Translations under genes and position numbers: made by a program | Shown here: positions 1 through 46,758 of the stretch, piece by piece | How the letters are laid out: each line of letters starts with the position of its first letter | Numbering within the stretch: position 1 is the stretch's first letter | The notes under the pieces: generated by a model | Database searches by the model: none | What the model saw: only the letters and a program-made list of their open reading frames with translations | What the model was told of the DNA's origin: nothing | Source of the DNA: a virus | IMG/VR virus record: IMGVR_UViG_3300009159_000103 | Location: 1-46,758 of that record | Reading direction: 5' to 3' (one strand) | Length of the DNA: 46,758 bases

Positions 1-1
1 T

Positions 2-792
2 AATTTGATGTATCATGCGGTGGTTCCTAAGTTTGCTACAATCCAACCTATTCTTACGGATATATCCTATGATTTCAAGGAACTGATGGGTCTTACGCAA
101 AAGATACATCTTACCAAAAGCTGGTTGGTGAAACTGAGTTTGAATATCTAGACAAATCTAGATACGCGGTCAGTAAATCAAACGAAGTAGCAAGTATGTC
201 AAGTGCAAAATCTTCTACATTTAGAATAGCTCTTAATACTTCAACTTCTTATGCTTCGCCAGCTATTGGTCTTGGTAGAAAGTCTTCTATATTCGTCAAG
301 AATATAATCAATAATGATGCTACGAATGAGTACACTAGATATGGAAACGCTACTACAAAGTACGTTTCAAAGAAAATTGTTTTAGCAGACGGACAAGAAG
401 CTGAAGACTTGAAGGTTTCGATCACAGCTTATCGCCCAGTTGATACAGATTTTTATGTTTATGGAAAGTTTTGGAATCCTTCTGACCCTGAGACTTTTGA
501 TATCAAGAATTGGACTTTACTTTCGTATCTCAATGATGGTGACTTGGTATATAGCAGCCCAACCGATAGGACAAACTTCTACGAATATGAATTTGGAGTC
601 CCGGCTGCAATTGTAAATACTAATGACGCCTATCTTGACGCTACAAATAGTAGTATCTTATCTTATGTTAACGCAGCTGGATCTAAGTTCTCAAGCTTCA
701 AAGTCTTTTCAATGAAAATCGTGTTACTTTCTTCTAACGCAGTTAGGATCCCGATGATTAACGACATTAGGGCCATTGCGCTTCAGGTATAA
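2..792 (+). CDS. virion structural protein, 5' end outside window, apparent frameshift near 73
   Basis: This is the C-terminal part of a larger structural protein. From base 73 to 792 one frame is open and reads through FQGTDGSY, LDKSRYAVSKSNEVA and on to the stop; the ATG at 196 is internal, because the residues before it look like the same protein. Upstream of 73 that frame has stops, while the next frame (from base 2) reads HAVVPKFATIQPILTDISYD. The two halves join as DISYD-FQGTDGSY if one T is restored at the TTT run near 73-75. The pattern (IQP... then LD..RYVxSKSNE) resembles long baseplate or tail structural proteins of T4-like marine phages; I recall the style, not an exact relative. 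Either the sequence has a one-base error or the gene is broken. The downstream gene starts 3 bases after the stop. Confidence 0.7.
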
Positions 793-795
793 ATA
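788..795 (+). promoter_or_regulatory. possible T4-type late promoter TATAAATA
   Basis: An exact TATAAATA octamer spans the end of the first gene and the A of the next start codon. Predicted +1 is near 801, inside the 65-codon gene, so it would mainly serve the gene at 989. It may be coincidental because it overlaps a stop and a start codon. Confidence 0.35.
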
Positions 796-992
796 TGAAT
801 AGCAACGAAAACTTAAAGAGACTAGGTTCTAATCCAGGTGCGGTTGTAAACACCGACAATAATAGTCTCAGGGCTTATCGTGAGGCTAGGGAAAAACTTA
901 GAATACGGGACAGAGACTTTGATCAAATGAAGAATGACGTCTTTGAACTTAAGTCAATGATGGCTCAAATACTAGAGAAGCTTAACAAATGA
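795..992 (+). CDS. small coiled-coil structural-region protein (65 aa)
   Basis: A 65-residue charged protein. Residues about 25-65 form a heptad-like amphipathic helix (REAREKLRIRDRDF...FELKSMMAQILEKL), so it is probably a coiled-coil oligomer. It sits between two structural genes and its last bases overlap the next start by 4 bp (ATGA). Small proteins of this kind occur beside tail or neck fibre genes in T4-like phages. No precise function can be assigned. Confidence 0.65.
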   Translation: MNSNENLKRLGSNPGAVVNTDNNSLRAYREAREKLRIRDRDFDQMKNDVFELKSMMAQILEKLNK

Positions 993-1603
993 CGATAGCG
1001 GTCGCAAATATAGACGTAACGACCGATTCATTCGGTCAATGGATTACGAAGACAAACGTCTTAGCAGACGCACTGTCAAATAAAGTTGTCACTACCAACT
1101 CAAACACTGCAACTGGAAACGCTGCGGTATCATCTGCGTTCTCAGCTAATGCCTTATACGCTAATACTCTCTCGGGCGGTAATAACTCAGTAGCCGCAGC
1201 TCTTTCGATTTCAACTAATACTTCCTTTGCGGCGAACGTGGCTTTCAATGGTTATAGAACTAATCTAGGTTTAGGCGCGAACGTTATAATAAACTCTGGT
1301 AATAGCACTTTCAGGGTTCTGACAGTTAACTCAGCCGCTTCAAATACATTAGTAGCTACTAAATTAACTACCTCAGATTTATCGGACGTTAACACTTCTT
1401 CAGTTGGAAACGGGCAAGTATTAATATATAGTTCGGGTAACTCTTACTGGTACAATTCAAACGTTATCAATCTAAATGCTAATACAAGCACTGTAACTTT
1501 CTCAGGAAACATCGTTGTTGCGGGCGTCCAATATACGAACGGTCAATCGTTTAGTTCATTGGTAGTCTATTACGCTAATGGCACTCAAGCATTTCCAGCA
1601 TAA
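989..1603 (+). CDS. tail fibre/appendage-like structural protein
   Basis: A 204-residue protein rich in Asn, Ser, Thr, Ala and Val with short beta-strand-like repeats, typical of phage fibre shafts. The N-terminus (DSFGQWITKTNVLADALSNK) matches the style of the conserved start of T4-like fibre proteins, where an attachment segment with 'W...TN..A.ALS' precedes a repetitive shaft. There is no signal peptide and no cysteine. It overlaps the upstream gene by 4 bp and is followed after 9 bp by another repetitive structural gene. The role as a virion appendage is inferred from composition and position. Confidence 0.65.
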   Translation: MTIAVANIDVTTDSFGQWITKTNVLADALSNKVVTTNSNTATGNAAVSSAFSANALYANTLSGGNNSVAAALSISTNTSFAANVAFNGYRTNLGLGANVIINSGNSTFRVLTVNSAASNTLVATKLTTSDLSDVNTSSVGNGQVLIYSSGNSYWYNSNVINLNANTSTVTFSGNIVVAGVQYTNGQSFSSLVVYYANGTQAFPA

Positions 1604-1612
1604 GTATAAAAA

Positions 1613-2713
1613 ATGGCAGCTCTACTTAAGATCAATACTGCGACTAGTCCAAAATCACTGAAGCAAGCTTCTGGGACTGACTATGAATATGCGGTAAATT
1701 TGATCCTTACTCAATTAATTGGTTCAACTTCAAACGCCAATATTACAGTAAATCCTGCGAGTACTACGGGATTAACACTTATTGGTACATTCACAGATAC
1801 TTACTTAAATGCTGCGGTTGGCGCTCACCCCATCGGCACGACACCAGTATCAGTCACGTATAACTTTTATCAAGATCAGCAAGTAGCTGCCGAATCTATC
1901 ACACGACCGGTTGAGTTTGTTAGCTCCACTATCAAAGAACAAGTAGATGCAAATCTTAACGCCGATTTGATCGCCACTGCGCTTTCTAACTTAGTATCTA
2001 CTGGTATTGGTTTCTACGCTCTACAGACGACTACTCCAACCGGCGGGACTTGGGTATCAACGAGTACAATAACTAACACTCTTGACTCAACAACCACAAA
2101 CACCACTCAGCTTTGGAAAAAAACTGCGGCCGCGACTACGCCAACAGCATTAAGACCAGTTAAACTCAATACTGCTACGTCACCAATTTCTTTAAAAGAA
2201 ATGTCAGACGCAGAGATTCAATCGCTAGCTACACGCGTAAAGAATCAGTTAGGAACTACTGGCATCGGAACTTTTAAAGTTCAAGCATCGGCTCCAACCC
2301 CAGGAACATGGACGTCATCTGGCGCAGCTTTCCTTGATACTACAAGAACAGCTTCACTTCTTCCTTATACTGGATCATATAGTGGTAGTTATTCCGGATC
2401 ATATACCGGAAGTTTTAGTGGTACTTATACTGGAAGTTATAGTGGTGGTTATGCTGGTTCACGGTCAAAAGCTTATACAGGAACTTATCGAGCTAGCTTT
2501 GCTGGATTTTTAGGCACCGCATATTCGGGTACTTATACGGGATTTTATGCCGGTACTTACACTGGAAGTTATAGTGGTAATTATACTGGATCATATAGTA
2601 GTAACTTTACTGGAAGTTATACGGGTAGTTACTCCGGAACTTATTCTGGAAATACGTTAAATAATGATAGCAGTACAGTATCAACAGTTTACTTATGGGT
2701 AAGGACAGCATAA
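1613..2713 (+). CDS. repeat-rich tail/fibre-type structural protein with Y-x-G-x tetrads
   Basis: A 366-residue protein in two parts. Residues 1-250 contain a duplicated module: LLKINTATSPKSLKQAS near residue 3 and PVKLNTATSPISLKEMS near residue 182. Each is followed by a helical stretch and a Gly-Thr-Trp-rich strand segment. Residues 252-347 are 24 in-phase tetrads of the form Y-(T/S)-G-(S/T), with a few degenerate copies (RSKA, LGTA). Such Tyr/Gly repeats occur in phage adhesin and fibre proteins and probably form a beta-rich shaft or sticky surface. The ATG has only an AT-rich leader (TATAAAAA at 1605-1612), which could be a degenerate late promoter. Confidence 0.65.
   Translation: MAALLKINTATSPKSLKQASGTDYEYAVNLILTQLIGSTSNANITVNPASTTGLTLIGTFTDTYLNAAVGAHPIGTTPVSVTYNFYQDQQVAAESITRPVEFVSSTIKEQVDANLNADLIATALSNLVSTGIGFYALQTTTPTGGTWVSTSTITNTLDSTTTNTTQLWKKTAAATTPTALRPVKLNTATSPISLKEMSDAEIQSLATRVKNQLGTTGIGTFKVQASAPTPGTWTSSGAAFLDTTRTASLLPYTGSYSGSYSGSYTGSFSGTYTGSYSGGYAGSRSKAYTGTYRASFAGFLGTAYSGTYTGFYAGTYTGSYSGNYTGSYSSNFTGSYTGSYSGTYSGNTLNNDSSTVSTVYLWVRTA
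2366..2653 (+). repeat. 24 tandem 12-bp units encoding Y-x-G-x tetrads
   Basis: 288 bases made of 24 consecutive 12-base units, TAT-(ACT/AGT/TCC)-GG(A/T)-(AGT/TCA/ACT), always in the reading frame of the enclosing gene. Synonymous positions vary between units, so selection acts on the peptide and the array is not a recent slippage expansion. Units 9, 11 and 13 are degenerate. Confidence 0.9.
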
Positions 2714-2714
2714 T

Positions 2715-3173
2715 ATGGCAAGACAAATCATTAATCCTAGGTGGGGAAACGAAGACAAAACGCAGATCCTTGCTACGTTTAAATACGACGATGGTCGCGA
2801 AATGGTAGCTTCTATCAGCAATGTTGCAGATACGATGAATCCTGATTGGAAAGAGATCATGGATACGTTTGGCGTTGAACTTCTCGATCAAAACGCAGGT
2901 GATGCGCTTGAAAACCATATGAAAAGAAAAGCTGAGCGCGCAGAGAGAAAAAAAATCGACGAAGAAAGAGCACAAAAAGAAGCTCTTTTCAATCTGAAAG
3001 CTGAAGCCTTCGATATGGAAATAGTTAAGAATTCTAAAAATAGAGATGTAAAGAACAAGATTCGGCGCGCAGCAACGCCAACAGAAGTTCTTGTTTATAC
3101 GGCGCTTCTCCACATGCTTGAAGATCCATTAGCTAATCCAGTTGCTATTACGCCGGTTGAACCAACAGCATAA
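2715..3173 (+). CDS. conserved structural-region protein of unknown function (152 aa)
   Basis: Starts with MARQIINPRWGNEDKTQI, a small beta-rich N-terminal segment. A strongly charged, probably helical middle follows (HMKRKAERAERKKIDEERAQKEA, residues about 75-97), then a helical C-terminus ending in a Pro/Thr tail. It starts one base after the upstream stop and is followed by a glycosyltransferase after 2 bp, so it is the last gene of the fibre-type block. It could be a fibre assembly factor or minor tail protein; nothing in the sequence decides this. Confidence 0.6.
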   Translation: MARQIINPRWGNEDKTQILATFKYDDGREMVASISNVADTMNPDWKEIMDTFGVELLDQNAGDALENHMKRKAERAERKKIDEERAQKEALFNLKAEAFDMEIVKNSKNRDVKNKIRRAATPTEVLVYTALLHMLEDPLANPVAITPVEPTA

Positions 3174-3175
3174 CT

Positions 3176-3919
3176 ATGAACGGTTTTTTGTATGTAGCTT
3201 CGCAGAGCAGTGCTTTCTATAAAGCTGCTGTATATTCTGCCATGTCCCTTCGTGATTATTACCCAGAAGCTAATATCACACTCTTTACGCACGCTGATTT
3301 CGTTCAGGAGTCTGATCGTAAGTTTTTCGATAAAATCGAAACTGGTATACCAATCCATAAGCGCGCTAAAATGTATGCGATGGCTAGAACACCATATGAT
3401 AAGACTTTTTACATAGACGCAGATACTGAAATTAGATCTGAGAATATTAAAAAAGTATTTGACAATCTTGGAAACAATGATATAATGTTTACTAAGATAA
3501 TAGCAAAAGTTTCTAAAGATCGTTTAGTTAACTCTAAAAATAATCTAGAATATCATGGTGGTGTAGTTCTATATAATTCAAATAAGATTACTATTCAATT
3601 GATGCAAGATTGGTATGATACTTATTTGATACAAGATACGTGCCAGTGGAATAAAAGTCAATTTGCAGAATATAATCCTAAGATGAAACCATGGGATCAA
3701 TTCACTCTCTGGTATCTCTTAAATACTAAATACAAAGACATAAAGCATAATTTTTTTCCAGATGGCGGGCACGCTTTTAACTACATATACTTATTTGAGA
3801 ACTATAAAGAATTTGCTGACGTTGAACAAATAGTATATCATTATACAATATCACGTGACAGGATGGAAAATGCAATCATTATCAAACCTAAACCCGGACT
3901 TATTGAAGATTTTAACTGA
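3176..3919 (+). CDS. glycosyltransferase, GT-A fold (GT8-like)
   Basis: A 247-residue protein with the layout of a nucleotide-diphospho-sugar transferase. An N-terminal Rossmann-like segment (YVASQSSAFYKAAVYSAMSL) is followed by a KRAKMYAM helix and the metal-binding DxD motif in KTFYIDADTEI (about residues 80-90), then HGGVVLYN and an acceptor-side WDQFTLWYLLN. The D-A-D pair binds the divalent metal and the sugar nucleotide. The substrate is unknown. It opens a long island of surface-chemistry genes directly after fibre-type genes, so glycosylation of a virion protein or of host surface glycan are both plausible. A perfect-hexamer sigma70-like promoter (TTGACA-N16-TATAAT) lies inside it at 3459-3486. 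Confidence 0.75.
   Translation: MNGFLYVASQSSAFYKAAVYSAMSLRDYYPEANITLFTHADFVQESDRKFFDKIETGIPIHKRAKMYAMARTPYDKTFYIDADTEIRSENIKKVFDNLGNNDIMFTKIIAKVSKDRLVNSKNNLEYHGGVVLYNSNKITIQLMQDWYDTYLIQDTCQWNKSQFAEYNPKMKPWDQFTLWYLLNTKYKDIKHNFFPDGGHAFNYIYLFENYKEFADVEQIVYHYTISRDRMENAIIIKPKPGLIEDFN
3459..3486 (+). promoter_or_regulatory. sigma70-like promoter inside a glycosyltransferase gene
   Basis: TTGACA at 3459-3464, 16-base spacer, TATAAT at 3481-3486; both hexamers are perfect consensus. Transcription would start near 3493 and could express the island genes from 3870 on before late transcription. Activity is inferred from sequence only. Confidence 0.5.
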
Positions 3920-4529
3920 ATTCAGTAACTTCTTCTATAGCCGAGATTTTTCACACCTCGAGTCTTTAATTGGCTCAAATGAAAAGATGAAAAACGTTAG
4001 CGTTAAGTCTATGGCTTTAGAAGCGACTGGTGAAGAGTATTTAAGAAAAGCCCTTAAAGAAGATCCTATGAGATACGGATTCCCAAGACACTCTTGGGGT
4101 CTAGAGTTATCAATGGATCGTAAGTACATAGATGATAAAGAGCTTTTAGATAAATCTACGGAAGCAAATAGAAAACTAATCAATTTCTTTGGAGCTAGAA
4201 ATAACGCTCTACAAATGTTTTATCCTTCTGGTGGATATATCGGCTGGCACAGTAATTGTAACGCGCCTGGATTTAACATCGTGCTTTCTTTTAATCCTGA
4301 AGCTAGTGGATATTTTGAGCACTATGATCATGTTAACGATAAGTTTGTTAGGTTTGTCGACAAACCCGGATGGAATTGTAAAGTAGGTTATTTTGGTTCA
4401 GATAAAGAGTCCGAGAATATGTATTGGCACTGCGCCTATACAGACACGCCTAGACTGACTTTTAGCTACGTTATCGGCGATGAAAACATCTGGAAAGATA
4501 TGGTAGATGATATCGGAATCCCCGATTAA
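3870..4529 (+). CDS. jelly-roll 2OG/Fe(II)-oxygenase-like protein
   Basis: Start chosen at the ATG at 3870, 7 bases after AGGA; a GTG at 3855 is also open. It overlaps the upstream gene by 50 bp. The core reads YIGWHSNCNAPGFNIVLSFN, then DKPGWNCKVGYFG, then WHCAYTDTPRLTFSYV, which follows the strand order of phage 2-oxoglutarate/Fe(II) oxygenases: HxD-type strand, basic/aromatic strand, distal His, then Arg for 2-oxoglutarate. The proximal motif is H-S-N rather than H-x-D, so the iron site may be altered or the activity lost. The distal His (WH) and Arg (R in TPRLTF) are present. A hydroxylase acting on an amino acid or sugar in this island is the leading guess. Confidence 0.55.
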   Translation: MQSLSNLNPDLLKILTEFSNFFYSRDFSHLESLIGSNEKMKNVSVKSMALEATGEEYLRKALKEDPMRYGFPRHSWGLELSMDRKYIDDKELLDKSTEANRKLINFFGARNNALQMFYPSGGYIGWHSNCNAPGFNIVLSFNPEASGYFEHYDHVNDKFVRFVDKPGWNCKVGYFGSDKESENMYWHCAYTDTPRLTFSYVIGDENIWKDMVDDIGIPD

Positions 4530-5274
4530 GTTCATATGTTTAAAGTGGGGAACTAAGTATGGTCCCGAATACGTCAATAGACTCTTTCAATCAATATGTA
4601 AACAGTATCGCAATCCCTGCGAGTTTTATTGCTATACTGACAATCCTATTGGTCTTAAACCAGAAATAATAATAAGAGATATTGCTGAGCTTCGCAAAGT
4701 TGAGAACTCATGCTTTACGATGGAAAAGCTTTTTCTTTTTGATAGTCTAGATTTTGAGGGGCCTTATTGTCTTCTTGACATAGATATACTCATACAGTCA
4801 GACATTACTTCTTACTTAGACGAATATAATTTCATTGAACCTAGATTCTCAATATGCGCCCGTCCACATACTGACATTGATTATATGAAAGCTGCGCCAA
4901 TCTTTAGAGATTTTGGAACATGTTATGTAAACAGTTCATTTGTAACTTGGACTGGAGATCAACTCAAGTGTATGATTGATTTTTATATGAATAATAAAAA
5001 GATCATTGACTATAAGTATAAAGACTTAGACACATTTCTATTTCATACTGTGCTTAAAGAAATGAAATTTCATCCAAGAAATATGATTTATTCTTTTAAT
5101 CACGAAAAGACCCATTTAGATTCTCCTATAGTAATGTTTAATACATCACACGGAAGAGGTGTTGAACTTCACGAAGGTCCTACTTGGGCTAAAGAATTAT
5201 GGGAATCGTATGATAGTGAATCAGAATCCTCTCGTCTTCTAAACGAACATGTTTACGAGCAGCAGTCGTCATAA
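4507..5274 (+). CDS. glycosyltransferase, paralogue of the gene at 5826
   Basis: A 255-residue protein of the same GT-A type. Landmarks are the N-terminal KWGTKYGPEYVNRLF segment, EFYCYTDN, the DxD region CLLDIDILIQSD (about residues 90-101), YVNSSFVTW and the C-terminal FNTSHGRGVELHE. Nearly every one of these recurs in the gene at 5826 (CLLDLDLLI, YVNSSFVTW, FNTSHKKGVELHD), so the two arose by duplication. The start overlaps the upstream gene by 23 bp. The C-terminus (ESESSRLLNEHVYEQQSS) lies in an 86-bp tail-to-tail overlap with the minus-strand gene at 5189 and looks like an extension read into that gene. Confidence 0.75.
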   Translation: MISESPIKFICLKWGTKYGPEYVNRLFQSICKQYRNPCEFYCYTDNPIGLKPEIIIRDIAELRKVENSCFTMEKLFLFDSLDFEGPYCLLDIDILIQSDITSYLDEYNFIEPRFSICARPHTDIDYMKAAPIFRDFGTCYVNSSFVTWTGDQLKCMIDFYMNNKKIIDYKYKDLDTFLFHTVLKEMKFHPRNMIYSFNHEKTHLDSPIVMFNTSHGRGVELHEGPTWAKELWESYDSESESSRLLNEHVYEQQSS

Positions 5275-5827
5275 TCTTTTTTGGAAAATACTCAACATTG
5301 CCGTACTTATTAATGAAAGTATCATCTCCATAATGTTCGTGCGTGTGCTTAAATATATCTTCTATAAGCATCTCATACAAATAATGGTGTGAATCTCCAA
5401 CCCACCCCATGACTGAAGAGTTTCCATTACAAAAGAACTTTTCTTTATTCTTATAGTCTAACTTTTCAACTGAACTCCACCATTCATCATTCTTCCAAAC
5501 TGTATCTACTATTTTTAATACTTCTTTCTCAACTGTTTCGACTAAAAAATCTACGTTCTTTTTTATCAATATATCTAGATCAAAATACAGATTAATTCCA
5601 GGACTGCATACGTCTTTATTGAACAAAGCTACTTTATTCCACCAAGTGTCAAGTTCAAATGGAGTTGCATCGATGAATTCAATTGGACGATTAGTCTTCC
5701 ATTCATAATCAGTAAAACAGTGCATCTTAAATTCATACGTTAAATACTTACAGAGCTGGTCGTATAAGTTTTCGACGTGCTCTATAGAATACTTTGGCTT
5801 CACTAAGACGCAGTAAACATTTATCAT
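5189..5827 (-). CDS. glycosyltransferase on the minus strand between two paralogues
   Basis: A 212-residue GT-A-like protein: an N-terminal strand and helix with HCFTD, the WWNKVALF helix, DxD in INLYFDLDILIKK (about residues 77-89), then NGNSSVMGWVGD and a His-rich C-terminus. It is a more distant relative of its two flanking + strand genes, which share HCFTD/FYCFTD and DLDILI. Its start codon (5825-5827) and the start codon of the + strand gene at 5826 share two bases, so the two genes diverge with no intergenic DNA. Its 3' end overlaps the gene at 4507 by 86 bp. No Shine-Dalgarno is visible. Confidence 0.7.
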   Translation of the reverse strand: MINVYCVLVKPKYSIEHVENLYDQLCKYLTYEFKMHCFTDYEWKTNRPIEFIDATPFELDTWWNKVALFNKDVCSPGINLYFDLDILIKKNVDFLVETVEKEVLKIVDTVWKNDEWWSSVEKLDYKNKEKFFCNGNSSVMGWVGDSHHYLYEMLIEDIFKHTHEHYGDDTFINKYGNVEYFPKKIMTTAARKHVRLEDERILIHYHTIPIIL

Positions 5828-6536
5828 GAATCAAACCGTTAAGTTTATAGTTTTAAAGTGGGGTACCAAATATGGGCCCGAATATGTTAATAGACTATTT
5901 AGGTCTCTGAAAGCAACCTATTCGGGTGAATTCGAGTTTTATTGCTTTACAGATAGTAGTCGTGGTGTTGAGTGTAAAACATATCCGATTGAGATGCTAC
6001 CTCTATTTAAATCGAATGTATTTACAGTATGTAAGCTCGATCTATTCAATAAGCTTCCTTTTAAGGGTCCGTATTGTCTTCTTGATCTTGATCTTCTTAT
6101 TCTTAAAGATCTTAAACCATATTTCGATGAATATGGTTTTAAAGAACCGAGGATGATATACAATTATTGGACTGAAGTTCAAAGAATCTATAAATCATAC
6201 TATACTGGAGATTGCTACGTTAACAGTTCATTCGTGACTTGGGACGGAGATCAACTCAAGTGGATGCGAGATCGCTTTATAGAGAATCAGGAAGTAACAG
6301 CTTTCAGGTTCAAGACTTTAGATAAATTCATTTACTATAGCAGTCGCAAAGATATGAAGTATCATCCCCGCGGAATTGCTTATGCTTATAGTTTTGGGGC
6401 TGAATACCCAAATGATCTAGATCCTTATAAGCAAAGAGATCAATACATATCGATTTTTAACACTTCACATAAGAAAGGTGTCGAGCTTCACGACGCCAAT
6501 GGATGGGCTAGAGATGTTTGGACCAGGTACGACTGA
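5826..6536 (+). CDS. glycosyltransferase, paralogue of the gene at 4507
   Basis: A 236-residue GT-A protein sharing with the gene at 4507 the opening KWGTKYGPEYVNRLF, FYCFTD, the DxD motif CLLDLDLLILKD, YVNSSFVTWDGDQLKW and IFNTSHKKGVELHD. The DxD pair should bind the metal and nucleotide sugar. The start codon overlaps that of the minus-strand gene at 5189-5827. There is no visible ribosome binding site, so translation of a leader-poor mRNA or of read-through mRNA is implied. Substrate unknown. Confidence 0.75.
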   Translation: MNQTVKFIVLKWGTKYGPEYVNRLFRSLKATYSGEFEFYCFTDSSRGVECKTYPIEMLPLFKSNVFTVCKLDLFNKLPFKGPYCLLDLDLLILKDLKPYFDEYGFKEPRMIYNYWTEVQRIYKSYYTGDCYVNSSFVTWDGDQLKWMRDRFIENQEVTAFRFKTLDKFIYYSSRKDMKYHPRGIAYAYSFGAEYPNDLDPYKQRDQYISIFNTSHKKGVELHDANGWARDVWTRYD

Positions 6537-7146
6537 GCAAGACTACATTAAAGACTTAGACAAGATCCATGGCGAGATCTTTAAGCACCTTGATAGCAGA
6601 GGTTTAGAGTACGTTTATAGACTCTATGCAATGCACAATGATGAAAAGATGCGTAACCGTAACTTTATTGCTATGGACGTAATAAGGAAAAACTTCAAAA
6701 GTTTAAAGAATGTTGCAATAGTCAATAGTAGCAATCCTATTGCGCTAACCCACTTCTTAAAAAAAGAATATCAATCATCTGTAACTCTGGTATCTGATCA
6801 TCCATCGTTTGAGATGTCTGAAGGCTTCTTTCAAAGATTCTTTAAAGCCAATACGGTTATTAAAACCATATTCTTTGAAGACGTTGACTTTTCTTCTTAT
6901 GATCTCGTGATATTGTCTGAGTTTGAGTATTTAGTTCCTCTTGATATGTTGAAGCACGTAAAATTTGGAGACTCACCAATCTTAGCACTTCAACATATCC
7001 AACACGTTAATGATCACAATAGTCGTCACTTTGTGATGTGTATTGAAGACCTTCTTGAACTATGTAACTTTAAGAATTTATTAGATTCTAATGCTAAACT
7101 AAATACAGATAATAGATTAGTTTATTATGCACTTGGAGTGAGGTGA
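6514..7146 (+). CDS. unknown island protein, Rossmann-like
   Basis: About 210 residues from the ATG at 6514; an ATG at 6499 and a GTG at 6478 are also in frame, so the start is uncertain. An N-terminal helical part (DLDKIHGEIFKHLDSRGLEYVYRL) is followed by alternating strands and helices: NVAIVNSSNPIAL, SSVTLVSDH, YDLVILSEFEYL. This looks like a class I methyltransferase or dehydrogenase fold without the usual glycine-rich motif I. It overlaps the glycosyltransferase upstream by about 23 bp and overlaps the minus-strand gene at 7125 tail to tail by 22 bp. No function can be assigned. Confidence 0.55.
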   Translation: MFGPGTTEQDYIKDLDKIHGEIFKHLDSRGLEYVYRLYAMHNDEKMRNRNFIAMDVIRKNFKSLKNVAIVNSSNPIALTHFLKKEYQSSVTLVSDHPSFEMSEGFFQRFFKANTVIKTIFFEDVDFSSYDLVILSEFEYLVPLDMLKHVKFGDSPILALQHIQHVNDHNSRHFVMCIEDLLELCNFKNLLDSNAKLNTDNRLVYYALGVR

Positions 7147-7769
7147 TTCGGCGGAGTAAGGATGATCTTTACATGTTCGTCAAGCCACCAAGGATCTGCG
7201 GCGTGAATGTATTTTTCATTCGCGTCTTGCTTTAGAATCTCGTCAATCTGCGGATCTTCCCACGCCATCGGAAAGTCAAGCCAGTGACCAAGCGATCTGA
7301 TATACTGACGTCGGTATAAGTACAAAAGTTCTTGGCTAACAAAGAATGGTGGCACCTTCATCCATTGAATAAGCTGAGGCATATTTCCCCATGTTGGTCC
7401 ACCTCGAAGTCTAGTTTGTTGATGAGTTAAGATGTTCTTGTCTCTGCCTATAACTACAGGTTGAACATCGATTCCAAGACTTTCACACTTTTCAATAAAT
7501 TCAAAAATTGGTGGAACTTTAGGCAGCCACTTTTCGATATAAGGATTGCTTATACTCGTCACGGCGTATTTCTTTCCGCCCATGATATTCAAATCTATTT
7601 TATCGATGTTATTCCAATAGTAGTTGAAAGGCTCTTTGTAGTGAGGGATAAAGTATCCATCGGGTTTAAGCGCGTCTTTCCACCCGTGAACTTCCGGATG
7701 CATACTAAAGATTTTACTGAATAGATGATTGCCAGATCCTTGTGGACCAAATAATACTATGAGTTTCAT
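7125..7769 (-). CDS. P-loop sulfotransferase-like protein
   Basis: A 214-residue protein opening with a strand and P-loop, MKLIVLFGPQGSGNHLFSKI, then HPEVHGWKD. The loop GPQGSGNH resembles the 5'-phosphosulfate loop of PAPS-dependent sulfotransferases and also some nucleotide kinases. A middle strand PVVIGRDKN has the feel of the second PAPS-binding segment (strand, Arg/Asp). Tryptophan-rich segments follow near the C-terminus. Its start overlaps the stop of the methyltransferase at 7769 by one base (TAATG), so the two minus-strand genes are translationally coupled. Sulfonation of a glycan is the inferred role; a kinase cannot be excluded. Confidence 0.6.
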   Translation of the reverse strand: MKLIVLFGPQGSGNHLFSKIFSMHPEVHGWKDALKPDGYFIPHYKEPFNYYWNNIDKIDLNIMGGKKYAVTSISNPYIEKWLPKVPPIFEFIEKCESLGIDVQPVVIGRDKNILTHQQTRLRGGPTWGNMPQLIQWMKVPPFFVSQELLYLYRRQYIRSLGHWLDFPMAWEDPQIDEILKQDANEKYIHAADPWWLDEHVKIILTPPNHLTPSA

Positions 7770-8518
7770 TATTTTTTAATCAACTCAAAGTAAAGTCTAT
7801 TTCCATTATCTTTCTTAAATGACTCTAGTTTACAATTATGAAGAACTGCTATGTTATACGCAGTCTCAAAGTCCCATGGATAGATATCAACCCACTGACC
7901 ATTCTTATGAATTTCTCCAGGATTAGCTCTAACATAGATAGTACCACCCGGCATAGTCAAGTCTACAACTTTCTTGAACTTGTCGTTAATATCGCTAAAT
8001 TCACCAAAGTTAATACTGCCAAAAACAATAACATGATCGTATGATTCATTGGGAACGTTATAGTCTAGAATATCAACCATGAAGTCGGCTGAATTATTGA
8101 ATGCATCGATGCCTATAAGATTCTGGATTCTGGCTTTAAACTGATTAAAACCACAACCAACGTCAAGTACGGCTTTAGGATTCGAATTATTAATTCTATC
8201 TACGATATTCCATCCAGTGTATTGATACACCTCAGTCCTTGGCTGCCATATTCCTCCCCAGAATCTAGAACTATACTTGGTGTCAATGTCAGCCACGAGC
8301 ATAGAAACTGATAGATCAATGTTAATATCAACATCGAATGTATCATTCAATAAAGCTATAAACTTCTCAAGTTTCTTTGGAGTCCATGGAAGCGATAGTA
8401 CCATAGTATTCACACTAATGCTTTCACGAGCTTGCGCGTATTTTGGAAGATTAAAGCACTCTTTTAAATTTTTAAATACAAAGTTAAATATTTTACGATT
8501 CACAATAAAAATTCCCAT
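7769..8518 (-). CDS. class I SAM-dependent methyltransferase
   Basis: A 249-residue protein with SAM motif I at AVLDVGCGFNQFK (about residues 115-127). An acidic strand end (IGIDAF) follows, then VDILDY, the motif IV-like strand SYDHVIVFGSINFGE and the post-IV PGGTIYVRAN. The N-terminal 100 residues are a separate helical/beta region. It is clearly related to the + strand methyltransferase at 12145 (ILDVGCGHNHFK, DSINFGPK). It is the first gene of a two-gene minus-strand unit and starts 62 bp from the divergent oxygenase gene. Methyl acceptor unknown; a sugar or peptide in the same glycan pathway fits the neighbours. Confidence 0.75.
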   Translation of the reverse strand: MGIFIVNRKIFNFVFKNLKECFNLPKYAQARESISVNTMVLSLPWTPKKLEKFIALLNDTFDVDINIDLSVSMLVADIDTKYSSRFWGGIWQPRTEVYQYTGWNIVDRINNSNPKAVLDVGCGFNQFKARIQNLIGIDAFNNSADFMVDILDYNVPNESYDHVIVFGSINFGEFSDINDKFKKVVDLTMPGGTIYVRANPGEIHKNGQWVDIYPWDFETAYNIAVLHNCKLESFKKDNGNRLYFELIKK

Positions 8519-8543
8519 TTAAGATATTTTTTTCCCTACTAGT

Positions 8544-8553
8544 TATATATATA
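8544..8553. promoter_or_regulatory. palindromic TATATATATA between divergent genes
   Basis: The only true divergent intergenic space in the island (8519-8580) contains a 10-bp perfect palindrome TATATATATA. T4-type late promoters are just an 8-bp TATAAATA-like box, so a palindromic variant could be read both ways, starting RNA leftward into the minus-strand pair and rightward into the oxygenase gene. Two of eight bases differ from the late consensus. Confidence 0.35.
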
Positions 8554-8589
8554 GATTAGTAAGGAATTTTTCTTTAGAGGATGAAAAAA

Positions 8590-9333
8590 ATGACAGAATA
8601 TCAAGATTGGGGCGATAGTCGCTGGGAATTTACTAAGAAGCAGAGCAGCTGGCATTTTGATCCTAGTAAACCACCAGTTCCAGGCACCGATAGTTATACG
8701 TATGTCTGTAGATTTAATTCCGACTTCACTGACGCTATTTCAAAGTGCATGCCTCGAGCAAAAGCAAGCAATTGGAGTAGTCGAAATAATTTCAATGAAA
8801 AGATAGCTGAAGAGGGTTTGTATTCTGCGAGCGTTGAAGAGAAAGATCTAATCAAAGCTGGTGCAGATCCAAAACAAGAAGTATTTCATCGAACAGCTGC
8901 TGAAGATATTGAGATCTTTCAAAAGATTGCTGAGTATCTTGGAATTGATGAACCCATGATTAAGTTTCATAATCAGACTACAGGTCAGATGCTTCATACA
9001 CATATAGATAACTTTGCAGCTCGACCCGAGCGCGAAAACAGTTTCAAAGAAATTGACATCGATAAGAATCCAAACATTATGCGAAGGTTTGTAGTCATGT
9101 TAGCTGACTGGGAACTTGGGCAGATCTTTCAGATTGGTAATGCAAACTTTACTCAATGGAAAGCTGGCGACTGCATTACTTGGGAATGGAAAGACATGCC
9201 ACACAGCACCGCTAATATGGGATGGTGGGATAGGCCGATGCTTCAAATCACGGGTTATATAACAGATAGAACTAAAGAATTACTTAATGAAGTATACAAT
9301 GTTACCGGCAAGAATTTAGTGGTAAAAATATGA
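8590..9333 (+). CDS. 2-oxoglutarate/Fe(II) oxygenase-like (cupin/jelly-roll) protein
   Basis: The ATG at 8590 is preferred over the one at 8581, which abuts its own Shine-Dalgarno (GAGG at 8577-8580). The protein (247 aa) has a complete facial triad pattern: H-T-H-I-D with His138 and Asp140, and a distal His205 in DMPHSTANMG. These are separated by the strands RRFVVMLADW and FTQWKAGDCITWEW; Arg in DRPMLQITG could bind the 2-oxoglutarate carboxylate. The 'W..GD...W....H...N.G..R' spacing is typical of jelly-roll dioxygenases. It is the first gene of a + strand run of six overlapping or abutting genes. The substrate is unknown. Confidence 0.65.
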   Translation: MTEYQDWGDSRWEFTKKQSSWHFDPSKPPVPGTDSYTYVCRFNSDFTDAISKCMPRAKASNWSSRNNFNEKIAEEGLYSASVEEKDLIKAGADPKQEVFHRTAAEDIEIFQKIAEYLGIDEPMIKFHNQTTGQMLHTHIDNFAARPERENSFKEIDIDKNPNIMRRFVVMLADWELGQIFQIGNANFTQWKAGDCITWEWKDMPHSTANMGWWDRPMLQITGYITDRTKELLNEVYNVTGKNLVVKI

Positions 9334-10064
9334 ATCAGGTTACTATAGTAGTATATCCACCGGGGGCTTATGGTAGTTTTATCAGCTGGATGATAGAACG
9401 GTTTAGTAAACACCGCACGGATGTAATAGACAATCCACTATTATCAGATGGTAGTAGTCACGGTTATGCTAGTTTCTGTAAAGTCAAAGGCATAGATGAT
9501 TTTATGGCGGGACTTGAAGAAGCTCGCAATAATACTAAGCCATGGCATACTAACGTATATGCTGGTTGGCCTTCTAACCCATCAGAAAACTTAGATGACA
9601 ATATCAAGACTATACTAAATTGGATGATGCCTTTCGATAGATTAATCTACATTGATGTAGATAGCGCAGAGGAACACATATTATGTTATTTGCGAAATGA
9701 AGCAACTATGAATCGTGATCGTTGGTATGATATGCTAGGTGTAGATAACGATGATCAATTAGCTGAAAGATTACGTATTGACATCGATAGTCATGGACTA
9801 TCATCTATAATCGACTCTAGGTTAACTAGATTAATCATAGGGGATATCTTAGACGGATTTGCGTCTGACCTATGGTCCAGGATGTGTAGAATACTTGGAT
9901 GGCCTATGAAAGACTATAATTTATATCTTGAAGTCATCAAAGAGATGAGACTTAAACAACAAATATTCTATCAGTTAATAGCTGAAGGATTTGGGCCGGA
10001 AGGAACTCCGGTTCAACGCGCTGCATTTAAATATTTTAAGGAGAAAAACAATGGATCTAACTAA
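9330..10064 (+). CDS. unknown, sulfotransferase/P-loop-like
   Basis: A 244-residue protein beginning VTIVVYPPGAYGSFISWMIERF, a strand followed by a glycine-containing loop and helix. This resembles the P-loop start of the other sulfotransferase-like proteins in the island (GPQGSGNH, TGAPGSAW) but lacks the usual GxxGS core. Later segments include NWMMPFDRLIYIDVDS and RDRWYDML, a layout seen in phage sulfotransferase-like proteins. It overlaps the upstream gene by 4 bp (ATGA) and the symporter start by 14 bp. Function unproven. Confidence 0.5.
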   Translation: MNQVTIVVYPPGAYGSFISWMIERFSKHRTDVIDNPLLSDGSSHGYASFCKVKGIDDFMAGLEEARNNTKPWHTNVYAGWPSNPSENLDDNIKTILNWMMPFDRLIYIDVDSAEEHILCYLRNEATMNRDRWYDMLGVDNDDQLAERLRIDIDSHGLSSIIDSRLTRLIIGDILDGFASDLWSRMCRILGWPMKDYNLYLEVIKEMRLKQQIFYQLIAEGFGPEGTPVQRAAFKYFKEKNNGSN

Positions 10065-11520
10065 AATTTTCCCATTATTTACTCCCGACACCGGCATTAT
10101 GGTTTTAGGAATCTACGCTGCTATCGTGTTTGGATTGACATGGGTTTTTGCTAAAGGTTATGCCACTAGTAAAGAGGGTTTCTTTGTAGCCCGCAGGGAA
10201 GTAGGTGCACTTCAGGGGGCTATGAGTACTGGTGCTGCTTGGATGTGGGCGCCTGGAATGTTCATCTCTGCACAGCAAGCTTATATGAATGGACTAGTCG
10301 GATTGTTCTGGTTCTGTATTGGTAACTTCCTAAGTCTTATATTCTTCAGTTGGTTTGCTAAGAGATTAAGAGATAAGAAACCCGATGGTTTTACTATTTC
10401 AGGTTATCTTAAAGAAAAGTTTGGTAAACGTGTTCAATCATTGTTTATGGTAGAACTATTTAGTCTCGCTATTTGTAGCTTTGCTATTAACGTATTAGCG
10501 GGATCTAAATCGGTTCAGGTTCTGACTGGATTAGATTATCACTTTGTTAGTTTGATTCTAGCAACTATTGCATTGACTTATACTTTGCGTGGTGGATTAA
10601 AAGCATCAGTTATAACCGAAATATTCAAACTGTCTGTGTTGGTATTGGGCTTGGGCGTATTAATGCCTTGGGCAGTCAGTGCCGCGGGTGGTTGGGGTGT
10701 AGTTGATCTTGGCCTTGGTGGTATCACTGGTAATGGTCGTGATATCTTTGGCACGGACTTTGCTCTAGGCGTGTTTATGGGCTTTGGCTTTTCTACTGCT
10801 ATTGGTCATATGGGCGCACCATGGGGTGATAATGCATTCTATCAACGTGCTTTTGCTGTAAAGAAAGACAGTGTTATTAAAGCATTTGTTGGCGGAGCAT
10901 TCATATTCATTCTAACACCATTGATGACTGGTATTCTTGGCTTCCTTGCTGCTGGTATGCATTACGAAGTTCCTAAAGAATTACTTGGTTATGTTAACGT
11001 GCTTACTGTTGGTAACCTATTGCCAGCATGGGCTGCTATCATGTATTTGTTTATGTTGTTCGCGGGCCTCGTATCTGTGCTTGACTCACAACTTAGTAGC
11101 GTCAGTAATATCTTTGGACACGACGTTAAGAACATGATTAGACCACACGGCGACGATCAAGCTAGCATCGATATCGGAAGAGTTGGTATGTTATTCTTAA
11201 TCGCAGCTGGTCTGACTCTGGCTAACTGGCCAGGAATGACTCTAGTCACTATCTTTTTATTCTTTGGTATTCTTAGGGCTACTGTGTGGTTCCCATTGAT
11301 GTTTAGTCTTTTGAATGAAAAGTTAGTTAATGAAGCTGGTATGTTCTGGGGCGTATTGATTGCTTACTTGGTTGGATTCTCAACTTATGTTTATGGTCAA
11401 AACTTCGGCGGTGGTCCAAACATCGCAGTACTTGGAACTTGTCTTGCTGTCTTTGGTTCAGGCGCTTTGGCTCTTGGAATCACAAAGTTGCAAAACGCAA
11501 ACTTTAATGGCGATAAGTGA
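10051..11520 (+). CDS. sodium:solute symporter (SSS family)
   Basis: A 489-residue integral membrane protein with about 13 hydrophobic helices, for example IMVLGIYAAIVFGLTWVF, LFWFCIGNFLSLIFF, FIFILTPLMTGILGF and AIMYLFMLFAGLVSV. The segment FAGLVSVLDSQLSSVSNIF matches the SSS family core helix, whose Ser/Thr residues line the second sodium site (compare PutP and DUR3-like urea carriers); GFxVARREVG near residue 40 is also family-like. The start at 10051 has a strong AAGGAG 7 bases upstream; the longer reading from 9991 would begin inside the previous gene. A TTTAAATA box at 10026-10033 could be a late promoter. It overlaps the next gene by 4 bp. A full-length carrier in a phage virion-gene region is unusual; the solute (urea, amino acid or sugar) cannot be told. 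Confidence 0.85.
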   Translation: MDLTKIFPLFTPDTGIMVLGIYAAIVFGLTWVFAKGYATSKEGFFVARREVGALQGAMSTGAAWMWAPGMFISAQQAYMNGLVGLFWFCIGNFLSLIFFSWFAKRLRDKKPDGFTISGYLKEKFGKRVQSLFMVELFSLAICSFAINVLAGSKSVQVLTGLDYHFVSLILATIALTYTLRGGLKASVITEIFKLSVLVLGLGVLMPWAVSAAGGWGVVDLGLGGITGNGRDIFGTDFALGVFMGFGFSTAIGHMGAPWGDNAFYQRAFAVKKDSVIKAFVGGAFIFILTPLMTGILGFLAAGMHYEVPKELLGYVNVLTVGNLLPAWAAIMYLFMLFAGLVSVLDSQLSSVSNIFGHDVKNMIRPHGDDQASIDIGRVGMLFLIAAGLTLANWPGMTLVTIFLFFGILRATVWFPLMFSLLNEKLVNEAGMFWGVLIAYLVGFSTYVYGQNFGGGPNIAVLGTCLAVFGSGALALGITKLQNANFNGDK

Positions 11521-12143
11521 ATAAGTACATATTCATAACGGGGGCTCCAGGTTCTGCCTGGAGCCGAGTTGCATCAAGCATATATAAAAGTACGAGTCTA
11601 GATAATAGCGATTACTCGAGTGATCGTACTTTTACATATGTAAATGATGAAAAACAAATAGAAAAAAGCTTTCATCATGGCGTATATTTTGGTCCAGATC
11701 AACAATTCGGAAAAAGATTCGATAAATTATACGAGATGACTAAAGATGAGATTGAACTGGAGATGAATCTTCCTTTCAATAGTTCTGGCATAAAGGTTAT
11801 TAAGTGCCATGACTTCTCATATCAATTAGATTTTTTATCAGAGACTTGGCCTGAGTGTCCAATAATAATGTGCCATAGGCCTATGGAAATAAGTTATGAT
11901 TGGTGGATGCACATAGGTGGTCCAAATATAACTTATCCATCTTATAAGTCTATTGATCCTAAGAAATATATTAATCTCTGCAACGATGGAATATATGATT
12001 TTATCAAAAAGAATAAAACTATTGAAGTTAAAAACAACATGGAATTATGTGAAGTTTTAGAGATCGATCCGGTGAATGATATATATTATTACGATAACTC
12101 TGATGGTAAAAATGTTATTACGAATGTGAATGTGAAGGTTTAA
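11517..12143 (+). CDS. P-loop sulfotransferase-like protein (paralogue of 12750)
   Basis: GTG start overlapping the symporter stop (GTGA). 208 residues: P-loop at YIFITGAPGSAWSRVASSIY (residues 4-23), then KVIKCHDFSYQLDFL, CPIIMCHRPMEISYDWWMHIGGPNITYP and a charged C-terminus. The strand with 'MCHRP...S..WW' corresponds to the second PAPS-contact segment (Arg then Ser) of sulfotransferases. Nearly the same frame occurs in the gene at 12750 (TGAPGSKWSSVVRNIYF, LVYRNSDSCIGWWVRCGHFNITYP), so the two are paralogues. The transferred group is inferred to be sulfate. Confidence 0.65.
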   Translation: MNKYIFITGAPGSAWSRVASSIYKSTSLDNSDYSSDRTFTYVNDEKQIEKSFHHGVYFGPDQQFGKRFDKLYEMTKDEIELEMNLPFNSSGIKVIKCHDFSYQLDFLSETWPECPIIMCHRPMEISYDWWMHIGGPNITYPSYKSIDPKKYINLCNDGIYDFIKKNKTIEVKNNMELCEVLEIDPVNDIYYYDNSDGKNVITNVNVKV

Positions 12144-12144
12144 T

Positions 12145-12753
12145 ATGGAAAACGTTTTCTCTCTAATTAAAGAAGCAAATGATGAAATTCTTTGGATGTT
12201 TTCCAAAGACGTTCATGAACTCATCCTCGATAAGTACTTTAGTACATATTTTGAAGACGTGCCAGACTTAAGTAAATATTCTATTGTGCACACAGTTGAA
12301 ACTAATTGGTGTAAGAATATTCTAGATGTCGGCTGTGGGCACAATCACTTCAAATATGAATTCTTAGCTTGCCGCTTCACGAGCATTGATCCCTACATTG
12401 ATGGTGCAGACTATAAGATGAATGTTATAGAATATCAGGAAAACTTCCCTGATCGTCAATACGACTGTCTAATAGCTTTAGACTCTATTAACTTTGGCCC
12501 TAAACCTAAAATTTTAGCTGAGATTGAAGCTATAGATAAACTTACTCAATCTGGAGGCTTACAGATTTGGCGTGTTAATAATAAAAATGAACCACGAATC
12601 GATGAAACGTTTCCAATCTCCGAACTAATTCAGTATTTTAAATGGGATAGAGATTTCATACAACACGTTGTTAACATTTATGATTATGAACTTATAGAAT
12701 ACACAGAAGAGTCTGATAATATCTTATTTGTAATGAAGAAAAGCTCGCAATGA
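12145..12753 (+). CDS. class I SAM-dependent methyltransferase (paralogue of 7769)
   Basis: 202 residues with SAM motif I at NILDVGCGHNHFK (about residues 55-67), an acidic second strand FTSIDPYIDGAD, motif IV-like YDCLIALDSINFGPK and post-IV SGGLQIWRVN. The arrangement and wording match the minus-strand methyltransferase at 7769-8518 (DVGCG.N.FK, ID....ADF/Y, SINFG). It lies between two paralogous sulfotransferase-like genes and overlaps the downstream one by 4 bp (ATGA). It probably methylates the same class of acceptor as its relative. Confidence 0.75.
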   Translation: MENVFSLIKEANDEILWMFSKDVHELILDKYFSTYFEDVPDLSKYSIVHTVETNWCKNILDVGCGHNHFKYEFLACRFTSIDPYIDGADYKMNVIEYQENFPDRQYDCLIALDSINFGPKPKILAEIEAIDKLTQSGGLQIWRVNNKNEPRIDETFPISELIQYFKWDRDFIQHVVNIYDYELIEYTEESDNILFVMKKSSQ

Positions 12754-13439
12754 AATATAGTCCTCTAATGAAATATATTTTTGTAACTGGCGCACCAGGA
12801 TCTAAATGGAGTTCAGTGGTTCGCAATATCTATTTTAGTAGTAGCATAAATCAAAGCGATTTTTCTATGGAACGCAGATATTATCATGATGCTTCCGGAA
12901 AGCGGCAATTAATGCACCTCGGATCTTATTTTGATCCAGGAATGGAATTTGGAAGTGACTTCTATATATTAGACTCAATTGAAAAAGAAGAAGCTGAAGC
13001 TAAATTTCATAAACCATTTACCAATGATGTTGGTATAAAGATCATAAAGAGCCACTTCTTCTCTTATCATCTTGATCACATAAAAAGAACTTGGAAAGAC
13101 CCAATCGTTTTAGTATATCGTAACTCCGATTCTTGCATAGGTTGGTGGGTTAGATGTGGCCACTTTAATATCACGTATCCAAAGTATGATTATTACAGCG
13201 ATATAGACTCTATGGTAAAATACATTGATTCTCAGAATAAAGCTATTAAGAAATTCATCGAAGAAAATGATGTATTGCAACTTCATAATAGTATTGAATT
13301 AGCTCGAGCATTAGGCATCAATCACGATAGCGTCAATAGTAAAGGCGAAATGGACGTTTATTATCAAGACTATGAAAAGAACGATATTAAAGTTTATCTT
13401 TATTGGCCTAAATATGATGGAAGCGAAGCTTTTAGTTGA
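12750..13439 (+). CDS. P-loop sulfotransferase-like protein (paralogue of 11517)
   Basis: 229 residues from an ATG that overlaps the upstream stop (ATGA); an ATG at 12768 would match the N-terminus of the paralogue better. The P-loop is KYIFVTGAPGSKWSSVVRN, followed by GIKIIKSHFFSYHLDHI and IVLVYRNSDSCIGWWVRCGHFNITYP, parallel to the gene at 11517. It is the last island gene. A late promoter follows at 13443, and the end of the coding sequence (13431-13437) forms one arm of an inverted repeat around that promoter. Confidence 0.65.
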   Translation: MKYSPLMKYIFVTGAPGSKWSSVVRNIYFSSSINQSDFSMERRYYHDASGKRQLMHLGSYFDPGMEFGSDFYILDSIEKEEAEAKFHKPFTNDVGIKIIKSHFFSYHLDHIKRTWKDPIVLVYRNSDSCIGWWVRCGHFNITYPKYDYYSDIDSMVKYIDSQNKAIKKFIEENDVLQLHNSIELARALGINHDSVNSKGEMDVYYQDYEKNDIKVYLYWPKYDGSEAFS

Positions 13440-13463
13440 AAATATAAATAGTTTGAAACTAAA
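13431..13463 (+). promoter_or_regulatory. late promoter inside an inverted repeat, upstream of 13475
   Basis: TATAAATA at 13443-13450 is enclosed by TTTAGTT (13431-13437) and AACTAAA (13457-13463), a perfect 7-bp stem with a 19-base loop. With the T4 convention (box at -13 to -6) +1 falls at 13456, so the right arm begins at +2 and the left arm is absent from the late transcript. Confidence 0.75.
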
Positions 13464-13474
13464 TTGAGGTTACC

Positions 13475-13801
13475 ATGTCAATAAAACTAAATCTTGTTAT
13501 AGATCAGGGTTCAACCTATTCTAATGCAATTCTCGTTAAAGATTCAAGTAATAGCGCAATTAATCTTTCAACATACACTGTAGCCGGACAAATTAGGAAG
13601 CATTATACTTCCTCTAACAGTACGTCTTTTACGGCTACTGGAAATAGTACTGGATACGTAAATATTTCTTTAACATCGAATTCTACAACAAGTCTTTCTT
13701 CAGGAAGATACGTTTACGATATCGAGATCACCAGCAATACCGGTATCGTAACCCGTGTAGTTGAGGGTATCGCAACACTCACCCCTCAAGTTACTAGATA
13801 A
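13475..13801 (+). CDS. small virion structural protein, Ig/beta-sandwich-like
   Basis: 108 residues opening MSIKLNLVIDQGSTYSNAILVKDSS, then NLSTYTVAGQIRKHYTSS and SGRYVYDIEITSNTG..TRVVEGIATLTPQVTR. This pattern (DQGxx(F/Y), Q(I/M)RK, GRYVYD(V/I)E, VEGxxTxTPxVTR) is recurrent in small structural proteins of T4-like marine phages and resembles the baseplate-upper-protein N-terminal beta domain. It has its own late promoter, and is followed by the endolysin after 21 bp. The exact place in the virion is unknown. Confidence 0.7.
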   Translation: MSIKLNLVIDQGSTYSNAILVKDSSNSAINLSTYTVAGQIRKHYTSSNSTSFTATGNSTGYVNISLTSNSTTSLSSGRYVYDIEITSNTGIVTRVVEGIATLTPQVTR

Positions 13802-13822
13802 TTAGTCATAAGGATAAAAAAT

Positions 13823-14434
13823 ATGCTTACAGAAGAACAAATCAAGCACGATTACCCGAATTCAAAACCAGAAATTGTTAAAGCACTGGTCGAAAGCTTT
13901 AAAACTCTTGAAAGCAAATATGATATTTCGGGTTTGCGTCTTGCTCACTTTCTTGCTCAGACTGCACATGAATCGGGCGGCTTCCGTGTGATTGAAGAAA
14001 ATCTTAACTATTCAGCCGAGGGTCTTACAAAGATCTTCCCAAAGTACTTCAAAGATAAGGACCCGAACGAATATGCTAGAAAGCCTGAAAAAATTGCGAA
14101 CGTTGTTTACGCCTCGAGAATGGGTAATGGTGATACTGCTTCTGGTGACGGCTATAAGTTTCGCGGTCGCGGACTTATCCAACTTACAGGAAAAAGCAAT
14201 TATTCTGGGTTCGCAGCTGATTCCGGCGTGAATATTGACGAAGCTGTTGCTTATCTCTCAACTCCATCTGGAGCTATTGAATCAGCAGCCTGGTTCTGGC
14301 ACAAGAATGGTCTTAATGCTCTAGCTGATAAAGATGACGTTACGGCGGTCACCAAAAAGATCAATGGTGGAACTATTGGCCTTGAAGATCGTAAGAAGCA
14401 TACTAGCGAATTCAAGAAAATCCTGAAGGTCTAA
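13823..14434 (+). CDS. endolysin, glycoside hydrolase family 19
   Basis: A 203-residue GH19 (chitinase-class lysozyme) domain without a signal peptide or membrane helix. Landmarks are AHFLAQTAHESGGFRVIEENLNYS, with Glu50 and Glu59 as likely catalytic residues, the KIANVVYASRMGNGD segment, GYKFRGRGLIQLTGKSNY and a C-terminal AAWFWHKNGLN. GH19 endolysins cleave the glycan strand of peptidoglycan at lysis and need a holin to reach the wall; no holin was identified here. T4 itself uses an unrelated GH24 lysozyme. It has a good ribosome site (AAGGA) and is followed after 1 bp by the PAAR gene, so it could also be a tail-associated lysin. Confidence 0.85.
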   Translation: MLTEEQIKHDYPNSKPEIVKALVESFKTLESKYDISGLRLAHFLAQTAHESGGFRVIEENLNYSAEGLTKIFPKYFKDKDPNEYARKPEKIANVVYASRMGNGDTASGDGYKFRGRGLIQLTGKSNYSGFAADSGVNIDEAVAYLSTPSGAIESAAWFWHKNGLNALADKDDVTAVTKKINGGTIGLEDRKKHTSEFKKILKV

Positions 14435-14435
14435 T

Positions 14436-14726
14436 TTGACAGCTGCTCATAGACATGGTGACGCTCGAGCTTGTGGTGCGACTACGATAGTATCTGGTCA
14501 AACTACAGTTCGAATTAATAACCTTCTATGGGCAGTAGATAATGATGTAAATACTGATGGTGGGGGTGGATTAAATCCGTCTGCCTCCACTATTAAAATA
14601 AACAATCTTGCAGTAGTAGTTGTTGGAGATCCGGCGGATCCTGACGCTCTGTGTCCGGTTCCCGGTGGCGCGCATTGCGCTCCTTCTGCTTCTGCTGGAA
14701 GTGGGAATGTAAACTGCTACGGTTGA
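14436..14726 (+). CDS. PAAR-repeat tail spike tip protein
   Basis: 96 residues from a TTG start that lies about 7 bases after AAGG. The sequence has PAAR-type character: an N-terminal AAHRHGDARACGATT, GQTTVRINNLLWAVDND, then a second half ending in PVPGGAHCAPSASAGSGNVNCYG, with paired Cys/His able to bind a metal at the cone tip. PAAR proteins (gp5.4 in T4) sharpen the membrane-puncturing spike. The gene sits between the endolysin and the neck genes, which is a plausible place for a spike-tip gene in non-enteric T4-like phages. Confidence 0.7.
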   Translation: MTAAHRHGDARACGATTIVSGQTTVRINNLLWAVDNDVNTDGGGGLNPSASTIKINNLAVVVVGDPADPDALCPVPGGAHCAPSASAGSGNVNCYG

Positions 14727-14757
14727 TTATAAATATCTAAAATAAGGAATTTATAAT
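14726..14757 (+). promoter_or_regulatory. late promoter of gene 13 with inverted repeat around the ribosome site
   Basis: TATAAATA at 14728-14735 gives +1 near 14741. A perfect 9-bp inverted repeat, ATTATAAAT (14726-14734) and ATTTATAAT (14749-14757), encloses the Shine-Dalgarno AAGGA (14744-14748) in its loop, and its right arm includes the first two bases of the start codon. The stem is AT-only, so weak. Confidence 0.7.
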
Positions 14758-15739
14758 GGCCACTTTAACTACACGAGACCAATTTAAAGAATATTGCTTG
14801 CGTAAACTTGGCAAGCCCGTCATCGAGATTAACGTAGATGATGATCAAGTAGAAGACCGCATTGACGAAGCTTTGAAGTATTATTACGATTATCACTTTG
14901 ATGGTACAGAGAAACAATTCTATAGTTACATATTCCAAGCCAGTGACTTTCCAGACGCCGTAAAAGAAATCAAAGTTTATGATGGCGGTACAGCGTATTC
15001 AAATAATGATACGGTCACGATTACTGCTACGACTGGTGATACTACTGGTGCATCAGCTACTGCAACGCTTAGAACTTATGCGAATGGTACAATTAGTGCA
15101 ATTACTGTAACAGCTGTTGGATCTGGGTATAGACTCGATCCAAACGTAACTATCACAACCAGCACTGGTTCTGGAGCTAGCGTTGAAGCTTTTAAAGGCG
15201 GATACGTAACGATTCCCCAAAACATAATTGGTGTCGTGAACATATTTGATATTGGCGATTACATCGCGACAAATAACATATTCAACATTCGTTATCAGAT
15301 CGCACTTAACGATTTGTATAGTCTTACTTATCAGTCAATGGTTCCCTATTACATGGCGTTCCAGCATATTCAATTGCTTGAGCAATTACTTGTTGGTAAA
15401 CAACCAATTCGCTACAATAGAAATACGAATCGTTTATACATTGATGTTAATTGGGATAAGATTCAAGTTGGTCAATACCTATTAGTCGAAGCATATCAGA
15501 TTGTTGATCCAGCTAAGTATACTGACGTATGGAACGATCGTTGGCTCCAAAGATATGCATCAGCACTAATTAAGAAGCAATGGGGAACTAACCTAACCAA
15601 GTTTAATGGTTTGCAACTTCCCGGCGGCGTTACATTTAATGGCGAAAAGATTTATAACGATTCTCACGATGAAATAGAAAAACTCGAGAATGAGATGGCT
15701 GTATCTTATTCACTTCCGTCTTATGACATGATCGGGTAA
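14756..15739 (+). CDS. 13: neck protein gp13 with an inserted beta domain
   Basis: 327 residues. The N-terminal TRDQFKEYCLRKLGKPVIEINV and VEDRIDEALKYYYDYHFDG, and the C-terminal half (YQSMVPYYMAFQHIQLLEQ, VNWDKIQVGQYLLVEAYQI, WLQRYASALIKKQWG), are typical of gp13, which with gp14 completes the head and joins it to the tail. Between about residues 66 and 150 a beta-rich, Thr/Gly-rich insert (VYDGGTAYSNNDTVTI ... VGSGYRLDPNVTITT) interrupts the usual 'P..I..VV.IF' continuity, which resumes at TIPQNIIGVVNIF. The insert resembles GSGY-type repeats of phage fibre proteins and may project from the neck. Confidence 0.85.
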   Translation: MATLTTRDQFKEYCLRKLGKPVIEINVDDDQVEDRIDEALKYYYDYHFDGTEKQFYSYIFQASDFPDAVKEIKVYDGGTAYSNNDTVTITATTGDTTGASATATLRTYANGTISAITVTAVGSGYRLDPNVTITTSTGSGASVEAFKGGYVTIPQNIIGVVNIFDIGDYIATNNIFNIRYQIALNDLYSLTYQSMVPYYMAFQHIQLLEQLLVGKQPIRYNRNTNRLYIDVNWDKIQVGQYLLVEAYQIVDPAKYTDVWNDRWLQRYASALIKKQWGTNLTKFNGLQLPGGVTFNGEKIYNDSHDEIEKLENEMAVSYSLPSYDMIG

Positions 15740-15742
15740 TTT

Positions 15743-16477
15743 ATGGCAACTTCGCTCTTCTTTAATAACTTCAATTCTTCTGCCGAACAGAATCTTATTG
15801 AAGACCTAATCATTGAAACGATTAGGATCTATGGCATTGACGTATATTACATTCCTAGGACTGTAAATAATAAAGATGCAGTTTTTAGAGAAGGTTCAAC
15901 TTATTCATATAATTCGGCTTATTTGATTGAAGCTTATATCAGAAACGTTGATGGATTTACTGGCGACGGTGAATTTCTTTCGAAGTTTGGTATACAAGTT
16001 CAAGATCAAATGGTCTTGACTATGGCGCAAAGAACGTTCTTAGCTGAAGTTGGAAATTATAATTCAGAGATTCGTCCTAATGAAGGCGATCTTATTTGGT
16101 TCCCACTTACTAAATCAGTATTCCAGATTAAGAAAGCTGACGTTAAACCCATATTCTATCAACTTGGTGCACTTCAGACTTATGATTTAACTGTTGAGCT
16201 TTACGAAACAAACAGCGAAATTTTCAATACTGGCATTACTGAGATTGACAATAAGTATAACGCGCTTTCCTTGGCATCAGATGCCTATAATATTCTTGCT
16301 GAAAATGGAAATGTTATTATCACGCAATACGGCGAGCGTATCATACTTGAAAGTTATAAAGTCGAAAATATAGATATTCAAGCCGAAAATCAGATTTTTG
16401 AAACTGAAGGCCTAGAATTCATAGACTTTACTGAGTTTGATCCATTCAGCGAAAAGGCAGGGGGCAACAGGACGTAA
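15743..16477 (+). CDS. 14: neck protein gp14
   Basis: 244 residues (T4 gp14 is about 256). Begins SLFFNNFNSSAEQNLIEDLIIETIRIYGIDVYYIPR, the recognisable gp14 start, followed by AYIRNVDGFTGDGEFLSKFGIQ and PNEGDLIWFPLTKSVFQIKK. gp14 attaches with gp13 to the portal to close the packaged head and receive the tail. It starts 3 bp after gp13 and its stop overlaps the gp15 start by 1 base (TAATG). Confidence 0.9.
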   Translation: MATSLFFNNFNSSAEQNLIEDLIIETIRIYGIDVYYIPRTVNNKDAVFREGSTYSYNSAYLIEAYIRNVDGFTGDGEFLSKFGIQVQDQMVLTMAQRTFLAEVGNYNSEIRPNEGDLIWFPLTKSVFQIKKADVKPIFYQLGALQTYDLTVELYETNSEIFNTGITEIDNKYNALSLASDAYNILAENGNVIITQYGERIILESYKVENIDIQAENQIFETEGLEFIDFTEFDPFSEKAGGNRT

Positions 16478-17289
16478 TGCTTTCAGTTCCTTTTTATCAC
16501 TCATTACTTCGCAAGTACGTAGTTATATTCGGCACTCTATTTAATAACATCAGAGTTGAAAAATTAAATTCTGATGGAACAGTTGCTTTAACATTAAAAG
16601 TTCCGATAGCTTATGGACCACGCGAAAAGTTTTTAGCTCGTGTAGATGCTAATCCCACTGGTATTGTTGACGCTGCGGCAATCCTTCCTAGGATTGGTTT
16701 CGAAATAACTGGAATACGGTATGCTAGCGAAAGAAAACTTCAGACTACTATTCCATTATATACGAATCAAAACGTTAGTGGAAATAGCGTTCTAAAGAAA
16801 GTATATTCACCGGTTCCATATGACATAGAATTCACTATGTCTATTATGGCTAAACAGACTGAAGACGCGACTAGGATTGTTGAACAGATTCTTCCATACT
16901 TCACTCCAGAATGGACTATCTCAGCGCAACTTCTAGCAGACTTTCCGAAAACTACTGATATTCCAATTGTGATTGGATCAGTTAGTATAGAAGATCTTTA
17001 TTCGGGTGACTTTACTCAGCGCAGAGCTTTAATTTGGACTATGACTTTCACGATGAAAGCTTATCTTTATGGTCCCGTTACAAACGCAAAACAGATTAAA
17101 ATTGCTACAGTCAAGTCTTACGCTCCTATGACTGCTAACTTAGCGCTTCAAAGCATAGTAACTCAACCTGGGCTTGATGCAAATGGAAATCCTACTACTG
17201 TCATTGGAGATTCTATAGCATATACTTCGATTGATGAAACTGATAATTTTGATTACATCATAACAACAACGGATTTCCCAAGTGGCTGA
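16477..17289 (+). CDS. 15: tail sheath stabiliser / completion protein gp15
   Basis: 270 residues, essentially the T4 length. The N-terminus VPFYHSLLRKYVVIFGTLFNNIRVEK and KVPIAYGPREKFLARV are the conserved gp15 signature; the C-terminal half contains FTMSIMAKQTEDATRIVEQILPYFTPEW. gp15 forms a hexamer capping the finished tail and contacts sheath and tube. It is overlapped by 8 bp at its 3' end by the gp16 start. Confidence 0.9.
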   Translation: MLSVPFYHSLLRKYVVIFGTLFNNIRVEKLNSDGTVALTLKVPIAYGPREKFLARVDANPTGIVDAAAILPRIGFEITGIRYASERKLQTTIPLYTNQNVSGNSVLKKVYSPVPYDIEFTMSIMAKQTEDATRIVEQILPYFTPEWTISAQLLADFPKTTDIPIVIGSVSIEDLYSGDFTQRRALIWTMTFTMKAYLYGPVTNAKQIKIATVKSYAPMTANLALQSIVTQPGLDANGNPTTVIGDSIAYTSIDETDNFDYIITTTDFPSG

Positions 17290-17668
17290 TAGAAGAGACG
17301 TGATCGGGCAGAGTTTAAATCTTCCTGAACTTCCAAGAATAAAAACGATGGGTTTAGCTCCAAATACGTCGTCGGACGATTATGAGTTCGCGCGGGGTAA
17401 TCTCTATAGTTTAATCAATAAAGGAAACGATGCTTTAGAAGAGATCTTCGATGTTGCTAAACAATCGGAATCTCCTAGAGCTTTTGAAGTCGTTACTAAT
17501 CTTTTGAAGACGATGGTTGATGCGAATAAAGATCTTCTTGACTTAGCAAAGAAGCAAAAAGAACTTCAGGCTAAAGATGATGATGGTGGCCCTAAAACAA
17601 TAAACAATAATTTGATCTTAACTTCAGCCGAACTCTTGAAGATGATAAAGAACGACAAAGACCAATGA
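17282..17668 (+). CDS. 16: small terminase subunit gp16
   Basis: 128 residues from a GTG start. Mostly helical: DYEFARGNLYSLINKGNDALEEIFDVAKQSESPRAFEVVTNLLKTM is the characteristic central hairpin of T4-like gp16, which assembles into a ring that recognises DNA and stimulates the gp17 ATPase. It is shorter than T4 gp16 (about 164), with a short Asp/Gly linker and a C-terminal helix. It overlaps gp15 by 8 bp and gp17 by 4 bp (ATGA). Confidence 0.85.
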   Translation: MADRRDVIGQSLNLPELPRIKTMGLAPNTSSDDYEFARGNLYSLINKGNDALEEIFDVAKQSESPRAFEVVTNLLKTMVDANKDLLDLAKKQKELQAKDDDGGPKTINNNLILTSAELLKMIKNDKDQ

Positions 17669-19272
17669 GTGAGATTTATTTAGGTAATAAGAACTTAAAG
17701 AGACGTGATGTGAAGATCCCCTTCACCGCGGATCAAGTTCAAGAATATCTAAAGTGTGCTAGAGATGTTGAATATTTTTGCGCCAAGTACGTTAAGATTG
17801 TTAACGTTGATCGGGGTCTGATAGACTTTCAGCCTTATAAGTATCAAGTTAAAATGTTTGACGTGTTCGACGAAAATCGATATACGATATGCAAAATGCC
17901 TCGACAAGTTGGTAAAACCACGGGTGTTGTAGGATATCTTTTACACAAAGCATTATTTAATGAAAACTATAACACCGCAGTCCTCGCAAACAAAGAGAGA
18001 CAAGCGCGTGAGATCTTATCAAGAGTTCAATTAGCTTACGAATGGCTTCCAAAATGGATGCAGCAAGGAATCATTGAATGGAATAAAGGAAGCATTGAAC
18101 TCGAAAATGGTTCTAAGATTTTTGCTTCTTCTACGTCATCAACGGCCGTTCGTGGTCAATCATACAATCTGATTTACTTAGACGAATTTGCGTTCGTTCC
18201 TCGTAACATTCAAGACCAGTTCTTTGCTTCAGTCTTTCCAACGATTTCATCGGGTGAAACTACAAAGCTCATCATCACTTCAACTCCAAATGGTATGGAT
18301 CTTTTCTATAAGATATGGATGGATTCTGAACAAGATAGAAACACCTATGCCAGAGTAGACGTTCATTGGTCAGACGTTCCAGGTCGTGATGAAGTCTGGA
18401 AAGAGTTGATGATTAAGAACACTTCAATCGATCAATTCCGTCAGGAATTTGAGTGTGAGTTTCTTGGATCGTCTAATACGCTTATTCATCCATCTATTTT
18501 GTCAAAGTTAGTATTCTTTCCGCCGTCTACAATTCAACTCGGTGTTAACGTATTTACAGATCCAAAGAAAGATCACCAATACTTTATGACAGTTGACTTA
18601 GCTGAAGGGCTTGGGCAGGATAGTTCAGCATTTACAATAATAGATGTTACTACTGTTCCTTACGAAGTAGTTGCTACTTATCAGAATTCCAGTATTTCGG
18701 AACTTTTGTTCCCAACTCTTATTATGAATGTTGCTAAGTACTTTAATGAAGCTTGGGTATTAATTGAAACCAATATAGGATCTCAAGTAGTTAATATTCT
18801 TCACCAAGATCTCGAATATGAAAACGTAGTTACTACGCAGGTTGGCGGCAGAAAAGGTGTTTCTCTTGGATCCGGCGGGTCTCAGAGTCGCTTAGGCATG
18901 AAAACCACTAAACTTACTAAAAGAATAGGGTGTACAAACCTTAAGTCAATGGTTGAGTCTCATAAAATTAAACTCAACGACTTTAACATCATACAACAAC
19001 TTTCTACTTATGTAGCTGATAGAACTTCTTATAATGCAGAAGAAGGTCACCATGACGATTTAGTCATGTGTCTAGTATTATTCTCATGGATGGTTAGCCA
19101 AGAGTACTTTAAACAGTTATCAGATACCGACGTTCGTCAAAAAATCCTTGAAGAAAATGAAAGACAGATAGAAGAGAATATGTCTCCCTTTGGTTACCAA
19201 GACGATGGTATGCCCGTAGATGAGGCGGTTATAGTTTCTAGTAGTGAATTTGATAATTGGTTTATAAGCTAG
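17665..19272 (+). CDS. 17: large terminase subunit gp17
   Basis: 535 residues (T4 about 610). Motor domain: Walker A CKMPRQVGKTT near residues 76-86, Walker B LIYLDEFAFV near 170-179 with the catalytic Glu after the Asp, and the coupling motif ITSTPNG near 208-214. Nuclease domain: TVDLAEGLGQDSSAF near 308 (first metal Asp), LIETN near 370, and HHDDLVMCLVL near 465 (last acidic pair). It pumps DNA into the prohead and cuts headful genomes. Strongly coupled to gp16. The next gene (gp18) begins a separate late transcription unit after 60 bp. Confidence 0.95.
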   Translation: MSEIYLGNKNLKRRDVKIPFTADQVQEYLKCARDVEYFCAKYVKIVNVDRGLIDFQPYKYQVKMFDVFDENRYTICKMPRQVGKTTGVVGYLLHKALFNENYNTAVLANKERQAREILSRVQLAYEWLPKWMQQGIIEWNKGSIELENGSKIFASSTSSTAVRGQSYNLIYLDEFAFVPRNIQDQFFASVFPTISSGETTKLIITSTPNGMDLFYKIWMDSEQDRNTYARVDVHWSDVPGRDEVWKELMIKNTSIDQFRQEFECEFLGSSNTLIHPSILSKLVFFPPSTIQLGVNVFTDPKKDHQYFMTVDLAEGLGQDSSAFTIIDVTTVPYEVVATYQNSSISELLFPTLIMNVAKYFNEAWVLIETNIGSQVVNILHQDLEYENVVTTQVGGRKGVSLGSGGSQSRLGMKTTKLTKRIGCTNLKSMVESHKIKLNDFNIIQQLSTYVADRTSYNAEEGHHDDLVMCLVLFSWMVSQEYFKQLSDTDVRQKILEENERQIEENMSPFGYQDDGMPVDEAVIVSSSEFDNWFIS

Positions 19273-19278
19273 CCTTTT

Positions 19279-19286
19279 TATAAATA
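19279..19286 (+). promoter_or_regulatory. late promoter of gene 18
   Basis: An exact TATAAATA 46 bp upstream of the gp18 ATG; +1 predicted near 19292. A 6-bp AT-only inverted repeat (ATAAAT 19280-19285, ATTTAT 19295-19300) overlaps it but is too short to weigh. The gene has a strong AAAGGAG ribosome site. Confidence 0.8.
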
Positions 19287-19332
19287 AGAATAAGATTTAT
19301 TGCTCTAGTTTTATGATATAAAGGAGAAAATC

Positions 19333-21357
19333 ATGCCATTTCAAGTAAGTCCTGGCGTCAACATCTCTGAAATTGACCTTACAACAGTTGTTCCTTCTGT
19401 GTCAACTACGCAAGGTGCAATTGCAGGTGTTTTCAGATGGGGACCAATTAACGAAAGAGTTCTTATTTCGAGCGAAGATGAACTCGCCGTAACATTCGGC
19501 AAGCCTACAGCAAACAACTTTGAAACTTGGTTTACAGCTTCAAGCTTCTTAGCTTATGGTAACCAACTTTATGTTGTTCGTAGCACTGCTAGTAACACAT
19601 ACAACTCAGTAGCTACTGTAAACAGTACTTCGGTTCATGCTAACGTTCTAGTCAAGAACAGTGACGATTATAGCACAATATCTAGTTTCGATGCTAACGT
19701 ATATTGGGTAGCAAAATATGGTGGTTATCTAGGTAATGGATTGAAGATCTCGACTTGCGAATCTCCAAACGCTTACTCAAATTCTATTACTGGTAATACT
19801 GACAGCATACCGGCTTTTAGTTTCGGGATTAATAGTAACACTCTTCAGATCGTAGTTACTTCATCTAGCGCTAACACTAACGCAAATACTATGGCAAACA
19901 CCATAGTTGGGAAGTTAAATGTTGGTGACTATATCGCAGCTGGTAACTCCACTATCGGTATTCAGAACATCAAGATCACTGCTATAGGTGCACCTTCAGT
20001 CACCGCTAACTCTACTGTTTTCACCGCTCAGGCAAACGTTTCTCTTGCCACTACTTATAACTTATCTCAGAACGTTAGTTCGAACTCGGTTACACGGTAT
20101 TGGGAATACTTCAACTTTGTTGATACGGCTCCTGGAACTTCTGCGTTTACTTTAACGGCTGGTGGTGCCGGAGATGAGATGCATATTGCTGTCGTCGACG
20201 AAGATGGTGTTTTCACCGGAAGTGCTGGTCAAGTTCTTGAAGTTTGGAAAGATCTTTCCCGTGCAACTGATGCAAAAACTGAAAATGGCGCTACAAACTT
20301 CTATCAGACTGTCATCAATGATAACTCTCGGTATGTTTTTTACGCGAACGCAAGATCTGGTGTAACTTCAAACACCGCTGCTAACATGACAGCAATCACA
20401 GTTGGACCATACACTCAGTCATTCCGCGATGGATATGATGGTGTAACTGAAAGCACTCAGACTCTTGCTAACATGGCTTCTGCGTATGCAAAGTTTGCGA
20501 AAACTGAACTAGTCGATATATCTCTAATTCTTAGTGGTAAGAATCAATACGGTACTGTTGGTGAAGGACTTGCTAATTGGATCATCGATAACATTGCGGA
20601 AGTTCGCAAAGACTGTATGGTTCTTATATCGCCAGAAAGAAGTTTAGTTGTTAACTTCGCTGGTAACAGTCCAGCAGATTCTATTATATCTTTCAGAAAT
20701 GCTATTCATAATAGTTCATACGCCGTGATGGATTCTGGTTACAAGTATATGTACGATAGATACAACGATACTTATCGTTATATTCCTCTTAATGGTGATG
20801 TTGGTGGAACTATGGTTCGTACCGATAATACTAGAGACCCATGGTTCTCTCCGGCCGGTTTCAATCGCGGTCAGATTAAGAACGTTGTTAGACTAGCTTT
20901 TAATCCAGATAAAGCAGACAGAGACGCAATTTATAAAGCTGACATTAACCCAGTCGTTAACTTTCCTGGTGAAGGTGTTGTTTTATATGGTGATAAAACT
21001 CTTCTTGGTAAACCTTCAGCTTTTGATAGGATCAACGTACGGCGTTTGTTTATCGTTCTTGAAAAAGCTATCGCAACTTCAGCTAATTTTACACTCTTTG
21101 AATTTAACGACGAATTCACGAGATCTACTTTCCGCAACCTAGTTGAACCATATCTCAGGGACATTAAGGGGCGGCGCGGTATCTATGACTTCAAAGTAGT
21201 CTGCGATGAAACTAATAACACACCCGAGCGTATCGATCGCAACGAGTTCTGGGGTGACATCTACATCAAGCCGGCTCGTTCAATCAACTTCATCCAACTT
21301 AATTTCGTCGCTGTACGCTCAGGTGTTCAATTTGACGAAATTGTTGGTAGATTCTAA
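19333..21357 (+). CDS. 18: contractile tail sheath protein gp18
   Basis: 674 residues (T4 659). Starts FQVSPGVNISEIDLTTVVPSVSTTQGAIAGVFRWGP, the standard sheath N-terminus that links neighbouring subunits. The C-terminal domain includes NPVVNFPGEGVVLYGDKTL, FDRINVRRLFIVLEKAI and IYIKPARSINFIQLNFVAVRSG, the most conserved part of contractile sheaths. The middle (about residues 90-300) is Asn/Ser/Thr-rich and variable, as expected for the outward-facing domain. It is followed by gp19 after 16 bp, presumably on the same late transcript. Confidence 0.95.
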   Translation: MPFQVSPGVNISEIDLTTVVPSVSTTQGAIAGVFRWGPINERVLISSEDELAVTFGKPTANNFETWFTASSFLAYGNQLYVVRSTASNTYNSVATVNSTSVHANVLVKNSDDYSTISSFDANVYWVAKYGGYLGNGLKISTCESPNAYSNSITGNTDSIPAFSFGINSNTLQIVVTSSSANTNANTMANTIVGKLNVGDYIAAGNSTIGIQNIKITAIGAPSVTANSTVFTAQANVSLATTYNLSQNVSSNSVTRYWEYFNFVDTAPGTSAFTLTAGGAGDEMHIAVVDEDGVFTGSAGQVLEVWKDLSRATDAKTENGATNFYQTVINDNSRYVFYANARSGVTSNTAANMTAITVGPYTQSFRDGYDGVTESTQTLANMASAYAKFAKTELVDISLILSGKNQYGTVGEGLANWIIDNIAEVRKDCMVLISPERSLVVNFAGNSPADSIISFRNAIHNSSYAVMDSGYKYMYDRYNDTYRYIPLNGDVGGTMVRTDNTRDPWFSPAGFNRGQIKNVVRLAFNPDKADRDAIYKADINPVVNFPGEGVVLYGDKTLLGKPSAFDRINVRRLFIVLEKAIATSANFTLFEFNDEFTRSTFRNLVEPYLRDIKGRRGIYDFKVVCDETNNTPERIDRNEFWGDIYIKPARSINFIQLNFVAVRSGVQFDEIVGRF

Positions 21358-21373
21358 TAGGTAGGGGTTAACA

Positions 21374-21928
21374 ATGGCTTTCTCGATAAACGACATCAGG
21401 TCGCAATTAACTCTTGGTGGCGCTCGGCCTTCACTGTTCCAAGTCACTATAACGAACCCAGTGGCTCCCATTGCGGATCTCAAGGTTCCATTCCTAACGG
21501 TGAGGGCGGAAATTCCCGCCTCCACCATTGGTAACATCGCTGTTCCATACTTCGGCCGCAAGATCTATGTGGCCGGAGATCGTACCTTTGCTCCTTGGAC
21601 TGTCACTATCATCAACGATGAAGACTTCCTAATTCGTAACGCGATGGAACAATGGAATAACTCGATTAATGCCTATGAAGGTAACATCAATAAGCTTGCT
21701 TCTGGAGCGCCTGCGCTCTATAAGTCTCAAGCTTCTGTTACCCACTTTGGTAAAGCTGGCGAAGTGCTTAGGATTTATCAATTCAATGGCATCTTCCCGG
21801 TTGAAGTCTCGAACATCGGTCTTGATTGGAACACTCAAGACCAGCTGGAAGAGTTTAACGTAACCTTCTTATACGATAACTTCGAGATCATCGGTGGCAA
21901 TACCGGTAATGCCGGCGGCGCTACTTAA
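21374..21928 (+). CDS. 19: tail tube protein gp19
   Basis: 184 residues (T4 163). SINDIRSQLTLGGARPSLFQVTITNP, VPFLTVRAEIPASTIGNIAVPYFGRKIYVAGDRTFAPWTVTIINDEDF and the C-terminal VSNIGLDWNTQDQLEEFNVTFLYDNFEI are the classical tube fold landmarks. It forms the inner tail tube through which DNA passes. The gene immediately follows the sheath gene. An inverted repeat with a late promoter lies 9 bp after its stop. Confidence 0.95.
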   Translation: MAFSINDIRSQLTLGGARPSLFQVTITNPVAPIADLKVPFLTVRAEIPASTIGNIAVPYFGRKIYVAGDRTFAPWTVTIINDEDFLIRNAMEQWNNSINAYEGNINKLASGAPALYKSQASVTHFGKAGEVLRIYQFNGIFPVEVSNIGLDWNTQDQLEEFNVTFLYDNFEIIGGNTGNAGGAT

Positions 21929-21937
21929 CACTAGAAA

Positions 21938-21965
21938 AGCCGTTATAAATAATACTGTAACGGCT
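21938..21965 (+). promoter_or_regulatory. late promoter of gene 20 inside an 8-bp inverted repeat
   Basis: AGCCGTTA (21938-21945) and TAACGGCT (21958-21965) form a perfect 8-bp stem with a 12-base loop beginning TAAATA. TATAAATA (21944-21951) spans the left arm and the loop. Predicted +1 is G21957, so the late RNA begins with GTAACGGCT and lacks the left arm. No U-run follows, so a simple intrinsic terminator for gp19 is unlikely. Confidence 0.8.
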
Positions 21966-21983
21966 ATTTCATAGGAAATCATT

Positions 21984-23543
21984 ATGCAATTATTTGGATT
22001 TGAAATCAGGCGAAAAGAAGATCAGCCTCTTGAGTCTTTTGCCCCAGAACTAAAAGATGATGGTGCCGTAGTAGTAGCCGCAGGAGGCATGTACGGTACC
22101 TACATCGATTTAGATGGGACGGCAAGAACTGAGGCTGAACTTGTTTCTAAATACAGAGAGATCTCGCTTGAAGCTGAGATTGAAAAGGCAGTTGATGACA
22201 TCGTCAACGAAGCCATTGATACAGACTCAAATGAAGTCGTAGAAATAAATCTTGAAAAAATAGAATACGGTGATGACGTAAAGAATCGGATCCGCGAAGA
22301 GTTTAAAGTTATTCTCAGACTCTTTAACTTCAATAATGAAGCTTATGAGATCTTTAAACGCTGGTACGTAGATGGCCGTCTATACTATCATGCGATCATC
22401 GATGAAAAGGCGCCCCGCGAAGGCATCCAAGAGATACGCTATCTAGATCCTCGCAAGATTCGTAAAGTTCGCGAAGTCAAGAAAGAACCTAAAGGTCCAA
22501 TTGTCGTTCAAAAGACGAAAAGAGAATACTTTGTTTATTCTGATCGCTCTTTTCAAGTGTCTCCAGGAAATGCTGGGATGGCGCAAGATAATAACTCGAC
22601 TGGCGGATTGAGAATTGCAACAGATTCTATAATCCACGTTACATCCGGTCTTATGGATAAGAATAACCAGATGGTTTACTCTTATCTGCAAAAAGCGATT
22701 AAGCCTATAAATCAGTTAAGAACGCTTGAAGATGCTACTGTCATCTATCGTATTTCTCGTGCTCCTGAACGGCGTATTTTCTATATTGACGTTGGTAACC
22801 TACCTAAACTTAAAGCAGAACAATATCTCAGAGACATGATGGTTCGTCACAAGAATCGGTTAGTCTATGACGCTGTTACTGGTGAGGTTCGTGATGACCG
22901 AAAGTTCATGACGATGCTAGAAGATTACTGGCTTCCACGCCGTGAAGGTAATCGCGGTACTGAAATTACTACGCTTCCGTCTGGTCAGAACCTTGGTAAG
23001 ATGGAAGATGTTGAATACTTTCAGATGAAATTATTTCGCTCTCTTAATATTCCAGTGTCAAGATTGAATACTGAGACAGCAAACGTATTGGGTCGCTCTT
23101 CTGAGATCTCGAGAGACGAAGTCAAGTTCACTAAGTTTGTTGGACGTCTTCGCCGCAGATTCTCGATGTTATTCTTGGAAGCGCTCAAGAAGCAATTAGT
23201 TCTTAAAGGAATTTGTTCAGAAGAAGATTGGTCGTCTCTTCAGCAACAGATCACCTTTGATTATACTAAAGACAATCACTTTGAAGAGTTCAAAAATGCT
23301 GAAGTCATTCAAGGTAGGATCAATATTCTGAACCAATTAATGCCTTATATCGGTAGGTACTACTCAGACATTTGGATTCGCAAGAATGTCTTAAAGATGA
23401 ATGAACAGGAAATTTCCGATATGATGGATGAAATGGAACAAGAAAAAGTTCCGTTGATGCCACCAACAGATCCGGGACAACCTGCTCCACCACCACCTAT
23501 TGCTAATAAGCCAAACATTCCAGGTACTGGCGAACAGTACTAA
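21984..23543 (+). CDS. 20: portal protein gp20
   Basis: 519 residues (T4 524). Landmarks are EAEIEKAVDDIVNEAI, FKRWYVDGRLYYHAIID, IQEIRYLDPRKIRKVREV, YRISRAPERRIFYIDVGNLPK and LGRSSEISRDEVKFTKFV, all typical of the T4-type dodecameric portal. It initiates prohead assembly and is the gate for packaging. The C-terminus is Pro-rich (PPTDPGQPAPPPPIANKPN). It has its own late promoter, while gp67 downstream has another. Confidence 0.95.
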   Translation: MQLFGFEIRRKEDQPLESFAPELKDDGAVVVAAGGMYGTYIDLDGTARTEAELVSKYREISLEAEIEKAVDDIVNEAIDTDSNEVVEINLEKIEYGDDVKNRIREEFKVILRLFNFNNEAYEIFKRWYVDGRLYYHAIIDEKAPREGIQEIRYLDPRKIRKVREVKKEPKGPIVVQKTKREYFVYSDRSFQVSPGNAGMAQDNNSTGGLRIATDSIIHVTSGLMDKNNQMVYSYLQKAIKPINQLRTLEDATVIYRISRAPERRIFYIDVGNLPKLKAEQYLRDMMVRHKNRLVYDAVTGEVRDDRKFMTMLEDYWLPRREGNRGTEITTLPSGQNLGKMEDVEYFQMKLFRSLNIPVSRLNTETANVLGRSSEISRDEVKFTKFVGRLRRRFSMLFLEALKKQLVLKGICSEEDWSSLQQQITFDYTKDNHFEEFKNAEVIQGRINILNQLMPYIGRYYSDIWIRKNVLKMNEQEISDMMDEMEQEKVPLMPPTDPGQPAPPPPIANKPNIPGTGEQY

Positions 23544-23548
23544 TTTTT

Positions 23549-23556
23549 TATAAATA
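23549..23556 (+). promoter_or_regulatory. late promoter of gene 67 and prohead core genes
   Basis: An exact TATAAATA 24 bp upstream of the gp67 ATG, right after the gp20 stop; +1 predicted near 23561-23562, just before the GGAGG ribosome site. No strong inverted repeat. Confidence 0.8.
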
Positions 23557-23579
23557 CTTTGTAGATTTTGGAGGAAATT

Positions 23580-23786
23580 ATGACTGAAGTATCTGATATT
23601 TTTCACTCGGCATTCACTAAAGATGCTATCGCACTCAAAGCTGCTGTTGATGCAGCAATGATTGAAAGGTCGCAACAGGCTATCACTGCGATTACTGCTG
23701 ACGTTTCAGCTAGCATGTTTGGGGCTACTACAGGTGAAGATTCCTCTGATGAAGAAACCGCAGAAGACGTAAATCAGGAAGAATAA
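23580..23786 (+). CDS. 67: prohead core protein gp67-like
   Basis: 68 residues from the ATG at 23580, which has GGAGG at 23570-23574; an in-frame TTG four codons upstream is not needed. DIFHSAFTKDAIALKAAVDAAMIERSQQAI is followed by an acidic tail (GEDSSDEETAEDVNQEE). Position between portal and protease, small size and acidic C-terminus fit gp67, a scaffold core component that T4 gp21 cleaves to internal peptides. Confidence 0.7.
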   Translation: MTEVSDIFHSAFTKDAIALKAAVDAAMIERSQQAITAITADVSASMFGATTGEDSSDEETAEDVNQEE

Positions 23787-23790
23787 TCAG

Positions 23791-26700
23791 ATGACGCTCT
23801 ATGACAAACTAAAGAAAAATATCACCGAAGTTCAAGAGCCTCTTTCTCAGGGTGAGAAGAACTTTAAGGCTCTTCATAATCCCGACTATGCAAACTTAGT
23901 TCCAGGTGTTACCGACCAGGAACACCTGTTCAAAGGGGTTCCACAAAGAAAAGATCCTAAGACAGCATCGTACGAAGGCGATGAGTCTGCAAAGGCTTAT
24001 GACAAAACATTAAAAGTTAAAGAAGAAAAAGTCATTAAGGGCGGCTATCGCGACGATGACGGTAAATATCACCAGCCTAAAACTTCTTCAAATCTTTTGA
24101 AAGATCGCATTGCAAATAAAATTGCTATTGCAAAGAAGACTGCTGATGCCATGCGCAAAGAAGAAGCTAATCAACTTGACGAAAAAGCTAAATGGAGATC
24201 ATCTTCAGCAGCGAAAAAAATTACTGATCCAGATAAAGATTTAGGAATGGCTGATTATGATTATCACCATGAAAATCCTAGATCAACAGGCAGACTAAAA
24301 TCAACTGCAGATACTGAACCTTCAGATGGTTCGATTAATAATCGTGCAAAATCCAGCATTAATTCAATGGGTAAACGCAAAGGTATGATTAGTAAAGCAG
24401 ACATTAATCGTGTAAAATCAAATGCATTCAATACTTTAAATAAAGAAGAAGTCGAACCACTTGACGAATTGTCACCAGAACTTCTTGGTCGTTATGCTAG
24501 CAGGGCTACAAAAGATGCTAGCGCCAATCTGAAAAAAATTGCTGGGGCGAAAGACCGGTACACGGGCCGCACGTTTCAGGGTCGTGCTAACAAGCGTGAA
24601 ACGGGTGCTGACATGGCAATCGACAAAATACGAGGCAATTATAATGTAAAAGTTCATGCAAAAGAAGAAGTTGAAGAAAGCACCAACTTTTATTCTATTC
24701 GACATATGTCGAGTGCAAAGCTTAAATTTCATATTATGAATAATCTTCCACATGGCAGTTATAGCAAATCAGAAATGAAAGTTGAACACGATCGCCGCAT
24801 GCGCACTGAACCTGCTTACGTAAAAACCAAAGCGTCACTTGCAAATACTATGCCGGTTAAAGAAGAACTCAAGCCGACTGACCACAAAGCAGAAAGACTA
24901 GATCTTATTAACAGAGCCGCTGCTGCTGGACTAACCGTTGCACAAAGAAAAGCGATGCGCGCAGCTGCTGACCTACATGGTAAGGCTATGAATGATATGA
25001 GATATGCTGACGCCGCAAGAAAAGCAACAAAAGCGTTAGGTGAAGAAGTAGAACAGATTGACGAATTATCGCCAAACTTACTTCATGCATATACCAAGAA
25101 AGCTGCGAGTCAACTTGCTAATAAAGCGACTAATGACAATGCAACATCGAATCCGCGTGTTCAACGCAAAATAAAGAATCGCCTCAGAGGTATAATTGGT
25201 GCATCTGGCAGAAATGCAGATAGAGCTAATGATGCAAATGAATTTAGCGAAGAAATTGAACTCGATGAAGCTGGTATGCCATCTTCAGTTATAAAGTCAA
25301 AGCAAAAATACTCTAATATGTCAGATAAAGACTTTGCTGCAATGCATGGTAATAAACCCGAAACTGAACTTAGATCTATGGCGCAAAGACATGGCTACGG
25401 CAAAGATAGTTCGGAATATGTGAATAAAGTTAAGCGCGGTTCTTCTATGAAAAAAGAAGAAATGGAAAGTGATTATGAAGAGACAAAAAAGAAGACTATG
25501 AAAGCATTTCCAAATGTTAAACATTTTACAAAGTCTGGTCATCCAGATTGGAAAAAGCACGGTATAACAAATATTCCAACTACCGAATCAGTTGAACTTG
25601 ACGAAGTAATCACCAAGAAGACTTCTATGGGAGACGTTATTTCCGACTTCGTTCACAGTAAGAATCCTAAGTTTGCTGGTAAGTCTAAAAAAGAACGTAT
25701 GAAGCAAGCTATGGGTGCCTATTACGCAATGCAGCGTAATGAAGCTTATGATGCAGAAAGCTCAGCAGAAGATGACTTTGAAGGTCTGATGGCTAAGACA
25801 GAGTTGTCAGCTATTAGAGATAAAGCTAGTAAACTGATTTCGATGATTAGCGATTCAGATGACCTTGAAGCCTGGGTTCAGTCAAAGATCTCCTACGCCA
25901 AAGTTCAAATTGATGGCGTTTATGACTATATGACTTATAGCGGTGAACATAAGACTCCAGAAGAATCAGAATATTCTCAATCGGGTCAGATGGCTTCAAA
26001 CTACGGAAACTTTATGAACCGTATGGGTGAAGAATACGTAGTTGAGAAGAAAAGTGACGACAATGAAGATGATGATGAAATGGAACGCGCAGCTAGCAAG
26101 AATATAATCAACCAGATGCGTAAAGTACCAGTTGATAGTATGCACAAGCTAACTTTTGAAAATGGAAAAAAACATTTAGTACACCATAACAACGTTGTAA
26201 AAGCTCTTCAAGTGCATGCAAATACGCCAATTGCTAAAGGCGCTAAAGAAAATGTGCAAAACGCGCTTGGCCGATCGCATGAAGATTTTATGCATGTAGT
26301 TAAGTATGGCAAACCAGCGCCAGTTAAGGCTCGTTCAAAAGTTTCTCTTGCCGGCATGAAAGAAGAAGCCGATTTAGAAACACGCGAATCAGGAATGCGC
26401 CCTAAAAAGGCTATCGTGGTTACTGGTTCAGATGGTAAACCAAAAGTCAGATACTTCACTCCAGCCCGTAAACAGATTGACGTATCTTCTGAAGGACTTA
26501 AAGGAAATCAACATAAGATCGATGCTAATAAAAATGGCAAGATCGATAGTCAAGACTTTAAGCTTCTGAGAAAGAAGAAAGTACAGGAAGCCGAAGAGAT
26601 GACTCCAGAGAATGTTGCTAAAGCTGCAGCTACTCAGACTCAATTTGGGGCTGTTGGAAATAGGAACATGCAACAGGATAGCATTGATAAGATGCAATCT

Positions 26701-26922
26701 GATCCACTTGCTTCTAAACAAAAAATCAAACTTCCTCCTACTCAGGGCAATAAACCAATCGGTGGAGATACCCAAACTCATCCGGATATTGCTGAAGAAA
26801 TTTTGTTAAATAAACTATACGACAGTTTATCTGAACAGAATAAAGAGAAGTTTGAAGCAATGCTTGATACCGACGATGGCATCGAGAATCTTTTGGACTT
26901 CGCTAGGGAGCAAGAACTATAA
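23791..26922 (+). CDS. giant charged prohead-core/internal protein with LDELSP repeats and an EF-hand loop
   Basis: 1043 residues of low-complexity, Lys/Glu-rich, mostly helical sequence in the position where T4 has the small core protein gp68. It contains recurring modules: EEVEPLDELSPELLGRYASRA near residue 221 and EEVEQIDELSPNLLHAYTKKA near 420. Related acidic junctions are EEIELDEAG and ESVELDEVI. The many L-x-E and I-x-E tripeptides match the specificity of the T4 gp21 protease, so it may be chopped during head maturation. Near residues 911-922 DANKNGKIDSQD is a complete EF-hand/dockerin-type calcium loop. Inferred to be an internal scaffold or internal head protein; it abuts gp67 and overlaps the next gene by 1 base. 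Confidence 0.65.
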   Translation: MTLYDKLKKNITEVQEPLSQGEKNFKALHNPDYANLVPGVTDQEHLFKGVPQRKDPKTASYEGDESAKAYDKTLKVKEEKVIKGGYRDDDGKYHQPKTSSNLLKDRIANKIAIAKKTADAMRKEEANQLDEKAKWRSSSAAKKITDPDKDLGMADYDYHHENPRSTGRLKSTADTEPSDGSINNRAKSSINSMGKRKGMISKADINRVKSNAFNTLNKEEVEPLDELSPELLGRYASRATKDASANLKKIAGAKDRYTGRTFQGRANKRETGADMAIDKIRGNYNVKVHAKEEVEESTNFYSIRHMSSAKLKFHIMNNLPHGSYSKSEMKVEHDRRMRTEPAYVKTKASLANTMPVKEELKPTDHKAERLDLINRAAAAGLTVAQRKAMRAAADLHGKAMNDMRYADAARKATKALGEEVEQIDELSPNLLHAYTKKAASQLANKATNDNATSNPRVQRKIKNRLRGIIGASGRNADRANDANEFSEEIELDEAGMPSSVIKSKQKYSNMSDKDFAAMHGNKPETELRSMAQRHGYGKDSSEYVNKVKRGSSMKKEEMESDYEETKKKTMKAFPNVKHFTKSGHPDWKKHGITNIPTTESVELDEVITKKTSMGDVISDFVHSKNPKFAGKSKKERMKQAMGAYYAMQRNEAYDAESSAEDDFEGLMAKTELSAIRDKASKLISMISDSDDLEAWVQSKISYAKVQIDGVYDYMTYSGEHKTPEESEYSQSGQMASNYGNFMNRMGEEYVVEKKSDDNEDDDEMERAASKNIINQMRKVPVDSMHKLTFENGKKHLVHHNNVVKALQVHANTPIAKGAKENVQNALGRSHEDFMHVVKYGKPAPVKARSKVSLAGMKEEADLETRESGMRPKKAIVVTGSDGKPKVRYFTPARKQIDVSSEGLKGNQHKIDANKNGKIDSQDFKLLRKKKVQEAEEMTPENVAKAAATQTQFGAVGNRNMQQDSIDKMQSDPLASKQKIKLPPTQGNKPIGGDTQTHPDIAEEILLNKLYDSLSEQNKEKFEAMLDTDDGIENLLDFAREQEL

Positions 26923-27452
26923 TGGCTGAAGTATTCAAACCAATCGGAACTGAAACGTCAGTTAATGCTCTGGCTACAGCCGTGAGCACATCTTCGCGTC
27001 TCATTCGTTTAGTACATACTGGTGCTGCGGCAACAGTATCAAACACGATCACGTGTAGAACTGCGGTTACTTTCAACTCTAACACAGATATTGATTCTAC
27101 TAATGATTTTATTACTTTGACGAATCACTATTTTAAAGTTGGTGACGTGGTTCTTTACACAACATCGACCGGTAACACCGCAATTACCGGTCTTGCAAAC
27201 AATACTACTTACTACGTTGGACCAATTGCTAATACTTCTGGTATTCAGTTATCTGCATCACTCGGTGGTGCAAATGTTAACATAACTAAGAGTGTTACAG
27301 AATCTGGTCAGAACTTAACTAGAACAAATTATACGATCACACTAATTGGTGGTCAAACTATAGTTCTTGAAAAATACACGGCGTATGATACATTGCTTGG
27401 CACCGACGTTGGAACAAACGTAAAAGCCGTAGCAGTCGCGTACACGAACTAA
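26922..27452 (+). CDS. head-associated structural protein (unknown)
   Basis: 176 residues, beta-rich and Thr/Asn-rich. After a short lead (VFKPIGTETSVNALATAVSTSSRLIRLVHTG) a domain of the type FKVGDVVLYTTSTGNTAITGLANNTTYYV ... GIQLSASLGG follows, a module common in phage structural proteins. The start overlaps the core protein stop by 1 base (TAATG) and the gene precedes the protease by 10 bp. A capsid decoration or head completion role is plausible but not shown. Confidence 0.6.
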   Translation: MAEVFKPIGTETSVNALATAVSTSSRLIRLVHTGAAATVSNTITCRTAVTFNSNTDIDSTNDFITLTNHYFKVGDVVLYTTSTGNTAITGLANNTTYYVGPIANTSGIQLSASLGGANVNITKSVTESGQNLTRTNYTITLIGGQTIVLEKYTAYDTLLGTDVGTNVKAVAVAYTN

Positions 27453-27462
27453 GGAAACTAAA

Positions 27463-28122
27463 ATGAAACTCATGGCAGAACTTAACGAATCAATAAAGAT
27501 CATCACCGAAGAAGGTGTAGAAGGGAAAAAGAACCTCTACATCCATGGTCCATTTATTCAGACTGAAGTGAAGAATCGTAATGGTCGTATGTATCGAAAT
27601 GAGTCTGTTGCTAAAGAAGTAAAAAGATATAACGAAGAATATGTTCTTAAAGGTAGAGCTCTCGGTGAACTTGGTCACCCCGAAAGTCCATCGATAAACT
27701 TAGATCGTGTTTCTCATAAAATCGTTTCTCTTATTCCTGAAGGTAACGACTTTATTGGTAAAGCACAAATTCTTTCTACACCGATGGGTGAGATTGCCAG
27801 AAATCTTATTGAGTCTGGGGTTCAACTAGGTGTCTCAACACGTGGTATGGGATCGCTAAAAGAAGTTAACGGAATTCAAATAGTTCAAGATGACTTCTAT
27901 TTGGCTACGGCTGCTGATATTGTTGCAGATCCATCTGCGCCAAATGCTTTCGTTAATGGCATCATGGAAGGTATCGATTGGGTCTGGGACAATGGTTTAC
28001 TAAAAGCCCAGGAGCTTGAACAAGCAAAGAAGAAGATTGAAGAGTCCGCCAGGAAGGTGAACAAAAAAGAGCTAGAAGAAGCTAAACTTCGAATCTTCAA
28101 GCATTTCGTTTCAAATCTCTGA
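27463..28122 (+). CDS. 21: prohead core scaffold protease gp21
   Basis: 219 residues (T4 212). KKNLYIHGPFIQTEVKNRNGRMY and ALGELGHPES carry the probable catalytic His72, GVQLGVSTRGMG carries the nucleophile Ser125, and DIVADPSAPNAF supplies the third conserved segment; this is the herpesvirus-assemblin-like serine protease fold. It removes the scaffold and trims the capsid protein after L-x-E or I-x-E sites. The C-terminal helical tail (residues 180-219) is charged. It is followed by a late promoter and gp22. Confidence 0.9.
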   Translation: MKLMAELNESIKIITEEGVEGKKNLYIHGPFIQTEVKNRNGRMYRNESVAKEVKRYNEEYVLKGRALGELGHPESPSINLDRVSHKIVSLIPEGNDFIGKAQILSTPMGEIARNLIESGVQLGVSTRGMGSLKEVNGIQIVQDDFYLATAADIVADPSAPNAFVNGIMEGIDWVWDNGLLKAQELEQAKKKIEESARKVNKKELEEAKLRIFKHFVSNL

Positions 28123-28126
28123 ATTT

Positions 28127-28134
28127 TATAAATA
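28127..28134 (+). promoter_or_regulatory. late promoter of gene 22
   Basis: An exact TATAAATA 25 bp upstream of the gp22 ATG; +1 predicted at G28140. A 5-bp ATTTT/AAAAT repeat flanks it (28123-28127 and 28142-28146), too short to call with confidence. Ribosome site AGGAG at 28147-28151. Confidence 0.8.
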
Positions 28135-28158
28135 CTTAAGAAAAATAGGAGTATCACA

Positions 28159-29217
28159 ATGTCTGAGAACTACAATAACCGTGAAGAGATCTTTGACGAC
28201 TCGGAAATAGTCGAAGAAGAAACTTCAAATGCAAGTACGATTGCGGGCAATCCAACCGTCTCTCGTTCAGATCTAATTAGAAACATGGTTTCTTATGCTA
28301 CTAAGCTTGGGCCTGAAGAATTGGCTGACTTCGTTTCTCGTATTGGCGCGGCTGAAGAAATGACTTCCCCCAATGACGTTAATGCTCAAATGGATAGCGC
28401 GTTAGGTACTTCTGATAATTCAGCCAGTAACAAAGCATCTATCAAATCTGCGAGCGCACCAGGTGAACCAAATAAAGGTCTTCCTTCAGCAGTCAAAGAA
28501 GATCTTGCTTTAGTGTTTGGTAATTCTCTCGACCTTTCGGAAGAATTCAAAGACAAAGTTTCTACTTTGTTTGAAGCAGCTGTAATGACTCGTGTCGATA
28601 TTGAAAGAGTTCGTATCGAAGAAGAAGTTGCAGCTGAAGCCGAAGAAGCTCTCGAAGCTCTCCAAGAAGAGATGGAAGAGAACATTGACGCATACTTGAA
28701 CTACGCAGTTGCTGAATGGATGGATCAAAACAAACTTGCTGTTCAAAGCAACATCAAGATCGATATGGCTGAATCATTCTTCAACGGTCTTCACAACCTC
28801 TTTACAGAACATTATATTGATATCCCCGACGAAGAAGTTGGTGTTGTTGAATCTCTCATGACGGAAATTGAAGAGCTCAGAGATTATATCAATGAGACGA
28901 CTGAAAAGAATATCGAACTCACTAAGATCGTTTCTCAAAAAGAAGTGTCTGAGTCTGCATCTAAACTTGCTGAAAACTTGACAGACACTCAAAAAGAAAA
29001 GTTTACAAAGTTGATTGAAGCTGTAGATTATTCTTCTGTTGAAGAATTCAATAAAAAAGCAAACATCATCAAAGAAACTTATTTTACAAAGAGCGACGTG
29101 AAAGTGAATGCCGACCAACTTATTAGTGAGTCAGTAGATGAGCCTGCTAAAGCTGAATACGTTGACCCTGATATGAAAGTTTATGTTCAGTCGCTTTCCA
29201 GAAGTATTAAGAAGTAG
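28159..29217 (+). CDS. 22: prohead core scaffold protein gp22
   Basis: 352 residues (T4 269), acidic and predicted largely coiled. DLIRNMVSYATKLGPEELADFV, VKEDLALVFGNSLDLSEEFKDKVSTLFEAAVMTRVDIE and AEEALEALQEEMEENIDAYLNYAVAEWMDQNKLAVQSNIK are the recognisable scaffold core. Many L-x-E and I-x-E tripeptides (such as LSE, IEE) are potential gp21 sites. It forms the interior scaffold on which the capsid protein polymerises and is then degraded. Confidence 0.9.
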   Translation: MSENYNNREEIFDDSEIVEEETSNASTIAGNPTVSRSDLIRNMVSYATKLGPEELADFVSRIGAAEEMTSPNDVNAQMDSALGTSDNSASNKASIKSASAPGEPNKGLPSAVKEDLALVFGNSLDLSEEFKDKVSTLFEAAVMTRVDIERVRIEEEVAAEAEEALEALQEEMEENIDAYLNYAVAEWMDQNKLAVQSNIKIDMAESFFNGLHNLFTEHYIDIPDEEVGVVESLMTEIEELRDYINETTEKNIELTKIVSQKEVSESASKLAENLTDTQKEKFTKLIEAVDYSSVEEFNKKANIIKETYFTKSDVKVNADQLISESVDEPAKAEYVDPDMKVYVQSLSRSIKK

Positions 29218-29242
29218 TTTTAAATAAATAATCTAGTAAAAC
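29217..29242 (+). promoter_or_regulatory. variant late promoter of gene 23 inside a 6-bp inverted repeat
   Basis: AATAAATA (29223-29230) differs from TATAAATA at one base. It sits in the loop of GTTTTA (29217-29222) / TAAAAC (29237-29242), with a 14-base loop. Predicted +1 is G29236, so the right arm starts at +2, as at genes 20, 33546 and 13475. The gene has a strong AAAAGGAG ribosome site. Confidence 0.6.
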
Positions 29243-29260
29243 CTCAAAAGGAGAAAACAA

Positions 29261-30637
29261 ATGGAAACCTTTAGCATTAGAGAAGACTTGCTCCAAAAGT
29301 GGAAGCCCGTGCTTGAGCATGGCGATCTTCCATCTATTAAGGACGCACACCGCCGGAGAGTTACTGCTCAGATCCTCGAGAATACCGAGATCGCGATCAG
29401 AGAACAAGCAAACTTTAACCCACAATCTCTGTTCGAAGTCTCACCAGCAAACGCCGGTGGTACTGGTGGTTATGCTGGCGCCGGTGGTACTGGGGTTGCT
29501 GGTTACGATCCTATCTTGATCTCGTTGGTTCGTCGTGCAATGCCTAACCTGATTGCATACGATATCTGCGGCGTTCAGCCAATGACCGGTCCTACTGGTT
29601 TGATCTTCGCAATGCGTGCTAACTACGCTAACTCGACTGCTCGTACTACTGCGGAAGCGCTGTATAACGAAGCTAACACCGAGTTTGCTTCGCCTGGCAT
29701 CTCGCAAGCTAACACTATCGGTAACAAGTCGGTTGGTACTTCACCTGGTTCAACTTCTCAAACGACAGTTCTGGCTAACAGCAACATCTATAACTTTGCT
29801 GGTGGTGCAAACACTCAACAGCTCGAAGCACTTGGTTCAACATCGAACGTGGCTTTTGCTGAAATGGCTTTCTCGATCGATAAGCAGACTGTTACTGCTA
29901 AATCGCGCGCTCTGAAAGCTGAATACACCATGGAACTCGCCCAAGACCTTAAGGCGGTTCATGGCCTCGACGCTGAAACTGAATTGGCTTCGATTCTGCA
30001 ATCTGAAATCCTTGCTGAAATCAACCGTGAAGTTGTTCGTTCGATCAACATCACTGCTGTTCGTGGTGCCAACACAGGTACAACTACTCAAGGTATCTTC
30101 GACCTCGACACCGACTCAAACGGCCGTTGGTCGGTTGAAAAGTTCAAAGGTCTGATGTTCCAGATTGAACGTGAAGCTAACCAGATTGCTAAAGATACTC
30201 GTCGGGGTAAAGGTAACGTGATCATCTGCTCTTCTGACGTTGCTTCGGCTCTTCAGATGGCTGGTGTTCTTGACTACACTCCTGCTTTGAATTCAAACAA
30301 TCTGCAGGTTGACGATACTGGTAACACCTTTGCTGGTGTGTTGAATGGCCGCTATCGTGTTTACATCGACCCCTATACTTCCGGTAACTACATGACCATT
30401 GGTTATAAAGGTGCCAACGTATTCGACGCTGGTCTCTTCTATTGCCCCTACGTTCCTCTACAGATGGTTCGTGCGGTTGGTCAAGATACCTTCCAGCCGA
30501 AAATTGGCTTTAAGACTCGCTATGGTATCGTTCCTAACCCCTTCGCAAAAGGTGCAACCGCTGCTTCGGCAACTGCTGCTCTTGAAGAAGATACGAACGT
30601 TTACTATCGTCGTGTTTTGGTTACCAACCTGCTCTAA
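29261..30637 (+). CDS. 23: major capsid protein gp23
   Basis: 458 residues (T4 521). The N-terminal METFSIREDLLQKWKPVLEH and HRRRVTAQILENTEIAI form the delta region. A maturation site fits SLFE|VSPANAGG, cleavage after Glu59 by the gp21 protease at an L-x-E. The body has YDICGVQPMTGPTGLIFAMR, LKAEYTMELAQDLKAVHGLDAE, GRWSVEKFKGLMFQIEREAN, GKGNVIICSSDVASALQMAG and GRYRVYIDPY, all diagnostic. Codon use is richer in CTG and GGT than neighbouring genes, fitting high expression. No gp24-like vertex gene follows; the block ends in a terminator. Confidence 0.97.
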   Translation: METFSIREDLLQKWKPVLEHGDLPSIKDAHRRRVTAQILENTEIAIREQANFNPQSLFEVSPANAGGTGGYAGAGGTGVAGYDPILISLVRRAMPNLIAYDICGVQPMTGPTGLIFAMRANYANSTARTTAEALYNEANTEFASPGISQANTIGNKSVGTSPGSTSQTTVLANSNIYNFAGGANTQQLEALGSTSNVAFAEMAFSIDKQTVTAKSRALKAEYTMELAQDLKAVHGLDAETELASILQSEILAEINREVVRSINITAVRGANTGTTTQGIFDLDTDSNGRWSVEKFKGLMFQIEREANQIAKDTRRGKGNVIICSSDVASALQMAGVLDYTPALNSNNLQVDDTGNTFAGVLNGRYRVYIDPYTSGNYMTIGYKGANVFDAGLFYCPYVPLQMVRAVGQDTFQPKIGFKTRYGIVPNPFAKGATAASATAALEEDTNVYYRRVLVTNLL

Positions 30638-30667
30638 TAACAAGCAGAAGAAACTACAAAATAAACT

Positions 30668-30695
30668 AAGGGGATCCGAAAGGATCCCCTTTTTT
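30668..30695 (+). terminator. strong intrinsic terminator after gene 23
   Basis: AAGGGGATCC (30668-30677), GAAA tetraloop, GGATCCCCTT (30682-30691), then more T to 30695. A 10-bp perfect stem with a GNRA loop and U-run is a classic rho-independent terminator and closes the late block. Read leftward it is followed by a looser U-rich tract, so it could also stop RNA coming from the leftward promoter at 30756-30783. Confidence 0.95.
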
Positions 30696-30755
30696 GTTGT
30701 TTAATTTACAATCTACAATATATAATTGATTATCCATTTTTATCAACATAATACT

Positions 30756-30783
30756 ATTATACACGGTCTATAAAAATTGTCAA
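30756..30783 (-). promoter_or_regulatory. leftward consensus promoter with no downstream gene
   Basis: On the minus strand: TTGACA (30783 to 30778), 16-base spacer, TATAAT (30761 to 30756). Both hexamers are perfect. RNA would start near 30749 and run toward the terminator hairpin about 55 bases on, giving an RNA of roughly 80-90 bases, or antisense to the gene 23 end if it reads through. No minus-strand gene lies downstream. Confidence 0.6.
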
Positions 30784-30816
30784 CCTATTTTTTTTCTTGG
30801 AGTTTACACTTTTCAG

Positions 30817-30845
30817 TTGACATTTTCTAAGATCTCTGTTAAGAT
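30817..30845 (+). promoter_or_regulatory. early promoter 1
   Basis: TTGACA at 30817-30822, 17-base spacer, TAAGAT at 30840-30845. It shares TTGACATTT with the promoters at 30907, 37277 and 41077. It is the first of two in tandem upstream of the early small-gene cluster. Confidence 0.75.
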
Positions 30846-30906
30846 ATAGTCTAGTGAATGCCCAGGTGATACGGAGAAAAAAGTTGCTCAACAGTGAAAA
30901 AAGTAG

Positions 30907-30935
30907 TTGACATTTCTTTGAAAAAAGAATATATT
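30907..30935 (+). promoter_or_regulatory. early promoter 2
   Basis: TTGACA at 30907-30912, exactly 17 bases, TATATT at 30930-30935; start near 30942, about 22 bases before the ATG at 30964 and just upstream of its GGAG. It is the main candidate promoter for the small-gene cluster. Confidence 0.85.
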
Positions 30936-30963
30936 GAATATATAAGGTAAATGGAGAAACACA

Positions 30964-31374
30964 ATGTACACGTTTGATGGCTCTATCGTTTCGGATCTAC
31001 ACAAAGATACCTACGGCTTTCGTCCCACTGCAGATTTCTGGGCAAACTGGAATGATTCTTCTGATGCTGACAAACAGCATATCTGGGATCACCTGTGTGA
31101 AGCTCACGATTATGCTATGGATCTTGAGGCTAACAGAACTATTGATGCAATCAATGCTTTCGAGATTGAAGTTGCAAACGCTCTTGATCTTGGGGCTTCT
31201 TCTCGAGATGTAGCAGTTCGTTGGATCGTTGAGTCACTGAACTTGACTCAGTTTGATTTAATGTATGGTGGTAACTATATCTGCTTCCTCAAAGACTTGC
31301 CGCTGTCTATGGCGCAACTGTTCGAAAAATCCATTCGTCAACTTTCAAAAAATCTTATGGAGGAGCTTTTGTAA
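30964..31374 (+). CDS. early protein of unknown function (136 aa)
   Basis: First gene of the early cluster, directly behind two promoters and with a GGAG ribosome site. It is acidic and mostly helical: an aromatic N-terminal segment (TYGFRPTADFWANWNDSSDADKQHIWDHLCEAHDYAMDLE) is followed by amphipathic helices. The length and aromatic N-terminus resemble early phage proteins of unknown role. Being the promoter-proximal gene suggests high early expression and perhaps a host-takeover role; no domain was recognised. Its stop overlaps the next ATG by 1 base. Confidence 0.75.
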   Translation: MYTFDGSIVSDLHKDTYGFRPTADFWANWNDSSDADKQHIWDHLCEAHDYAMDLEANRTIDAINAFEIEVANALDLGASSRDVAVRWIVESLNLTQFDLMYGGNYICFLKDLPLSMAQLFEKSIRQLSKNLMEELL

Positions 31375-31604
31375 TGCTGGAAACTATGACCGCTTGTGAT
31401 CTGTGCTTTGGTATTCTTGAGTCGGAATTTCACCACCCATTAGTTAATGGTAAAGCTAATCGCGATAACATTGAAGATGCTATTACGATTGGAATGATGC
31501 AAAAGAAACTTGGATACGTAACGCAAGAGACTGTTGACATTGCTATTGCTTTGGTCAATGATCTATTGGCTGAATATTCACCACGGGAGGGTTTGCGTGA
31601 CTAA
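31374..31604 (+). CDS. early protein of unknown function (76 aa)
   Basis: 76 residues, helical, with two Cys near the start (TACDLCFGILESEFHHP) and a C-terminal helix DIAIALVNDLLAEYSP. It overlaps its neighbours by 1 and 8 bp, so it is translationally coupled within the early cluster. No domain recognised. Confidence 0.7.
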   Translation: MLETMTACDLCFGILESEFHHPLVNGKANRDNIEDAITIGMMQKKLGYVTQETVDIAIALVNDLLAEYSPREGLRD

Positions 31605-31830
31605 TATTACTGTTGCTCACTTCGAAAAGTGGCTTGGTAAACGCCGGATGTCTAAAGTCGGTCAGATGTGGTATGAGACTAGTGGCATCATGATCGTTCT
31701 AAAAGGTGGATTAACCAACGAAAAGTGGGATACGAACGGACGGTTTGTGGACACCAGCGAGCCCATCGCCGACATCAAGGCGGACCTACTTGAATTTTTT
31801 GATAATGTGGTGGAGGACCCCATAAAATGA
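31597..31830 (+). CDS. early protein of unknown function (77 aa)
   Basis: Starts at a GTG at 31597 with GGGAGG 7 bases upstream; a longer reading from 31534 would begin inside the previous gene and lacks a ribosome site. A small compact alpha/beta protein (HFEKWLGKRRMSKVGQMWYETSG, then IMIVLKGG). Function unknown. Confidence 0.7.
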   Translation: MTNITVAHFEKWLGKRRMSKVGQMWYETSGIMIVLKGGLTNEKWDTNGRFVDTSEPIADIKADLLEFFDNVVEDPIK

Positions 31831-32054
31831 CAACTGTTAACGTAGACGTAGATGTAGAACTTGATGATTTCGATGATCAAGACTTGATTGATGAACTAGA
31901 AAGTCGCGGATGGTTTGTTGGTCCTGAAAAAAGGTGGGAACCGCTATTTCAAGAGTTGACAAATGAAGAAATAGATGATATATTATCTAAGTATTCTTGG
32001 TCTATTCCTGGAACACTTGGTTTTGATATCTATGAGAAGTTGAGAAAGCGATGA
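31827..32054 (+). CDS. acidic early protein (75 aa)
   Basis: 75 residues, very acidic N-terminus (VNVDVDVELDDFDDQDLIDELESRGW), then a helical segment. The motif V-x-V-D-(V/I)-x-L-(D)-D-(F)-D is widespread in short phage proteins of unknown function. It overlaps both neighbours by 4 bp. The promoter at 31956-31984 lies inside it. Confidence 0.75.
   Translation: MTTVNVDVDVELDDFDDQDLIDELESRGWFVGPEKRWEPLFQELTNEEIDDILSKYSWSIPGTLGFDIYEKLRKR
31956..31984 (+). promoter_or_regulatory. intragenic sigma70-like promoter
   Basis: TTGACA at 31956-31961, 17-base spacer, TATATT at 31979-31984, inside the acidic 75-aa gene and about 60 bases upstream of the start at 32051. It has the same -10 and spacing as early promoter 2. 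Confidence 0.65.
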
Positions 32055-32476
32055 ACATCAAACACAGTCCAGTTTTTAACACTATGATCATCAGCGAACA
32101 CTACTCTAATAAGGATAAGGTTCCTCTAGAATATGTTTGTACTTCTGCACCAAACAAACACGCCGATTATGCAGCAGACATCTTCTATCGTGAAACACCT
32201 CATCCTGAGTATGGCAACCGTTACCTTGGCGTCTATCGGAATGGTGACCATCAAGTTATGATCACAAACTGTGACATGATTGAGGATCTTACTTTCAGTA
32301 TGGTCGAAGGTCTTGATGGTTGGGAATACTCCCAGCACCGTCATGACTATCGTCAAGTTGGTCGAACTGCTATTGATGGTGGTCGTTCATATACTAAACT
32401 TGTTGGTGACGTTCACGCTCCTGTCAAGACCATGAAAGTCAAAGACGGACAATTTGAGGAAGTGATCGATGGTTGA
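32051..32476 (+). CDS. early protein of unknown function (141 aa)
   Basis: 141 residues, predicted alpha/beta: FNTMIISEHYSNKDKVPLEYVCTS, YGNRYLGVYRNGDHQVMITNCDMIEDLTF. His-rich middle (SQHRHDYRQVGRT) without a clear metal motif. Overlaps its neighbours by 4 and 8 bp. No family recognised. Confidence 0.7.
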   Translation: MNIKHSPVFNTMIISEHYSNKDKVPLEYVCTSAPNKHADYAADIFYRETPHPEYGNRYLGVYRNGDHQVMITNCDMIEDLTFSMVEGLDGWEYSQHRHDYRQVGRTAIDGGRSYTKLVGDVHAPVKTMKVKDGQFEEVIDG

Positions 32477-32759
32477 CGTAGAAACTAGTGGCAAATACGC
32501 TAAGTTTATACTAAATGAGATTAAACCTAGAGCTGATAAGTTGCTGAAACCTATGGATAAGTTCCTCCCGGCAACAGCGGCGTTTTACATCTTTTTGCTA
32601 GAACAACAAGGTAAAACATTTCGAAAACAAACTAGAGAAGCATTAGATTTTCTTATGGACCCGACAGATAAAAGTCCTAGTGCTATAACAATGAAGATTA
32701 TTGATTCTATATTTTTATTGGGTAAAGCGGAGAAATGGGAGAGGGAAAATGGAATATGA
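32469..32759 (+). CDS. early protein of unknown function (96 aa)
   Basis: 96 residues, basic and helical (ILNEIKPRADKLLKPMDKFLPATAAFYIFLLEQQGKTF, then MKIIDSIFLLGKAEKW). A moderately hydrophobic central helix is present but not clearly transmembrane. Overlaps the previous gene by 8 bp and the next by 11 bp. Confidence 0.65.
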   Translation: MVDVETSGKYAKFILNEIKPRADKLLKPMDKFLPATAAFYIFLLEQQGKTFRKQTREALDFLMDPTDKSPSAITMKIIDSIFLLGKAEKWERENGI

Positions 32760-32925
32760 GGTAAGTACTCCACAACCGCTCTCAGATTGGGTCTGTTATC
32801 TCAGCGGCGATCCATCTAAACCTATGGGTTCGGTGACGTACAGACCGCCTAAAGATAGAGAACCAAAATGGTTCAATAGAAAAATGCAGGAATTCTTTTT
32901 TGGTGTAAGGTGGTATAAAAAATGA
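32749..32925 (+). CDS. small early protein (58 aa)
   Basis: 58 residues from the ATG at 32749, which follows a GGGAGAGGG stretch; an earlier in-frame TTG at 32701 would overlap the previous gene more and has no ribosome site. Trp/Pro-rich (LSDWVCYLSGDPSKPMGSV, KWFNRKMQEFFFGVRWYKK). Function unknown. Confidence 0.6.
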   Translation: MEYEVSTPQPLSDWVCYLSGDPSKPMGSVTYRPPKDREPKWFNRKMQEFFFGVRWYKK

Positions 32926-33137
32926 ACAACTATGTAAGATATCGTAATTGGTGGTATGAATGGCAAGCGCCAGTTGACCTACACCACGAAGCTTTTAAAG
33001 AACACATTAACTCTATGAGTCTATATGAATTGATGGAGACACTTGAAAAATTCGATACAGACTACGAATATGTTGCTGAAGCTCAGGGTAGTTATGGGTA
33101 CAGCGAAGGTGTTGGAATGGGAGACATCAAGAAGTGA
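32922..33137 (+). CDS. small early protein (71 aa)
   Basis: 71 residues opening with an aromatic cluster (YVRYRNWWYEWQAP), then an amphipathic helix (YELMETLEKFD) and a Gly/Tyr-rich tail. It overlaps its neighbours by 4 bp on each side. No domain recognised. Confidence 0.65.
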   Translation: MNNYVRYRNWWYEWQAPVDLHHEAFKEHINSMSLYELMETLEKFDTDYEYVAEAQGSYGYSEGVGMGDIKK

Positions 33138-33505
33138 CAATGCATCTGTTGCCGGTATACTATACCACTACACAAAGCAAGAGAAAGACAAAGCCTTCTA
33201 AATCCGTTAGGCTTAAAGAAGCTGTAGAAAATCATGAGGCTTGGATCACCAAGATGACTCGTGGAAAGACTATTGATAAGAAGAATATTAATAAAGAATG
33301 GTTTGCCGAATATACGAGTATGCTAAAAGCTCATAAAACCGAGTACAACAGCGCGGGCATGAACAGTGCAGATACACCAAAGCCCGAACCCAAAGTCTAT
33401 ACTGGCACTCGTCTCATTGGTATCGCCACGATGCACAAGTCAAATATGGTACCAGTTTTCAGTGCTCAGGATGCAGAAGATATTTCTAAGATGCGAAGGG
33501 GTTAA
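33134..33505 (+). CDS. conserved phage protein with GIxxMHKSNxVPVF motif (123 aa)
   Basis: 123 residues from a GTG overlapping the previous stop; an ATG two codons later is also possible. A basic N-terminus and a long helix precede the C-terminal GTRLIGIATMHKSNMVPVF and DAEDISKMRR. The pattern 'G..(L/M)(I/L)GI..MHKSN.VPVF......IS.MRR' recurs at the C-terminus of otherwise diverse phage proteins; no function is known to me. Last gene of the early cluster. Confidence 0.75.
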   Translation: MTMHLLPVYYTTTQSKRKTKPSKSVRLKEAVENHEAWITKMTRGKTIDKKNINKEWFAEYTSMLKAHKTEYNSAGMNSADTPKPEPKVYTGTRLIGIATMHKSNMVPVFSAQDAEDISKMRRG

Positions 33506-33513
33506 CATTTTCC

Positions 33514-33539
33514 CCTCTTATAAATATAATAGTAAGAGG
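33514..33539 (+). promoter_or_regulatory. late promoter inside a 7-bp inverted repeat, upstream of 33546
   Basis: CCTCTTA (33514-33520) and TAAGAGG (33533-33539), perfect 7-bp stem, 12-base loop beginning TAAATA. TATAAATA at 33519-33526; predicted +1 at G33532, so the late RNA begins GTAAGAGG. The geometry is the same as at gene 20. The right arm doubles as the ribosome site (AGAGG) of the next gene. Confidence 0.8.
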
Positions 33540-33545
33540 TAAATC

Positions 33546-34106
33546 ATGGCCATAGACTTAACAACTACAATCAGTTCTTCTAACACTGGGATGCTTTCTA
33601 CGCAACCTGGTGATGTGAACTTTCTATCGCCGCTTGGGTTTAGATTTAAACTAAAGCGTTCTCCAAATTTAAACTTCTTTGCGACTGACGCAAACATTCC
33701 ATCTTTCGAAATTGGTTATGTTAATTTACCATCACCTTTTAAAAGGATTGAGTTTCCAGGCGATAAACCAACTTTTGGTGACTTTACTCTTACTTTTAAA
33801 GTCGATGAAAATCTTGCAAACTACTTAGAGATATACCTATGGATCATGAAACTCGGATTTCCTGAGAACTTTGATCAATACGCTTCGCTGAAGAACGCTG
33901 CTATCGGATCTGGCGAAGGGTCGGTGACTGATGGAACTCTAACTATTCTGAATAGCTCTATGGCTCCTACTACTGAAATACAATTCACTAATATGTTTCC
34001 GTATAGCTTAAGTGAAATAAACTTTACTACTGCTGATACAAGTCTTAGCTATGTTACGGCGAGAGTTGCATTCAAATTTAATATTATGAAGATTGTGTCT
34101 ATCTGA
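33546..34106 (+). CDS. tail-tube-fold structural protein (gp19/gp54-like)
   Basis: 186 residues: LGFRFKLKRSPNLNFFATDANIPSFEIGYVNLPSPFKRIEFPGDKPTFGDFTLTFKVDENLANYLEIYLWIMKLGFP. This 'F.F.L.R.P...FF...A.IP......PTP......PGD......F...F.VDE....Y..I..W...+GFP' pattern belongs to tail-tube-like proteins that also serve as tube initiators or baseplate parts in T4-like phages. It is the only virion gene in the early half and carries its own late promoter, consistent with late expression. Confidence 0.75.
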   Translation: MAIDLTTTISSSNTGMLSTQPGDVNFLSPLGFRFKLKRSPNLNFFATDANIPSFEIGYVNLPSPFKRIEFPGDKPTFGDFTLTFKVDENLANYLEIYLWIMKLGFPENFDQYASLKNAAIGSGEGSVTDGTLTILNSSMAPTTEIQFTNMFPYSLSEINFTTADTSLSYVTARVAFKFNIMKIVSI

Positions 34107-34124
34107 CACCTGTGAGGGTATAGT

Positions 34125-34559
34125 ATGAAGTTGGATGAAATCCATGAGTTGTGGTCGCAAGACTGCAACATTAATCGTATTGAGCTTGGTGAAGAAGCTC
34201 TAAAGATCCCAAAATTACACAGTAAATACTTAAGGATGTTCTCCGATGAGAGGCTGATGCTGCGTAAACTTGAAGAAGATAAGAACACCCTGAAGCTTCT
34301 CAAGATCGACTATTATCGTGGCGTCCTGCCTGAAGAAGATCTTCGTGCGAACGGGTGGCAGCCATTTCGTCTATCAGTATTAAAGTCTGATCTGTCATTG
34401 TATCTTGACGCAGACCAAGATGTTATTAAGATTAACCTAAGAATTTCTGTTCAACAAGAGAAAGTAGACACTCTTGAAGCGATAATTAAATCGATAAGCA
34501 ACAGAGGTTATTTAATTAAGAGCGCGATTGATTTTGAAAAATTTAAAGTTGGTGGATAA
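34125..34559 (+). CDS. uvsY: recombination mediator UvsY
   Basis: 144 residues (T4 137). Helical throughout: HELWSQDCNINRIELGEEALKIPKLHSKYLRMFSDERLML, LKLLKIDYYRGVLPEED, LYLDADQDVIKINLRISVQQEKVDTLEAIIKSISNRGYLIKSAIDFEKF. The D-Y-Y-x-G, L-x-A-D-x-D-(V)-(L/I)-K and SRG(F/Y).IK segments match UvsY. It loads the UvsX recombinase onto single-stranded DNA in place of gp32. It lies directly upstream of uvsW and overlaps it, the same neighbour order as in T4. Confidence 0.85.
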   Translation: MKLDEIHELWSQDCNINRIELGEEALKIPKLHSKYLRMFSDERLMLRKLEEDKNTLKLLKIDYYRGVLPEEDLRANGWQPFRLSVLKSDLSLYLDADQDVIKINLRISVQQEKVDTLEAIIKSISNRGYLIKSAIDFEKFKVGG

Positions 34560-36003
34560 AGTACATCTTCGTAAGATTAATGAGACATATCTTAAAGTAG
34601 AAGCTGAGTCTTCTGTTGTTCAAGAACTGTCTGATCAACTAACGTTTGAAGTTCCAGGCGCAAAGTTTATGCCGTCTGTCCGCAATAAGTATTGGGATGG
34701 AAAGATTCGCCTACTCAATTCATTAACCGCGGTAACATATGTTGGATTAGTTGAAGAGATCAGACAATTCTGTAAAGCTCGCGATTACGAATTTAGCGTA
34801 GAAGATAGTTTAAAACCAGTTCATGGAACACGACTCAAAGCCGAAGATTATCTTAAGTTCATAGAGTCTATCGGCATGACTATGAAGCCGCGAGACTATC
34901 AAGTCGAAGCGTTCTGTAAAGCTATAGCTGACGAGCGTAGAGTCTTTGTTTCACCAACTGCGTCGGGTAAGTCTCTTATCATTTATCTAATCGCCAGATT
35001 CTATGGACTGAAGACCCTAATCATCGTTCCGACTACATCACTCGTAGCTCAACTTTCATCTGATTTTAAAGACTATGGGTATGACTCAGATAAGTACGTT
35101 CACCAGATCTATAGTGGACAAGAAAAGAATAACAATAAACCTATCACGATATCGACCTGGCAGTCGATCTATAAGCTTCCAGCTTCTTGGTTTGAAGAAT
35201 ATGACGTAGTGATAGGAGACGAAGCTCACCAGTTTAAAGCTAAGTCTCTCACTACGATCATGGAGAAGATGACTAAAACTGCTTTTAGGTTTGGATTCAC
35301 TGGAACTCTTGATGGGTCACTGACGAATAAGATTACTCTTGAAGGTCTATTTGGTCCAGTTCACCAAGTCACAACTACTAAGTCTTTGATGGATGAGGGA
35401 AAGGTTGCAAAGCTTAACATCAAAGTCATTGTATTGAATCACACTAAAGAAGATAAAAAGTTCTGTTCAAAGATGGACTATCAAGACGAAATCAATTGGA
35501 TAGTAACAAATCCAGTTAGAAACAAATTCTTGAGAAACTTAACACTTTCTTTGACTGGAAATACACTTTTACTGTTTCAATTTGTTGACAAACATGGTAA
35601 ACTGTTATATGATAGTATCAAGATCAAAGATCCAGATCGAAAAGTATTCTTTATTCATGGCGGCATCGATGCAGTGGATAGAGAAAATGTAAGAAAAATT
35701 GTTGAGAAAGAAAATAATGCAGTTATCGTGGCAAGCTATGGAACATTTTCAACCGGCGTTAACATACGCAATCTTCATAATGTGGTATTCACTTCTCCCA
35801 CAAAATCTCGTGTTCGAACACTACAATCAATCGGTCGCGGCTTGAGACTCTCAGACACTAAAGACTCTGTTGCGGTATACGATATCGGAGACGATCTTCG
35901 TCACGGCGATAGGACTAATTATACACTCCAGCATCTTACGGAGCGCATGGAGATCTACAACTCAGAAGATTTTGAATATAAAATATATACGGTAAACCTA
36001 TGA
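34552..36003 (+). CDS. uvsW: RNA-DNA / branched-DNA helicase UvsW
   Basis: About 483 residues (T4 503). The GTG at 34552 is preferred (VDKVHLRKINETYLKVEAE); TTG codons at 34528, 34534 and 34549 are also open and no ribosome site is clear. Domains: N-terminal DNA-binding region (FMPSVRNKYWDGKIRLLN), Walker A SPTASGKSLII, motif II GDEAHQF, motif III FTGTL, and a C-terminal helicase domain with TFSTGVNIRNLHNVVF and QSIGRGLRLSD. UvsW unwinds R-loops and branched DNA and helps shut off origin-dependent replication. An internal promoter lies at 35585-35613. Confidence 0.93.
   Translation: MDKVHLRKINETYLKVEAESSVVQELSDQLTFEVPGAKFMPSVRNKYWDGKIRLLNSLTAVTYVGLVEEIRQFCKARDYEFSVEDSLKPVHGTRLKAEDYLKFIESIGMTMKPRDYQVEAFCKAIADERRVFVSPTASGKSLIIYLIARFYGLKTLIIVPTTSLVAQLSSDFKDYGYDSDKYVHQIYSGQEKNNNKPITISTWQSIYKLPASWFEEYDVVIGDEAHQFKAKSLTTIMEKMTKTAFRFGFTGTLDGSLTNKITLEGLFGPVHQVTTTKSLMDEGKVAKLNIKVIVLNHTKEDKKFCSKMDYQDEINWIVTNPVRNKFLRNLTLSLTGNTLLLFQFVDKHGKLLYDSIKIKDPDRKVFFIHGGIDAVDRENVRKIVEKENNAVIVASYGTFSTGVNIRNLHNVVFTSPTKSRVRTLQSIGRGLRLSDTKDSVAVYDIGDDLRHGDRTNYTLQHLTERMEIYNSEDFEYKIYTVNL
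35585..35613 (+). promoter_or_regulatory. intragenic sigma70-like promoter in uvsW
   Basis: TTGACA at 35585-35590, 17-base spacer, TATGAT at 35608-35613. It lies about 390 bases upstream of gene 55 and could give the late sigma factor a supply independent of uvsW. Confidence 0.6.
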
Positions 36004-36590
36004 AAACACTCCCACCAATTGGAACTGCTAAAAAGATACCTATTCACTATGTTGATAATAAGAAATTCTTTACGGAGATCATGCTCTATAAAGCAAAATG
36101 TGCTGAATACGCGAGTCTTAATAAAGACAGACCGCGAATTCCACCATATCTTGGCGAATGTCTCTATAAGATCGCATTCAGATTATCTCTTATGCCAAAC
36201 TTCGTGAATTACACGTTTCGCGAAGATATGGTTGCTGATGGGCTTGAGAAGTGCATTACATATTTTAATAACTTCGATCCCGATAAATCAAGTAATCCAT
36301 TCGCATATTTTACACAGATCATCTATTTTGCCTTTCTCGCAAGGATCAATAGTGAGAAGAAGCATCTTTATATAAAGCAAAAGACTCTCGAGAACTTTTA
36401 CTTTGAAGGAATGCTTGCTGAACAATCAATCATTGGTGATGATCGCCCAGTCAGCGTAGACTTAGACAATGACTATATGCAGAATTTAGTAGCTAGTTAT
36501 GATGCTAAACAGGCAGAAAAGAAAGCTAAAAATAAAGCAAAGAAGAATGCAGGAAGTTTAGACAAATACTTTGGTGAGGTCACTGATTGA
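36000..36590 (+). CDS. 55: late-transcription sigma factor gp55
   Basis: 196 residues (T4 185). The central part VNYTFREDMVADGLEKCITYFNNFDPDKSSNPFAYFTQIIYFAFLARINSEKK corresponds to sigma region 2 (core binding and -10 recognition), the part of gp55 that reads TATAAATA. The C-terminus GSLDKYFGEVTD parallels the T4 tail SLDFLYE, which binds the gp45 sliding clamp. It directs host RNA polymerase to the late promoters found here. It overlaps uvsW by 4 bp and gp47 by 4 bp. Confidence 0.92.
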   Translation: MKTLPPIGTAKKIPIHYVDNKKFFTEIMLYKAKCAEYASLNKDRPRIPPYLGECLYKIAFRLSLMPNFVNYTFREDMVADGLEKCITYFNNFDPDKSSNPFAYFTQIIYFAFLARINSEKKHLYIKQKTLENFYFEGMLAEQSIIGDDRPVSVDLDNDYMQNLVASYDAKQAEKKAKNKAKKNAGSLDKYFGEVTD

Positions 36591-37657
36591 AAATTGCATT
36601 AATTACAGATACGCACTGGGGAATCAGAAACGATTCTCCAGTGATGTTGAATCAGATGAAGAAGTTCTTCGATGAAGTTTTTTTTCCAGTAATTGATAAA
36701 GATAATATCACTACTGTGATCCACCTTGGCGATCTCGTTGATCGTCGTAAGTACATCAATTACGTAACAGCAAGACGCCTTCGCGACGATTTTCTCGATC
36801 CACTTCGCCAGCGAAACATCGATGTACATATCATTGCTGGAAACCACGACACGTATTTTAAGAATACGAATCAAGTCAATAGTCTGCGTGAACTTCTTGA
36901 TGGTAAATATAACAATTTTAAGATATATGATAACACCGCTGGCGAAATAGATTTTGCCGATGGCTCAAAGATTTTTATGCTTCCATGGATTTGCGATGAG
37001 AATCGCGATAAGTGCATGAAAGCTATTGATGAAACAACTGCTCCAATCTTAATGGGACACTTGGAGCTAAATGGTTTTGAAATGTATAGGGGGCAAATAA
37101 ATGAACATGGTGACGATCCTAAGCTTTTTGATAAATTTGATCTTGTCTGTTCTGGTCATTATCACACTCGTTCTTCTAGTTCGAACATCAATTATCTCGG
37201 AACCCCAGCCCAATACACTTGGTCTGATTATGGAGACACCAAAGGTTTTTATATCTTAGATACTGAAACTAGGGGGTTGACATTTATCGAAAACCCGTAT
37301 ACTATATTCTTTAAGTTTCACTACGACGATACTGAAAAAAATATGGATGACGTTCTAATCTTCGATGCTGAACAATACAAGAATACGTATGTTAAAGTAA
37401 TCGTCAAGAACAAGACTAATCCTTATTGGTTTGATCTGGTGATTGACAAGATTGAGAAAGCTGGACCAGCTGACATTCAGATAGTCGAAGATCACTTCAA
37501 CTTAAACCTAGAAGACGATTCAGATATCGTCAATGAAGCTGAAGATACAATCACAATCATCCGCAAATACATCGATACGATGAACGTAAATACAGACAAG
37601 AAGCGCGTTGAGAACATCATCCAATCACTATACATTGAAGCACACGAGATAGAATGA
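36587..37657 (+). CDS. 47: recombination nuclease subunit gp47 (Mre11-like)
   Basis: 356 residues from a TTG start overlapping the gp55 stop (TTGA). Metallophosphoesterase motifs: TDTHWG (Asp8, His10), HLGDLVDRR, AGNHDTYF, MGHLE and SGHYHTRS. gp47 with gp46 forms the Mre11-Rad50-type complex that resects DNA ends for recombination-dependent replication and host DNA breakdown. The C-terminal 130 residues are alpha/beta and would contact gp46. It contains an internal promoter at 37277. Confidence 0.93.
   Translation: MKIALITDTHWGIRNDSPVMLNQMKKFFDEVFFPVIDKDNITTVIHLGDLVDRRKYINYVTARRLRDDFLDPLRQRNIDVHIIAGNHDTYFKNTNQVNSLRELLDGKYNNFKIYDNTAGEIDFADGSKIFMLPWICDENRDKCMKAIDETTAPILMGHLELNGFEMYRGQINEHGDDPKLFDKFDLVCSGHYHTRSSSSNINYLGTPAQYTWSDYGDTKGFYILDTETRGLTFIENPYTIFFKFHYDDTEKNMDDVLIFDAEQYKNTYVKVIVKNKTNPYWFDLVIDKIEKAGPADIQIVEDHFNLNLEDDSDIVNEAEDTITIIRKYIDTMNVNTDKKRVENIIQSLYIEAHEIE
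37277..37305 (+). promoter_or_regulatory. intragenic sigma70-like promoter in gene 47
   Basis: TTGACA at 37277-37282, 17-base spacer, TACTAT at 37300-37305, about 350 bases upstream of gene 46. It shares the extended TTGACATTT with early promoters 1 and 2. Confidence 0.6.
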
Positions 37658-39369
37658 TATATTTTACAGCGATCCGTTGGAAAAACTTCTTATCTACCGG
37701 AAACTCTTTCACTGAAATACAACTAAATAAAACTGATTCCACTCTCATTGTAGGTGAGAACGGAGCAGGAAAGTCTACTCTTCTTGATGCTTTATTGTTT
37801 GTGTTGTATAACAGACCATTCCGTAAAATCAATAAGCCACAACTCATAAACTCGATCAATAAGAAAGACGTCTTGGTCGAGATTGACTTCAGTATTGGTT
37901 TGAATCAATATCACATCAAGCGTGGCATGAAGCCAAACTTATTTGAAGTTTATCAGAATGGTAAGCTTCTCAACCAAGAAGCGGCTGACCGTGATTATCA
38001 GACTGTGCTCGAGAAGCAAATCCTCAAGCTTAATCATAAAAGTTTCTGTCAGGTAGTAGTTCTCGGCTCAGCTTCTTTCGTTCCATTTATGGAACTTCCT
38101 GGAGGTCAACGGCGAGAAGTTATTGAAGACCTTCTTGACATTCAAATCTTCTCTGTGATGAACTCACTCTTGAAAGAAAAGATAAGTTTAAACTCGTCTA
38201 CTCTAGTAAACGTTGAGTATGAGCACAGTTTGACATCTGAAAAGATACGAATGCAGAATGAATACATCTCTGCGATCCAACGTAATAATGAAGAACGGGT
38301 TACAGTTCTCAAAGCCGAATTAAATAAAAACACAACTCGCATCTTCGATGAAAGAAACTTAGTCAAGCAACTTGGTGATGAAATTCAATTGCTTAGAACT
38401 GAGATTGGAGATCAAGAATCCATCGCCAAAAGACAGAATAGTTTGCAGAAACTTGAAGTTCAATTGTCAGATAAAGTTTCTAAACTTGAGTCTGAAATAG
38501 AATTCTTTTCTTCTCATGATGCATGTCCTACGTGTAAGCAAGACATCGATGAAGAGTTTAAGTGTGATACAATAGCCCATAAACAAAATCAGGCTAAAGA
38601 AACCAATGAAGCTAATAGTCAACTTCAAGAAGAAATAACTCGAGTCTTTGAACGCCTTAAGTCTATCTCCGATGTGATGTCTAACATTAATTCGCTAAAC
38701 ATCGATATCGTTGCTAAGAATATTTCCATTAATGGTCTTATGGATCAGTGTAAGAATCTAGTAAAGCAAATTAAAGATATTCAAGATAGTAGCAATAAGC
38801 TTGAAGTCGATGATGATAAGATGAAAGAGCTTGAAAAAATGATTGGTAGACTCTCGGATGAAAAAGCAGAACTTCTTCGAGATAAAGACGCGCTCAGTGT
38901 ATCGGCTATTATCCTCAAAGATACCGGTATCAAAGCTAAAATCATCAAGCAATACGTGCCAGTCATAAATAAATTAATCAATAAGTATCTGTCTGCTATG
39001 GACTTCTTCGTTAACTTTGAGATGGATGAGAACTTTGAAGAAAAGATCAAGTCACGATTTCGCGATGAATTCAGTTACTCATCGTTCTCAGAAGGTGAAA
39101 AGATGAGGATTAATCTATCGATCCTATTCACTTGGAGGGCTATTGCTCGGTTACGTAATAGTGCATCGACGAACCTATTGATTATGGACGAAGTGCTTGA
39201 TGGGTCTCTCGATTCTAATGGCACTGATGAGTTCCTCAAAATTATTGGAACTTTGACGCAAGACACGAACACTTTTATCATCAGTCACAAAGTAGACCAG
39301 ATGGTTGATAAGTTCGCTAATGTGATTAAGTTTGAGAAGCACAAAAACTTTAGCAGGATCGCAGCATGA
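37654..39369 (+). CDS. 46: recombination nuclease subunit gp46 (Rad50-like)
   Basis: 571 residues (T4 560). SMC/Rad50-type ATPase: Walker A LIVGENGAGKSTLLDA near residue 35, Q-loop region, long coiled coils interrupted by the zinc hook C-P-T-C (Cys291, Cys294), the signature SSFSEGEKMRINLSI and Walker B TNLLIMDEVLDGSLD near residue 510, then an H-loop TFIISHK. It pairs with gp47, to which it is coupled by a 4-bp overlap. Confidence 0.95.
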   Translation: MIYFTAIRWKNFLSTGNSFTEIQLNKTDSTLIVGENGAGKSTLLDALLFVLYNRPFRKINKPQLINSINKKDVLVEIDFSIGLNQYHIKRGMKPNLFEVYQNGKLLNQEAADRDYQTVLEKQILKLNHKSFCQVVVLGSASFVPFMELPGGQRREVIEDLLDIQIFSVMNSLLKEKISLNSSTLVNVEYEHSLTSEKIRMQNEYISAIQRNNEERVTVLKAELNKNTTRIFDERNLVKQLGDEIQLLRTEIGDQESIAKRQNSLQKLEVQLSDKVSKLESEIEFFSSHDACPTCKQDIDEEFKCDTIAHKQNQAKETNEANSQLQEEITRVFERLKSISDVMSNINSLNIDIVAKNISINGLMDQCKNLVKQIKDIQDSSNKLEVDDDKMKELEKMIGRLSDEKAELLRDKDALSVSAIILKDTGIKAKIIKQYVPVINKLINKYLSAMDFFVNFEMDENFEEKIKSRFRDEFSYSSFSEGEKMRINLSILFTWRAIARLRNSASTNLLIMDEVLDGSLDSNGTDEFLKIIGTLTQDTNTFIISHKVDQMVDKFANVIKFEKHKNFSRIAA

Positions 39370-39869
39370 CACAGATAGTAAAATTTCCTGATCCAGTACT
39401 AACTATTCCTACGGCTAAGTTTGATTTTACTAACCCGCAAGTTAACCAGTTTGAATTGGTTGAAGAGATGTTGAAGACTATGAATGATCATAAGTCTATT
39501 GGACTGTCTGCAAATCAAATTCGCCATCCTTTACGTGTATTTGTAATGCGAGGAGAGAATCAGAACTACGCCTGCTTCAATCCAAAAATCGTCAGTCACA
39601 GTGACGAACAGAATTTATTGGAAGAGGGTTGCTTATCGTTTCCAGGAATCAATGTAAAGGTGAAGCGTTGGAACACAGTAAGGTTGCGGTTTCAGACTCC
39701 ATCAGGAGGAATCGATACGATTAACGTAGCAGGTCTTACTGCTAGAGTAATTCAGCATGAGATGGATCACCTGGATGGCACCATCTTCTATAGCCGAGCA
39801 AATGCATATCATCGTGAGAAAGCTTTCAAAAAGCAGAAGGAGTACTTAAATGGAACTAGATCAGCATAA
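39366..39869 (+). CDS. def: peptide deformylase
   Basis: 167 residues with all three deformylase motifs: GLSANQ (46-51; family G-x-G-x-A-A-x-Q, here varied), EGCLS with metal-binding Cys89, and HEMDH at 131-135 with two His metal ligands and catalytic Glu132. It removes the formyl group from nascent proteins. Phage deformylases are known from cyanophages and are thought to help process proteins made in large amounts; here the role is inferred. It overlaps gp46 by 4 bp and the next gene by 20 bp, so it is firmly part of the replication/recombination operon. Confidence 0.92.
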   Translation: MTQIVKFPDPVLTIPTAKFDFTNPQVNQFELVEEMLKTMNDHKSIGLSANQIRHPLRVFVMRGENQNYACFNPKIVSHSDEQNLLEEGCLSFPGINVKVKRWNTVRLRFQTPSGGIDTINVAGLTARVIQHEMDHLDGTIFYSRANAYHREKAFKKQKEYLNGTRSA

Positions 39870-40134
39870 GCGTCCTGGATTCAGGATCAAAGACTACTTC
39901 ATCAGCATCCCAATTCATGAAGACTTTCTTTTTGAAAATGATGACGGAACTATGCAAATGTCTATTGACATTTTCAAGATAGATGGTAATAATAACATGA
40001 TAGCAGTGGATCAAGAGAAGATGGATCAAGAAGAATTCAGTGATCTTCAAATTCACATCGAAGCTTGGATTAATGAAGCTCTAACCCGTGCTATCGAAGA
40101 AGCAGAAAAAGAACAAGGAACAAAAAACAAGTGA
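39850..40134 (+). CDS. conserved small protein of unknown function (94 aa)
   Basis: 94 residues, acidic: beta-rich N-terminal part (GFRIKDYFISIPIHEDFLFENDDGTMQMSIDIFKIDG) and a helical C-terminus (DLQIHIEAWINEALTRAIEEAEKEQ). Embedded by overlaps between the deformylase and the next gene. A weak TTGACA-N16-TAATAA element lies inside it at 39965-39992. No family recognised. Confidence 0.7.
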   Translation: MELDQHKRPGFRIKDYFISIPIHEDFLFENDDGTMQMSIDIFKIDGNNNMIAVDQEKMDQEEFSDLQIHIEAWINEALTRAIEEAEKEQGTKNK

Positions 40135-40664
40135 ACATCTTCTATATCAGTGAAGATCCATTCGAAGCCGCGCGGATGATGGTTGACAAACATGTTGTCA
40201 AAATGATCCTAGAAACCGCGCAACTCCTTTCTACAGCCCATCGTGTCATTGATGGCGAAGAGTTTGTCGGCCAGTCTCTATCTGGCCGTAAAGCTAAGCG
40301 CTGGCGTCTTCCAGACTTTCGCGACGCCGTTCTCTATCAGGCAACACATATTAACCACCCATCTGCTGTGTGGTGCAGGAATTCGAATAACAATTACAAC
40401 TGGCTCTATGCTCATTTTCTTGCCTTGCTAGATGAATACACCTACCGATATGGTAAAGTCCATAAGTGTGCCACTCTAGTGGACTCTTTGCGCTCTACTC
40501 CTCATAATATCCATGTAGGATACCTAACGCCAGTAACACCGGCTATGCCGGATGAGTATAAAGTAGAACACGACTCTGTTACGTCTTATCGCAACTACTA
40601 TCGCGTAGCGAAGCAGAGAATGCATAAATGGACAAATCGCCAAATACCGGAGTGGATAGCATGA
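40131..40664 (+). CDS. conserved T4-like phage protein with KHVVKMILETAQLL motif
   Basis: 177 residues from a GTG overlapping the previous stop. Landmarks: AARMMVDKHVVKMILETAQLLSTAH (residues 13-37), HINHPSAVWCRNSNNNYNWLYAHFLALLDEYTYRYGKVHKC, TPVTPAMPDEYK and a basic aromatic C-terminus (YRNYYRVAKQRMHKW). The conserved His, Lys, Asn-His-Pro, Trp and Arg-Asn residues look like an active site. Homologues of this type occur in many T4-like phages without an assigned role; an enzyme acting on nucleic acid is possible but unproven. Confidence 0.75.
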   Translation: MNIFYISEDPFEAARMMVDKHVVKMILETAQLLSTAHRVIDGEEFVGQSLSGRKAKRWRLPDFRDAVLYQATHINHPSAVWCRNSNNNYNWLYAHFLALLDEYTYRYGKVHKCATLVDSLRSTPHNIHVGYLTPVTPAMPDEYKVEHDSVTSYRNYYRVAKQRMHKWTNRQIPEWIA

Positions 40665-41059
40665 GTAAAGACTGGGTAAAAGACATCTACGATATGCACG
40701 AGCACTATGGAGTTCGACCCATCATCGAAAAGATGGATGGCGAAACTCTCAAGAAGTTTCTGCAGTTTCGCATTGACTTTTTAATGGAAGAACTTAATGA
40801 ACTTAAAGACGCAGAAAATCCTGAAGACGTAGTAGATGCTTTAATCGATCTATGTGTCGTGGCTATTGGAACCCTAGATGGATTTGCGGTTGACTCATAC
40901 AAAGCCTGGGATGCAGTTCTAAAGCCTAATATGGCTAAGAAAACTGGCATTAAAGCCAGTCGTCCTAATCCTATTGGTCTACCAGACCTGATTAAACCAG
41001 AAGGTTGGGTTGGTCCAGATCACTCTGATAATCCAGGACTTCTACGCAAAATATTTTAA
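40661..41059 (+). CDS. MazG-like / all-alpha NTP pyrophosphohydrolase
   Basis: 132 residues from the ATG at 40661 (ATGA overlap, GGAG upstream); an earlier in-frame ATG at 40628 lies inside the previous gene. The core FRIDFLMEELNELKDAENPEDVVDALIDLCVVAIGTLD has the E-x-x-E ... E-D-x-x-D arrangement of the MazG/phosphoribosyl-ATP pyrophosphatase superfamily, which binds magnesium. MazG-type phage proteins hydrolyse noncanonical or signalling nucleotides; here it may clean the nucleotide pool for modified-base synthesis. The C-terminal NPIGLPDLIKPEGWVGPDH is typical of phage members. Confidence 0.75.
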   Translation: MSKDWVKDIYDMHEHYGVRPIIEKMDGETLKKFLQFRIDFLMEELNELKDAENPEDVVDALIDLCVVAIGTLDGFAVDSYKAWDAVLKPNMAKKTGIKASRPNPIGLPDLIKPEGWVGPDHSDNPGLLRKIF

Positions 41060-41076
41060 AAAAATGCATTTTTTAG

Positions 41077-41105
41077 TTGACATTTCTCGCTCCATGTTAT
41101 AGTAT
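41077..41105 (+). promoter_or_regulatory. early promoter upstream of 41137
   Basis: TTGACA at 41077-41082, 17-base spacer, TAGTAT at 41100-41105; it lies in the short gap after the MazG-like gene and shares TTGACATTTCT with early promoter 2. Start near 41112. Confidence 0.75.
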
Positions 41106-41136
41106 CTAAGAGTAAGGTATGGAAAAGGAAACAACC

Positions 41137-41466
41137 ATGGCTAATGCTCTTCCCACTAGTTACGCGAACCAGATTGGTTATAGCGACGTAAAACCCTTTG
41201 AAATCTTGTCTGTGACTAAGTCCGGCAAGCAAATCCTCATTCGTGAGATGGACGCTGAGCGCGACCCAACTTGGGTTCCGGATTTTGTTGCAGGTGGTTT
41301 CACTGCTAACTGCGCTAACCAAGAAGACCAGAAGTGGATCATCCAATCAAATGAAGCTAATCCTGTAATCAAAGCTCGTAAGCGCGCTGACGGTTACTTC
41401 TGGTCATACTATGGCAAACACCGTATTGCCCGTGAACCCCGCAAATTTTATGATTTCAACTTTTGA
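41137..41466 (+). CDS. conserved small phage protein of unknown function (109 aa)
   Basis: Start at the ATG at 41137, which has AAGGA 9 bases upstream; the ATG at 41119 lacks a ribosome site. Beta-rich: YANQIGYSDVKPFEILSVTKSGKQILIREMDAERDPTW, GGFTANCANQEDQKWII, GYFWSYYGKHRIAREPRKFYDFNF. Many phages carry proteins of this pattern (strand-rich, ending ...G.....S.EPR.+YD..F) in early regions; function unknown. It has its own early promoter. Confidence 0.75.
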   Translation: MANALPTSYANQIGYSDVKPFEILSVTKSGKQILIREMDAERDPTWVPDFVAGGFTANCANQEDQKWIIQSNEANPVIKARKRADGYFWSYYGKHRIAREPRKFYDFNF

Positions 41467-41480
41467 TAGGAGAAAATAAA

Positions 41481-41831
41481 ATGATTTCCTTAGGGCAAAA
41501 AATGAGTGACGTTTACGATATGCCAACGTTTGACCAAGTGGACGAGATGACTGACTCACTAAAGCAGAGACTGTTTGACTTAGGCTATGGTACTGGTAGT
41601 AAGACACCATCAGAAGCCATTACTTATATCGAAGATTTGGAGTTAGAGTTGTATGAGATAAACGAACTCTATGGGCAAGTAAAAGATGGGCTAGAGGAAA
41701 AACTCGCCAAGGCTATGGATATTATCAAGCGCATACTTAACGCTGCACCTGATGCAGAGGATCATACTGGGTGGGCGCAGTTGTTGGATGATTCCGCTGC
41801 CGTGCTGGCTGAACTGGTGGGGAAGGAATGA
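41481..41831 (+). CDS. helical protein of unknown function (116 aa)
   Basis: 116 residues from the ATG at 41481 with AGGAG 9 bases upstream. Helical: LGQKMSDVYDMPTFDQVDEMTDSLKQRLFDLGY, a coiled-coil-like EDLELELYEINELYGQVKDGLEEKLAKAMDIIKRIL, and an acidic C-terminus. The next gene overlaps by 4 bp. Confidence 0.7.
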   Translation: MISLGQKMSDVYDMPTFDQVDEMTDSLKQRLFDLGYGTGSKTPSEAITYIEDLELELYEINELYGQVKDGLEEKLAKAMDIIKRILNAAPDAEDHTGWAQLLDDSAAVLAELVGKE

Positions 41832-42019
41832 CCAAAACCCTAGAAGAACTTGAAGCTGATGTAGCTGAGGCTGAGGCTGCTAAGGCTACTGCTGATGCTG
41901 CTATGGCTGCTAAGGCTACTCGTGCTGCTGCTATGGCTGTTTATGCTGCTCGTGCTGCTGCTTATGATAAGTTGGAGGCTGCAAGGGCTGCGTTGGAAAA
42001 GGGGAAAGAGAATGAGTGA
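41828..42019 (+). CDS. Ala-rich coiled-coil protein (63 aa) with internal tandem repeat
   Basis: 63 residues, about 45 percent Ala with Lys/Glu/Arg: a single long amphipathic helix. Residues 17-36 are two copies of a decamer (AAKATADAAM, AAKATRAAAM), encoded by the 30-bp direct tandem repeat at 41876-41935. Overlaps the upstream gene by 4 bp. Structural or decoy role unknown; the coding call rests on coupling and codon phase. Confidence 0.6.
   Translation: MTKTLEELEADVAEAEAAKATADAAMAAKATRAAAMAVYAARAAAYDKLEAARAALEKGKENE
41876..41935 (+). repeat. 30-bp tandem duplication
   Basis: Two adjacent 30-base units (41876-41905, 41906-41935), both opening GCTGCTAAGGCTACT and closing with GCTGCTATG; only a few bases differ between copies. 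Both are in frame with the Ala-rich gene, and the close match suggests a fairly recent duplication. Confidence 0.8.
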
Positions 42020-42167
42020 TCATGACAATGACGAAATGTTTGCAGTAAAGGTTCAACCTATTATTACGTTTACTGCTATAGTAGTCATTATTTTTGCTAT
42101 CTATGGTGCTTTTCGCGCTGGTCACGATATTGTAATGATTGGTCTTAAAGTTGCTGGTGTGCTATGA
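42012..42167 (+). CDS. small single-pass membrane protein (51 aa)
   Basis: 51 residues from the ATG at 42012, preceded by GGGGAAAGAG. Acidic N-terminus (MSDHDNDEMFAVKVQ) and one strong hydrophobic helix PIITFTAIVVIIFAIYGAF followed by RAG and a second mildly hydrophobic stretch. It could be a holin-like or superinfection-related membrane protein, but nothing decides this. It overlaps the previous gene by 8 bp and the next by 4 bp. Confidence 0.6.
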   Translation: MSDHDNDEMFAVKVQPIITFTAIVVIIFAIYGAFRAGHDIVMIGLKVAGVL

Positions 42168-42334
42168 CTGAAAGATACGGAAATCGTAAAGTAGTAAAGA
42201 TGTTTAATCAGATCAACGCCTTACGTAAAGCTATTCGATCAGAAGGCACTCCCGCGATTCAAGAAGCGTGGGATAAGATTGAAGAACACATTGACTTCGT
42301 CTATTCACAGCAAAAAGAAAGTGACAACACGTGA
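42164..42334 (+). CDS. small basic helical protein (56 aa)
   Basis: 56 residues, from an ATG overlapping the previous stop to a TGA overlapping the GTG of the next gene. It reads MTERYGNRKVVKMFNQINAL, then helices with AIQEAWDKIEEHIDFVYS. It fills the gap between two coupled genes exactly, which supports it as real despite its size. Function unknown. Confidence 0.6.
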   Translation: MTERYGNRKVVKMFNQINALRKAIRSEGTPAIQEAWDKIEEHIDFVYSQQKESDNT

Positions 42335-42597
42335 AAAAAGAATTGTTTGACGTCAAGATCCTTCAAAGTCTGGATAAAATGCCTATCCATCAATCTCGCG
42401 AAACTGCTAATAGTCTTGTTGAAAAGATGCCCAAGAAGTCTATTAATCAAGCAACTTCAGTTAATCGCATCAAACACGACTTACATAAAGCAAGAACACC
42501 TGTGGAAGTATCTCGGATTATGTATCAGGTTTACCTATCGGGTATTGGTCTCGGCACAGTTGGTTCAGCATGGAAGAAGCATTATGACAATGTCTAA
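42331..42597 (+). CDS. small basic protein of unknown function (88 aa)
   Basis: 88 residues from a GTG start overlapping the previous stop (GTGA). Basic and helical (KILQSLDKMPIHQSRETANSLVEKMPKKSINQATSVNRIKHDLHKA), possibly nucleic-acid binding, with a Gly-rich C-terminus (SGIGLGTVGSAWKK). No family recognised. Confidence 0.65.
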   Translation: MKKELFDVKILQSLDKMPIHQSRETANSLVEKMPKKSINQATSVNRIKHDLHKARTPVEVSRIMYQVYLSGIGLGTVGSAWKKHYDNV

Positions 42598-43030
42598 TAC
42601 TAACGCCGAAATCATTGGTGATATCGGTGAAGTTGTCGTTCAAGAATTTTTCGATTCTACTCGAAGTATCTATAAGTACGACTCCGAGAAAGATGGTTAC
42701 ATCAATGAAATGAAGTACGCCGTCAAAACGTTTCGGCTAAATAAATCGACACGCGGATTTTGGATGAGCGACAACTATACAAAGATTATGTGGAAGAATG
42801 TTGATTCAGTTCCCCTTCTATTTTTCATACGCGTACCTGAGACTGAGAATGATTTGGCTGAACTCTATTTGTCAGTAAATCATGTGAACTCTTATACGAT
42901 GGTATCTACGAATAATGGAGTAAAGTGCCGAAATTATCCATTGACAAACTGTTTGAAAATTTGTAATATATCAGAAGACAGGTCTCGTGTATTGTACGAG
43001 AACTCGATCAAACTCAGGAGAGTAGCGTGA
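42584..43030 (+). CDS. possible PD-(D/E)xK nuclease-like protein
   Basis: 148 residues from the ATG at 42584 (a second ATG at 42590 is equally usable). The N-terminus EIIGDIGEVVVQEFF, then YDSEKDGYINEMKYAVKTFRL, fits a nuclease pattern: helix with Glu, Asp, strand with E-x-K. Later strands are PLLFFIRVP and AELYLSVNHVN. If right, it would be a small endonuclease beside DNA-modification genes, able to act on unmodified DNA; this is inference from a short motif. It contains the promoter at 42941. Confidence 0.5.
   Translation: MTMSNTNAEIIGDIGEVVVQEFFDSTRSIYKYDSEKDGYINEMKYAVKTFRLNKSTRGFWMSDNYTKIMWKNVDSVPLLFFIRVPETENDLAELYLSVNHVNSYTMVSTNNGVKCRNYPLTNCLKICNISEDRSRVLYENSIKLRRVA
42941..42969 (+). 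promoter_or_regulatory. intragenic sigma70-like promoter before the modification genes
   Basis: TTGACA at 42941-42946, 17-base spacer, TAATAT at 42964-42969; start near 42976, about 50 bases before the Nmad1-like gene at 43027 and upstream of gene 42. Confidence 0.65.
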
Positions 43031-43413
43031 AAGAATCAGTAAAAGTACTTCAAGAATGCATCGACCTACAACTCAAGAAGTCCCAAGACTATCAAAATCC
43101 AAACTCAAACGTAGTTCAAGCCATGCACTATCGTCGTGGGGTAGATACGATCCACGATACCATGCAGGGTAAAATGTATCGTGCTCAGTCTCTTCTTGAG
43201 TCTGGCCGAGCTGATCAAGCAAACTTTGAGTCTCTTGAAGATACCTATAAAGATCTCATTAACTACGCTTCTTTCGCTGTATCTTGGCTCCGTGGTAAAA
43301 TCGAAGGTCAAGATCCCGCGCGCGACATCTTTAATAATAAGTACGAGCCTAACCAGGATGCTAACCCAGATGCTAAGTCCATTTTCTTCTACGATGTGGA
43401 TCGCAATAAATGA
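43027..43413 (+). CDS. nucleotide-modification-associated protein (Nmad1/DUF1599-like)
   Basis: 128 residues from a GTG overlapping the previous stop. VLQECIDLQLKKSQDYQNPNSNV, YRRGVDTIHDTMQGKMYRAQSLLESG and NFESLEDTYKDLINYASFAVSWLRG match the family named nucleotide modification associated domain 1: helical, with conserved Lys-x-x-Asp-Tyr, Met-x-x-Lys and Asp-Leu-x-Asn-Tyr. These proteins neighbour base-modification enzymes in phages; the biochemical role is not established. Directly upstream of gene 42, with a 4-bp overlap. Confidence 0.75.
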   Translation: MKESVKVLQECIDLQLKKSQDYQNPNSNVVQAMHYRRGVDTIHDTMQGKMYRAQSLLESGRADQANFESLEDTYKDLINYASFAVSWLRGKIEGQDPARDIFNNKYEPNQDANPDAKSIFFYDVDRNK

Positions 43414-44057
43414 TGACACTTAATCAAATTCGTTTGTTCTTTAAGCAGCACTTAAAAGATGGCGTGTTTGTTAATGATAAATCAGGCGTTAAGATGCTTG
43501 AGATCATGAATGCCAGTTTCATTGCAGATGAACCGACTATATTTGGCACCATTGATAAAAACTACATTCAACGAGAGTTGGAATGGTATGAGTCGATGTC
43601 TCTTAATGTTAACGATATTCCAGGTGGTCCTCCCGCTATCTGGCGACAGGTGGCAGACCCAAGTGGATATATCAACTCAAACTATGGTTGGTGTATTTGG
43701 TCGAAGGAAAATTCCTCACAATATAATAACGTAGTAAAAGAACTCAAGAAGAACCCTGAGTCTCGACGGGCTACGATGATCTATACACGACCAAATATGT
43801 GGAATGATTATAATGCTTTTGGGCGCAGCGATTTCATGTGCACAAACACCGTACAATATATGATCCGCGAGAATCGTCTTCACGCTCTAGTATACATGCG
43901 ATCAAACGATGTTGTGTTTGGGTATAAGAACGATTACGCTTGGCAGAAATATGTTTTGGGCTTGATGTGTGAAAGCCTGGGTTATGAGCCGGGACACATT
44001 TATTGGAACGTTGCATCACTTCACGTATATGAAAGGCACTTTGATCTTGTCAAATAA
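43410..44057 (+). CDS. 42: deoxycytidylate 5-hydroxymethylase gp42
   Basis: 215 residues (T4 about 246). Thymidylate-synthase fold, very close to T4 gp42: KSGVKMLEIMNASFIADEPT, YIQRELEWYESMSL, PGGPPAIWRQVADPSG, INSNYGWCIWS, SRRATMIYTRPNM, SDFMCTNTVQYMI with catalytic Cys144 (T4 Cys148), and MRSNDVVFGYKNDYAWQKYVLG. Asp175 (T4 Asp179) replaces the Asn that thymidylate synthase uses to select dUMP, so the substrate is dCMP. The product 5-hydroxymethyl-dCMP is incorporated in place of dC. About 25 C-terminal residues present in T4 are missing, and the end overlaps the dCMP deaminase start by 29 bp. Confidence 0.93.
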   Translation: MMTLNQIRLFFKQHLKDGVFVNDKSGVKMLEIMNASFIADEPTIFGTIDKNYIQRELEWYESMSLNVNDIPGGPPAIWRQVADPSGYINSNYGWCIWSKENSSQYNNVVKELKKNPESRRATMIYTRPNMWNDYNAFGRSDFMCTNTVQYMIRENRLHALVYMRSNDVVFGYKNDYAWQKYVLGLMCESLGYEPGHIYWNVASLHVYERHFDLVK

Positions 44058-44505
44058 CTGGACACAAAACTATTTTAACCTAGCCAAGCAGGTATCGACT
44101 TGGTCTAAAGATCCGAGCACCCGAGTGGGTGCTGTTGCAGTAGGAGCTAGAGGCCAAATCCTTTCGCAAGGGTATAATGGCTTTCCTCGTGGAATTGATG
44201 ACAGTGACGTTAGGCTTAATGATCGAGAGCAAAAGTATAAGTATATTGTTCATGCTGAACAGAATTGTATATACAATGCAACACTGAATGGCGTAAGTCT
44301 AGCTGGTTCTGACCTGTATATCTGGGGACTACCTCTTTGTTCTGAATGCGCTAAAGGTGTTATTCAGGTCGGTGTTAAACGCGTATTCATGTGTTATCCT
44401 TCTTATGTAGATAACAAATGGAAAGACTCTTTTGAAACTACCAAAAATATGCTGAAAGAAGCTGGTGTTGAGTATATGTATTATGAAAATATCGAATTAC
44501 GATGA
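44029..44505 (+). CDS. cd: dCMP deaminase
   Basis: 158 residues from the ATG at 44029; TTG codons at 44041 and 44047 are also possible and no ribosome site is clear. Zinc-dependent deaminase: H75-A-E77 (metal His and catalytic Glu) and P-L-C104-S-E-C107 (metal Cys). DPSTRVGAV and GYNGFPRG are typical of the dCMP group, with allosteric dCTP regulation in T4. It converts dCMP to dUMP for dTTP synthesis, balancing what gp42 takes. Confidence 0.92.
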   Translation: MKGTLILSNNWTQNYFNLAKQVSTWSKDPSTRVGAVAVGARGQILSQGYNGFPRGIDDSDVRLNDREQKYKYIVHAEQNCIYNATLNGVSLAGSDLYIWGLPLCSECAKGVIQVGVKRVFMCYPSYVDNKWKDSFETTKNMLKEAGVEYMYYENIELR

Positions 44506-44572
44506 AACTGACTATTTTTCTTTCATATATAATTAACGAGCGTAATCAGACACCAAAGAGGTATATTATAAA

Positions 44573-45805
44573 ATGAAAGTGGCTATCCTTATGGGGCGCG
44601 GCATTGAAGGATGCGGCGTCTCAAAATTTACTATTGAGATGACAAAGTATCTAAAGAAGAACGGCCATGAATGTACAGTGATTGCTTCTAAAGATAAAAC
44701 ATGGTCTCGTGTTAACTCACACGTCATGCCAAATCTCATGTACGTAAAATTTGCAGAAGATGTTAATATCGATAGTGTAGCAGACGCTTGCAACTCATGT
44801 GATCTAGTGATCATTAACTCGCTTCCACCTTTCGCACATAAGAAGAATCAGAATTACGATCTTAAGGTTGCTGAAAACTTCCGTAAAATTCTCAATAAGA
44901 TATCCGCACCATCGGTGTTATTTCAACACGATCACAATAAGATCTCCATCATACGTAACGATTGTTTGAAAGAATCTATCGATAAATCTAAAGTTTTGTT
45001 TGCTCATTCTCCAACTGGTGATTTTGCTGGTGTAGTAGAGAGTATGTCTGAAGCTGGCGGCATCATGGGATTCTTTGGTGGAGATGCTCCAAAGAAGCAA
45101 ATCTTAAACTTCCAGCCTGGAATGTACTTCGATGAAGTTCGCGAGAAGTACTGGAAACCCATCGAACAAATCGATAAAATGTGTCATAGGTGGATTGGTC
45201 GAATGGCTCTATGGAAGGGCCCACGATTGATGATGGACTTCCATGAGAAGCACTTACGCCAGATGAATGCACTCACGATTCTTGAGGGTATTGAGAAATC
45301 ACTAGCTTATGTTGAACTCAAGCAAAAGTATTCATTCCATTACTTAAACAATGTTAGTCCAGACAAGACTGACTTTACAGATTGGTACGGAAACAAACCA
45401 GTAGTTTTCTCATTCTTTAAAAACCATGAAATCCTTGAACGCATGTCTAAATCTGGATACGGGTATCAACTCTCTCTTCTAGATCCAAGGTTCATCGAAA
45501 AATCAATTGAGTATACGCACTGTGAGGTTGTAGCTACTGGTACAATTCCAGTATTTCACCAAGGTTATGGTGATGCATGTACCCATCGAGTACTAGGTAT
45601 ACCCTTGACAGAATGCGCAGATAGTGGTACTATCTGGCTATCTAGTGAGAACATGCAGCAATCTGCAGACTTGATATCCGCGCTAAATAAAGACGACGGG
45701 ATGCGTAACGAGTATCGCGAGAAAGCATACGAGTTCTATAAATCACACCAAGATGCAGATGCAGTCTTTGACAGCATATTCAATATGATCGGAAAAGTTA
45801 AGTGA
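44573..45805 (+). CDS. agt: DNA alpha-glucosyltransferase (5-hydroxymethylcytosine)
   Basis: 410 residues (T4 AGT 400), with close parallels along the length: ILMGRGIEGCGVSKFTIEMTKY (T4 IFMARGLEGCGVTKF...), CDLVIINSLPP, VLFQHDHNKISIIRN, SKVLFAHSPTGDF, NFQPGMYFDEVREKYWK, RWIGRMALWKGPRLMMDFHEK, ILEGIEKSLA, EILERMSKSGYGYQLSLL and YTHCEVVATGTIPVF. It is a GT-B enzyme that adds alpha-glucose from UDP-glucose to hydroxymethylcytosine in DNA, protecting it from nucleases. A -10-like TATAAT at 44528-44533 and AGAGG lie upstream, in the 67-bp gap after the deaminase gene. Confidence 0.93.
   Translation: MKVAILMGRGIEGCGVSKFTIEMTKYLKKNGHECTVIASKDKTWSRVNSHVMPNLMYVKFAEDVNIDSVADACNSCDLVIINSLPPFAHKKNQNYDLKVAENFRKILNKISAPSVLFQHDHNKISIIRNDCLKESIDKSKVLFAHSPTGDFAGVVESMSEAGGIMGFFGGDAPKKQILNFQPGMYFDEVREKYWKPIEQIDKMCHRWIGRMALWKGPRLMMDFHEKHLRQMNALTILEGIEKSLAYVELKQKYSFHYLNNVSPDKTDFTDWYGNKPVVFSFFKNHEILERMSKSGYGYQLSLLDPRFIEKSIEYTHCEVVATGTIPVFHQGYGDACTHRVLGIPLTECADSGTIWLSSENMQQSADLISALNKDDGMRNEYREKAYEFYKSHQDADAVFDSIFNMIGKVK
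45605..45633 (+). promoter_or_regulatory. intragenic sigma70-like promoter in agt
   Basis: TTGACA at 45605-45610, 17-base spacer, TACTAT at 45628-45633, about 170 bases upstream of the methyltransferase start. It could express that gene apart from agt. Confidence 0.6.
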
Positions 45806-46758
45806 AACACGCTACAATCGTACCACTTATCGGGGGTGAAACTCTTGCTTCTGAGAAAGCGTTTGGGTCTCGCCCTGAGTGGTTAGCTTCTTACGAACCT
45901 TTTCAGGCTAATGATAGACACATCGTTAATTACTATAATAATGAAGTGCCATATCACCTGATTGATCGTGGAGACTTTCCAAAGACTAAAGTCGATGTCA
46001 TCAGTACCGTGTGTCCCTGTGCAGGTTTATCCCAATTGTCGCATGGCTTTGGAGATCACAATCCCAATAATAGATGGATGACTGAGACTGCAAACTACGT
46101 TCTCGGCGAGCTTAAACCTGAAGTGTTTTGGGGCGAGAATGCTCCTGGATTTGCTGGTAAAATCGGTGAAAACGTTCGCAACCAACTTCATCAGATTGGT
46201 TTAGATAATGGTTATAGTATGTCAGTATACCGTACGAGGTCGCTGCTTCATGGTGTAGCCCAAGTTCGCGAACGAGCTTTTTACTTCTTTTGGAGAGGTA
46301 ACAAAATTCCGGTGTTGAACTTCTATAAACGTGAACGCCCGACAATTGAAGACACGATTTTAGGCGTAACATCAAACTTTCAGATGGAACCTATCAATAC
46401 GAAAACTCCATCGAAAGACGATCCATACTATCGGTTTATCCTCGAGCATATTCACGGTGGAATTACACACCGCGAATTCTGCAAAACTGTTGAACCAGCA
46501 AAAGCTCGTGGCCAAGATGTTTTATCATATATAGAAAGAATGGGAATTGATTACGATGAAGTAGCTAAATGGATGGGTAATAATGGATATACGAAAGAAG
46601 TCGACAGATGTAAAGGACGCAAAGCTAAATTAGCTGCAGGCGGAAATATCATGCGTCGAGGAACCATTGTTCCACGAGACTACATCGGTGCATTTGTCGG
46701 TCACTATCCAATGATGCTGACGCACCCGATTGAAGACCGCTATATAACTTATAGGGAA
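45802..46758 (+). CDS. cytosine-C5 DNA methyltransferase-like protein, 3' end outside window
   Basis: 319 codons visible from a GTG overlapping the agt stop (GTGA). The C5-methyltransferase motif order is present: a motif I-like PLIGGETLASEKAFG, motif IV P72-C73-A74-G75-L-S (canonical PCQGxS, catalytic Cys), motif VI GEN (Glu112), motif VIII GVAQVRERAFYF (151-162, canonical GxPQxRxR). The window ends inside motif IX, DRYITYRE (canonical R-x-L-T-x-R-E). Motif I lacks the usual F-x-G-x-G and motif IV has Ala for Gln. Between VIII and IX lies a target-recognition-like region with YIERMGIDYDEVAKWMG. Location next to gp42 and agt ties it to genome modification. Confidence 0.8.
   Translation, partial: MKHATIVPLIGGETLASEKAFGSRPEWLASYEPFQANDRHIVNYYNNEVPYHLIDRGDFPKTKVDVISTVCPCAGLSQLSHGFGDHNPNNRWMTETANYVLGELKPEVFWGENAPGFAGKIGENVRNQLHQIGLDNGYSMSVYRTRSLLHGVAQVRERAFYFFWRGNKIPVLNFYKRERPTIEDTILGVTSNFQMEPINTKTPSKDDPYYRFILEHIHGGITHREFCKTVEPAKARGQDVLSYIERMGIDYDEVAKWMGNNGYTKEVDRCKGRKAKLAAGGNIMRRGTIVPRDYIGAFVGHYPMMLTHPIEDRYITYRE

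Follow-up and report, generated by a model that had tools for sequence, protein, structure and literature searches.

The window analysed here is the whole stretch of 46,758 nucleotides of a lake phage, stored as IMG/VR virus record IMGVR_UViG_3300009159_000103. On its plus strand, positions 10051..11520 encode a 489-aa transporter of the sodium:solute symporter (SSS) family with the LeuT fold and 13 predicted transmembrane (TM) helices. An AAGGAG ribosome-binding sequence (10038..10043, plus strand) stands 7 nt ahead of the ATG, the 5′ end of the reading frame shares 14 nt with the upstream one (9330-10064), and its 3′ end shares 4 nt with a downstream frame that starts with GTG (11517-12143). 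These data bear out the original prediction of a complete 13-helix SSS carrier (the reading frame, the Pfam SSF match and an AF2 model agree) with its own ribosome site and with coding overlaps on both sides.

Placing the gene in a virion/glycan operon, as was also proposed at first, proved a loose description. Endolysin and connector genes are indeed found from 13823, and a weak glycosyltransferase match exists at 5826-6533 (E 4.9e-5), but the stretch 7125-8518 is read from the opposite strand and the nearest neighbours show weak matches of the sulfotransferase, 2OG-oxygenase and methyltransferase type instead. The first of these families, F1 (7125..7769, minus strand), is a P-loop protein with the motif GPQGSGNHLF and a weakly sulfotransferase-like fold, followed by the methyltransferase-like F2 (7769..8518, minus strand; weak, under the Pfam cut-off). 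On the plus strand, F4 (8581..9333) is a 2OG-Fe(II)-oxygenase-like protein with conserved H-x-D, H and R and a weak PDB profile match to AtsK (E 0.004), whereas F3 (9330..10064), a 244-aa protein with a P-loop-like YxPGxxGSF motif, overlaps the start of the SSS gene and has no family match. Past the carrier, and on the same strand, a first copy of the P-loop-like protein F5 (11517..12143, motif GAPGSxWS) overlaps the SSS stop codon, then come a second F2-type methyltransferase-like gene (12145..12753; again weak and under the Pfam cut-off) and a second F5 copy (12750..13439). PDB profile searches with F3 and F5 gave no usable match. The F1 model weakly resembles tyrosylprotein sulfotransferases (best E 1.9e-3, TM 0.41), and no match to F1 was obtained among 50,697 phage records; with hundreds of relatives in viral contigs (at least 536 loci), it may constitute a phage sulfotransferase family.

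The phage was correctly recognised as T4-like, as the window carries a gp23-like head protein, terminase, sheath, portal, helicase and a gp46-like protein, with the head protein nearest to those of Stenotrophomonas DLP6, Methylophilales Melnitz and Pelagibacter phages. Among other phages with the same module of genes the T4-like status is mixed. The phrog_138 head protein occurs in three of six module records (the window, G008 and G011; not in G007, G009 and G010), the phrog_2 terminase in three of eight, and a search for the phrog_213 portal in nine module records other than the window gave no match at all. Moreover, a gp15-like sheath stabiliser is found in L024 (in G009), and virion-type proteins in L074 and L081. 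In one of these records (G008:C1:102616-104994) the terminase match extends over several stop codons, a pattern that an inserted element, for instance an intron, might explain.

Family, fold and distribution of the carrier

The window protein matches Pfam SSF (PF00474) with 88.7 bits against a cut-off of 22.8 (E 4.8e-25), over positions 1-405 of the 406 in the profile. More specific models fit it less well, as it reaches 127.6 bits with NCBIfam TIGR00813 (sodium/solute symporter), under the curated cut-off of 184, and 51 bits with PutP (TIGR02121), for which the equivalog cut-off is 515.5; it also falls far under the cut-offs of the PanF and VC_2705 NCBIfam models, and the MctC, ActP and MctP models (NF058657, PRK09395, TIGR02711 and NF046076) did not match it at E 0.01. 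On the other hand, phrog_20720, a family labelled as of unknown function, matches it with E 5.3e-92. The AF2 model (pLDDT 88.5, from a 26-row alignment) contains 13 predicted membrane helices by our own count, in which the merged helices 67-109 and 163-211 were split and the broken TM1 and TM6 counted once each, and the predicted fold agrees with the LeuT fold of 13-15 helices of solved SSS members. By sequence, the best PDB match is DUR3 (E 2e-22, ~22% identity), which also leads the Foldseek search with the model (TM 0.81), followed by CHT1 and SGLT. A second structural aligner (VIA) puts CHT1 at the top (Z 42.9, 2.6 Å over 462), with Z scores of 38.5 for DUR3 and 35.0 for SiaT. In BFVD, four matches at E 0.001 or better were obtained, the top one being a 308-aa podovirus protein.

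The search for homologues in other phages suggested with the original prediction was productive, since 12 loci were found in viral contigs with the window protein as query, and 23 when an alignment was used. In the phages collection, tblastn with the window protein retrieved a single record, an UNVERIFIED faecal contig (37%), and two other SSS proteins retrieved 42 and 28, among which faecal contigs and bacterial-looking entries are frequent; plasmids gave three weak matches (24-26%). A first scan of genome contigs (query A1) found no relative, and a second one found eight loci from named genomes. Five of them (L038-L042) sit amid ParB-like, PAPS_reduct-family and packaging genes, surroundings that are phage DNA; the packaging genes were assigned by Pfam for a gpA-type terminase (L038, L040) and a portal (L038, L042), and the rest by clustering or reading. 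The same PAPS_reduct-family gene is present in L043. L037, from a Bdellovibrio MAG, shows bacterial-looking neighbours with a cupin gene and, by reading, a glycine-dehydrogenase-like ORF, and L044 is a distant match (22%). At E 1e-20 the subfamily is rare in whole genomes, turning up in 2 of 290 genomes from one phylum and in 3 of 291 from one class, the class matches being L131 and L132, with PAPS_reduct neighbours, and L130, which is the locus of L039.

Altogether, 86 SSS loci were collected over the fetched loci, corresponding to 45 unique proteins, 43 of them of at least 380 aa. These 43 form one group (100/100) in a tree of 52 rows, and within it 31 distinct phage proteins form one clade (97/96). 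The remaining 12 comprise 10 copies of the temperate type and two from Bdellovibrionota, L128 and L129, which have long branches and an unsure placement; the former, from Bdellovibrio, groups with the temperate-type copies with weak support (90/61).

Selection against change in the SSS gene is strong, with dN 0.045, dS 1.13 and dN/dS 0.040 between the window gene and that of L048, the closest relative distinct from it, and a dN/dS of 0.03-0.13 for the other computable pairs (10 sequences, many pairs being saturated at silent sites). Two further IMG/VR contigs have the same locus, with identities of 99.99% (17,467 bases) and 99.95% (12,994 bases). The gene is thus phage-borne, as indicated by the phage clade, the phage surroundings and the independent assemblies. 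The possibility of a chimeric contig, raised as a check with the original prediction, was set aside by these two other assemblies (~99.9% over 13-17 kb), and the view that the gene is not a fresh insertion stands, given the strong purifying selection, the further phage loci and the matching assemblies. Two simple explanations could also be discarded, a dead gene by the dN/dS of 0.04 and a recent host insertion by the 31-member phage clade.

The carrier travels with the module. In 21 module-type loci (the window, L007, L014-L031 and L035, including near copies such as the window, L014 and L015, and with each gene counted anywhere in the locus), F1 is present in 20, F2 in 19, F3 in 15, and F4 and F5 in 14 each. 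A scan of viral contigs with F1, for which the best 79 distinct loci of at least 536 were considered, showed an SSS gene in 33 of these 79. When F1 is at least 57% identical to that of the window, a split chosen after the data were seen, the SSS gene is found in 32 of 38 of these best-matching loci, and the six lacking it all come from contigs no longer than 8.9 kb that leave a short flank; if loci are required to have 4.5 kb or more on both sides, the count becomes 21 of 21, whereas below 57% identity it drops to 1 of 41 (1 of 23 with flanks), all these numbers including near copies (L045/L046, L079-L082). Such a distribution, with the SSS gene accompanying the closer F1 proteins and nearly absent with the distant ones, suggests that the carrier either joined or was retained in a single branch of an older module, which also occurs without it, for example in L106, a record of 524 kb. 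Other genes seen near the module are those for the large subunit of DNA topoisomerase II (phrog_543; L017 and L064) and for a NodU/Nol-like carbamoyltransferase (phrog_1601 in L018 and L028, by similarity in L027), the latter group of loci also having radical-SAM/SPASM genes close by.

Ion-site residues and the driving ion

According to the parts of the SiaT study used here (PMC5931594), the Na2 sodium of this carrier is held by Ser342 and Ser343 of TM8 together with carbonyls of TM1 and TM8, transport is lost in each of the mutants Ser342Ala and Ser343Ala, and Asp182 on TM5 binds a Na3 ion located 6.5 Å nearer the cytoplasm. The same pages give Na2 as conserved in just 54.2% of 39,612 SSF sequences, so its loss would be common across the SSF. 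In the window protein, E190 (codon 10618..10620, plus strand) corresponds in the alignment to the Asp that SSS carriers have in TM5 (Asp182 of SiaT), K193 (10627..10629, plus strand) is found in TM5 where most sampled SSS carriers have Gln, and S342 and V343 (11074..11079, plus strand) take the place of the TM8 hydroxyl pair (SiaT Ser342/Ser343), of which the second is lost. The two hydroxyls that define Na2 in Na+-coupled SSS carriers are therefore not both present. From the direction and pitch of the helix, K193 should lie at the level of Na2, one turn outward of the TM5 acidic residue.

This arrangement is general in the phage clade. Position 193 is Lys in 31 of 31 rows, and position 343 is V in 16, I in 13 and L in 2, without a single hydroxyl; position 342 is S in 26 and A in 5, the acidic position 190 is E in 18 and D in 13, D345 is invariant (31/31) and S/T346 is kept in 30/31. 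The temperate-type relatives have Q193 and T343 (10/10), L129 has Q and T, and the carrier of Aeromonas phage 44RR2 has Q, S and T, whereas L128 shares K and I, so the change of the ion site may predate the phage clade. Conservation of the sodium-site residues, the test that the original prediction set for itself, thus fails at position 343 in all 31 rows. Loss of the Na2 hydroxyl under such strong selection points to another driving ion and not to a dead protein.

As a separate observation, SSS genes with an intact Na2 lie near PAPS_reduct-family (F6) genes, as defined by clustering, in 10 of 10 loci (L013, L032-L034 and L038-L043), among which L032/L039, L033/L043 and L040/L041 are near copies; Pfam was run on the L040 copy, and the Na2 state of L032, L039 and L043 was taken from scored near copies.

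The sampled genomes contributed 86 SSS rows (85 distinct). Nine of these have K at position 193 and none of the nine keeps S/T343, which is kept in 72 of the 77 non-K rows; the Fisher p for this pairing of K with hydroxyl loss, 4e-9, ignores relatedness. Five of the nine K rows could be classified, three as MctC-like (653, 596 and 494 bits; cut-off 670), L199 as MctP (702.9 bits; cut-off 625) and L237 as MctP-like at 250 bits, under the same cut-off. Annotated controls showed K, A and V for ActP, and Q, S and T for both PanF and PutP. DUR3 aligns His and Ala at the places of K193 and V343, a parallel weakened by L234, a sampled-genome row with His at 193 and the S-T pair kept. Over 131 rows, K goes without S/T in 41 and with S/T in none, S/T goes without K in 85, and five rows have neither. 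Counting by ancestry, the fairer test, leaves three supported independent pairs of K with hydroxyl loss, all in the same direction (sign test p 0.25), so few independent origins that significance is not reached.

Loss of the Na2 hydroxyl pair combined with a basic TM5 residue, a signature proposed here and without a published definition, is found in the phage protein, and its class would comprise carriers of the MctC, MctP, DUR3 and CbrA type, CbrA being placed by description alone. Uptake by MctC and MctP is driven by the proton potential, as stated in the consulted portion of PMC5626966. In the relevant sections of a review of the family (PMC7918813), MctC is a proton symporter, MctP is cation-coupled, ActP is a sodium/acetate symporter, CbrA is H+-stimulated with Na2 residues that are not conserved, and a positive residue in the place of sodium is described as able to alter coupling. 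MctP has also been put in the sodium solute class (PMC3688616). In another LeuT-fold branch, Lys162 of LysP, equivalent to Lys158 of ApcT, lies on TM5 at the Na2 position and has been proposed for H+ coupling in the part of PMC12764776 used here. The known cases lean to H+, with ActP as the exception.

The reading we favour, with a probability of about one half, is that the SSS gene product is a working importer of a small solute, driven by H+ rather than Na+, and that this solute serves the phage module. A LeuT-fold SSS (PF00474) carrier would bring the solute into the infected cell, with H+ as the most likely driving ion because V343 removes the second Na2 hydroxyl and K193 is added about one turn from the TM5 acid, an arrangement like that of MctC-, MctP- and ActP-type carriers and with a TM5 lysine as in ApcT/LysP. 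The P-loop sulfotransferase-like, methyltransferase-like and 2OG-oxygenase-like proteins of the module would then use the imported solute or act together with it. What argues for H+ is the constancy of K193 with V/I/L343 in the 31 members of the clade versus Q and T in the 10 temperate-type relatives, and the fact that the sampled K rows never keep S/T343 (0/9) versus 72/77 of the others.

The strongest competitor, a possibility to be taken seriously even if a minority one, is an ordinary Na+:solute symporter that would bind Na+ at a modified Na2 or Na3 site. The protein is a clear PF00474 member, and the acidic residue at 190 (31/31), S342 (26/31), D345 and S/T346 may amount to a Na3-like site, the last two residues being those that could provide an alternative cation site. 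Moreover, ActP carries the same K and V and is called a sodium/acetate symporter in the passages used of PMC7918813; if this description is correct, sodium would be compatible with the signature, and ActP may speak against the step from it to H+ coupling. Against a sodium symporter stand the combination of V/I/L343 with K193 in every member of the phage clade, the absence of S342 itself in five of the 31, and the requirement for both Na2 serines in SiaT, as far as given in PMC5931594. The idea of the original prediction that the carrier is sodium-coupled, or alters the sodium gradient, is not supported, with the second Na2 hydroxyl ligand gone and a TM5 lysine gained throughout the clade.

Candidate solutes and known systems

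As for the cargo, a tentative candidate is urea, an amide or a guanidino compound, imported with H+ for nitrogen supply or for a phage amidino-transfer reaction. This idea relies on DUR3 as the best PDB match by sequence and by Foldseek, but the second aligner prefers CHT1 and the identity to DUR3 is only ~22%. An amidinotransferase-like gene lies at most 0.9 kb upstream of the SSS gene in L072, L074, L076 and L079-L082, and genes of this kind, 24-27% identical, are found within ~7 kb in L016, L027, L028 and L029; L079-L082 are, however, near copies, and the window has no amidinotransferase-like match. These neighbours resemble HsvA (E 2.4e-5) and AGAT (E 3e-4). Those within 0.9 kb upstream encode 358-aa proteins with relatives in 18 loci, some without SSS and some being re-fetched copies. 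In L129, the gene of the cellular relative shares 4 nt with one for an amidase (PF01425, E 8.7e-87), although this relative keeps Q and T and is 32% identical. In itself, the overlap (L129:92-2955, in G118) hints at an amide solute.

A monocarboxylate carrier of the acetate/pyruvate type, convergent with MctC/ActP, is unlikely. The K and hydroxyl-loss signature is common to MctC-, MctP- and ActP-type carriers, but it speaks of the ion and not of the solute, and the NCBIfam models for these three carriers do not match the phage protein at E 0.01. Likeness to DUR3, the amidinotransferase-like neighbours and the L129 amidase hint at urea, amide or guanidino compounds, and neither these hints nor the organic-acid-carrier signature settles the solute.

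Sulfur supply as a common theme of the sulfotransferase-like and PAPS-reductase-like proteins is only a lead, the PAPS_reduct fold serving other reactions too. The related temperate-type phages keep a sodium-type SSS next to PAPS-reductase-like enzymes, so both groups may share the purpose of providing substrate for phage chemistry. In this line, a rather speculative extension would be a phage lineage with its own proton-driven carrier family, remodelled at the sodium site and importing one specific small molecule for a phage modification module and not as general food; the molecule would perhaps be urea, an amide, a guanidino or a sulfur compound.

Phages repurpose host membrane proteins, and the activity of the SSS protein is a prediction. 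A protein that does not transport at all, acting as a receptor decoy, in superinfection exclusion or on the membrane potential, would accommodate both points, but it is improbable, even slightly more so than a monocarboxylate carrier, in view of the conserved transport core, the dN/dS of 0.04 and a lysine signature common to active carriers. An assembly chimera or a host gene recently passing through deserves hardly any credit. In its favour, GC content and T skew are slightly higher in the SSS stretch than around it, as often happens in membrane-protein genes; against it, two more assemblies agree with the window at 99.99% (17.5 kb) and 99.95% (13.0 kb), and the phage clade has 31 members.

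The existence of SSS genes in T4-like phages was already known from the Aeromonas phages 44RR2, 31 and Riv-10, whose SSS carriers were described in 2018 (PMC6163359, in the portion used here). What seems new is a separate subfamily with a fixed module and an altered ion site. Phage SSS genes had previously been listed as host-like sodium carriers, and the word 'phage' does not occur in the main text of the SSS review PMC7918813; those described here form a separate phage clade with a fixed partnership. Our results raise the sharp question of whether K193 and V343 set the driving ion of the phage carrier, suggest a sequence rule to spot which carriers of this family, in spite of its sodium name, are proton-driven, and caution that the family name by itself does not justify calling such phage genes sodium symporters.

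Several known systems help to situate the phage protein. The urea-proton symporter DUR3 (PDB 9j7c, 9x5u, 9vim) has the common SSS fold, likewise misses the second hydroxyl of Na2 and carries a basic residue, His, at the place of K193, but it is a longer plant protein of low identity, and its likeness to the phage protein is one of homology. The carriers of short organic acids MctC, ActP and MctP share both Lys at 193 and the absence of S/T343, differing in family assignment as judged by their NCBIfam models. The SSS gene of the Aeromonas phages 44RR2, 31 and Riv-10, in the reported portion of PMC6163359, is also carried by T4-like phages, but the window protein did not retrieve it by tblastn, it has Q and S-T, that is, a normal Na2 pair, and it lies by motA among other genes (6.2 kb seen). 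Closer to the window protein, phrog_20720 and the SSS proteins of temperate-type Clostridia phages (L013, L032, L038-L042) belong to the same subfamily (100/100), differing in that the latter keep Q193 and T343 and stand beside ParB-like, PAPS_reduct and packaging genes. Finally, ApcT and LysP of the APC family are amino-acid carriers from a different family, in which a TM5 lysine at the Na2 position, as presented in the used part of PMC12764776, resembles the mechanism proposed here for the phage carrier.
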